From Acetobacteraceae bacterium (lineage in GTDB: Bacteria > Pseudomonadota > Alphaproteobacteria > Acetobacterales > Acetobacteraceae), in NCBI GenBank assembly GCA_027449745.1, contig DAIDKZ010000033.1, forward strand, positions 1 through 40,355: a stretch of DNA of 40,355 nt, read 5' to 3'. The position numbers and the translations under genes were made by a program. The notes beneath the pieces are model-generated. The model was not told the origin of the DNA and searched no databases. It saw only the letters and a list, made by a program, of their open reading frames with translations. Below are positions 1 to 40,355 of this stretch, in pieces; the first letter of the stretch is position 1, and every line of letters begins with the position of its first letter.

Positions 1-1263
1 GCCGGCCGAACCGCCGATGCCCCCGCCCATCCCGGCGCCGCCGATCCCCGCGCCGCTCATTCCCGCGCCGCCCATTCCCGCGCCGCCCATGCCGCCGCCC
101 GCTCCCGCGGCACCCACGCCACCGGCGCCGCCGGACGAGCCCGGACCGCCGAGCTGCTGCGTCCCCATGCCCGGCGCCGTCGAGCCGGCCGCGGGCGTCG
201 TGCTCGGCTGGGCGGTGACGTTGTTCGGCGTGAAGGCCTGCTGGAGGATGTAGGCGACGCTGTTGGCGTGGCTGTTCTGGAGATAGAACACGTGCCAGCT
301 TCGCAGCGTCTCGCGCTGCTTGCGCTCGATCATCGCATAGATGCGGCGCACGTCGTCGAGCAGGCGCGGCTGCGCGGCAATGGCGAGCACCGCCCCGATG
401 CGCTCCATCGGCACGACGCGGATCACGCCGCCACCCTCGCCGCCGGATGATTTGCCCCCCGTCTGGCCCCCCGTCTGGCCGCGCAGCGCGTCCTGCAGAG
501 CTGTGGCGAAATCCTTGGCATTGCCGGAGGTGACCGGCAGCAACGCGTAGGACTGGCCGGCGAGCAGATCGATGTCGAAGGTCTGCACCAGGCGGACCAG
601 CGTCTCGCGCGTCGCCGGATCGCCCGAGACGACGACGGCGTTGCGCGCAGGATCGGCGGTGACCTTGCCGGCGCCGGCATAGGGCTGGAGAACCTTGGCG
701 ATCTCGTCACTGGCCGCGTAGCGCAGCGGCACCACGGTCAGCCCCTGCTCGCCAGCATCCGCGGCGAGCCCGGGCGCGGTGGCGGCATCCTTGGCGGTGA
801 GCACGCGATAGATGCCGTCGGCGCGCGCCAGCGTGGCGCCGTTCTGCGCCAGCAGCGCGGTCAGCGTCGGCAGCATCTGCGAGCGCGCGAGCGGCATCGG
901 CGAATGGAACGTGGTGGTGCCGCGCACGGCCGGATCGATGGTGTAGGGAACGTGGAGGACCTTGCCGAGAATCTGCGCCACCACCTCGCGGATGTCGGTA
1001 TCCGCGAAGTCCAGCGAGATTTCGCCGGGTCCCGTCACCGCCTCGCCGGCGCGGCTCGGCGGGGCGAGCGTCGCGGCGGCGGCGTAGGAAACCTGGGCCG
1101 GCGGCGGCGCGCTCGGCGCCCCGACATCGCCATTGACCCGCCGCGCCGCCACGCCAGCATTGGCCGCCACCGGGGGAAGCGGCGTCGGCGCGGGCGGAGG
1201 TCTCGGGCTCGCGCAGCCGGCGAGAGCGGCCAGCGCGAACAGCAGCGTGGCGGTGCGGATCAT
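1..1263 (-). CDS. gspD: Type II secretion secretin GspD, N-terminal part (runs off window)
   Basis: Outer-membrane secretin channel of the T2SS. The ATG at 1263 overlaps the stop of the upstream gene (ATGA), and 421 codons are visible before the left edge; the C-terminal secretin barrel lies outside. The protein opens with a lipoprotein signal (MIRTATLLFALAALAGC), so it may be a lipidated secretin. An N0 domain follows (ISLDFADTDIREVVAQIL), then an N1 repeat (LTVVPLRYAASDEIAKVLQPY) and an N2 repeat (SWHVFYLQNSHANSVAYILQQAF). After N2 comes a long Gly/Ala/Met-rich linker encoded by 15-base tandem repeats. Within the N1–N2 region there is also a Gly/Thr/Gln-rich spacer. It is the last visible gene of the minus-strand cluster. 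Family assignment is firm; length and intactness cannot be judged. Confidence 0.9.
   Translation of the reverse strand, partial: MIRTATLLFALAALAGCASPRPPPAPTPLPPVAANAGVAARRVNGDVGAPSAPPPAQVSYAAAATLAPPSRAGEAVTGPGEISLDFADTDIREVVAQILGKVLHVPYTIDPAVRGTTTFHSPMPLARSQMLPTLTALLAQNGATLARADGIYRVLTAKDAATAPGLAADAGEQGLTVVPLRYAASDEIAKVLQPYAGAGKVTADPARNAVVVSGDPATRETLVRLVQTFDIDLLAGQSYALLPVTSGNAKDFATALQDALRGQTGGQTGGKSSGGEGGGVIRVVPMERIGAVLAIAAQPRLLDDVRRIYAMIERKQRETLRSWHVFYLQNSHANSVAYILQQAFTPNNVTAQPSTTPAAGSTAPGMGTQQLGGPGSSGGAGGVGAAGAGGGMGGAGMGGAGMSGAGIGGAGMGGGIGGSAG
23..97. repeat. 15-base tandem repeat (about 5 units) inside gspD
   Basis: Five consecutive 15-base units at 23–37, 38–52, 53–67, 68–82 and 83–97 share the pattern ccgcccattcccgcg with a few substitutions. 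On the coding (minus) strand they give degenerate pentapeptides of the type G-A-G-M-G within the glycine-rich linker of GspD. Because the unit is a multiple of three, copy-number change would keep the frame. Confidence 0.8.
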
Positions 1264-1769
1264 CGCGTATGGGCCGGTGGGTCCGCTTCCGCCGTGCGCG
1301 CCGGGGCCGGGGGGCGCTCTGTCGGTTCGGTGCCGAGGCTGGGGCTCAGCACCAGCGTGCGGCCCTTGCCCGTCAGCGTCACCTGGCCGGGCGCGATCGC
1401 CACGACGCGAAAGCCGCCGATCTCGCCGCCCTCGACGAGCACGATCGGCTTTCCTGCACCGGACGCGGCGAAGATGGCGGTGCGGCCGAACGGCCCGACC
1501 AGCACGCCGGACAGCCGCGGCAGGCCGGCCTGCGGCCCCGACCCGGCGCTCACCGCGGCGGGCCGCCGGCCGGGCGTGAACAGCGGCCGCGCCAGCAGCT
1601 CCGCCGAGCGGTCCGCCGGGAGCGTGTCCGCCTTGGCCGCGGACGAGTTGGCGGCGGCGCGCGCGGGCTCCGGCGGCGCGTGCGGTGGCGCCGGACGCAG
1701 CTCGAGCGCGATGACGCCCGCCAGCGCCAGGGCGGCTGTCACCAGCAGGAGATGCACGGTGCGGCTCAT
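1260..1769 (-). CDS. GspN/GspC-like type II secretion inner-membrane protein
   Basis: A 169-residue protein starting at ATG 1769, which overlaps the stop of the gspL-like gene (ATGA). It has one N-terminal membrane helix (VHLLLVTAALALAGVIALEL) and an Ala/Pro-rich spacer. A periplasmic segment follows with the LARPLFTPGRRP motif and an HR-like fold pattern (LSGVLVGPFGRTAIF, VEGGEIGGFRVVAIAPGQVTL). That layout is typical of the short GspN of xps-type systems and of the HR domain of GspC/PilP, which connect the inner-membrane platform to the secretin. Its position directly before gspD matches xpsN–xpsD. I cannot decide between GspN and GspC from sequence alone. Confidence 0.7.
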   Translation of the reverse strand: MSRTVHLLLVTAALALAGVIALELRPAPPHAPPEPARAAANSSAAKADTLPADRSAELLARPLFTPGRRPAAVSAGSGPQAGLPRLSGVLVGPFGRTAIFAASGAGKPIVLVEGGEIGGFRVVAIAPGQVTLTGKGRTLVLSPSLGTEPTERPPAPARTAEADPPAHTR

Positions 1770-2803
1770 CGCGCCGGCCCGGCCAGATCGGCCCGGATCG
1801 AGAACATCTCGCCGCTGCCCGTCTCCGCGCGCGTGACCGGGGCGGCGAAGGTGGGGTTGCGCAGCGCCGAGCTGGCCGCGAGCAGGCCGATCAGCCGTGC
1901 CGCCGCATGGGAGAGCCCGCTCACCGCGATCCGCCCCTCGTGCAGGGCGAACTGGGTCAGGTGCGTGTCGTCGGGAAGCAGGGCGGTGAGGGTGGCGAGC
2001 GTGTCCATCGGGTCCGCCAGGCGTGCCCGCTCGCGCGCCACCGCGATGCCCCCGGCCTCGGCGGCGGCGAGACGCTGGCGCAGCTCGGTCGCCTGCTCGG
2101 CGCGCGGGCGCAGCGCGGCGATGCGCGCCTCGGTCGCGGCGAGCGCCAGCGACTGGCGGAGAAACGGGATCGCTACGGCGGCGAGGACGAGCAGCGCGCA
2201 TCCGGCCAGGCTCAGCCGCCGGATGCCGCGCCGCCAGCCATTCGCTGGCGCGGCGGTGAGGGAGAGCGGCAGTCGCCGCGGCGCGGCGGGCCAGCCTTCC
2301 AGCACGGAATGGACGGCCGCGCCCGCGTCGGCGAGGGCGGCGAGCAAGGGCCGCAGCGGCGCCGTCGGGATCAGCCAGAGGGCGAGGTCGAGGCGGCCGC
2401 GCTTGCGGTCGCGCTGGCGGATCGACCAGCCGAAGACGACGTCCTCGGCGCTGAATGGCGTCAGCCGGTCCATTTCGAACCGCAGCACGCCGCCGGGGTC
2501 CCGCGCGGCGGCCAGCGGCAGGCTGACCTGGCGTTCCAGCAGCAAGCCCGTGGGCAGCGCGAGGCTAACCGAGGCGGGCCGGGCGCTGGCGCCGAGAGCG
2601 GCGCGCAGGGCGGCGATGCCCGGCGCATCGAGCGCGAAGCGCGCCGGCGCATCGGTCCCGGCGGGCGTCAATGCGACGGCATCCAGCGCGGGGTCGGCGA
2701 CCAGCACCGTTTCGCGCGGCACGGCGGTGAGCCGACGCCGCAGCCAAGCCGGAACCAGCTCGATCAGCCGGGCCAGCCACCAGGACAGGACCTCAGCCAC
2801 CAT
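1766..2803 (-). CDS. gspL: GspL-like T2SS assembly platform protein (PilN-domain)
   Basis: A 345-residue protein. The N-terminal cytoplasmic half (about 1–190) resembles the actin-like GspL/PilM region, including VSLALPTGLLLERQVSLPL and RFEMDRLTPFSAEDVVFGW. A single membrane helix lies near 200–216 (LAGCALLVLAAVAIPFL). A heptad-rich segment follows (ATEARIAALRPRAEQATELRQRL), then a PilN-like ferredoxin fold (MDTLATLTALLPDDTHLTQFALHEGRIAVSGLS). In T2SS it links the ATPase GspE to the pseudopilus. No separate gspM is present; the PilN-like C-terminus might cover part of that role, which is inference. The ATG at 2803 has a weak GGAG just upstream. It is separated from gspJ by 168 bases with no recognisable gene. 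Confidence 0.8.
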   Translation of the reverse strand: MVAEVLSWWLARLIELVPAWLRRRLTAVPRETVLVADPALDAVALTPAGTDAPARFALDAPGIAALRAALGASARPASVSLALPTGLLLERQVSLPLAAARDPGGVLRFEMDRLTPFSAEDVVFGWSIRQRDRKRGRLDLALWLIPTAPLRPLLAALADAGAAVHSVLEGWPAAPRRLPLSLTAAPANGWRRGIRRLSLAGCALLVLAAVAIPFLRQSLALAATEARIAALRPRAEQATELRQRLAAAEAGGIAVARERARLADPMDTLATLTALLPDDTHLTQFALHEGRIAVSGLSHAAARLIGLLAASSALRNPTFAAPVTRAETGSGEMFSIRADLAGPAR

Positions 2804-2971
2804 GGCTCCGCCGGGCGTGCGGGCGGCGTTCGCGGCAGGATCGGCGCGCGTTGTAGGGTTGCGGCGACCAGCCGGGTTCGATCCTGTTTCGCATCGGCGC
2901 GACTGCTAGCCCGTTGCTGGAGGGCGGCAAAAAGAAAGATTTAAGACACGGATTCCGCCGGCCCGCCCCGG

Positions 2972-3583
2972 CTACTCGCCGACGCGGTCGCGCCGCGGTG
3001 CCGCCACCAGATCGGGCCAGCGGCGCGGATCACCGGCCGGAAAGACCAGCCGGAGACGGATCAGCGCCGGTGGGTAGGGGCTGGTCCAGCTGTCCTGCCA
3101 GCCGCCGCCGGAGGAAGCGGCGTAGGCCAGGCGCAGCGCGGCGACACCGGTGAGCAGCACCTCCTCGGCCGGCGGCGGCGCGACCCCGACCCGGAGCGCG
3201 TGCCGATGCGGCGTCCAGCCCAGCACCAGCCGATGGGCGCTATCGAGATACAGCGTGACGTCGGCGAGCCGGGTGGGCAGGGCGCTGGCGGCGGCGGGCA
3301 GCGTCGTGGTGAAGCTCACCCGGCCCGGCTCGCCGCGCAGCGAGGAGGGTGTCGTCGCGGTGCCGGGTTCGAGCCCCTCCACGAGGTGGCGCAGCGTGCG
3401 ATCCAGTGCGTCGAGCTCGCCATGCGCGGCCTGCACATGCGCCTCCGTCCGCCACGCCAGCAGGCCGAAGCGCAGCCCCTGCGACAGGCCGGCGAGCAGC
3501 AGGCCGAGCACGACCAGCATCACCAGCACTTCGAGCAGCGTGAAGCCCGCTTCCCCACCCCGCCCCGTCGCGCGCCGCGCCAT
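2972..3583 (-). CDS. gspJ: Minor pseudopilin GspJ
   Basis: A 203-residue prepilin. The start chosen is ATG 3583, which shares one base with the gspI stop (TGATG) and puts the short basic leader MARRATGRGGEAG directly before the peptidase site G/FTLLE. The hydrophobic helix FTLLEVLVMLVVLGLLLAGLSQGLRFG and the following LAWRTEAHVQAAHGELDALDRTLRHLVE are typical of GspJ, a minor pseudopilin at the pseudopilus tip. A longer in-frame extension upstream would run into gspI coding sequence and bury the leader, so it was rejected. The C-terminus (PPALIRLRLVF) also fits GspJ. Its usual partner GspK is missing immediately downstream. Confidence 0.88.
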   Translation of the reverse strand: MARRATGRGGEAGFTLLEVLVMLVVLGLLLAGLSQGLRFGLLAWRTEAHVQAAHGELDALDRTLRHLVEGLEPGTATTPSSLRGEPGRVSFTTTLPAAASALPTRLADVTLYLDSAHRLVLGWTPHRHALRVGVAPPPAEEVLLTGVAALRLAYAASSGGGWQDSWTSPYPPALIRLRLVFPAGDPRRWPDLVAAPRRDRVGE

Positions 3584-3984
3584 CAAGGGCCGCCGCCGGC
3601 CGGGCCGAGGGCGGTGCTTGCCAGCTCGACCCGCCGCCACGCGGCGCCGTCCGGCCACGAGACCGCGACCCGGATGCCGAACAGCCCCGTGGCGCCGAAC
3701 GCGCCGGGCGTGGTCGCCGCCAAGGCGGTGATGCGGACATGCCAGCGGAACCCGTCACCCTCGGTGCCCTGCCATTCGCCCGCCGCCGGGCGCGCCGCGG
3801 CGGCGGCCAGGTGGGACCGCGCGAGCGCCAGTGCTTCCCCTTCCCGCGCCGCGCGGCTGCTCGCGCGCAGCCCGCCGAGCCCGCCCTGGAACAGCACCGC
3901 CAGTGCCAGCGTCGCGATCACGGCCGCGATCAGCACTTCCAGCAGCGTAAAGCCGCGTTCCGCGCGGCGCCGCTCAGCGCTCAT
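3583..3984 (-). CDS. gspI: Minor pseudopilin GspI
   Basis: A 133-residue prepilin with leader MSAERRRAERG and cleavage site G/FTLLEVLIAAVIATLALAVLFQGG. The Glu at mature position 5 needed for pseudopilus assembly is present. The segment ALARSHLAAAAARPAAGEWQGTEGDGFRWHVRI is the usual GspI pattern. It is translationally coupled: it overlaps gspH by 11 bases upstream and gspJ by one base downstream. The length fits the family. Confidence 0.9.
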   Translation of the reverse strand: MSAERRRAERGFTLLEVLIAAVIATLALAVLFQGGLGGLRASSRAAREGEALALARSHLAAAAARPAAGEWQGTEGDGFRWHVRITALAATTPGAFGATGLFGIRVAVSWPDGAAWRRVELASTALGPAGGGP

Positions 3985-4429
3985 CGGCCAGGCTGACCCG
4001 CCCGCTCAGCCAGTCGACCCCGACGACGACATGGACCCCGCCCTTGGCGATGTCGATGCGCCCGCCGCTGGCGCTGCCGTCCGGGGCGAAGCGGATCAGC
4101 CCGATGCGTCCGCCGCCAGCGCCCGCGACCGTGCGCATGGCCAGCTGCACCCCGCCGGGCAGCGCGTGTGCCGGCGTGCCGACGACCCGGACGCTGCCGG
4201 CGACGAGATCGATGGCGACGTCCACCGGCGCGTTGCTGGCGATCGCCCGCGCCCGCGCCCCGCGCAGCGCCGCCGTGATCTGGCGCGCCGCCGCCTCGGT
4301 TTCCACCCGCGGGCTGCGTGCGGGTCCGCGCGCCAGCACGATGCCGGCCATCAGGCCGAGAACCGCCAGCACCACCAGCATCTCGACCAGCGTGAAGCCG
4401 CGCGCCCCACGCTCAGTGCGCGAGATCAT
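3974..4429 (-). CDS. gspH: Pseudopilin GspH (FimT-like)
   Basis: A 151-residue prepilin with leader MISRTERGARG and cleavage site G/FTLVEMLVVLAVLGLMAGIVLA. The segment following the helix (AARQITAALRGARARAIASNAPVDVAIDL) is the hallmark of GspH/FimT rather than of the major pseudopilin GspG. There is no GspG-type calcium-binding loop. It overlaps the gspF stop by 17 bases. If no gspG exists elsewhere in the genome this protein would have to form the pseudopilus shaft, but the sequence argues for an ordinary GspH. Confidence 0.85.
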   Translation of the reverse strand: MISRTERGARGFTLVEMLVVLAVLGLMAGIVLARGPARSPRVETEAAARQITAALRGARARAIASNAPVDVAIDLVAGSVRVVGTPAHALPGGVQLAMRTVAGAGGGRIGLIRFAPDGSASGGRIDIAKGGVHVVVGVDWLSGRVSLADER

Positions 4430-5648
4430 TGAGGCTCAGCATGGCGAGAAGGAGCGAGGCGACGATGCCGGCGACGGCGGCGCCCATCACGATCGTGATC
4501 GCCGGCACCAGCAGCGCGACCAGGCGCTGGATCGCCAGCCGGCTCGCCGTTTCATGGATTTCCGCCGCGCGCAGGGCCATCGGCCCGAGTTGCCCGGTTT
4601 CCTCGCCGAGGCGGAGCAAGTGGATGGTGCGCACCGGGAGCACGAAGCTGGCGCGAAGCGGCTCGGCGAGCCCGGCGCCGTCGCGCGCGCGCTGGCTCGC
4701 CTCGTCCACCGCGCGCATGCCGGCGCGGTTGCCGAGAGCGTCGCGGGCGATGCCCAGCGCGGTGATGAGCGGCACGCCATTGGTCAGGAGCGTGCCGAGC
4801 GTGCGGGTGAGGCGCGCAGCCAGCACCTCGCGCGCCATGCCGCCCAGCACCGGCAGGCGCAGCACCAGCCGATCGAATGCGGTGCGCGGCCCGGGGCGGC
4901 GCAGCACCGCCCGCACGGCCAATCCGGTGAGCGCCAGGGCGAGCAGCGCCGCCAGGCCAAACCGGGAGACGAGGTCGCCGGCGGTGATCAGCGCCCGGGT
5001 GGGCCCCGGCAGGGCGGCGCCATTCTCCTCGAACAGCGGCACGAACTGCGGCAGGACCTGGGTCAGCAGCAGCGCGATGGCCCCGACCGCCGCGAGCGCG
5101 AGCAGCGCCGGATAGACCATCGCCGTGCTGATGCTGGCGGCCAGCGCCCGCTCGCGCTCGAGCAGGGCGGCGAGATGGTCGAGCGTGCTGGCCAGCGTGC
5201 CGCCGGCCTCGCCGGCGCGCACCAGCCCGACATAGAGCGGCGGGAAGCTCCTCGGGTGCTGTGCCAGCGCGGTGGCCAGCGGCTTGCCGTCCCGCACCGC
5301 CTCGCGCAGCGCGGTCAGCGTCCGGCCGAGCCGCGCGCTCGTCGCGGTCTCGATCAGGAACCGCAGGGCGCGGTCGAGATCCTGGCCCGCGCCGAGCATC
5401 ACCGCCAGCTCGCGGGTGAGATGGGCGCGCTCCGCCGGCCGCAGGGCGCCTGCGGTCGAGCGCGCGCGGAACAGCGCGCCGAGCCGCGAAGCGAGCGACA
5501 GTCCGCGCGCATCGTCCGGCTCGGCGCGCATCGGGATCAGCCCCTGCCGGCGCAGCCGGGCGATGAGCTCTGCCTCGCTCGCCGCCTCCAGCACGCCTCG
5601 CTCGGTCTCGCCCTGCGGGCCGATCGCGATGTAGCGGAAGCGGGCCAT
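4413..5648 (-). CDS. gspF: T2SS inner-membrane platform protein GspF
   Basis: A 411-residue protein starting at ATG 5648 (MARFRYIAIGPQGETERGVLEA), which shares one base with the gspE stop. It has two T2SSF domains. The first contains LTRELAVMLGAGQDLDRALRFLIE and GVLEAASEAELIARLRRQGLIP. The second contains VLAARLTRTLGTLLTNGVPLITALGIARDALGN and LRLGEETGQLGPMALRAAEIHE. Three hydrophobic segments match the GspF topology (around SISTAMVYPALLALAAVGAIALLL, FGLAALLALALTGLAV, and the C-terminal IVMGAAVAGIVASLLLAML). It is the polytopic core that couples GspE ATP hydrolysis to pseudopilus extension. Confidence 0.92.
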   Translation of the reverse strand: MARFRYIAIGPQGETERGVLEAASEAELIARLRRQGLIPMRAEPDDARGLSLASRLGALFRARSTAGALRPAERAHLTRELAVMLGAGQDLDRALRFLIETATSARLGRTLTALREAVRDGKPLATALAQHPRSFPPLYVGLVRAGEAGGTLASTLDHLAALLERERALAASISTAMVYPALLALAAVGAIALLLTQVLPQFVPLFEENGAALPGPTRALITAGDLVSRFGLAALLALALTGLAVRAVLRRPGPRTAFDRLVLRLPVLGGMAREVLAARLTRTLGTLLTNGVPLITALGIARDALGNRAGMRAVDEASQRARDGAGLAEPLRASFVLPVRTIHLLRLGEETGQLGPMALRAAEIHETASRLAIQRLVALLVPAITIVMGAAVAGIVASLLLAMLSLNDLAH

Positions 5649-7369
5649 CAGGCTTCCGACCGCAGGCTGCGCACGACCTCTTCGACGCTGGTGATGCCGG
5701 CCAGCGCGGCGTCGAGCCCGGCCTCGAACAGCGGCACCATGCCGGCCGCGACCGCCGCCGCCTCGATCACCGACTGTTCGGCGCGGGCGAAGATCAGCCG
5801 CTCGATGGCGGCGTCGGGCACCAGGAACTCGGCGATCGCCTGCCGTCCGCGATAGCCGGTGGAGCGGCACGCGCCGCAGCCCACCGGATGAAACAGCATC
5901 GGCGCAGCTTCGCCGGAGCGCGCATCGAGGGCGAAGCGGGCGACGAGTTCCGGCGGCGCCGGCGCGGCACGGCGGCAGGCGGGGCAGAGCCGGCGCACCA
6001 GGCGCTGGGCCAGCACGCCGCGCAGCACCGAGGCGAGCAGGTAGTCCTCTAGCCCCATGTCGCGCAGGCGCGTGATCGTGGCCGCGGCCGAATTCGTGTG
6101 CACGGTGGAGAGCACGAGATGCCCGGTCAGCGCCGCCTGCACCGCGATCTGCGCGGTCTCCAGGTCGCGCATCTCGCCGACCATAATCACGTCCGGATCC
6201 TGGCGCAGGATCGAGCGCAGCAGCGCGGCAAAGGAGAGGCCGATCTGCGGCTTGACCTGAATCTGGTTGATGCCGCGCAACTGGTATTCGATCGGGTCCT
6301 CGACGGTGATGATCTTGCGGCTGACCGCGTTCAGCGCCGACAGGCCGGTATAGAGCGTCGTCGTCTTGCCGCTGCCGGTCGGTCCGGTGACCAGCACGAT
6401 GCCGTTGGGCAGGTCGAGAGCCGCCGAAAAACGGGCCACCACGGGTGCTGGCAGGCCGAGACGGTCGTAGTCGAACTGCACCGCGCTGCGGTCGAGCACG
6501 CGCAGGACCACGGTCTCGCCGAACAGCGAGGGAATGGTGGAGACGCGGAAATCGACCTCCTGGCCGCGGACCGCGAGCTTGATGCGGCCATCCTGCGGCA
6601 GCCGGCGCTCGGCGATGTCGAGGCGCGCCATGATCTTGATGCGTGAGACGATGGCCGCGGCCAGGCGGGCCGGGGGCGCCTCGGCCTCGGCCAGCACACC
6701 GTCATGGCGCGTGCGTACCCGCAGCCGGTCCTCGAAGGGCTCGAGATGGATGTCCGAGGCGCCGGTCTCGACGGCGCGGGCGATGATCTGATTGACCAGG
6801 CGGATCACCGGCGCCTCGCTGGCGAGGTCCTTGAGCCGCTCGGTGTCCTCGGCCAGCGGCGCCACCGTGTCCGCCGGTTCGGGAGCCTCGGCGTCCTCCT
6901 CCCGGTCCGGGTAGAGGCGCTCGATCGCGGCGTCCAGTTCGATCGGCACCGCCACTTCCAGCCGGACCGGAAGCCCGGTTGCGGCGGCGATCGCCGCGGG
7001 GAGAAACGGGTCGAGCGGGTCGGCACAGGCGAGGGCCAGGACTCCGTCGGCGACCGCGAGGGGCAGGGCGCGGGCGGCGCGCAGGAAGCGCGGCGCGACG
7101 CGCTCGGCGAACAAGGGCGCGGCGGGATAGCGGGCCGGGATGACCAGGGGCAGGCCGAGCAGGCTCGCAAGCGCCTCGGCCAACGCGCGCTCGCCGATCA
7201 GGCCGAGCTGGATCAGCACGGCGTGAAGCCGCTCGCCAGTCTCGGCGGCGAGACGGCGGGCGCGTTCGATCGTCAGGGCATCGCAGTCGCCGCGGCTGCG
7301 CAGCAGCGCCGCGAGGCGTTCGTCCGCCGTCTCGATGCCGCCCGGTGCGCCGGATATCGCGCTCATCAT
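5648..7369 (-). CDS. gspE: T2SS ATPase GspE
   Basis: A 573-residue secretion ATPase. The start is placed at ATG 7369 (MMSAISG; 7366 is the alternative), because residues further upstream are Arg-rich and unlike the family. Residues 40–155 form a GspE N-terminal (N1E) domain. The ATPase core contains Walker A GPTGSGKT (about 329–336), the Asp box ITVEDPIEYQ, Walker B DPDVIMVGEMRD (391–402) and the His box TGHLVLSTVHTN. The C-terminal metal domain has the four cysteines of CPAC (462, 465) and CGAC (498, 501) characteristic of T2SS/T4P extension ATPases. It is the first gene of the minus-strand gsp operon and diverges from the prepilin peptidase gene across about 140 bases. Confidence 0.95.
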   Translation of the reverse strand: MMSAISGAPGGIETADERLAALLRSRGDCDALTIERARRLAAETGERLHAVLIQLGLIGERALAEALASLLGLPLVIPARYPAAPLFAERVAPRFLRAARALPLAVADGVLALACADPLDPFLPAAIAAATGLPVRLEVAVPIELDAAIERLYPDREEDAEAPEPADTVAPLAEDTERLKDLASEAPVIRLVNQIIARAVETGASDIHLEPFEDRLRVRTRHDGVLAEAEAPPARLAAAIVSRIKIMARLDIAERRLPQDGRIKLAVRGQEVDFRVSTIPSLFGETVVLRVLDRSAVQFDYDRLGLPAPVVARFSAALDLPNGIVLVTGPTGSGKTTTLYTGLSALNAVSRKIITVEDPIEYQLRGINQIQVKPQIGLSFAALLRSILRQDPDVIMVGEMRDLETAQIAVQAALTGHLVLSTVHTNSAAATITRLRDMGLEDYLLASVLRGVLAQRLVRRLCPACRRAAPAPPELVARFALDARSGEAAPMLFHPVGCGACRSTGYRGRQAIAEFLVPDAAIERLIFARAEQSVIEAAAVAAGMVPLFEAGLDAALAGITSVEEVVRSLRSEA

Positions 7370-7509
7370 CCTTGCTCTGCCGCCGGTCTGCTTGCGCCGG
7401 ACGCTGCGCGGTGCCATGCGCGCGGCGTCGGCGCGGCGGCTGTTTGGGCGGCGCGAGCGCCCGCTGGCAAGTGACACAATGGCGACAGCGCGCGCCGGAG
7501 GAGAGAGTC

Positions 7510-8268
7510 GTGCAGTGGCTGGCGGTGCTGGTCGCCCCGTTCGTCGGCAGCTTCCTCGGCGTGCTGGTCCGCCGCCTGCCGCGCGGGGAGCCGGTCGGCT
7601 GGACGCGTTCGGCCTGCGAGACCTGCGCCCGCCCGCTCGGCGCCGGCGACCTGCTGCCGATCGTGAGCTTTCTGGCCCTCCGTGGCCGCTGCCGCACCTG
7701 CCGGGCGCCGATCGGCGGGTTCCACCTCGCGATCGAGCTGGCAGCGGTGGGGGTGGCGCTCGCTGCGGTCGCGCTCACGCCCGAGTCCCAGCGGGTCTGG
7801 ACCGGCTGCGTTCTGGGCTGGTGGCTGCTGGCGCTGGCCTGGATCGACGCCGAGCATATGCTGTTGCCGGACGCGCTGACGCTGCCGTTGATCCTTGCCG
7901 GTCTGGGCGTGGCGTGGCTCGACGATCCCGTGACCGTTCCCGACCACGCGCTGGGAGCCGCAGCGGGCTACGCCGCCTTCCGCGTGGTCGGCGCGGTCTA
8001 TGCGCGGCTGCGGGGCCGCGACGGGCTCGGCGAGGGGGACGCCAAGCTGCTCGCCGCCGGCGGGGCATGGGTCGGCTGGCAGCCGCTCGCCGATCTCGTG
8101 CTGATGGCCGCCCTCTCGGCGCTCGCCGTCGGCCTCGGCGTTGCCCTCTATCGCCGCCGGTTCCAGCGGGATCGGGCGCTGCCCTTCGGGCCGTTCCTCG
8201 CGGTCGCGCTGTGGCTGATCTGGGTCTGGCAGGCCTGGAGCAGCATGTTGGCCGACAGAAGCGGGTGA
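7510..8268 (+). CDS. gspO: Prepilin leader peptidase / N-methyltransferase (GspO/PilD)
   Basis: A 252-residue polytopic membrane protein that cleaves and N-methylates prepilins. The start chosen is GTG 7510, preceded by a strong GGAGGAG (about 7498–7504); upstream in-frame codons give an Arg/Cys-rich sequence unlike the family. The N-terminal domain has the two zinc-binding cysteine pairs (C36/C39 in CETC and C61/C64 in CRTC) of the bifunctional form. Catalytic aspartates of the aspartyl-protease type are D113 (ALAWIDAEHMLLPD) and D177 (GLGEGDAKLL); the spacing of 64 residues matches TcpJ/PilD. It is transcribed away from gspE and is presumably dedicated to the GspH/I/J pseudopilins. Confidence 0.93.
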   Translation: MQWLAVLVAPFVGSFLGVLVRRLPRGEPVGWTRSACETCARPLGAGDLLPIVSFLALRGRCRTCRAPIGGFHLAIELAAVGVALAAVALTPESQRVWTGCVLGWWLLALAWIDAEHMLLPDALTLPLILAGLGVAWLDDPVTVPDHALGAAAGYAAFRVVGAVYARLRGRDGLGEGDAKLLAAGGAWVGWQPLADLVLMAALSALAVGLGVALYRRRFQRDRALPFGPFLAVALWLIWVWQAWSSMLADRSG

Positions 8269-8296
8269 TGGGACGCGGCGGCTTGATCAGGCGGCG

Positions 8297-8336
8297 GAAA
8301 AAGGATGCGGCCGGCGATCGCAGGATCGCCGGCCGC
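8297..8336 (-). terminator. Rho-independent terminator of the phosphoesterase gene
   Basis: A perfect 13-base-pair stem (GCGGCCGGCGATC at 8307–8319 with its complement at 8324–8336) and a four-base loop GCAG. Read on the minus strand it is followed by ATCCTTTTTCC, the classic stem plus T-run. It lies just downstream of the stop of the minus-strand gene ending at 8359. It is also between convergent genes, so it may stop transcripts from both sides, though the T-run is only on the minus-strand side. Confidence 0.85.
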
Positions 8337-8358
8337 GGGTCGGCACGCTTCGAAGCGG

Positions 8359-10317
8359 TTACTGGTCGCGGTGGTCGTCGCCGCGGCCGCGGTCGGAATG
8401 ATCGCGATCGAAGTTGAACATGCCCATCAGATCACCGATCGCCGGGCCGTTGGTCGGCACGTAGGCGTTGTCGTCGTGGGTCACCGGGTTGGGCAGGTTG
8501 TCGCGGCTACGCTGCGTGATCGTCGGCAGGTTCCAGTTGGCTTCGATGAACTTCGCGATCGAAGCGTGGTCGTAGTAGTCATGCACCACGCGGCCGCCGC
8601 GCGACCAGGGCGAGATCATCAGCATCGGGATGCGGGTGCCGTCGCCGAAGAAGTCGACCGGCTGGATGTAGCCCGAGTCCCAGTATCCGCCGCCTTCGTC
8701 GACCGTGACGAGAACCGCGGTGCTCGCCCAGAGATCGGGATGCTGACGCAGCTCGGTGACGATCTTCTTCACGAACCCTTCGAAGATGTCGAACTTGGAG
8801 GAGGTCGGATGGCCGTCATTGTAGCCGTCCGGCTTGACGATCGAGACCGCCGGAAGCGAGGCGTGCTCGATGTTCTCGTAGAGATCGGCCGCATCCTTGA
8901 GATGGGTCTCACGGACCTCGGCGTTGGTCATGATCGCCGTCTCGTACTGGAACGGATTGCAGATGTTGCAGTAGGTGTCGTTCGGATCATGCGGATTGGC
9001 GACGTACTGATTCCAGCCCTCGCCGTAGTAGGCCCAGGAGATCTTATGCTCCATCAGCACGTCGGCGATGGTGCGGGTGGTCGACGGCGGGATCGTATAG
9101 GTATCGGTGGTGTCCACGCTGCCGTCGCCGAAATAGCCGGGATTGTAGTTGTTGAGCAGGTAGTAGTGGCCGGGCTCGCAGTTCGCGTTGACCTTCATCG
9201 CCTTGAGGTAGGAGACGACCGACCCGACGCCGGGTTGGCTGGTATCGGCGCAGACGCTGTAGCTGCCGCCCGAGTAGCCGTCCTGGGTGTACCAGTTGTT
9301 GGTGCCGGCCTGCGGGTCCGGGTTCTCGATCTGGTTCGCCGGCGGCACCGCCGCATTGCCGTGGCCGTCGCTGTACCAGAACGCATCGGCGGAGCCGAGC
9401 ATGATGTGGTTGGCGCCGGTGCCGCCGATCACGCCCTGGTGGTAGTTGTCGGACAGCGCGTATTCGTGGGCGAGCTGGTTGAAGTAGGGAACGTCACCCT
9501 GCTGGACGTTGTAGAAACCCATCGAGGTCGCGCCCTCGTGGGTGCTCTCGATGTTGAAGCCCGCCGGCTGCTTCTTGCCGTTGGTGCCGGCGCCGACGGT
9601 GACCTCGACCCAGGGGAACAGGTCGCTGAGGCAGCCGGACGGGTTCGCCGCCGAAGCATGCGCGGCGCTGCAGTCCATCTGCTGCCACATCTGGTAGAAG
9701 CGGTGCACCGGGCTGGAGGCATAGGCGTCGTACGGCACCGACGGCGTGAGCTGGAACGGGCCGTTCGCCAGCGCGTTCACGTTCGCGATGCGGGTGTCGA
9801 TCGTGCCCGTCGGCAGGCCGGAGGCGCCGGTGGTGAGCAGCTTGATGTCGCGCGGCAACAGGCCGTGGTCGAGCGCGGCGGCGTAGGCCAGCGTGGCGAA
9901 GGGCGGCCAGCTGCCGTCTGTCGCGGTCGTCGGCGTGCCGCCCGTGTTTACCGGCGGCAGCGTCGCGTAGGGGCCGGTGATGGTCGGGCTGATCGAGTAG
10001 GTGGTGGTGTCGCTCGCCTGCATCTGCGCCGCCATGGCGAAGTTCGGGCCCGGCGTGCCGTCGGCGTTGATGATGCCCTTCGAGAGCAGGTTCGACACCG
10101 TCTGGCCGTCTCGCGGCTTGTAGGTGGCGAAGACATGATCGAAGGTGCGGTTCTCGCCGATGATCACGATCAGGTGCTTGATCGGCGTGCGCGTATAGGT
10201 GTCGTCGTCGCCCGAGCGATGGTCGCGGGCGAAGGCGACGGGAGCGGCCGTGTTGACCAGCATCGCCGCCAGCGAGGCGCAGGCGAGCAACCGCCTGCGG
10301 GTGTCCTTGAATTTCAT
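8359..10317 (-). CDS. Secreted phosphoesterase (phospholipase C / acid phosphatase family)
   Basis: A 652-residue exported protein of the phosphoesterase family that includes PlcN/PlcH-type phospholipases C and AcpA-type acid phosphatases. The signal peptide carries a Tat-like motif (TRRRLLA) and a probable cleavage after AFA. Family motifs are HLIVIIGENRTFDHVFATY (compare the ENRSFDHYFG nucleophile region of PLCs), the LSDNYHQ motif, VLVTVDEGGGYWDSGY, and MLMISPWSRGGRV with HDYYDHASIAKFIEANW. It is expected to act outside the cytoplasm on phosphate esters; which substrate is not decidable here. The C-terminus is a short Asp/Arg/His-rich tail. The gene stands next to the T2SS locus and has its own terminator, so it is a single-gene unit and a plausible secretion substrate. 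Confidence 0.85.
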   Translation of the reverse strand: MKFKDTRRRLLACASLAAMLVNTAAPVAFARDHRSGDDDTYTRTPIKHLIVIIGENRTFDHVFATYKPRDGQTVSNLLSKGIINADGTPGPNFAMAAQMQASDTTTYSISPTITGPYATLPPVNTGGTPTTATDGSWPPFATLAYAAALDHGLLPRDIKLLTTGASGLPTGTIDTRIANVNALANGPFQLTPSVPYDAYASSPVHRFYQMWQQMDCSAAHASAANPSGCLSDLFPWVEVTVGAGTNGKKQPAGFNIESTHEGATSMGFYNVQQGDVPYFNQLAHEYALSDNYHQGVIGGTGANHIMLGSADAFWYSDGHGNAAVPPANQIENPDPQAGTNNWYTQDGYSGGSYSVCADTSQPGVGSVVSYLKAMKVNANCEPGHYYLLNNYNPGYFGDGSVDTTDTYTIPPSTTRTIADVLMEHKISWAYYGEGWNQYVANPHDPNDTYCNICNPFQYETAIMTNAEVRETHLKDAADLYENIEHASLPAVSIVKPDGYNDGHPTSSKFDIFEGFVKKIVTELRQHPDLWASTAVLVTVDEGGGYWDSGYIQPVDFFGDGTRIPMLMISPWSRGGRVVHDYYDHASIAKFIEANWNLPTITQRSRDNLPNPVTHDDNAYVPTNGPAIGDLMGMFNFDRDHSDRGRGDDHRDQ

Positions 10318-10364
10318 TGTCCGAGAGTCTCCCTGGTTTCGGGGAGCCCCTCTTAGCGCGCGGC

Positions 10365-10384
10365 CGTGACATTATGATTTCACG
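10365..10384 (-). promoter_or_regulatory. Inverted repeat and possible -10 upstream of the phosphoesterase gene
   Basis: About 50 bases upstream of the ATG at 10317 there is an inverted repeat CGTGA–N10–TCACG. Inside it, on the minus strand, lies CATAAT (10376–10371), a five-of-six match to a -10 box. No good -35 is found at 16–18 bases. This fits an activator- or repressor-controlled promoter. The plus-strand reading (gTGaCAT, four bases, aTtTCAc) is loosely PHO-box-like, which would suit a phosphatase, but the match is imperfect. Confidence 0.3.
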
Positions 10385-10467
10385 ACCATTTCGGATCGGT
10401 GATTTGTGGCTGGGATATGTCCTATTCGTAATGAACGCGTGGCCCGACGATCACCACGCCCAGATCA

Positions 10468-11400
10468 TCATCGCGCCCAGCGCAACACCAGCGGGTCCAG
10501 CGCCCTGGCGAGGTCGAGCAGGCCGGCGCGGGTCGCCGGGTGGAGTGGCGCCGTCGGGGCGCGGGCGCCGGCGCAGCCGATGATGCCGCCGGCTTCCATC
10601 AGCACCTTGCAGGCGAGCAGGCCGCACTGGCGGTTCTCGTAGTTGATCAGCGGCAAGATCCGCGCGTAGTGGGCGGCGGCGGCCTGGCGCTTGCCGGCGC
10701 GATAGTCATCGACGATCGGGCGCAGCAGATCGGGATAGGCGCCGCTCGGCATCGTCCCCCGCGCCCCGGCGTCGAGATCCGCGAGCAGGGTGATCGCCTC
10801 CTCGCCATCCCAGGGACCAAGGATGCGCTCCCCGCCGAGCTGGATCATCTCGCGCAGCTTGGCCGCGGCGCCAGGCACTTCGATCTTGAAATAGCCGAGA
10901 TTGGGGATCTCGCGCGCCAGGCGCACGAGGAATGGGGCCGAGAGCGGCGTGCCGGCGACCGGTGCGTCCTGGATCAGAACCGGGATGTCGATGGCGGTCG
11001 CGACCTCGCGGAAGAATGCCTCGATCGCCGCTTCGCCCGCGCGCAGGGTGGCGCCGTGATAGGGCGGCATCACCATCACCATCGCCGCGCCGGCCGCTTG
11101 CGCCGCCCGGCTGCGTTCGGCGCAGATGCGGGTGCTGAAGTGGCTGGTGGTGACGATGACCGGCACGCGGCCGGCGACATGCTCCAGGATCATCGCTGTC
11201 AGCGTCTCGCGTTCGGCATCGGTGAGCGCGAACTGCTCGGAATAGTTGGCGAGGATGCAGATCCCGTTCGACCCGGCGCCGATGAGGAAGTCGATGGCGC
11301 GGCGCTGGCCGTCGAGGTCGAGCGCGCCCGACTCGGTGAAGATCGTCGGCGCCACTGGAAAGACCCCTCCGGCGGCGAAGGCGGCGTGCGGCGCGGTCAT
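10468..11400 (-). CDS. DapA-superfamily enzyme, probable L-2-keto-3-deoxyarabonate dehydratase
   Basis: A 310-residue class I aldolase/dehydratase-fold protein. The Schiff-base lysine is K172 in GYFKIEVPG. The usual LYNxP tyrosine motif of dihydrodipicolinate synthase is replaced by VLIQDAPVAG, so it is not a genuine DapA. The segments MVMVMPPYHGATLR, QDAP.AGT.LSAPFL, GPWDGEEAITLLADL, LPLINYENRQ and the C-terminal DPLVLRWA resemble, from memory, the Azospirillum L-2-keto-3-deoxyarabonate dehydratase. That enzyme makes 2-oxoglutarate semialdehyde in non-phosphorylative pentose breakdown. The ATG at 11400 has a GGAGA upstream. No other pentose-pathway genes are adjacent; the amidase gene lies just upstream on the same strand, 33 bases apart, and may be co-transcribed. 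Substrate is an inference. Confidence 0.62.
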   Translation of the reverse strand: MTAPHAAFAAGGVFPVAPTIFTESGALDLDGQRRAIDFLIGAGSNGICILANYSEQFALTDAERETLTAMILEHVAGRVPVIVTTSHFSTRICAERSRAAQAAGAAMVMVMPPYHGATLRAGEAAIEAFFREVATAIDIPVLIQDAPVAGTPLSAPFLVRLAREIPNLGYFKIEVPGAAAKLREMIQLGGERILGPWDGEEAITLLADLDAGARGTMPSGAYPDLLRPIVDDYRAGKRQAAAAHYARILPLINYENRQCGLLACKVLMEAGGIIGCAGARAPTAPLHPATRAGLLDLARALDPLVLRWAR

Positions 11401-11433
11401 GCGAGCGTCTCCCGTTTCAGGTCCCGTCCCAGC

Positions 11434-12861
11434 TCAGGCCCCGGCGAGCGGCGGCCAGCGTTCGTCCCACGGGCTCACCTGCTCCATCTCCGCGGCCACC
11501 GCGCACAATAGCCCATCCGAGCCCGGCGGGCCGACGAGTTGCACGCCGATCGGCATTCCCGCCCAAGGCCCGCCCGCGGGTGCCGAGCCGGCCGGTACGC
11601 TGATGCCGGGCAGGCCGGCGGCGTTGACGAAGCCGGTGAACACCGCATGCGCGCGGGGGCCGGCCGGCAGGCCGGCGATCGTCGGTGGGTAGATATCCTG
11701 GGCCGGCCACGGCATCGCCGCAGCGCTCGGGGTCAGCAGCAGGTCCGTGCCGGCGAAGAACTCGGCGAGCCGGCACTTGACTTGCGCCACCACCTCCATC
11801 GCCTCGACATAGGCAGCGGCGGTGAGCTTCCGCCCGGCCTCGGCGGCCTCGGTGATCGAGGCGGTCAGCCCGCTCTCGGCCACCGCCCGCTTGCCGAGCA
11901 GAGAGGCCAGTCCGGCCTGCACCAGCACCGGCCAGACCCGGTTGAGCCCTTCGACATCGTAGGGTGCCTCCCCCTGCTCGACGCGATGGCCGAGGCGCGC
12001 GAGCATGGCCGCTGTCTCGGCGACGCTCGCGGCGATCACCGGCTCGACCGGCAGCCCGCCGAAGTTCGGCGCATAGCGGATCGACAGGCGGCGCGGCGGC
12101 GGCAGGGCGAACGGGTTGCCGGCCCAGACCAGACTCGCCGGGTCGCGCGGGTCGGGATCGCTCATCAGCCCCATGACCGCGACCACGTCCCCGACCGTGC
12201 GGGCAAACGGCCCGATCACCTCGAAATCCGCCATGACCGCCGGAAACCCGTCACAGCGCGCCACCCGCCCGCGCGAGGGTTTGAGCCCGACGAGGCCAGT
12301 ATATCCGGCGGGGCGGCGGATCGAGCCGCCGCCGTCGGTGCCGATGGCAATCGGCCCGAGGCCGGCGGCGAGTGCCGCCACCGCGCCGCCCGAGGAGCCG
12401 CCGGGGGTGAGCGCCAGGTCCCATGGGTTGCGGGTCGGGCCGAACAGGGCGTTATCGGTATAGCCCTGCACCGTCAGCTCCGGGCAGTTGGTCTTGCCCA
12501 GGATGACCACGCCGGCGGCGCGCAGCCGCGCGATGGGAAGTTCGTCGCGCGCCGGCACGAAATCGGCGTAGAGCCGGCTGCCCCAGCTCGCCCGCATGCC
12601 GCGCACCGGGATGCTGTCCTTGACCGTGATCGGCACGCCGTCGAGCGGCGAGAGCGCGGTGCCGGCCCGCCAGCGTTGCTCGGATTCCCGCGCCGCGATG
12701 CGCGCGCCGGCCGCATCAACCGTCACCACGGCGTTGAGCGCCGGGTTGAGTGTGTCGATCCGCGCCAGCAGCGCCTCGACGACCTCGACGGGAGAGGTTT
12801 CGCGCCGTGCGAAGCGGGCGCGCAACTCCAGTGCGCTGGCCTGCCAGAACCGATCTGCCAT
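11434..12861 (-). CDS. Amidase (amidase-signature family)
   Basis: A 475-residue amidase-signature hydrolase. The start is ATG 12861 (MADRFWQASALELRARFARRETSPVEVVEALL), preceded by an AAAGGAAGAAG ribosome-binding site; the in-frame upstream extension is rejected. The Ser-cisSer-Lys triad is visible. The Lys is in DGVPITVKDSIPVRG, the cis-Ser in LTPGGSSGGAVAALAAG, and the nucleophilic Ser in GTDGGGSIRRPAGYTGLVGLKPS. The C-terminal part (GLPGISVPAG...GMPIGVQLVGP) is also typical. The reaction is amide-bond hydrolysis; the substrate cannot be read from sequence. It is not GatA: there are no gatB/gatC neighbours and the family variant is generic. Confidence 0.88.
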   Translation of the reverse strand: MADRFWQASALELRARFARRETSPVEVVEALLARIDTLNPALNAVVTVDAAGARIAARESEQRWRAGTALSPLDGVPITVKDSIPVRGMRASWGSRLYADFVPARDELPIARLRAAGVVILGKTNCPELTVQGYTDNALFGPTRNPWDLALTPGGSSGGAVAALAAGLGPIAIGTDGGGSIRRPAGYTGLVGLKPSRGRVARCDGFPAVMADFEVIGPFARTVGDVVAVMGLMSDPDPRDPASLVWAGNPFALPPPRRLSIRYAPNFGGLPVEPVIAASVAETAAMLARLGHRVEQGEAPYDVEGLNRVWPVLVQAGLASLLGKRAVAESGLTASITEAAEAGRKLTAAAYVEAMEVVAQVKCRLAEFFAGTDLLLTPSAAAMPWPAQDIYPPTIAGLPAGPRAHAVFTGFVNAAGLPGISVPAGSAPAGGPWAGMPIGVQLVGPPGSDGLLCAVAAEMEQVSPWDERWPPLAGA

Positions 12862-13113
12862 TGCGGTCTTCTTCCTTTCGCCTGCACTCGGACACGCCGC
12901 AAACGGCGCACACCGAGCGGGGGCGCACGAGCCGGGTCGAGCCGTTGAGACCGCGAGCCTAGCCGGTGCGTGAGCCGGCGTTAATCCCCCCATTGCGATT
13001 GATTTGCATCATCGGTGATGCCATCGCGGGCCCTGCCGGCTGGACCTCTGTCGAGCTTGCGGCATACTTGGGTTCGCGCCGCGTCCCACGCCTGCCGTGA
13101 AAGGAAACGCCCC

Positions 13114-13731
13114 ATGCGCTCACCCGTTACGCTCCTTCTCGCCACGCTCGCTCTGCCGCTCGCGCTTTCACCGGCGCATGCCGGGAGCCTCTACCCGCTC
13201 GGCGCCAACGCCGTCATCGCGGCCCCGCCCGGCGATGGCTGGACGCTCGGCCAATCCGGCGGCGTGCTCGCCTTCGATCGCATCTGGGACCTGCCCGACG
13301 GCCAGCCCGTGCGCATGCAGATCATTGCCGCCCTGGCCGAGGTGCAGCGCGGTGCCGCGGCGGCGATGGGAGAGGCGGATACCGCGGAGATGCTGCTCAA
13401 TCGCGAACTGGGAGAGGCGGAGAGCGGCGCGAGGACCGCCGGCGGCACCGGCAGCGGGCCAATGGCCGTCACCGCCGGCCAGACCGAAAGCGCCGGGCGC
13501 ACATGGCACTGGCTCCGCTACCGCAGCGATGTTCGCCTCCATGCCGAAAGCCCCGTCGTGCATGAGGCCAGCGTCGTCTATTTCTATCTCGCCCCCGGCG
13601 CGGGCGGCGGTCGGACGGTTTATACGTTCCATATGGTCAACGGCTGCTCGGCGCTGATCTGCGCGGCCGCGGACACCGACGAAACACCGCTGCGGGCGGT
13701 GATCGGCTCGCTGGCGCTGCGGCCGTCCTGA
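13114..13731 (+). CDS. Small secreted/periplasmic protein of unknown function
   Basis: A 205-residue protein starting at ATG 13114, with GAAAGGAAA upstream. It has a clear Sec signal peptide (MRSPVTLLLATLALPLALSPAHA, cleavage near residue 23). The mature part begins GSLYPLGANAVIAAPPGDGWTLGQSGGVLAFDRIWDLP and contains two cysteines near the C-terminus (NGCSALICAAADTDE) that could form a disulfide. A glycine-rich stretch precedes VYTFHMVNG. I do not recognise the family. It diverges from the amidase gene across about 250 bases and converges with the ThDP-enzyme gene, with a double-hairpin repeat between the two ends. Confidence 0.75.
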   Translation: MRSPVTLLLATLALPLALSPAHAGSLYPLGANAVIAAPPGDGWTLGQSGGVLAFDRIWDLPDGQPVRMQIIAALAEVQRGAAAAMGEADTAEMLLNRELGEAESGARTAGGTGSGPMAVTAGQTESAGRTWHWLRYRSDVRLHAESPVVHEASVVYFYLAPGAGGGRTVYTFHMVNGCSALICAAADTDETPLRAVIGSLALRPS

Positions 13732-13767
13732 TCGGCGCCGAACGCGCTACGGTCGCCGCGACAGCCG

Positions 13768-13900
13768 GCTAGAGCAACCTCCGATCTGACCGAGCCGTTC
13801 CGGCTCGGGCCGATCGGAGATAAGTTGCTCTAGAGTCATAGGTTTCTAGAGCACGACCGTCCGACCAGATGATTCCATCAGGTCGGACCGTGCTCTAGCG
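13768..13900. repeat. Double-hairpin palindromic element, copy 1
   Basis: A 133-base element made of two long imperfect hairpins, each framed by CTAGAGCA on the left and TGCTCTAG on the right. Hairpin 1 pairs CTAGAGCAAC with GTTGCTCTAG, CTCCGATC with GATCGGAG, and CCGAGCC with GGCTCGG around a GTTCC loop. Hairpin 2 pairs CTAGAGCACG with CGTGCTCTAG and GTCCGACC with GGTCGGAC, with an inner GATG/CATC stem around ATTC. It is nearly identical to 29199–29330 (one substitution and one indel seen). It lies between two convergent gene ends. The flanking CTAGAGCA recalls RIME-type intergenic mosaic elements of alphaproteobacteria; that comparison is from memory. Confidence 0.92.
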
Positions 13901-13908
13901 TCGGCCCG

Positions 13909-15555
13909 CTACGGCAAGAGACGCTGCCAGCTGCTCTCGAACCCGCGCACGCGCGGCAGCAGGATGAGCGGCCACGGGCTGGGCATTTCGCCGACTGGCA
14001 CGTGGATCAGGGCTGGGTTGCGCCGGGCGATCGCCTCACCCAAGGCCGCCTCCAACGCGGCCGGAGTGGTGGCGCGCCACGCCGGCAGGCCGAAACTTTC
14101 GGCGAACCGGACGAAGTCGGGGTTGGCCAGGTCGCAGGCGATCAGCCGGTTGCCGTACTGCTCGGCCTGGATGCGGCGGACATTGCCGAACGCGCCGTCG
14201 TCGAGCACGATCGCCACGACCGGCAGTTGATGGCGGAGCGCGGTCGCGAGCTCAGCGCCCTGGTAGAGAAAGCCGCCGTCGCCGCACAGCGCCACCACGG
14301 CCCGCCCCGGGGCGGCGGCTGCGGCCCCGAGCGCGGCGCCGTAGGCCCAGCCGAGATTGTCCTGATAGCCGGCGGAGAGATAGCGCCGCGGTGCCGCGAC
14401 GGGGAAGCTGAGCCGGCCGACGAAGCCGAGCTGGGTCACGTCCTCCACCAGAATCCCGTCCTCGGGCAAGGCGGCGCGGATGGCGGCGAGCAGGCTTGCT
14501 TGCGGCTCGAGCGCGGACAGGGCTGGCGCCAACGCGGCTCGTGCGGCGGCGAGATCGGCGCGCGGGGCGCGGGGCGTTTCGCCGGACAGTGCTGCGTTCA
14601 GCGCCGCGAGCCCGGCGGTCGCATCGGCGAGGATGGCGATGTCGGGCGGGCGCGGACGATCCATCTGCTCAGCGTCCGCGTCGATGCGGATGATGCCGAG
14701 CTCCCGATCTTGGCCCCACCAGGCCAGTGGCGCGTGCAGCCGCGTTCCCACGCCGAGCACGACGTCGGTGGCCGCCCAGAGGGCATGGCCGATCGGGCGG
14801 TTCACCGCCAGCGGATGGGTGGTGTCCAGCACGCCGCGGCCGCGCCGGTAGGTCATTACCGGCGCGCCGATCCGTTCGGCGAGCGCCCGCAGCTCAGTCG
14901 CGGCGCCGAGTGCCCCGCCGCCGGCGACGATCAGCGGTCGGCGAGAAGCCGCCAGACGCCCGGCGGCAGCGGCGATGGCTTCGGGGTCCGGGAGAAGCGC
15001 GGCGGGCGTGGCGAGGGGGAGCGGTTCGACGAGCCCGGCGCGGGGCCAGACATCGATGGCGATTTCGAGCGCCGCCGGCCCCTGGCGAGGGCGCATGGCG
15101 CGCGCGATCGCCTCGGCGACGTGGGCCGGCGCCTCGCCGGGATGGGTGATGCGCGTGGCGTGGCGGGTCACATGGCGCAGCAGGCCGAGCTGATCGTGCA
15201 GCTCGTGCAGATGGCCGAGGCCGCGGTCGATCGCGCCTTGCGGGATCTGGCCGAGGATCGCCAGAACCGGCGCGCCGAGGCCGTAGGCCGTGAGCAGCGC
15301 GGCGGCGGCGTTCAGCACCCCGGGGCCAGGCACGACGCAGAAGGCGGCGGGCCGGCCGGTGGCCAGCGCCGCACCGAGCGCCATGTAGGCCGCGGTCTGC
15401 TCATGGCGTGCATGAATGGCGCGGATGCGGCCGCCGGACCGCGCGATGGCATCGAAGAACGGATCATTGTGCACGCCGGGGAGGGCGAAGACGGTGTCGA
15501 TGCCATGGCGGATGAGACTGTCGACGACGGCCTCGGCGGTTGTCATGCGCGGCAT
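13909..15555 (-). CDS. Thiamine-diphosphate-dependent enzyme (acetolactate synthase-like)
   Basis: A 548-residue ThDP enzyme of the acetohydroxyacid synthase/benzoylformate decarboxylase superfamily, starting at ATG 15555 (MPRMTTAEAV; the internal ATG at 15546 is possible). The N-terminal Pyr domain has the activating glutamate E52 in HARHEQTAAYMA. The middle domain contains LIVAGGGAL and GVGTRL. The C-terminal PP domain has the GDG...N motif at about 425–458 (CGDGGFLYQGAELATAL...DDGAFGN), binding Mg and ThDP. No small regulatory subunit (ilvN) is nearby, and the catalytic-subunit variant differs from IlvB, so a branched-chain role is unlikely. The substrate is unknown. It is monocistronic, facing a double-hairpin repeat at its 3' end. 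Confidence 0.85.
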   Translation of the reverse strand: MPRMTTAEAVVDSLIRHGIDTVFALPGVHNDPFFDAIARSGGRIRAIHARHEQTAAYMALGAALATGRPAAFCVVPGPGVLNAAAALLTAYGLGAPVLAILGQIPQGAIDRGLGHLHELHDQLGLLRHVTRHATRITHPGEAPAHVAEAIARAMRPRQGPAALEIAIDVWPRAGLVEPLPLATPAALLPDPEAIAAAAGRLAASRRPLIVAGGGALGAATELRALAERIGAPVMTYRRGRGVLDTTHPLAVNRPIGHALWAATDVVLGVGTRLHAPLAWWGQDRELGIIRIDADAEQMDRPRPPDIAILADATAGLAALNAALSGETPRAPRADLAAARAALAPALSALEPQASLLAAIRAALPEDGILVEDVTQLGFVGRLSFPVAAPRRYLSAGYQDNLGWAYGAALGAAAAAPGRAVVALCGDGGFLYQGAELATALRHQLPVVAIVLDDGAFGNVRRIQAEQYGNRLIACDLANPDFVRFAESFGLPAWRATTPAALEAALGEAIARRNPALIHVPVGEMPSPWPLILLPRVRGFESSWQRLLP

Positions 15556-15680
15556 GATCGTGGACTCACCCTGATTTTCACCGCATGCTGCCCATGCTTC
15601 CCCATCACGGCAAGCGCCCCGGGAATTGCGCGGGGGCGGCTCGCCGGCCATTCACGCGGCGCTAACCGCCGAAGCGCAGT

Positions 15681-16988
15681 GTGGCTGCGCGATTCCGTCC
15701 GGTCGGTCCCGACGAACTTCACTGCGAAGGCTTTGCGTTGCCGAAGCGAATTTTCCCCCCGCTGCTGGCCATTCCGGAGAGCCAAGCCAACTCTCCGGGG
15801 ATCGAACGCGCCCTGGTTGATTCCGCCTTCGCCCAGCGTCAGTCCCTCGTGGTTGGCGGGCTGGCGATGCTGCTGGTCGGGCTGCTTGTGTGGTTGCATT
15901 CGGGCAAGCTGTGGATGCTCGGCTGGACCCTTGCCAGCGCGGCGACGCTGGTCGGGCGGCTGTCGCTTGCGCGCGCCTATCACGCCCGCGCCGAGCCGGA
16001 CTGCCCCTATGTCTGGGCGCGGCGTTTCACCATCGGAGCCTGGGCCAGCGGGGCGCTGTGGGGGCTGATCAACCTGGTCATCGTCACCGAGCATGACCCT
16101 CTGATCAACCTCGTCGTGATCTCGGTCGAGAGCGGCTATTTGTCCGGCGCGGTGGCGCGGAACAATGTTTTGCCCGCCGCCGCCCACGGCCAGATCGTGC
16201 TGACCCTGGGGATGATGGCGGCCGCCTGCATCGCGACGCTGCAACTGCCCTACATCGTGTTCTGCGGCTTCATCCTGCTGCACGTGCTGTCATCGCGCAG
16301 CACCATGCGGTTCCTGTCGCGCCAGACCACCCAGCTTCTGGTTGCAGGCGCGGACAATGAGCGGCTGCTCGCCCGTCTGGCCGCGACCAACGATGATCTC
16401 GCCCGCGCCAATGGCCGTCTCGCCGCCCTCGCCAATACCGACGCGTTGACCGGGCTCGCCAATCGTCGCGGCTTCGACGAGGCGCTGGCGCGGGAATGGC
16501 GGGCCGCGCAGCGCGCCCATGCCTCCATCGCCCTGCTGCTGATCGACATCGACCATTTCAAGGCATTCAACGATACGCTCGGCCATCCCCGCGGTGACGA
16601 GTGCCTGCGCTTCGTCGCCGCCGCTCTGGCGGCCGAACTGCGCCGGCCCGAGGATGTGGTCGCTCGCCATGGTGGCGAGGAGTTCGTGGCCGTTCTGCCG
16701 CAGACCGATCTGCACGGCGCCGCGCTCGTCGCCGAACGGGTGCGCGCCGCCATCGCCGCTCTGGCGATCCCGCACCCCGCATGCGCTCTCGGCTATGTCA
16801 CCGTCAGCATCGGCGCCGTCGCCCTGGTGCCGGCAGGCGATGCCGCGATGGGCGACCTCGTGGCGCTGGCCGATGCTGCCCTCTACGGCGCCAAGGCCAG
16901 CGGCCGCAATCGCGTCCTCGCCGCGACCAGCGAGCCGGCGGTTCAGCCGCCGCCGGCGTCGATGGTCAGAATGGTGCCGGAGGTATAG
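15681..16988 (+). CDS. Membrane-bound diguanylate cyclase (GGDEF)
   Basis: A protein of up to 435 residues that makes cyclic di-GMP. The longest start is GTG 15681; TTG 15738 has a better AAGG upstream, so the start is uncertain. Residues 55–205 hold about five or six hydrophobic segments forming an unassigned membrane sensor. A short coiled segment (NERLLARLAATNDDLARANGRLAAL) follows. The GGDEF domain runs about 252–415, with TDALTGLANRRGFDEAL, LLIDIDHFKAFND and an active GGEEF signature at 331–335. An RxxD inhibitory site (RPED, 322–325) sits five residues before it, so product inhibition is predicted. There is no EAL domain. The 3' end overlaps the convergent SDR gene by 46 bases. Confidence 0.88.
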   Translation: MAARFRPVGPDELHCEGFALPKRIFPPLLAIPESQANSPGIERALVDSAFAQRQSLVVGGLAMLLVGLLVWLHSGKLWMLGWTLASAATLVGRLSLARAYHARAEPDCPYVWARRFTIGAWASGALWGLINLVIVTEHDPLINLVVISVESGYLSGAVARNNVLPAAAHGQIVLTLGMMAAACIATLQLPYIVFCGFILLHVLSSRSTMRFLSRQTTQLLVAGADNERLLARLAATNDDLARANGRLAALANTDALTGLANRRGFDEALAREWRAAQRAHASIALLLIDIDHFKAFNDTLGHPRGDECLRFVAAALAAELRRPEDVVARHGGEEFVAVLPQTDLHGAALVAERVRAAIAALAIPHPACALGYVTVSIGAVALVPAGDAAMGDLVALADAALYGAKASGRNRVLAATSEPAVQPPPASMVRMVPEV

Positions 16989-17707
16989 CCCGAGCGCGGG
17001 CTGGCGAGAAACACCACCGCCGCACCGATCTCTTCCGGCTCGGCCGGGCGCGCGAATGGCATGCGGGCGCAAAGCTCACGCCATCGCCCGGCATCACCGA
17101 ACGTGCGCTCCGCCCGCGCGCGCAGCAGCATTTCCATCCGTTCGGTCGCGACCGGTCCGGGATTGATGCCAACGACGCGCAGCCCGTCCGCCGGCGCCGC
17201 CCGGCCGAGGGCGCGGGTGAAGCCCATCAACGCCGCGTTGCCCGACGATCCCGCGATGTAGGCCGGATCGAAACGCTCGCCGGCAGCGCCGATGACGTTC
17301 ACGATCACGCCGGAGCGGCGCGCCGCCATGCCCGGATACAGCATCCGACACAGCGAGATGAAGCCGAACACCTTGAGGTCCCACGCCGCCCGCCAGGTGG
17401 CGTCGTCCACCTCCACCAGGGTTCCGGGCGGAATGGCGCCGGCATTGTTGACGAGAATGTCGGGAACCCCGACGGCCGCCACCAGTCGCTCAACCTCCGC
17501 CTGCCGCGACAGATCCACCGCCACGGTGTCGACGGCGACCTGATGGCGCGCGCGGATCGCGGCCGCCGTCGCCGTCAGCCGCGACTCATCGCGCGCCGCC
17601 AGCACCAGCGCGCAGCCCTCGGCGGCGAGCGCTTCCGCGGCGGCCCGCCCGATTCCCTTGGAGCCACCCGTCACCAAGGCCCGCAGCCCCGCAACCCGCA
17701 GGTCCAT
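16943..17707 (-). CDS. Short-chain dehydrogenase/reductase with degenerate active site
   Basis: A 254-residue Rossmann-fold SDR starting at ATG 17707 (MDLRVAGLRALVTGGSKGIG). The cofactor motif TGGSKGIG (13–20) and NNAG (87–90) are intact. The catalytic Tyr is present (Y150 in DPAYIAGSSGN), but the Lys four residues later is Ser (S154). The usual catalytic Ser region reads VNVIGAAGE, without Ser at the expected place. So the classical Ser-Tyr-Lys set is incomplete, and the reaction is either altered or uses other residues. The C-terminus is normal (INPGPVATERME, GTILTIDAGGG). It sits 17 bases downstream of the GFA-family gene on the same strand, so the two are probably co-transcribed. Confidence 0.85.
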   Translation of the reverse strand: MDLRVAGLRALVTGGSKGIGRAAAEALAAEGCALVLAARDESRLTATAAAIRARHQVAVDTVAVDLSRQAEVERLVAAVGVPDILVNNAGAIPPGTLVEVDDATWRAAWDLKVFGFISLCRMLYPGMAARRSGVIVNVIGAAGERFDPAYIAGSSGNAALMGFTRALGRAAPADGLRVVGINPGPVATERMEMLLRARAERTFGDAGRWRELCARMPFARPAEPEEIGAAVVFLASPRSGYTSGTILTIDAGGG

Positions 17708-17724
17708 ATCCGGTCTCCGCGCCG

Positions 17725-18150
17725 CTATTCGGGGAGCATGTCCCCGGAGCCGCCGAACTCGGCGGGGAAGTCCTTCAGCTTCGGCAGCCCGTCGCGCATC
17801 GGCAGGACGGTCTCGGCGTAATTGACGTGAAGCTGCGGCTGGAACGGCAGGTCCGGCAGCGTCGCGGCATAGACATCGATCATCCCGAGCCCGGGATGGG
17901 CGGTCATCAGATGCCCGCCGCAGACGCGGCAGAACTGGCGATGACTGGCATCGGTCTTGTGGTACGTGGCGATGTGCTCGGCGCCGCGCGTGACGCGGAC
18001 ATTCTCCGGCTTCCACAGCGTGAAGGCGTTGACCGGACCCGCCGACCAGGACCGGCACGACCGGCAATGGCAGTAGCCCATGCCTTCCGGCTGCCCGGTG
18101 GCCTCGACCGCGACGGCGCCACAGAAACACGTGCCCACGAAACTGCTCAT
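17725..18150 (-). CDS. GFA-family zinc-binding protein
   Basis: A 141-residue protein of the GFA (glutathione-dependent formaldehyde-activating enzyme-like) family. The ATG at 18150 follows a strong GGGAGGACAGGA. The zinc ligands are all present: C8/C10 (TCFCGAV), C27/C29/C32 (CHCRSC) and C84/C87 (CRVCGGHL). Most family members are not proven glutathione–formaldehyde enzymes, so only fold and metal binding are claimed. It is immediately upstream of the SDR gene on the same strand, an arrangement that could indicate a shared small-molecule pathway. Confidence 0.85.
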   Translation of the reverse strand: MSSFVGTCFCGAVAVEATGQPEGMGYCHCRSCRSWSAGPVNAFTLWKPENVRVTRGAEHIATYHKTDASHRQFCRVCGGHLMTAHPGLGMIDVYAATLPDLPFQPQLHVNYAETVLPMRDGLPKLKDFPAEFGGSGDMLPE

Positions 18151-18404
18151 TCCTGTCCTCCCTGACCGGTCCAAACCGGCTGTTGGCCGCGACGATAGTC
18201 GGATGCCACGCGGCTTCCAAGGGTGCCCCGCGCGCTCGTTTCCTCGACCGGACGCGCCGCCCGATCACATCCGCGTCAAATGGGCCAGACTGATGTCATC
18301 CAGGTTTGACGAAATGGTTCACCGGAGTCATTTTTTCGTAATCTCGCTGTGCCGGTGCGGGCATCCCCGCCGGAAAGAGGCATCGACGGGAGGCGCGGTG
18401 GCTG

Positions 18405-19667
18405 ATGCGACCGGTTCTTGATCGAATTCTGCGGCGTCTCGTGGTCGTCGGCCGGCTCTCGGTCCGGTGGCCGGACGGAGCGACGACCCTGTATCAGGGG
18501 CGGGTCGAGCCCGGCGGCGGACCTTCGGCGGGTCTGGTGTTGCGGGACTGGCGCACGGTCCGCCGCCTGGTGCTCAATCCCGCCGTGGGCCTCGGCGAGG
18601 GCTACATGGATGGCAGCCTGGCGCCGGACGGCGGCGGCATCTACGAGCTCCTCGATGTCCTCGTCGCGAACCTCGCCGAGAGCGAGGCGGCGCACCCATT
18701 CTACCGGCTGCGCAACGGCGTCGCCTGGGTCATCCGCCGGCTCGCCCAGTTCAATTCCATCGGCCGGGCACGGCGCAACGTCGCCCACCATTATGACCTC
18801 AACGGTCGGCTCTACAGCCTGTTCCTGGATCGGGACCGGCAATATTCCTGCGCCTACTTCCCCACCGGGACGGAAACGCTGGAGGAGGCCCAGCGCGCGA
18901 AGAAGTACCATCTCGCAGCCAAGCTGCGCCTGGACCGGCCGGACCTCTCGGTGCTCGACATCGGCTGCGGCTGGGGCGGCCTGGCGCTGACCCTGGCGCG
19001 CGAGTTCGGCGCCCGTGTCACCGGCATCACCCTCTCGGCCGAACAGCTTGCCGTGGCTCGGGAACGCGCGGAAGCGGACGGCCTCGCCAACCGGGTCCGG
19101 TTCGAGCTGATGGACTACCGCGCCATGCATCAGTCGTTCGATCGGATCGTCTCCGTCGGCATGTTCGAGCATGTGGGCGTCGGCCATTATCGCGGCTTCT
19201 TCTCCACCATCCGGCGCTGCCTCGCGGAGGACGGGGTGGCGCTGGTCCATTCGATCGGCCGGTCGGACGGTCCCGGCACGACCAATCCGTGGCTGCGGAA
19301 ATACATCTTTCCCGGCGGATATTCCCCGGCGCTGAGCGAGGTGCTGCCCGTGGTCGAGCGGGAAGGGCTGTTCGTCACCGACATCGAGATTCTGCGCCTG
19401 CACTACGCCGAAACCCTGCGCCACTGGCGCCGCCGCTTCGCCGCCAATCGCGATGCCATCGCCGCGCTCTATGACGAGCGCTTCTGCCGCATGTTCGAAT
19501 TCTACCTCGCCGGCTCGGAACTCGCGTTCCGCCGGGAGGGCCACATGAACTTCCAGCTGCAGCTGACCCGCACACGCACCGCGACGCCGCTCACGCGCGA
19601 CTACATGTTCGAGGCCGACCGGGCGGCGCGCCACGGAACGGCGGCGCCGGCGTCGGCCGCCCGCTGA
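18405..19667 (+). CDS. cfa: Cyclopropane-fatty-acyl-phospholipid synthase
   Basis: A 420-residue SAM-dependent methyltransferase that adds a methylene bridge to cis double bonds of membrane phospholipids. The ATG at 18405 has GGGAGG upstream. Motifs are the N-terminal lipid-binding region with GLGEGYMDG, then HHYDLNGRLYSLFLD and QYSCAYF. The SAM loop VLDIGCGWGG (183–192), GITLS and the active-site MFEHVG (253–258) follow, and the C-terminal RMFEFYLAGSELAFR is present. The cysteine found at the corresponding YLxxC site of the E. coli enzyme is Ser here, a common variant outside enterobacteria. It is separated by 254 bases from the divergent GFA gene. Confidence 0.93.
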   Translation: MRPVLDRILRRLVVVGRLSVRWPDGATTLYQGRVEPGGGPSAGLVLRDWRTVRRLVLNPAVGLGEGYMDGSLAPDGGGIYELLDVLVANLAESEAAHPFYRLRNGVAWVIRRLAQFNSIGRARRNVAHHYDLNGRLYSLFLDRDRQYSCAYFPTGTETLEEAQRAKKYHLAAKLRLDRPDLSVLDIGCGWGGLALTLAREFGARVTGITLSAEQLAVARERAEADGLANRVRFELMDYRAMHQSFDRIVSVGMFEHVGVGHYRGFFSTIRRCLAEDGVALVHSIGRSDGPGTTNPWLRKYIFPGGYSPALSEVLPVVEREGLFVTDIEILRLHYAETLRHWRRRFAANRDAIAALYDERFCRMFEFYLAGSELAFRREGHMNFQLQLTRTRTATPLTRDYMFEADRAARHGTAAPASAAR

Positions 19668-19717
19668 CGCCAAACGGGAAGTGATCCGCCCGGGACTTTC
19701 CGAATGCCGGCACCTGG

Positions 19718-19762
19718 GCGCCGAGCGAGGCGGCGCCGAGCCAGGCGGCGCCGAGCCAGGCG
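19718..19762. repeat. 15-base tandem repeat, three units
   Basis: Three units gcgccgagcgaggcg, gcgccgagccaggcg and gcgccgagccaggcg at 19718–19732, 19733–19747 and 19748–19762, followed by a partial fourth. It lies in the 105-base gap between the convergent ends of the CFA synthase and ChaB genes, outside any coding region. Confidence 0.85.
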
Positions 19763-19772
19763 GCGCCGCGGC

Positions 19773-20054
19773 CTATCCGTCGTCGACCCGCTGCCAGACC
19801 CCGCGGATCTTGCGGTAGTGGCGCTTCACTGCGCCCCAGGCGATGCGGTGCACGCTCGCTTCGTCCACGCCGAACGTGCTGGACTGATGTGCCCAGGCCG
19901 CATTGAAAGCGGCGCGATAGATGTCCTGCGCGTGCGCCGGCAGCGCATGCCGCACCGGTGCCGGCAGGTCGGCATTGCTCGCGTAGGGCGTTGCCGTCGC
20001 TCCCGATGACGCCTTCGCTGACGCACTAGTGTCGGCCCAGAGGCTTGACGTCAA
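19773..20054 (-). CDS. ChaB-family protein
   Basis: A 93-residue protein. The segment from about residue 28, DLPAPVRHALPAHAQDIYRAAFNAAW then SVHRIAWGAVKRHYRKIRGVWQRV, is the ChaB domain, a small cytoplasmic family linked to the ChaA cation antiporter in E. coli; its biochemical role is poorly known. The only plausible start is TTG 20054, since no in-frame ATG or GTG lies before the domain, and the N-terminal 27 residues are a Ser/Ala/Thr-rich tail. The TTG lies in a perfect palindrome TTGACGTCAA. No chaA is adjacent; a tRNA gene lies on the other side. Confidence 0.78.
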   Translation of the reverse strand: MTSSLWADTSASAKASSGATATPYASNADLPAPVRHALPAHAQDIYRAAFNAAWAHQSSTFGVDEASVHRIAWGAVKRHYRKIRGVWQRVDDG

Positions 20055-20073
20055 CCCCGTCGGCCGCTACATC
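20045..20073 (+). promoter_or_regulatory. Possible promoter for tRNA-Leu
   Basis: TTGACG (20045–20050), a 17-base spacer and TACATC (20068–20073) precede the tRNA gene by about 40 bases. The -35 is good and the -10 is weak (three of six). The -35 is half of the palindrome TTGACGTCAA that also contains the ChaB start codon. Confidence 0.3.
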
Positions 20074-20115
20074 GCGCGCCCACCGCTGCCTCGGCCCTGG
20101 GCCGAGGCGAGCCGT

Positions 20116-20202
20116 GCCCAGGTGGCGGAATTGGTAGACGCGCAGGTTTCAGGTACCTGTGGCCGCAAGGTCGTGGAAGTTCGAGTCTTCTCCTGGGCAC
20201 CA
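20116..20202 (+). tRNA. tRNA-Leu (anticodon CAG)
   Basis: An 87-base tRNA with encoded CCA. The acceptor stem GCCCAGG (20116–20122) pairs fully with CCTGGGC (20192–20198), followed by ACCA. The D region reads TGGCGGAATTGGTAGACGC, typical of class II leucine tRNAs. The anticodon stem CAGGT/ACCTG encloses the loop TTCAGGT, giving anticodon CAG for CTG codons. The variable arm (about TGGCCGCAAGGTCGT) and T arm with GTTCGAGTC complete the class II fold. Confidence 0.96.
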
Positions 20203-20264
20203 TCCCGATCCCCGACACTTTAGCCCGCACCGGCCCGGCGCCGGCGGCGGACGGAAGGCAGGCG

Positions 20265-20921
20265 ATGCCCGCGCTCACTCAGTTCCTCCCCGGCGCCACC
20301 ATCCATCTCCACCGCCACGACCTTCCCGATGACTTCGTGCTCGGGCCCATGGTCGCGGTGGATACCGAGACCATGGGGCTCAACCCGCATCGCGACCGGC
20401 TCTGCTTGGTCCAGCTCTCCGCCGGCGACGGCATCGCCCATCTGGTGCAGATTCTCCCCGCCAGCCTCGGCGGGCGCGGCGCGGACTGTCCCAACCTCAA
20501 GCGCCTGCTGATGGACCCGGCCACCGTGAAGCTGATGCATTTCGCCCGGTTCGATGTCGGCATTCTGCAGCATGCGCTGGATATCACCGTCGCCCCGGTA
20601 AAATGCACCAAGATCGCTGCCAAGCTGGTCCGCACCTTCACCGACCGCCATGGGCTCAGGGACCTGTGCCGCGAACTCCTCGGGGTCGATCTGTCCAAGC
20701 AGCAGCAGACCTCGGACTGGGGCGCGCCGGAATTGTCCGCCGAGCAGTTGGCGTATGCCGCCTCCGATGTGCTGCACCTGCACGCGCTGTGGCAGCGGCT
20801 GGAGGCGACGCTGCGGCGCGAATCCCGGCTCGATCTGGCCGAGGCGTGCTTCGCGTTCCTCCCCGCGCGCGCCCGGCTCGACCTGCTGGGCTACGAGGAG
20901 CCGGACATCTTCGCCCACTGA
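20265..20921 (+). CDS. rnd: Ribonuclease D-type 3'-5' exonuclease
   Basis: A 218-residue DEDDy exonuclease that trims RNA 3' ends. Catalytic residues visible are D33 and E35 (VAVDTETMGL), D97 (FARFDVGIL), and Y164 with D168 (YAASDVLHLH). It lacks the HRDC domains of enterobacterial RNase D, so it is the short form usual in alphaproteobacteria. It starts 62 bases after the tRNA-Leu gene, which is itself a likely class of substrate; the link may be coincidental. kdsD follows after about 120 bases with its own putative promoter. Confidence 0.88.
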   Translation: MPALTQFLPGATIHLHRHDLPDDFVLGPMVAVDTETMGLNPHRDRLCLVQLSAGDGIAHLVQILPASLGGRGADCPNLKRLLMDPATVKLMHFARFDVGILQHALDITVAPVKCTKIAAKLVRTFTDRHGLRDLCRELLGVDLSKQQQTSDWGAPELSAEQLAYAASDVLHLHALWQRLEATLRRESRLDLAEACFAFLPARARLDLLGYEEPDIFAH

Positions 20922-20967
20922 TGGGGCGGCCGCGGCGCCGCAATCCCGCCGCATCCGTTGCCGATCG

Positions 20968-20998
20968 TTGACCGGGCGGGTTCGCCTGCCCATAGAAT
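20968..20998 (+). promoter_or_regulatory. Candidate sigma-70 promoter for kdsD-lpt operon
   Basis: TTGACC (20968–20973, five of six) and TAGAAT (20993–20998, five of six), separated by 19 bases, slightly long. It lies 44 bases before the ATG at 21042 and supports that start rather than the longer TTG reading from 20958, which would lie upstream of the promoter. Confidence 0.4.
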
Positions 20999-21041
20999 CC
21001 TGTCGGGGGGAACGGAGACAGTCAGGGAGTTCGCCAACCGC

Positions 21042-22070
21042 ATGAGCGTGACCGACGCCGACCCCGCCGCCATCAGCGGCATCCCCGCCACGGGCGAGGG
21101 CGATCTTGCCGTTGCCCGAGCGGTGCTCGGCACCGAGGCCGAGGCGCTCGCCGCGCTCGCCGCCGGGCTCGATGCCCGCTTCGCTCGGGCGGTGGACCTG
21201 CTGGCGACGCGCACGGGGCGCGTCGTCGTCTCCGGCATGGGCAAATCCGGCCATGTCGGGCGCAAGATCGCCGCCACGCTCGCCTCCACCGGCACCCCCG
21301 CATTGTTCGTCCATCCGGCCGAGGCGTCGCATGGCGACCTCGGCATGATCGTGCCCGGCGACGCGGTGCTGGCGCTGTCCAATTCCGGCGAGACCGCGGA
21401 ACTCGCCGATCTCGTCGCGCACACGCGCCGCTTTGACCTGCCCCTCGTCGCCGTCACCGCGCGCGCCGCCTCGGCACTGGCCGAGGCTGCCGATGTCGTG
21501 CTGCTCCTGCCGCCGGCGCCGGAAGCCTGCCCCATGGGTCTGGCGCCCACCACCAGTACGACCATGCAGCTCGCCCTCGGAGACGCGCTCGCCGTGGCCC
21601 TGCTGACCCGCCGCGGCTTCACGGCCACCGATTTTCGGCAGTTCCACCCCGGCGGCAAGCTCGGTGCCAGGCTCAAGCGCGTGCGCGAACTGATGCATCG
21701 CGGCGAGGCCATGCCGCTGGCCGGGCCGGAAATGCCCATGAGTGCGGCGCTGCTGCGCATGACCGAGAAGCGCTTCGGGTGCCTCGGCATCGTCGACGAC
21801 GCGGGGCGATTGGTCGGCATTCTCACCGACGGCGACCTGCGCCGCGCCATGGGGCCGGACCTGCTCGCCAGACGCGCCGGGGAGATCATGACCCGGGCGC
21901 CGCGTACCATCGGCCCCGAGACGCTGGCGGTCGAGGCCTTGCGAGAGATGAACCAGGGCCACCCGATCACGACCTTGTTCGTCGTTGCGCCGCCGGGGTC
22001 CGGCGAGGACGCGGGCGTCCCGCTGGGCATCCTGCACATCCACGACCTGCTGCGCGCCGGGGTGGCATGA
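21042..22070 (+). CDS. kdsD: Arabinose-5-phosphate isomerase KdsD (KpsF/GutQ family)
   Basis: A 342-residue enzyme converting D-ribulose 5-phosphate to D-arabinose 5-phosphate, the first step of Kdo synthesis for LPS. The ATG at 21042 (MSVTDADPAA) is chosen, with GGGAG upstream. The SIS sugar-isomerase domain spans about 35–190, with VVVSGMGKSGHVGRKIAATLASTGTPALFVHPAEASHGDLG and SNSGETAEL. The segment FHPGGKLG follows. Two CBS domains occupy 215–342 (GCLGIVDDAGRLVGILTDGDLRR). It is translationally coupled to lptC by an ATGA overlap, so Kdo synthesis and LPS export are co-expressed, as in many alphaproteobacteria. Confidence 0.93.
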   Translation: MSVTDADPAAISGIPATGEGDLAVARAVLGTEAEALAALAAGLDARFARAVDLLATRTGRVVVSGMGKSGHVGRKIAATLASTGTPALFVHPAEASHGDLGMIVPGDAVLALSNSGETAELADLVAHTRRFDLPLVAVTARAASALAEAADVVLLLPPAPEACPMGLAPTTSTTMQLALGDALAVALLTRRGFTATDFRQFHPGGKLGARLKRVRELMHRGEAMPLAGPEMPMSAALLRMTEKRFGCLGIVDDAGRLVGILTDGDLRRAMGPDLLARRAGEIMTRAPRTIGPETLAVEALREMNQGHPITTLFVVAPPGSGEDAGVPLGILHIHDLLRAGVA

Positions 22071-22732
22071 CCATAGCGCCTTTGCCGCTGCACCCGAAGA
22101 CGCCGCCACGCCGGCCCGCGCCGGCGCGGCGCGAGACGGTCTCGGCGGCCGAGATCGCCCGGCGGCGGCGCTCGATCGCCTGGGCCAAGCGGCTGTTGCC
22201 GGCAGCGGCGCTGACCCTGCTCGCCACCATCGCGCTGTGGCCCGAAATCGCCCGCCAGACCGACCGCGCGGAGCGGGCGTTGCGCGGCAGCCTGCGCGGC
22301 GCGGTCGGCAGCGGCCGGATGGTGTCGCCGCGATACCAGAGCGTGGACGAAAAGGGCCGTCCCTATACCATCACCGCTGCGAGTGCGGTTCAGGCGGGCG
22401 AGGAGCGCATCGACCTGACGGCGCCGATCGGCGACATCCTGCTCCAGTCGGGCACCTGGCTGCGGGTCCAGTCCAAGACCGGGGTCTATCTCCAGCACCA
22501 GGGCAAGCTCGATCTCGCCGGCGATGTCTGGCTTTATCGCGACGACGGGACCACGATGCGCACGCAAAGCGCCGCGCTCGATCTCAATTCCGGCGCCGGC
22601 GCCGGCGCGCAGCCCGTCAGCGCCGAGGGACCGTTCGGCACGCTCGACGCCATGGGCTTCGCCGCCGTCAGCGGCGGCGCCGAACTGCAGTTCGCGGGCC
22701 CGGCGCGCCTCGTGCTCGACGAGCGGAAATGA
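22067..22732 (+). CDS. lptC: LPS export inner-membrane protein LptC
   Basis: A 221-residue bitopic protein. It has a basic cytoplasmic N-terminus and one helix (RLLPAAALTLLATIALWPEI). A periplasmic LptC/OstA-type beta-jellyroll follows (YTITAASAVQAGEERIDLTAPIGDIL, GTWLRVQSKTGVYLQHQGKLDLAGDVWLYRDDG). LptC receives LPS from LptBFG and passes it to LptA. The start codon overlaps the kdsD stop, and its stop overlaps the lptA start (ATGATG). LptF/LptG are not in the window, as usual. Confidence 0.88.
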   Translation: MTIAPLPLHPKTPPRRPAPARRETVSAAEIARRRRSIAWAKRLLPAAALTLLATIALWPEIARQTDRAERALRGSLRGAVGSGRMVSPRYQSVDEKGRPYTITAASAVQAGEERIDLTAPIGDILLQSGTWLRVQSKTGVYLQHQGKLDLAGDVWLYRDDGTTMRTQSAALDLNSGAGAGAQPVSAEGPFGTLDAMGFAAVSGGAELQFAGPARLVLDERK

Positions 22733-23754
22733 TGCGCCGCGCTGGTCCCGCCGCGATTATCGGCACGCTGCTCGCGTTCTCCGGCGCACCTCACCCGCAC
22801 GCGCAGGGGATCGATCTCTCCCATGGCGGACCCATCACGGTGACCGCGCGCGACGGCATGGACTGGCTGCAGAACGAGCAGCAGGTCATCGCCCGCGGCG
22901 ATGCCCGCGCGGTGCGGGGAACCGTCACCGTCACCGCCGATACGCTCATCGCGCATTACCGCAAGAAGGCGACCCCGGGCGCACCGCCGGCCGCGGCGCC
23001 CGCCCACCCCACCAAGCCGGTCGTGCCGGGCAGCGCCGACGATACCGGCAGCAGCGAAATCTACCGGCTGGACGCGATCGGGCACGTGCATATTTTCACG
23101 CCGAGCGACAATGCCTGGGGCGACAAGGCGGTCTATGACATGGACCAGGCGGTGCTGGTGCTCACCGGCAGCGATCTCCGCCTGACGACGCCGCAGGATA
23201 TCGTCACCGCGCGCGACGACATGGAGTACTGGTCGCAGAAGCACATGTCCGTGGCGCGCGGCAATGCCGTCGTCGTCACCAGCGACGCCAAGCGTGTCGC
23301 CGGCGATACGCTGGTGAGCTACAGCGAGCCGAACGCCGCGCCCGCGGCGGGTGCGGGCCCAACGGGCGCAAGCCAAACCGCTGCGCCGACGGCGAAGCCG
23401 GCTACCGGCGGTGACGATCTCGCCGCCGGTAGCCACATCAAGCGCGTCGAGGCCTACGGCAATGTCAGCATTCGCACTGTCACCGAAACCGTCTACGGTG
23501 ACCGCGGCGTCTACCTGCCGGACAGCGGCCTGGCGCGAGTCGTCGGCCATGTGCGCATCACCCGCGGGGAGAACCAGGTGAACGGAGTGGCAGCGGACGT
23601 GAATCTGAACACCGGCGTTTCGACCCTGCTCGCCAACGAGAATCAGCGCGTGCAGGGGTTGATCATGCCGAACGAGGCATCGTCGGCCGGCGGTGCAGCG
23701 CCACCGGCGCGCGCGGCGGTACGCCCGCCGGCGGCCAACGGGCCGGCCAAGTGA
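22729..23754 (+). CDS. lptA: LPS transport periplasmic bridge LptA, extended form
   Basis: A 341-residue periplasmic protein that builds the beta-jellyroll bridge carrying LPS to the outer membrane. The ATG is at 22729 (or 22732). The signal peptide is [27 protein letters not shown]. OstA-type repeats include [69 protein letters not shown] and [40 protein letters not shown]. It is nearly twice the E. coli length. Two Pro/Ala/Thr-rich inserts (around residues 85–105 and 200–230) and a disordered C-terminal tail account for part of this. The following lptB begins inside its stop codon (GTGA). Confidence 0.87.
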
Positions 23755-24494
23755 CCGAACTGCACGTGCTGCCAACCGGCCTGGCGACGGTCGGGGTCGG
23801 CAAGACCTATCGCAAACGCCCCGTGGTGCGGAACGTCGCCGTCTCGGTGCGGCGCGGCGAGGCGGTGGGGCTGCTCGGCCCGAACGGCGCCGGCAAGACC
23901 ACCACCTTCTACATGATCGTCGGCCTCGTGCGCCCCGACAGCGGCCGCATCCTGCTCGACGGCGTGGACATCACCGATCTGCCGATGTATCGCCGCGCCC
24001 GCCTCGGCATCGGCTATCTGCCGCAGGAAGCGAGCATCTTCCGTGGCCTGAATGTCGCGCAGAACGTCATGGCCGTGCTGGAGGTGGTCGAACCCGATCG
24101 CGGCCGGCGCGAGCAGATGCTCGATACGCTGCTGGCGGAATTCGGTATTTCCCATTTGCGCCGGACCCCGGCGCTGGCGCTCTCCGGCGGGGAGCGCCGA
24201 CGGCTCGAAATCGCCCGCGCGCTGGCCGGGCAGCCGAGCTACATCCTCCTCGACGAGCCGCTGGCCGGCATCGACCCGATCGCCGTGAACGAAATCCGCG
24301 AACTCGTCTCCCATCTCAAGGATCGCGGCATCGGTGTGCTGATCACCGACCACAATGTCCGCGAGATGCTCGAGATCGTCGATCGCGCCTATATCATGCA
24401 TGCCGGCCAGGTGCTGATGCAGGGCCGCCCCGAGGAGGTCGTGGCGCACGAGGACGTGCGTCGCGTCTACCTGGGAGAAAGATTCAGCTTGTAA
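23751..24494 (+). CDS. lptB: LPS export ABC transporter ATPase LptB
   Basis: A 247-residue ATPase powering LPS extraction with LptFG. It starts at GTG 23751, which overlaps the lptA stop. Motifs are Walker [19 protein letters not shown]-loop [14 protein letters not shown], signature [17 protein letters not shown], Walker [14 protein letters not shown] and switch His [10 protein letters not shown]. All catalytic residues are present, and the C-terminus has the LptB-type YLGERF ending. rpoN follows after nine bases. Confidence 0.96.
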
Positions 24495-24503
24495 ATCTGC
24501 CCC

Positions 24504-26003
24504 ATGGCACTCGGCCCGCGCCTGGAGCTGCGTCACTCCACCTCCCTGGTGATGACGCCGCAACTGCGCCAGGCGATCCAGCTTCTACAATATTCCAACC
24601 TCGAACTCTCTGCCTTCGTCGCCGAGGAACTCGAACGCAATCCGCTGCTCGAGCGCGACGAGCGGCCCGAGACCGTCCTCGATGAGGCGCCAAGGCTGGA
24701 TCAGCAGCCGGCCACGGCGGCGGCCGCGCTGGATAGCGCGGACTTGGCACGGGCCGAAACCTTGCCCGACAGCGCCAGCGCGCCGCTCGATGCCGAGCAT
24801 GCCGAGGACTACGACCCCGGCGGCGCCGCCGACGGCGGGCCCTGGACACCGTCCGCCATGGGCACCGGCGGCCGTGCCGATTTCGCCGAGGACGACCGTG
24901 GCCTGGAAGAAACACTGGCGGCGCCACGCTCGCTCGCCGAGCAGCTCGGGGAGCAGTTGCGGCTGGAGATCACCGACCCGGTGGACCGTCTGATCGGTGC
25001 GCATCTGATCGCCCTGCTCGACGGCGCCGGGCGGCTCACCGCTTCTCCCGAGGCCATCGCCGCCGCGCTCGGCACGACGGTCCCGCGCGTCGAGGCGGTG
25101 CGTGCGCGCATGCAGCGGTTCGATCCGGTCGGCCTGTTCTGCCGCGACCTGCGGGAGTGCCTCGCCGTCCAGCTGGCCGAGCGCAACCGGCTTGATCCGG
25201 CGATGGCCGCGCTGCTCGACAATCTGCCACTGCTGGCGCGGCGTGATCTGCGCGGACTGATGGCGGTCTGCGGCGTCGACGGCGAGGACCTGCGCGACAT
25301 GATCGCCGAGCTGCGCCGGCTCGATCCCAAGCCGGGCGCCGGGTTCGAAGCGCCGGCGCCGCAGAGTCGGATCGCCGATATTCTGATGCGCCCGGCCCCG
25401 GGCGGCGCGTGGCGGCTGGAGCTCAACCCGCAGACGCTGCCGCGCGTGCTGGTCAATCACGATTTCCATGTTCGCGTCGGGCCGCGCGCCAGCCGTGAGG
25501 ATCGCGCCTTCCTCACCGAGAACCTGGCCGCGGCCACCTGGCTGGTCCGCTCGCTGCAGCAGCGTGCTCAGACCATCCTCAAGGTCGCGGCCGAAATCGT
25601 CAGCCGCCAGGAAGCCTTCTTTCGCCAAGGAGTCGGCTATCTGCGCCCGCTGACCCTGCGCGACGTCGCCGGTGAGGTCGCGCTGCACGAAAGCACCGTG
25701 AGCCGGGTGACGGCGAACAAATCCATCGCCACGCCGCGCGGGATTTTCGAGCTCAAATATTTTTTCACCACGGCCATCACCGGCACGTCGGGCGAGACCC
25801 ACAGCGCCGAGTCCGTCCGCCAGCGCATCCGCGCGCTCGTCGCCGCCGAGGATGGCGAGGCCGTGCTCTCGGACGACGCGATCGTGGCGGCGCTGCGGCA
25901 GGAAGGCGTGGACATCGCCCGCCGGACCGTGGCCAAATACCGCGAAGCCCTGGGAATACCGGGGTCGGTACAGCGGCGGCGGGAAAAGGCGGTACTGGTG
26001 TAG
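24504..26003 (+). CDS. rpoN: RNA polymerase sigma-54 factor RpoN
   Basis: A 499-residue sigma-54. Region I is Gln/Leu-rich (LELRHSTSLVMTPQLRQAIQLLQYSNLEL). An acidic, variable region II spans about 50–130. The core-binding domain and the promoter-binding HTH (LTLRDVAGEVALHESTVSRVTANKSIATPRGIFELKYFF) follow. The RpoN box ARRTVAKYRE is at 472–481. It needs enhancer-binding activators, none of which is in the window. The lptB–rpoN–hpf order is conserved in proteobacteria. Confidence 0.96.
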   Translation: MALGPRLELRHSTSLVMTPQLRQAIQLLQYSNLELSAFVAEELERNPLLERDERPETVLDEAPRLDQQPATAAAALDSADLARAETLPDSASAPLDAEHAEDYDPGGAADGGPWTPSAMGTGGRADFAEDDRGLEETLAAPRSLAEQLGEQLRLEITDPVDRLIGAHLIALLDGAGRLTASPEAIAAALGTTVPRVEAVRARMQRFDPVGLFCRDLRECLAVQLAERNRLDPAMAALLDNLPLLARRDLRGLMAVCGVDGEDLRDMIAELRRLDPKPGAGFEAPAPQSRIADILMRPAPGGAWRLELNPQTLPRVLVNHDFHVRVGPRASREDRAFLTENLAAATWLVRSLQQRAQTILKVAAEIVSRQEAFFRQGVGYLRPLTLRDVAGEVALHESTVSRVTANKSIATPRGIFELKYFFTTAITGTSGETHSAESVRQRIRALVAAEDGEAVLSDDAIVAALRQEGVDIARRTVAKYREALGIPGSVQRRREKAVLV

Positions 26004-26092
26004 CGGAACCGATGCAGCGGACGCATGGCACTGGGCGGCGCCAGGCTGGGTCTCCCGGCCAGTGGCACTGTTATGATAGGAGAATGAGGTCG

Positions 26093-26680
26093 ATGCAGAT
26101 CACGGTTTCCGGCAAGCAGCTGGACCTTTCGGATGCGTTGCGCACCCGCGTCGCCGAGCATCTCGAAGCGATCGCGGCCAAATATTTCGACCACGCGCTG
26201 GAGGCGCACGTCACCTTCAGCCGCGCGCGCAGCTTCTTCACCTGCGATATCAACATGCATGCCGGGCGCGGGCTGACACTGCGCGGCGAAGGCGAGGCGG
26301 CGGATGCCAACGGCGCTTTCGACGATGCCGCCGAACACGTTGCCAAGCGCCTTCGCCGCTATCGCCGCCGGGTGAACGAGCACGCGCGCGACCTTGCCAA
26401 CCGGGCACGGCCGGAGGCTGCGCGCCAGTATATTCTTCGTGAGACCGGCGAGGAGGCCGCCGAAGGGGCCGAGGTGATGGATCACGCCACCTTCGCGACC
26501 GTAGTCGCCGAGGTGCCCGCCGAGATCAGCCTGCTGTCCGTCGGCGAGGCGGTGATGCGCATGGATCTCGCCGACCAGCCGATGCTGATGTTCCGCAATC
26601 GCTCGTCCGGCCAGCTCAACGTCGTCTACCGGCGCGGCGACGGCAATATCGGCTGGATTGACCCGTCAGCGGCGGGCTGA
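26093..26680 (+). CDS. hpf: Ribosome hibernation promoting factor, long form (HPF)
   Basis: A 195-residue protein that inactivates ribosomes as 100S dimers in starvation. The start is placed at ATG 26093 (MQITVSGKQLDLSDALRTRV), because the AGGAG at 26078–26082 is about ten bases upstream of it but only one base from the alternative ATG 26084. The N-terminal S30AE fold covers 1–100. The C-terminal dimerisation domain (VGEAVMRMDLADQPMLMFRNRSSGQLNVVYRRGDGNIGWIDP) marks the long type. In most proteobacteria ptsN follows; here the next gene is a convergent ATPase whose 3' end overlaps by 15 bases. Confidence 0.92.
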   Translation: MQITVSGKQLDLSDALRTRVAEHLEAIAAKYFDHALEAHVTFSRARSFFTCDINMHAGRGLTLRGEGEAADANGAFDDAAEHVAKRLRRYRRRVNEHARDLANRARPEAARQYILRETGEEAAEGAEVMDHATFATVVAEVPAEISLLSVGEAVMRMDLADQPMLMFRNRSSGQLNVVYRRGDGNIGWIDPSAAG

Positions 26681-29104
26681 GGCGGGCGCCGCGCCAACCG
26701 CGACCAGGCCGGCGTTCACCGCCAAGCTGCCGAATGCGGCGGCGAGCCCAGTGACGATCCCGGCCTGGCTCGGCAGCGTGAAGGCGAACACCGCGCGCAG
26801 CCAGGGACTGACGAGAATCACCGCCAACGCGGCAGCCGCGGTTGCGAGCATGGCCAGCATCAGGCCGCTGGGGCGGCCCGCCCCGCGGCCGCGGCTGGTG
26901 AGGACCAGACCGAGATTTCCCAGCACGAGCGCAATGAACGCCACGGCGCGGGCGGACTCGGCTCCCGTCGGCAGTGTCGTGAGGAAAGCCACAAGCGCCG
27001 CGGCGAGGACCACCGTGCCCTGGGCGGCGCCAAGCAGCAGCAGTCGCAGATCGAACAGGGGCGCGTCCGGCCGGCGCGGTGGCCGCGTCATTGCGCCTCG
27101 CGCCTCCGGCTCGGCCTCGAAGCCGATCGCCGACATCGGGTCAATGATCATCTCCAGCATCACCACGTGCAGCGGCCCGAGCACCATCGGCCAGCCGAAC
27201 AGCACGGGAAGCAGTGCCAAGCCGATGGCCGGGACGTGGACGGCGGTGACGTAGGTGATCGCCTTGCGCAGGTTGTCGGCGATTCGCCGCCCCATGCGCA
27301 TCCCCTCGACCAGGCTTTCGAAATCATCGTCCAGCAGCACCAGCGAAGCCGCCTCGCGGGCCACGTCAGTGCCGCGCCGGCCCATCGCCACCCCGATATG
27401 CGCCGCCTTCAGCGCCGGCGCGTCGTTGACACCGTCTCCGGTCATCGTCACGACCTCGCCATCGGCGATGAACGCCCTGACCAGTCGCAGCTTCTGGTCC
27501 GGCGTGATGCGGGCGAAGACGCGCGTGTGGCGCACGCGCATCGCGAGCGCGGCGTCATCCAGGCGCGCGAGCTCCGGGCCGGTCAGCACGGAATCGTGGT
27601 TGATGCCTGCCTGGGCTGCGATCGCTTCCGCCGTGGCCGGATGGTCACCGGTGATCATCGCGACCGCGATGCCCGCCTGTCGGCACATCGTGACCGCTGC
27701 CGGCACGCCGGCGCGCAGCGGATCCGCCAGCCCGACCAGACCGGCGAGGTCGAACGGCAGCCCCTCCAACGCCTCCGGCTCGGCGGCCAAGGCGGGGGCT
27801 CGCGCCACGGCGAGCACGCGCAGGCCGCGCCGGGCAAGCGCTGCGACCTGCCCCTGCAAGCCTGCCTGCGCCGGCGGATCGAGCTGGCAGAGCATCGCGA
27901 TCGCCTCCGGCGCGCCTTTGGCAGCCACGATCGTCCCGGCGGGTCCACGCCAAAGCTGCGCCATCACCAGCCGCTCGGCCCGCAGTGGCCAGGTCCGGGC
28001 CAGGGTCAGCCCGGCGGCGGCCGTCGGTGCGGCCTCGTGCAGCGCGCGCTCCATCGGGTCTGCCGAATCCGGCGCCGACGCTAGCGCCGCCAGCCGCGTC
28101 AGCTCCGCCCGGTCCGGCCCCATTGCCTCGGCCAGGCGCATGCGGTTCTCCGTCAGCGTGCCGGTCTTGTCGGTGCACAGCACCGTCGCGGCACCGAGCG
28201 CCTCGATCGCCGCGACCCGGCGGGCCAGGACCCGCCGTCCGGAGAGCCGCCGTGCCCCGAGGGCGAGGAACACGGTCAGCACCACGGGGAACTCTTCCGG
28301 CAGCGCCGCCATTGCCAGCGTCACGGCTGCCAGCAATCCCTGCAGCCAGGCCCCGTGCCGCAGCCCATACATGATCGCGATCAGCCCCGCGGCAACCAGG
28401 CCGACCACCGCGAATTGCCGTGTCAGCCGCCGCGTCTGCGTCTGCAGCGGGGTGGGCGCGCTCTCGACGGTGCCGAGCGCGAGCCCGATCCGCCCGATCG
28501 CCGTCGCCTGGCCGGTCGCGACCACCTTGGCGACGGCATGGCCGCGTACCAGCAGCGTGCCCGACCAGAGCCGGGCCGTGCCCTCGCCTCCCGGTTCCGC
28601 CGTGCCCGGCCCATCCGCCCGCTTGGTGACGGGAACCGACTCGCCGGTCAGAAGCGATTCGTCGACGGCGACATCTTCGGCCATCGACACGCGGGCATCG
28701 GCCGGCACGCGCCCGCCCTCGGCAAGCACCAGGAGATCGCCGACGACGATATCCCGCGCCGCCACGGACTGGCGCCGGCCGGAGCGGATCACCACCGCGT
28801 GCGGTGCCGCGAGGGCCCGCAAGGCCTGCAAGGCCCGTTCGCTGCGCGCTTCCTCGGTCACGACCAGAGCCACGTCGGCCAGCGCGAAGCCGCACAGGAA
28901 CAGCGCCTCGGTCAGCTCGCCGAACAGCAGATAGAGAAGCGCCGACGCCACCAAGAGTTGCAGCATCGGCTCGCGCAGAGCCTCGGCGGCAATGCGCGCA
29001 ACGCCGCGAGGCGCCTCCTGCGGCAGTTCATTGGGCCCGGACACCGCCAAGCGGGCGGCGGCCTCGTCGTCGGTGAGACCGGACGGTTCTGCGGCAAGGT
29101 CCAT
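26666..29104 (-). CDS. P-type cation-transporting ATPase (P2 type)
   Basis: An 812-residue P-type ATPase resembling Ca2+/H+-type bacterial pumps. The start is ATG 29104 (MDLAAEPSGLTDDEAAARLAVSGPNELP), the cation-ATPase N-terminal domain; a TTG 33 bases upstream has no ribosome-binding site. Motifs are the actuator TGES (DESLLTGESVPVTK), M4 with ALPEEFPVVL, phosphorylation site DKTGTLTE, nucleotide-binding KGAPEAI, MITGDHPATA and hinge GDGVNDAPALKAAHIGVAMG. Six C-terminal helices follow. The M4 PEEFP differs from the SERCA PEGLP, so ion specificity is uncertain. It is a single-gene unit, with the second double-hairpin repeat just upstream of its start. Confidence 0.92.
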   Translation of the reverse strand: MDLAAEPSGLTDDEAAARLAVSGPNELPQEAPRGVARIAAEALREPMLQLLVASALLYLLFGELTEALFLCGFALADVALVVTEEARSERALQALRALAAPHAVVIRSGRRQSVAARDIVVGDLLVLAEGGRVPADARVSMAEDVAVDESLLTGESVPVTKRADGPGTAEPGGEGTARLWSGTLLVRGHAVAKVVATGQATAIGRIGLALGTVESAPTPLQTQTRRLTRQFAVVGLVAAGLIAIMYGLRHGAWLQGLLAAVTLAMAALPEEFPVVLTVFLALGARRLSGRRVLARRVAAIEALGAATVLCTDKTGTLTENRMRLAEAMGPDRAELTRLAALASAPDSADPMERALHEAAPTAAAGLTLARTWPLRAERLVMAQLWRGPAGTIVAAKGAPEAIAMLCQLDPPAQAGLQGQVAALARRGLRVLAVARAPALAAEPEALEGLPFDLAGLVGLADPLRAGVPAAVTMCRQAGIAVAMITGDHPATAEAIAAQAGINHDSVLTGPELARLDDAALAMRVRHTRVFARITPDQKLRLVRAFIADGEVVTMTGDGVNDAPALKAAHIGVAMGRRGTDVAREAASLVLLDDDFESLVEGMRMGRRIADNLRKAITYVTAVHVPAIGLALLPVLFGWPMVLGPLHVVMLEMIIDPMSAIGFEAEPEARGAMTRPPRRPDAPLFDLRLLLLGAAQGTVVLAAALVAFLTTLPTGAESARAVAFIALVLGNLGLVLTSRGRGAGRPSGLMLAMLATAAAALAVILVSPWLRAVFAFTLPSQAGIVTGLAAAFGSLAVNAGLVAVGAAPASARR

Positions 29105-29198
29105 GGCTGAGAGAAGCACGGCAGAGCGAAAGAGCAAGAGGGGCGGCAGATCCGGCCTGCCTGGCCGCGGCGGCCGAAGGCGTGCGCCTGCGGCTGGC

Positions 29199-29330
29199 GC
29201 TAGAGCAACCTCCGATCTGACCGAGCCGTTCCGGCTCGGGCCGATCGGAGATAAGTTGCTCTAGAGTCATATGTTCTAGAGCACGACCGTCCGACCAGAT
29301 GATTCCATCAGGTCGGACCGTGCTCTAGCG
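29199..29330. repeat. Double-hairpin palindromic element, copy 2
   Basis: A 132-base copy of the element at 13768–13900 in the same orientation. The two differ only in the short linker between the two hairpins (gtcatatgttctaga here, gtcataggtttctaga there). It occupies most of the gap between the ATPase start and the end of the next minus-strand gene, and its right-hand CTAG supplies that gene's TAG stop codon. Confidence 0.92.
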
Positions 29331-29696
29331 CCGCCGGCGTGCCAGCGTCAGCAGCACTCGCAGCAGCCTCGCTGCCTCGGCCAGCTCCTGGCCGGCCAAG
29401 TCCCTCAGGCGCGCGGCTTCACGCTCCGCCGCCCCCGGTCGCCGCCGCACCGCGATCGCCAGCAGCAATGTGGCGAGGCCGACATCCACGCCGAGGACCA
29501 CCAGCACGGCCCGCAGCATGCCCAGCGCCGGCGCCAGCGCGAGAATGGCGGCGAGATGCGCGAGGGCGAGGCCGGCCAGGGCGAGCGCGGCAGCGATCAG
29601 ACCCAGAATGGCGCGCAGCAGCAGGCGGCGCAGCGCCAGCCGCAGGCGCACGCTTTCGGCCGCCGCGGCCATTCGTGCGAGGCGGAGGCTGCGCAC
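29325..29696 (-). CDS. Small membrane protein, YqjE/holin-X-like
   Basis: Up to 123 residues, from GTG 29696 (ATG 29672 is the alternative). It has two long Ala/Leu hydrophobic segments (LLLRAILGLIAAALALAGLALAHLA and LRAVLVVLGVDVGLATLLLAIAV) and a charged C-terminal helix (AAEREAARLRDLAGQELAEAARLL) ending in RRRR. This two-helix architecture, directly downstream of a DUF883 gene on the same strand, matches the E. coli yqjD–yqjE pair; the assignment rests on layout more than on motifs. Its TAG stop comes from the double-hairpin element, so the original C-terminus may have been longer. Confidence 0.5.
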   Translation of the reverse strand: MRSLRLARMAAAAESVRLRLALRRLLLRAILGLIAAALALAGLALAHLAAILALAPALGMLRAVLVVLGVDVGLATLLLAIAVRRRPGAAEREAARLRDLAGQELAEAARLLRVLLTLARRRR

Positions 29697-29809
29697 GATC
29701 CCGCGCTAGCGGTCTGGCGCCAATGCCTGGTTCGAGCCGCCCGTGGCATCTGGCCACGATCTCGAACCAAGGCTCCGTCGCATGCCGAACATTCCGAAGG
29801 CGAGCCGGC

Positions 29810-30049
29810 TCAGCGGCTCAGCGCGCGCCCGAGCAGCACGCCGAGGCCGAGAGCGATCACCACGGCGGCTATCGGACGGCTGCGCACGTGTTCGGCCAGC
29901 GCCTCGACCTCGGAGCGAGCCGTGGCAGCGGCCTGCTCGGCGAGCGCCGCGCCCCGCTCGCCGATCAGTTGCTCGACCTGGCGGCGCAGCTGTGCAATCT
30001 CCTCGCCGGCGTCCTTCTGGCGCGCAGTCTCGCTGGCGGCGGTGCTCAT
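29810..30049 (-). CDS. DUF883 (YqjD/ElaB-like) membrane-anchored protein
   Basis: A 79-residue protein with a heptad-rich cytoplasmic helix (EEIAQLRRQVEQLIGERGAALAEQAAATARSEVEALAEHVRSRP). It ends in one C-terminal membrane helix containing a glycine motif (IAAVVIALGLGVLLGRALSR), the defining layout of the ElaB/YqjD/YgaM family. In E. coli these inner-membrane proteins bind ribosomes in stationary phase. The ATG at 30049 follows AAAGGAG. It is upstream of the YqjE-like gene and divergent from the substrate-binding-protein gene. Confidence 0.82.
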   Translation of the reverse strand: MSTAASETARQKDAGEEIAQLRRQVEQLIGERGAALAEQAAATARSEVEALAEHVRSRPIAAVVIALGLGVLLGRALSR

Positions 30050-30148
30050 CAGGCGGTCTCCTTTCTCGCAGGGTTTCCGTCGGGGCGGGGACGTGCTGCA
30101 CTGGCAGGCCTCCACGTTGCGTAATCGAATCGGACCCCATCTTCCACG

Positions 30149-31237
30149 ATGCAGACGATCCAGCGTTTCCTGCCCCTGCGCAACTTCCGCCGCGTCTCGG
30201 CGCGGAGGACGGCGCGCGCGGGGCTGGCGGCGGCCATGCTGGCGACCGGCGTCGGCGGTGCCGCGTTGGCGCGAGATCTCTCCGTGGTGACGCGGGCGGG
30301 GCCGTTTTCGGAGCCGTTGCAAGCCATATTCCTGGGGCCCTTCACCGCCGCGACCGGGGTCGTTGTCGATGCCCTGAACTGGCCCGGCGGCCTCGCCGGC
30401 ATCGCCGCGCAGGCCGGGACGGAGACACGCTGGGACGTGGTGCTCGTCACCGCCGATGTCTTGCGCACGGGTTGCGAGCGCGGGCTCCTGCAGAAGCTCG
30501 ATTGGAATGCGGTCGGCGGCAAGGATCGCTACCTGCCGATGGCGGTGAGCGAGTGCGGGCTCGGGGCGTTCCTGCAATCGACGGTGCTGAGCTGGGACCG
30601 CGGCAAGCTCCAGGGCACGCCGAGCTGGGCTGATTTCTGGGATGTCGCCAAATACCCCGGCAAGCGCGGGTTGAAAGCCGATGTCGTCGGCAATCTCGAG
30701 ATCGCGCTGCTGGCCGACGGGCTCGCCCCCGGAGAGGTCTATGCCGCGCTGCGGACTGAAGACGGGGTGCGTCGCGCCTTCCGCAAGCTGGACCAGCTCC
30801 GTCCCTATCTCGTCTGGTGGCAGGACGACGCGCAGTCCGTCGAACTGCTGGGCTCGGGCGAGGTGCTGATGACGAGTGCGCCGAACGAGCAGGTGGTCGC
30901 GGCCGACCGCGACGGGCAGCGCAGCTTCGCCATCCAATGGGCCGGCAGCCTCTTCGTCGTCGACAGCTGGGCGATCGTCACCGGCACCGCGAACCTCGCC
31001 GAGGCCAACCGCTTCCTGGCCTTCTACGGCGATCCCATCCGCCAGGGGCAGCTCGCTGCGCAAAGCGGCTATGGGGGCACGGCGAAAGGCGCGAACGACA
31101 AGGTGCTGCCGGCCGAGCAGACGTTCTCGCCGAGCCTGCCGGCCAATCTGCGCGATGCCCTGGCGCTCGATCCGGGCTTCTGGCGCGATAATCTGGCCAA
31201 GCTCAAGCCGCGCTTCGAGGCATGGCTGAAGAAGTGA
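30149..31237 (+). CDS. Periplasmic substrate-binding protein (PotD/PotF-like), orphan
   Basis: A 362-residue ABC-type solute-binding protein. The N-terminal signal is long and Arg-rich, with a hydrophobic stretch (LAAAMLATGVGGAALA) and probable cleavage at ALA/RD. The mature protein shows the spermidine/putrescine-binding pattern: LSVVTRAGPFSEPLQAIFLGPFTAATGVVV, WDVVLVTADVLRTGCERGLLQKLDW, GTPSWADFWDVAKYPGKRGLK, LVWWQDDAQSVELLGSGEVLM and ANRFLAFYGDPIRQGQLA. No permease or ATPase genes for polyamine uptake are adjacent; the ABC genes downstream are of the MCE type. Start codon 30149 lacks an obvious ribosome-binding site. Confidence 0.85.
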   Translation: MQTIQRFLPLRNFRRVSARRTARAGLAAAMLATGVGGAALARDLSVVTRAGPFSEPLQAIFLGPFTAATGVVVDALNWPGGLAGIAAQAGTETRWDVVLVTADVLRTGCERGLLQKLDWNAVGGKDRYLPMAVSECGLGAFLQSTVLSWDRGKLQGTPSWADFWDVAKYPGKRGLKADVVGNLEIALLADGLAPGEVYAALRTEDGVRRAFRKLDQLRPYLVWWQDDAQSVELLGSGEVLMTSAPNEQVVAADRDGQRSFAIQWAGSLFVVDSWAIVTGTANLAEANRFLAFYGDPIRQGQLAAQSGYGGTAKGANDKVLPAEQTFSPSLPANLRDALALDPGFWRDNLAKLKPRFEAWLKK

Positions 31238-31278
31238 CCGCGCCCGACGGCGCCCACCCCGGGCCCGGCTGAGCCGCC

Positions 31279-32373
31279 ATGCCGACGGCGCGGCTGGCCG
31301 TGGCGGCGGATGCGGGCACGATCGTGATGGCCTTCGCCGGCCGGCTCGATGCCGTGGGGGCCGCGGCGATCTGGCGCGCTGCGCTCATAGCCGCCGGCCG
31401 TGCGCGCGGCCGGCCGCTGCGTTTCGATCTCGGCGCCGTGAGCCTGTGCGACACCGCCGGGGCGACGCTGCTGCTCGCCGCCGAGGCCGCGCACGGCGGC
31501 ACGGTGGACTTCGATGGTCTCTCCGAGGCGGCGGCGGCACTGCTCCAGCGGCTGCGCCCGCTCACGCCCGGCGCGGTACAGCCGGCCGCACGCTTGCCGC
31601 CCCGCTGGTGGCGGGCGCGTCTCCTCGCCGATGCGGCCGACGCCGTCGCATTCCTCGGCGAAGCGGCGCTGGCCGTCGTGGCGCTGCCGCGGCGGGTGGG
31701 GATGTTGCGGCCGCGTGACCTGCTGCGCATGGCCGACGCTGCCGGGGCGGGTGCGCTGCCGCTGGCCCTGCTCCTTGGCTTCCTGCTTGGGCTGATCCTC
31801 GCCTTCCAGTCGGTGATCCCGTTGCGCCGTTTTGGCGCCGACATTTTCGTCGCCGACCTGGTGTCGATTTCCGTGCTGCGCGAGCTCGGCGCGTTGCTGG
31901 CCGCAGTGATCGTCGCCGGCCGTACCGGCTCGGCCTACGCGGCCGAGATCGGCACGATGAAGGTCAATCAGGAGCTGGACGCGCTGCTCACCATGGGGCT
32001 CGACGCGATGACCTTCCTGGTGCTGCCGCGGGTGATCGCGGTGGTGCTGGTGATGCCGGCGCTGACGCTGGCGCTCGATCTCGCCGCGCTCGCGGGGATG
32101 ACGGTCGCGATGCGGGCATTCGGGTTTCCACTCGCCGCGGTGTTGCACGAGGTGGCCCAGTTCGCGACCCTCCGTGACGCCCTCGACGGTCTCGGCAAGG
32201 CGCTGGCGTTTGCCGCCGCCAATGCCGCCATCGGCTGCGCGGCCGGGCTCGCCGCCGGCAACGGCCCGCGCGCAGTCGGCGAGGCGGCGACGCGGGCGGT
32301 GGTCGGGGGCATCGTCGCGACCATCGTGATCGACGGGCTGTTCGCGGTGATCCTCTACCGGTTGCGCTCGTGA
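31279..32373 (+). CDS. mlaE: STAS–MlaE fusion permease of an MCE lipid transporter
   Basis: A 364-residue inner-membrane permease. Residues 1–100 form a STAS-like domain (DLGAVSLCDTAGATLLLAAEA), equivalent to MlaB. Residues about 120–364 are the MlaE domain, with LLLGFLLGLILAFQSVIPLRRFGADIFVADLVSISVLRELGALLAAVIVAGRTGSAYAAEIGTMKVNQELDAL and TMGLDAMTFLVLPRVIA. It moves lipids between membranes with the ATPase and MCE protein encoded next. Its stop overlaps the mlaF start (GTGA). Confidence 0.92.
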   Translation: MPTARLAVAADAGTIVMAFAGRLDAVGAAAIWRAALIAAGRARGRPLRFDLGAVSLCDTAGATLLLAAEAAHGGTVDFDGLSEAAAALLQRLRPLTPGAVQPAARLPPRWWRARLLADAADAVAFLGEAALAVVALPRRVGMLRPRDLLRMADAAGAGALPLALLLGFLLGLILAFQSVIPLRRFGADIFVADLVSISVLRELGALLAAVIVAGRTGSAYAAEIGTMKVNQELDALLTMGLDAMTFLVLPRVIAVVLVMPALTLALDLAALAGMTVAMRAFGFPLAAVLHEVAQFATLRDALDGLGKALAFAAANAAIGCAAGLAAGNGPRAVGEAATRAVVGGIVATIVIDGLFAVILYRLRS

Positions 32374-33119
32374 GCGCCGCGACCGAGGAGATCGTGGTCG
32401 AGGTCTCGGGCGTGGCGCAGCGTTTCGACGGGCGGAGCATTTTCGAGAATGTTTCCCTGAGCGTCCGGCGCGGCGACGTGTTTGCCATCCTCGGCGGCTC
32501 GGGCTGCGGCAAATCGACGCTGTTGCGCCAGATCGTCGGCCTGCAGGTGCCGAGCGCCGGGGCCATCACCGTGCTCGGGCACGCCATGCCGCGCGAGCGC
32601 GGCTTGGTGCGCCCGGCGATCGGCGTCATGTTCCAGTCCGGCGCGCTGTTCGGCTCAATGACTCTGCTGGAGAACGTGATGCTGCCGCTGGAGATGCACA
32701 CCGATCTTCCGCCCGAGGCCCGGGCCGCGGTGGCGCGGGTCAAGCTCGGCCTGGTCGGGCTGCGGGACGCGGCCATGCGGCTGCCGGCGGAGATTTCGGG
32801 TGGCATGGTCAAGCGGGCGGCGATCGCGCGCGCGCTGGCGCTCGATCCGCCGCTGCTGTTCCTCGATGAGCCCTCGGCCGGGCTCGATCCGATCACGTCG
32901 GCCGGGCTCGACCAACTGATTCTGGACCTTCGGCGCGATCTCGGCACCACGTTCGTGGTGGTCACGCACGAGCTTCAGTCGATCCTCGCGATCGCCGATC
33001 GTTGCGTCATGCTCGATGCGACCGCCCGGGGCGTCATCGCCGCCGGCGATCCGCGCCGTCTGCACGACGACAGCACGGAGCCCGTGGTGCGCGCCTTTTT
33101 CCATCGGCAGGCCCCATGA
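32370..33119 (+). CDS. mlaF: MCE-transporter ATPase MlaF
   Basis: A 249-residue ATPase starting at GTG 32370, overlapping the mlaE stop. It has Walker A GGSGCGKSTLLRQIVGL, a Q-loop in IGVMFQSGALFGSMTLLENVMLPL, signature ISGGMVKRAAIARALAL, Walker B LLFLDEPSAGLDP and switch His VVTHELQSIL. The FQSGALF and SGGMxKR patterns are characteristic of the MlaF/MCE group. Its stop overlaps the mlaD start (ATGA). Confidence 0.94.
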   Translation: MSAATEEIVVEVSGVAQRFDGRSIFENVSLSVRRGDVFAILGGSGCGKSTLLRQIVGLQVPSAGAITVLGHAMPRERGLVRPAIGVMFQSGALFGSMTLLENVMLPLEMHTDLPPEARAAVARVKLGLVGLRDAAMRLPAEISGGMVKRAAIARALALDPPLLFLDEPSAGLDPITSAGLDQLILDLRRDLGTTFVVVTHELQSILAIADRCVMLDATARGVIAAGDPRRLHDDSTEPVVRAFFHRQAP

Positions 33120-34150
33120 GCGGCGCCGGGATCGAGCCCGGGCGGGCCAGCTTCCTGCGGGTCGGCTTTTTGCTTCTCGGCGCCGTGGCGGCGCTGGTCG
33201 GGCTGGTGCTGTTTTTCGGCGGCAACCGCTTCGCGCCCCATGTCATCGCCGAGACCTATTTCTCCGAATCCGTCCAGGGGCTCGAGGTCGGCGCGCAGGT
33301 CCGTTTTCGCGGCGTGTCCATCGGTCGGGTGAACGCCATCCTGCTCGCGCGCTCGGCCTATGCCACGCAGAGCCCGTTCGACCTCCGCCTCGCCAGCTCC
33401 CGGCTGGTGATGGTGCGCTACCGGCTGGATCCGGAGCAGATCGGCGGCATCTCGGCGAACATGCCCAAGGCGGTGCCGCTAGGCCTGCGAGCGAGGCTGG
33501 CCTCGCAGGGACTGACCGGGCTGACCTACCTGGAACTCGACTTCGTCGATCCGGCGCAGAACCCGCCGATGCAGGTGCCCTGGCGGCCGCGCGATCTCTA
33601 CATTCCCTCGGTGCCGAGCACGATCGCGCAGGTGCAGGATGCGGCGCAGCGCTTTCTCGCCCGGCTCGACCAGATCGATCTCGTTGCCATCGCCGCCGGG
33701 CTCCAGTCCTTGCTCGGTGAGCTCCACGACCAGGTCCACTCCGGCGACGCCCAGCAGGCGCTGGCACAGACCACGGCCACGCTTCGCACGGTGCAGATCG
33801 CGATAGCCGCCGCCGACCTGCCGGGGCTCGCCGCCGAGCTCCGCGCCTCCTCCAGCGCCGTGCGCGATCTTGCGCAGGGCCAGCAGACCCGGGCGCTGCT
33901 GGCCGCGACGGCGTCGGCGGCGAACCGCCTGGCGGCCACCGCGGACCGGCTGCCACCCCTGGTCGCGGCGCTGACCCGCACCGCGCAGCGGACCGACGCC
34001 ACCGCGGCCGACGTGCAGCAGGCACTGGCGCCGACGCTGCGTGACATCCGTGCCGCCGCGGCCAATCTGCGCGATACGTCCGAGGCGCTGCGGCGCGATC
34101 CCGGGCAGATCCTGTTCGGCGCGCCGCCGCCGGGGAGGCCTGTGCGATGA
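33116..34150 (+). CDS. mlaD: MCE-domain substrate-binding protein MlaD-like
   Basis: A 344-residue protein with one N-terminal membrane anchor (FLRVGFLLLGAVAALVGLVLFFGG). A single MCE domain covers about 38–150 (AETYFSESVQGLEVGAQVRFRGVSIGRVNAI; SQGLTGLTYLELDF). A long alpha-helical C-terminal region of about 170 residues is rich in Ala/Leu/Gln (LRTVQIAIAAADLPGLAAELRASSSAVRDLAQG). The extended helix is longer than in E. coli MlaD and more like the single-MCE proteins of alphaproteobacteria that pair with an auxiliary lipoprotein. It probably forms a ring on the permease and reaches across the periplasm. Confidence 0.9.
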   Translation: MSGAGIEPGRASFLRVGFLLLGAVAALVGLVLFFGGNRFAPHVIAETYFSESVQGLEVGAQVRFRGVSIGRVNAILLARSAYATQSPFDLRLASSRLVMVRYRLDPEQIGGISANMPKAVPLGLRARLASQGLTGLTYLELDFVDPAQNPPMQVPWRPRDLYIPSVPSTIAQVQDAAQRFLARLDQIDLVAIAAGLQSLLGELHDQVHSGDAQQALAQTTATLRTVQIAIAAADLPGLAAELRASSSAVRDLAQGQQTRALLAATASAANRLAATADRLPPLVAALTRTAQRTDATAADVQQALAPTLRDIRAAAANLRDTSEALRRDPGQILFGAPPPGRPVR

Positions 34151-34770
34151 GGCGCCGGACCTGGCTCGCCCTGCCGTTCGCACTCTCCGGCTGCGGCGGA
34201 CTCCTCTCCGAACGCGCCTATGTGCCGACGCGGGAATGGCCGCTGCTGGTCGCTCGCCCGAGCGTTTCACCGCCGCCGCCGGGCGCCCCGGTGCTGGCGG
34301 TGCGCAGCCTGCGCGCGGCGCCGGGGCTGGAAGTGCGCGGCCTGCCGACACTCGAACGCGACGGCAGCCTGACCCGCGCGGCCTACGAGGAGTGGCTGGT
34401 GCCGCCGGGCGAAGGCGTGGAGGACGCGCTGCGGCGCTGGCTCGCCGCGAGCGGCCTTTATTCGGCGGTGCTCGCGCCGGGCAGCCGGGTGATCGCCGAT
34501 CAGATCCTGGAAGGCGAACTCACCGCGCTCTGGATCGACGAGCGCGATGGGCTCGCGCATGCCGGGATCGGCCTCGTGGTGCTGGCGGGCGGCGAACAGC
34601 AGCGCCTCGTGTTGCAGCAGACCCTCGCCGCGACGGCGCCGGCTTCCGGAACCGATGCCGCGGATGCGGTCGCCGCGATGCGCCAAGCCTTGGCACGGCT
34701 GTTCGCGGACATCGAAGCCGCCCTGCGACGCGCCGGGCCGAAAGGGCTCGCCGCCCCGCCGAGGACCTGA
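34147..34770 (+). CDS. ABC-type transport auxiliary lipoprotein (PqiC/DUF330-like)
   Basis: A 207-residue lipoprotein. The signal has a lipobox LSGC (MRRRTWLALPFALSGC), so Cys16 is probably lipidated. The mature part (PGAPVLAVRSLRAAPGLEVRGLPTLERDG, AAYEEWLVPPGEGVEDALRRWLAASGLYSAVLAPGSR, AVAAMRQALARLFADIEAAL) is the ABC-type auxiliary component fold found with MCE systems such as PqiABC. It begins inside the mlaD stop codon and closes the operon. It is probably outer-membrane anchored and receives the far end of the MCE assembly. Confidence 0.85.
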   Translation: MRRRTWLALPFALSGCGGLLSERAYVPTREWPLLVARPSVSPPPPGAPVLAVRSLRAAPGLEVRGLPTLERDGSLTRAAYEEWLVPPGEGVEDALRRWLAASGLYSAVLAPGSRVIADQILEGELTALWIDERDGLAHAGIGLVVLAGGEQQRLVLQQTLAATAPASGTDAADAVAAMRQALARLFADIEAALRRAGPKGLAAPPRT

Positions 34771-34795
34771 GGGGCCAGCGCGCCTTTTCCTCGGG

Positions 34796-37114
34796 TTACG
34801 CCGCGTGCAGCGCGCGCCAGACGCGCTCCGGGGTCGCCGGCATGTCGATCCGCGTCACCCCGTCGGACGCCAGCGCATCGATGATCGCGTTGATCACCGC
34901 CGGTGGCGAGCCGACCGCACCGGCCTCGCCCGCGCCCTTCACGCCGAGGGGGTTGGACGTGCAGGGCACCTCGATCAGCTCGACCTCGATGTCCGGCAGG
35001 TCCGCGGCGCGCGGAATGGCGTAGTCCATGAACGAGCCGGTGACGAGCTGGCCCGAACCGGGATCATAGACGGTGTGCTCCATCACTGCCTGGCCGATGC
35101 CCTGGGTGACGCCGCCATGCACCTGGCCGCGCACGATCAGCGGGTTCACCGCCTTGCCGACATCGTCGCAGACCACGTAGCGGGCGATGGTCACCGCACC
35201 GGTGTCGGGATCGACCTCCACTTCGGCGATGTGGCAGCCATTCGGAAAGGTATGGCGGTCGATCGTGGCGACCTCGGCGGCGTCGAGCAGCGTCGCCGCC
35301 TGGCCTGCCAACGCGCGTTGGCGCTGCGCCGCGGCCAGCGCCAGGATGTCGATGCCGCGATCGGTGCCGACGATACTGAAGCGCCCATCGGCAAACACGA
35401 TGTCCGGCACCGCGGCTTCGAGAGCCTCGGAAGCGGCTTTCTTGCCTTTCTCGATCACCGTTTCCGCGGTCAGCAGGATCGCCTGGCCTTCCGAGTAGAG
35501 GCTGCGCGCGCCACCGGTGCCGCCGCCGGTCGGTATGGTGTCGGTGTCGCCCTGCCGGATGCGAATCTTTTCGGCGTCGATGCCGAGCTCGACCGAGGTC
35601 AGCATGACATAGGCGGTCTCGTGGCCCTGGCCGGTCGACTGGGTGCCGACATAGACATCGACGAACCCGTCCTCGGCGAAACGGATCTCGGCGCGCTCGG
35701 ATGGAGCCCCGCCGGTCGCCTCCAGATAATACGCCATGCCGATGCCTCGCCGGCGCCCGGTGCGCGCGGCGGCGGCGCGGCGGGCGGGGAAGCCGGCATA
35801 ATCCATCTTCGCCAGCGCGGCGTCGAAGACATGGGCGAAATCGCCACTGTCATAGATCTGGCCCATCGCCGATGTCCACGGCATCGCCGAGGACGAAACC
35901 ATGTTGCGCCGGCGCAGCTCGGCGCGGTCGATGCCGACCTCGCGCGCGGCCTGGTCGATCACGCGTTCGACGACGTAATTGCTCTCCGGCCGGCCGGCAC
36001 CGCGATAGGCATCGACGGGCACCGTGTTCGTGAAGACGCCGATGACGTTGGCGTAGATCGCCTGGAACCCATACACGCTGGCGAGCACCTTGGTGCCGGC
36101 CATGGTCGGAATGAAGGGCGCGAACGTGGAGAGATAGGCGCCCATGTCGGCATGGTTGCGCGTGCGCAGCGCGAGGAATTTCCCGTCCTTGTCCAGCGCG
36201 AGCTCGATGTCGGTGACGTTGGCGCGGCCCTGCGTATCGGAGAGGAACGCCTCCGAGCGCTCCGAGGTCCATTTGACCGGGCGGCCGAGCTTGCGCGCGG
36301 CGTAGCAGGTCAGCGCGTGTTCGGCGTAGACGAAGATTTTCATGCCGAAGCCACCGCCGACATCCGGCGTCACGACGCGGAACTTTTCCGCGTCGGTCTT
36401 GAAGATCGCCTTGGAGAGGATGTCCTTCAGCAGCCAGCCGCCCTGGGTGTTGGTGGTCAGCGTCCAGCGCCCCCTCGCCGCATCGAATTCGGCGACCGCG
36501 GCGCGCGCCTCCATGCTGGCGACGACGACGCGGTTGTTGTCGATGGTGAGTTTCGTCACATGAGCGGCGCCGGCGAACAGCGCATCGACGCGGGGCTTGT
36601 CGCCGATCTCCCAGTCGAACGCTATGTTGTTCGGCGCCTCGGGCCAAACCTGCGGCTGACCGGACTGCGTCGCCGCGGCCAGGTCCGTCGCCGCGGGCAG
36701 CACGTCATAGTCGACCATCACGGCCTCGGCGCCGTCGCGCGCGGCCTCCACGGTTTCGGCGACGATCAGCGCCACCGGGTCGCCGACATGGCGCACGGCG
36801 CCATCGGCCAGCACCGGGTGTGGGGGAAGGGGGGCCGCGGAGCCGTCCCGATTCTTCAGTGGGACGGCGCAGGGCAGGGTGCCGATACCATCGGCGGCGA
36901 GGTCGGCGGCCGTGTAGACCGCGACCACGCCGGGGATGGCACGGGCCGCGGCGGTGTCGATGCCGCGGATCAGGGCGTTGGCGTGCGGGCTGCGCAGGAC
37001 CACCGCGCGCAGCATCCTCGCCGGCGCGTAATCGTCGGTGTACCGGCCGTTGCCGCGTAGCAGGCGCGGATCCTCGATGCGGGGCACTGGCTGGGCGAGA
37101 CCGAACTTGGTCAT
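34796..37114 (-). CDS. Form II CoxL-like molybdenum hydroxylase large subunit
   Basis: A 772-residue molybdopterin-binding subunit of the xanthine oxidase/CO dehydrogenase family. The ATG at 37114 follows GGGAGA. The N-terminal part is RIEDPRLLRGNGRYTDDY. The active-site loop reads AYRGAGR (369–375), the signature of form II CoxL-like proteins, not AYxCSFR of true CO dehydrogenase. Molybdopterin-contacting motifs include DVGGGFGMK, TQSTGQGHETAY and GGGTGGARS. The catalytic Glu is E730 in GVKGAGEAGAVGSPP. No medium (FAD) or small (2Fe-2S) subunit gene is in the window, although the enzyme normally needs both. The physiological substrate is unknown, probably an organic carbonyl or N-heterocycle. 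Confidence 0.9.
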   Translation of the reverse strand: MTKFGLAQPVPRIEDPRLLRGNGRYTDDYAPARMLRAVVLRSPHANALIRGIDTAAARAIPGVVAVYTAADLAADGIGTLPCAVPLKNRDGSAAPLPPHPVLADGAVRHVGDPVALIVAETVEAARDGAEAVMVDYDVLPAATDLAAATQSGQPQVWPEAPNNIAFDWEIGDKPRVDALFAGAAHVTKLTIDNNRVVVASMEARAAVAEFDAARGRWTLTTNTQGGWLLKDILSKAIFKTDAEKFRVVTPDVGGGFGMKIFVYAEHALTCYAARKLGRPVKWTSERSEAFLSDTQGRANVTDIELALDKDGKFLALRTRNHADMGAYLSTFAPFIPTMAGTKVLASVYGFQAIYANVIGVFTNTVPVDAYRGAGRPESNYVVERVIDQAAREVGIDRAELRRRNMVSSSAMPWTSAMGQIYDSGDFAHVFDAALAKMDYAGFPARRAAAARTGRRRGIGMAYYLEATGGAPSERAEIRFAEDGFVDVYVGTQSTGQGHETAYVMLTSVELGIDAEKIRIRQGDTDTIPTGGGTGGARSLYSEGQAILLTAETVIEKGKKAASEALEAAVPDIVFADGRFSIVGTDRGIDILALAAAQRQRALAGQAATLLDAAEVATIDRHTFPNGCHIAEVEVDPDTGAVTIARYVVCDDVGKAVNPLIVRGQVHGGVTQGIGQAVMEHTVYDPGSGQLVTGSFMDYAIPRAADLPDIEVELIEVPCTSNPLGVKGAGEAGAVGSPPAVINAIIDALASDGVTRIDMPATPERVWRALHAA

Positions 37115-37198
37115 GGCATTCTCCCGTTCTTACCGATGTTCCCTTGGCCATCGTCCGTCGGCCAAAGTCTCCTTCGCCGATCTCTTTCGACCGCGCCG

Positions 37199-40100
37199 CT
37201 ACTCGCCGGGCGCGTGCAGGTGCTGGGCATGTCCGCGGCCCCGGAGCCGTTCGCGCAGACCCTGGAACGTCACGTAGAGCATGGGGATCAGAAACACGCC
37301 AATGGCACTGGCCGCGATCATACCACCGAACACGGCGGTGCCGACACCACGCCGGCTTAGCATTGCCGCGCCTTCGGCGAAGACCAGCGGCACCAGGCCG
37401 AGAATGAAGGCGATCGAGGTCATCATCACGGCGCGGAACCGCATTTTCGCGCCGAGCGCCGCCGCGTCACGGATCGACATCCCACCTTCGCGCTGTTCCT
37501 TCGCGAACTCGACGATGAGGATGCCGTTCTTGGCGGCCAGGGCGATCAGCACCACCATGCCGATCTGGCCATAGAGATCGAGCGAGAGTGCGCCGACCAC
37601 GATGGCGGTGAAGGAGCCGAGCACGCCGACACTGACCGAGAGCAGCACCGGGATCGGAATCATCCAGCTCTCATACAGCGCGACCAGGAACAGGTAGGCG
37701 AAGAGTACCGCCAGCGCCAGGATGCCCAGTGTCTGCCCCGCCGCGAGTTGTTCCTGGAATGCGGTGCCCGTCCACTCGTAGCCGTAGCCGGTGGGGAGGG
37801 TCTTGGCGGACAGTTCGGCCATCGCGGCGATCGCCGTGCCGGATGAGACCCCCGGCGCCGGGCTGCCGTTGATGGCGATGGCACGGTAGTTGTTGTAGCG
37901 CACGATGACCTGCGGCCCCTGCACGACGCGCAGGCTGGCGATGGAGCGCAGCGGCACCATCTGGCCCTGATTGTTGCGCACGTAGATCTGCCAGATGTTC
38001 TCGATATCGGCGCGATCCTTCGCCTCACCCTCCAGATTGACCTGCCATACTCGGCCGAGCATGTTGAAGTCGTTGACATAGATGCCCCCGAGCGTGGCCT
38101 GAAGCGCGATGAAGACGTCGTTCATCGCAAGGCCGAGCGCCTGTGCTTTCTCGCGGTCGATGTCGAGATAGAGCGAGGGGGTCGAGGCCGAGAAGGTGGA
38201 GAAGACACGTGCCAGGCGCGGATCCTGGTTGGCGGCCGCGACGAGGCCGCGCATCACCGCCCCGATCGCCGCCGGTTCCTGGCCCTCCAGTCCTTCGAGG
38301 TCGTATTCGAATCCGCCCGAGGTGGAGAGGCCGATGATCGGCGGCAGATTGAATGGAAAGACCACCGCGGAGCGGATCTGCTGCGCTTGGCCGAAGGCCT
38401 GGCGGATCAGCGCCTGCGCGGAATCGCCGCGCCCGGTGCGCTCGGCGAAGGGCTTGAGACGGATCACCATGAAGGCAGCGTTCGCCTCGTAGGCGGAATC
38501 CAGCAGCGAGAAGCCGAGGATCGAGAGCACGTCGGAGACCTGCGGCATGCGCTTATACATTGCCTCGACCTCACGCACCGCGGCGGCGGTGCGTGGCAAT
38601 GAAGCGCCGTCCGGAAGCTGGACCATGGTGAAGAACGCACCCTGATCCTCCTCGGGCAGGAACCCTGTCGGCGTGTGCCCGGCGATCTGCCAGATGCCGG
38701 CGCCGAACACGCCGACCATGACGAGTGCCAGCACGGAGACGCGCAGCAGGCGGCGAACGATGGCGGCATAGCCGTCGCGGACCGCGTCGATGCCGCGCAG
38801 CACGTAGCCCATCGGCCCGCGCGCGCGGCCGTGATGGCGAAGGAACAGCGCGCAGAGCGCCGGCGAGAGGGTCAAGGCGTTGGTGGCCGAGATCACCATC
38901 GCCGCGCTGATGGTGACGGCGAACTGGCGGAACAGCGTGCCGGAGAGGCCGGGCAGGAAGGCGATCGGGACGAACACCGAAAGCAGCACGAGCGAAATGG
39001 CGATGATCGGGCCGGTGATCTGGCGCATCGCCAGCATCGTCGCCTCTTGCGGCGTGAGATCCGGATGCTCGGCCATCACCCGCTCGACATTCTCGACGAC
39101 GACGATGGCATCATCGACGACGATGCCGATGGCGACGACCATGGCGAGCAGCGAAACGGTGTTGGCCGAATATCCGATCGCGAGCAGCACGGCGAAGGTG
39201 CCGATCAGGCTGACCGGGACGGCAACGGCGGGGATGATGGTGGCGCGGAAGCTGCCGAGGAACAGGAAGACGACCAGCACCACCAGCGCGAACGCCTCGG
39301 CCAGCGTGCGGGCCACCTCGTGGATCGTGTCGTTGATGAAGGTGGTGCTGTCATACATCACCTTTGCGGTCAGTCCGGGCGGGAAGTTCTTGGACAGGCG
39401 CGCGAGGGTCGCCTGGAGCAGCTTCGCCGTCTGCACCGCGTTGGCGCCGGGCGCGAGATAGGTACCGATCGGCACGGCAGGCTGACCGTTGACGCGGCTC
39501 TCGCTGTCTTCGCTCTGCGCGCCGAGCTCGACGCGGGCGACATCGCGCAGCCGCACCACCGAGCCGTCCGGATTGGCGCGTAGCACGATCGCGCCGAATT
39601 CCTCCGGCGTCTGCAGCCGCCCCTTGGTCTGCAGGTTCAACTGGAACTGCTGCTGGTTGCTGATCGGCCGGGCGCCGATCCGCCCGACGGGGGCGACGAC
39701 GTTCTGCGTCTGGATCGCCGCGACCACATCCGACGGCGCCATGTTCAGCGCCACCAGGCGCTGAATGTCGAACCAGATGCGCATCGAGTAGTTCATCTGC
39801 GCGAACAGCCGCGCCTGCCCGATGCCGGGCACGCGCGCGATCGCGTCGAGCACATGAACGATCACGTAGTTGGTGATGTATAGTGGATCCTGCTGGCCGT
39901 TCGAGGAATAGAAGACGATGAACTGCAGCACCGAGAAGGAGCGCTTCTGCACCGTCACGCCCTCCAGCGCCACTTCCGGCGGCAGCTGGGCGAGCGCGGA
40001 CTGCACCCGGTTATTGACGTTGACCGTGTCGATGTTGGGGTCGGTGCCGAGAGTGAAGGTGACGGAAAGGCTGTAGCTGCCGTCATTGCCGCTGGTCGAT

Positions 40101-40339
40101 TTCATGTACAGCATGTCGTCGACGCCGTTGACCCGCGCTTCCAACGGCTGGGCGACGCTGCTTTCGACGACATCGGCCGAGGCGCCAGGGTACGAGGTGG
40201 TCACCTGGACGACGGGCGGCACGATGTCGGGGAACTGGGCCACCGGAATCTGCAACAGCGCCAGCGCGCCGGCGATGGTGGTGACGAGCGCGATCACGAC
40301 CGCGAGACGCGGCCGGCGGATGAAGATGGCGGAGATCAC
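37199..40339 (-). CDS. RND multidrug efflux pump, inner-membrane transporter (AcrB/MexB-like)
   Basis: A 1046-residue, full-length HAE1-family proton-driven pump, starting at GTG 40339 close to the right edge. The first helix and pore region read [37 protein letters not shown]. The proton-relay aspartates of TM4 are present (D409/D410 in [20 protein letters not shown]), as is the TM10 lysine ([19 protein letters not shown]). Two porter-domain repeats and [27 protein letters not shown] are typical of multidrug rather than metal pumps. The membrane-fusion protein and outer-membrane channel would be expected upstream (right of the window). The C-terminus carries a short His-rich tail ([13 protein letters not shown]). 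Confidence 0.95.
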
Positions 40340-40355
40340 CGGCTCAGCCCCTGCC

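Follow-up and report, generated by a model that had tools for sequence, protein, structure and literature searches.

RIME1 of Sinorhizobium and Rhizobium, which goes back to Osteras in 1995, is reportedly a 108-bp repeat composed of two palindromes. The CcrM-associated intergenic repeats (CIR; Chen and Shapiro 2003) are presented in the corresponding passages of a 2007 review (PMC2229807) as intergenic elements of ∼110 bp in which two inverted-repeat arms are connected by a linker and a GANTC is exposed, the mechanism of CIR mobility being left open there. The same passages describe RUP of Streptococcus pneumoniae as an intergenic element of ∼107 bp which has a TA target and ends like those of IS630-Spn1, and for which mobilisation in trans has been proposed. 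Bru-RS1 and Bru-RS2 of Brucella are described as intergenic palindromic repeats of 103–105 bp into which an insertion sequence, IS711, inserts preferentially, duplicating TA within YTAR. A link of CIR or RIME to IS630 was encountered in none of the titles and abstract openings surveyed, a sample lying mostly outside the subscription literature and constituting weak evidence of novelty, and a term search of a 2024 review on MITEs returned no mention of IS630.

Here we describe a double-hairpin element which occurs twice in the window, a stretch of 40,355 nucleotides from an Acetobacteraceae bacterium, and compare it between the draft genome to which the window belongs (G000; 3.3 Mb, 262 contigs, 93% complete) and two congeners, G001 and G002. 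Two near-identical double hairpins in the same orientation had been reported in the first-pass annotation and are confirmed, with bounds slightly tighter than 13768–13900 and 29199–29330 (Table 1). The annotation had also stated that the linker is the only difference between the copies; a linker indel is observed, with up to two substitutions besides. Hairpins A and B are both framed by CTAGAGCA/TGCTCTAG, and the eight occurrences of CTAGAGCA in the window all lie inside the two elements, compared with an expectation of 0.24 and with 0 of 100 shuffles reaching eight. Folding is strong, with z values of -7.9 and -8.4 for the hairpins of copy 1 and of -9.1 and -11.5 for the two whole elements. 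Extra bases are present in the linker-side arms of copy 1, ATAA at 13820–13823 in hairpin A and ACC at 13856–13858 in hairpin B. At the gathering threshold Rfam detects nothing in the window but a tRNA. Adjacent to copy 2 is a 40-bp inverted duplication (98%; 29162–29201 and 29632–29671), one copy of which ends exactly at the element; the arrangement suggests a local template switch in G000, since G001 has a different sequence at the left place.

Table 1. Coordinates of the two double-hairpin elements and of their parts in the window.
Feature	Position	Strand	Description
Copy 1, double-hairpin element	13769..13898	.	130 bp = 126 bp + CTAG; CTAG on both sides; absent from G002
Hairpin A, copy 1	13769..13833	+	65 nt, from fold; outer end from 13772 IS630-end-like by end scores
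Linker, copy 1	13834..13845	+	12 nt
Hairpin B, copy 1	13846..13898	+	53 nt, from fold; apex GATTC (GANTC) at 13871-13875
Copy 2, double-hairpin element	29200..29328	.	129 bp; no element in G001 and G002
Hairpin A, copy 2	29200..29264	+	from sequence and end-pattern search
Linker, copy 2	29265..29275	+	11 nt
Hairpin B, copy 2	29276..29328	+	GATTC at 29301-29305

The element is dispersed in its own genome. At least 42 double copies sharing 87–100% identity were detected by BLAST in G000, one of them cut by a contig end, in addition to palindromic cross-matches; the count is a lower bound, as 40 of the 76 first-look candidates were scored, and it extends the repeat well beyond the two window copies. 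A search for perfect-ended single hairpins gives 76 in G000 and 0 in the control. The case of a two-copy repeat lacking conserved structure, against which the first-pass annotation had set its reading, does not apply, the doubles also displaying two-sided stem changes across genera. Both congeners possess their own versions of the element, median pairwise identity among copies being 97% in G000, 92% in G002 (upper quartile 99%) and 76% in G001. With a looser 7-base hairpin pattern, 71 hairpins are detected in G002 (control 21), 8 in G017 (2) and 91 in G020 (14), a genome of the same family in which the matches are mostly solo 44-bp palindromes (for example G020:C36:106536-106579) whose ends closely resemble those of the IS630 copies that this genome carries. 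In G001 the pattern finds only 7 hairpins, below its control of 20, indicating that the element copies there are mostly decayed.

Beyond the genus, matches become sparse. A match was obtained in 7 of the 60 genomes searched: its own, the two congeners, three of the 33 remaining family members and one of 24 genomes from other families; those outside the genus are weak and chiefly involve hairpin B. A two-hairpin pattern, applied to one genome per species, found at least 101 stretches, 80 of which were kept as loci, and among the matches listed the named hosts include Roseomonas, Falsiroseomonas, Siccirubricoccus, Roseococcus and Sinorhizobium/Ensifer, with MAGs of Paracraurococcus, Devosia and Xanthobacteraceae. 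The first-pass annotation had suggested a genome search with a covariance model; a model of 32 aligned elements, run against 142 genomes from the class, had hits in 13, its own among them; nine loci were read, seven having two hairpins and two having one. For this alignment (A2), 51 of 98 doubles with near-perfect ends were kept and oriented by length, and a limit of two per organism gave 30 references; A2 contains 20 references, the window copy and 11 genus copies, with L072, L094 and L113 left out. Short forms of 104–108 bp were aligned apart (A1), where the second Ensifer row is cut at wrong coordinates.

Copies are also found joined to each other or to other repeats. Some tandem copies have one CTAG in common (L022, L028). 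At L218:5510-5667 a nested composite is observed in which a double element is directly adjoined by a short hairpin combining ends of the A and B types, the CTAG being common to both. Within the genus a further repeat of ∼105 bp, behind which lies a hairpin CTAGAGTCTGTCAGCGC..GCGCTGACAGACTCTAG, is found repeatedly (L212:16788-16904, L187:2976-3100), and the double element has landed on either side of it.

Comparison of flanks among the three congeners, using fetched stretches of 335–390 kb each and some further loci, reveals sites lacking the element. The script returned 25 site comparisons, with 11 empty, 10 filled and 4 other. Seven empty sites are clean at the base level, the bases present being CTAG in five, CCAG in one and CTGG in one; these are six called by the script with exactly four bases left, together with L187:5480, a site in the script class 'other' which was added on a base-level alignment reading GGCTAGTG. 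L208, also classed as 'other', was not counted as a clean empty site, and empty rows were dropped for L217 (a hairpin B remnant in the other species), L195 (assembly Ns), L234 (one flank with 67% identity) and both window copies against G001 (13769, 15 bp left and diverged; 29200, 13 bp left, with CTAG present and the left flank replaced). At the copy 1 site G002 has no element, its flanks being 98% identical and joined at CTGG, and at the copy 2 site both congeners lack the element and show one CTAG, the left flank being different. The TAG stop of a minus-strand ORF, 29325–29696, is part of the CTAG that closes copy 2 (29325–29328) and was left intact by the insertion, as the congeners have CTAG without the element.

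In the fetched stretches C and G flank 46 of 49 pattern-matched hairpins in G000, 45 of 48 in G002 and 6 of 7 in G001. G002 contains a solo hairpin A (L183:11598), a 61-nt palindrome without the extra bases, whose flanks read gatTA..TAacc; it is thus inserted at TTAA, indicating that the duplicated target unit is TA and that CTAG is a preference. All three species carry an element at one common site (L228:9972-10101, L210:2461-2590, L192:10078-10207), in inverted orientation in G001, and the G000 and G002 elements at this site are each of the main sequence type of their own species, which suggests conversion or re-insertion. The recent spread or conversion that the first-pass annotation had read from the near-identity of the window copies is therefore supported both by the absence of these copies from the congeners and by the species-specific types at the shared site.

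The element's outer ends resemble those of IS630-type insertion sequences in their GAGC(A/G) start, a likeness which for the window type is partial and not identity. PF13358, the Pfam family for the IS630-type transposase, is matched 4 times in G002, 3 times in G017 and 21 times in G020 and occurs in 30 of a sample of 40 family genomes; it has no match in the drafts of G000 and G001. A protein search of G000 yields one 43-residue match, so that this draft keeps an IS630 relic only. TA-flanked inverted repeats were sought around 56 IS630 loci with no motif imposed. At 14 of these loci a TA-flanked pair is present, 1.05–1.15 kb apart and with at least one end starting GAGC; the best pair starts otherwise in 18, and no pair is found in 24, many of which are fragments. 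The majority sequence over 28 IS630 ends is GAGCGTTTTCCGATCAGTCT, and CTAGAGCGTTTTCCGA begins both ends of one IS630 in G002. One IS630 end in G020 matches a solo palindrome at 19 of 20 bases, the other end of that insertion sequence being less alike. In G070, from another family, repeats starting GAGCGTTTTCC and GAGCGGTTTCC are present at 4 of 8 strong IS630 loci, the other four having none of this kind, and a double element in that genome begins (TA)GGGCGGTTTCC; no GAGC pair was found in the other six genomes of the G070 search set.

The tail of a second IS630 was detected by protein search at ten G002 contig ends (L313-L321, L323), all with the end TAGAGCAATTTCAGTCTGACTGG. This indicates that a multicopy IS630 breaks the G002 assembly, leaving the tail alone at contig ends, and that genus drafts under-report IS630. 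Twice the tail lies exactly at the CTAG of an element, at the outer CTAG in L323 (the L188 place) and at the linker-B border of another double in L321.

Outer and inner ends of the hairpins differ consistently. Because a GAGC start was the criterion for selecting the IS630 ends from which a scoring matrix was made, bases 1–4 are not independent evidence; on bases 5–18 the outer end outscores the inner one in 28 of 32 elements, for hairpin A and hairpin B alike, with mean scores of -1.0 versus -5.9 (A) and 1.8 versus -10.6 (B). On these bases 11 (A) and 21 (B) other TA sites of the window score above the outer ends, compared with 64 and 344 above the inner ends, and the window's outer ends are thus good but not unique. 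Unpaired bases are more numerous in the linker-side arm than in the outer arm in 30 of 32 elements for hairpin A and 29 of 32 for hairpin B, the inner ends carrying 3–4 extra bases. Palindromes without the extra bases are found alone, as 50- and 61-nt units, and the extra bases may disable the inner ends.

We propose, with a probability of roughly 0.78, that the element is a MITE on whose outer ends an IS630-type transposase acts in trans, duplicating a TA target with a preference for CTAG. The element has the features of a MITE, being short, non-coding and multicopy, with defined ends, empty sites, TA duplication and IS630-like terminal inverted repeats; copy number, empty sites and end likeness likewise favour the non-autonomous mobile unit which the first-pass annotation had listed among its possibilities. 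Judged from sequence, it is probably moved by an IS630-type enzyme. Two palindromes and a short linker would constitute one unit, the outer ends of which would serve as terminal inverted repeats, roughly (TA)GAGC(A/G)nnnTCCGAYC, recognised by a transposase of the IS630 family supplied in trans. The unit would insert at TA, preferably within CTAG, in intergenic DNA, and TA would be duplicated. The 3–4 extra bases in the linker-side arms would spoil the inner ends, with the effect that both palindromes travel together. Several observations weigh against this reading, namely the lack of a Pfam match to an IS630 transposase in G000 and G001, the IS630 loci whose best pair starts otherwise or which gave no pair, the poorer likeness of the second G020 end, the other window TA sites that outscore the outer ends, and the CCAG and CTGG at two of the clean empty sites.

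A mobile element need not depend on IS630. Another TA-duplicating transposase, for example of the IS5 type with a YTAR target like IS711 of Brucella, could be responsible, the likeness to IS630 ends then being convergent or due to chance. CTAG fits the reported YTAR target and TA duplication of IS711, which reportedly prefers Bru-RS palindromes, and no intact IS630 was found in the G000 draft. However, IS630 ends starting GAGC(A/G) recur in the family and in G070, and the element's outer ends outscore its inner ends beyond the GAGC start, which makes a different enzyme unlikely. Spread by a RAYT (Y1, IS200-like) transposase, as in REP/BIME-type elements, would account for the many copies, the intergenic palindromes and the mosaic arrangement, and a search for such a transposase had been suggested in the first-pass annotation. 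No Y1_Tnp match was obtained in the own draft (93% complete), whereas the same search was positive in 5 of 14 control genomes. TA-flanked inverted-repeat ends and empty sites with a single CTAG also differ from REPs, which are defined by GTAG or CGTC at one end (abstract of PMC3733652), and this origin is scarcely credible.

It is also conceivable that the host retains the element for its function in RNA or DNA, as a terminator, processing site or methylation site, mobility being secondary. Stem pairing is indeed maintained: over 26 pairs 96.5% of the cells pair, and two-sided changes are observed in 71 cells, compared with a mean of 22.3 after shuffling and at most 4 in slid controls, the covariation resting on 26 pairs because RNAalifold does not recover the inner stem of hairpin A, in which two loop types are misaligned. 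Of the 32 aligned elements, 25 have in the hairpin B apex region a GANTC, a putative CcrM-type site which may have a role in movement or in the hairpin; the motif is retained in 25 of 26 copies in G000 and 21 of 26 in G002. Copy 1 is flanked by convergent ORFs, of which the second encodes a thiamine-diphosphate enzyme. Against host selection, many sites are not common to the congeners, GANTC is present in just 7 of the 16 decayed G001 copies, and transposition or conversion alone can keep palindromy. The neighbouring genes of 59 elements are in tandem in 34 cases, convergent in 12 and divergent in 13, near the background of 255, 48 and 116 among 419 gaps, with a modest convergent excess and so without strong 3'-end bias. 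Of the 64 elements sampled, a crude gene finder places 63 between genes and one overlapping a gene, whereas 206 of 2400 random 130-mers are intergenic, a result that favours the MITE reading; of the intergenic and 3'-end bias anticipated in the first-pass annotation, the former is therefore observed and the latter is not. A T-tailed bidirectional terminator was sought around copy 1 and none was present in 13600–14050, which, with the lack of a strong 3'-end bias, speaks against the annotation's suggestion of a bidirectional terminator. Primary maintenance by host selection thus appears highly improbable.

The IS630-mobilised MITE proposed here can be compared with the described systems. By architecture it belongs with the CIR and RIME two-palindrome elements of Alphaproteobacteria. 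Like CIR, compared here through the review's description, it is alphaproteobacterial and intergenic, with two long inverted-repeat arms, a linker and GANTC at the terminal loop of one arm; unlike CIR at ∼110 bp, the window element is 130 bp, with forms of 104–108 bp in relatives, and whereas the CIR account leaves the mechanism open, the present data supply a target, empty sites and IS630-like ends. The intergenic location, TA target, IS630-like ends and proposed trans-mobilisation are shared with RUP, which differs in occurring in another phylum and whose description in the review passage does not include a two-palindrome plan with GANTC. Bru-RS1/2, likewise compared by description, are similarly alphaproteobacterial, intergenic and palindromic, with a TA-linked target.

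In Sinorhizobium/Ensifer a 107-bp double hairpin with CTAG ends, a linker and a GANTC-type loop is observed, one Ensifer genome containing 18 matches. It has the two-palindrome plan of RIME1 and is probably RIME1 itself, and the first-pass annotation's comparison with RIME is supported by this plan. RIME1 has a known site near chvI/pckA; PckA and ChvI/ChvG motifs were not encountered near the 18 Ensifer matches, for which flanks of ∼1.5 kb only were covered. More speculatively, and with considerable doubt, CIR and RIME, perhaps with Bru-RS, may form one superfamily of IS630-mobilised MITEs, in which two solo palindromic MITEs were joined, 3–4 extra bases disable the inner ends and make the pair move as a unit, and GANTC at the apex of the second palindrome couples movement or the hairpin to methylation by CcrM and thereby to replication.

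The target, the ends, the candidate transposase family and the solo versus double anatomy together provide a testable model of mobility, one which would explain the presence of such repeats in several alphaproteobacterial families. The recurrence of a CcrM-type site within a mobile hairpin suggests a further simple experiment.
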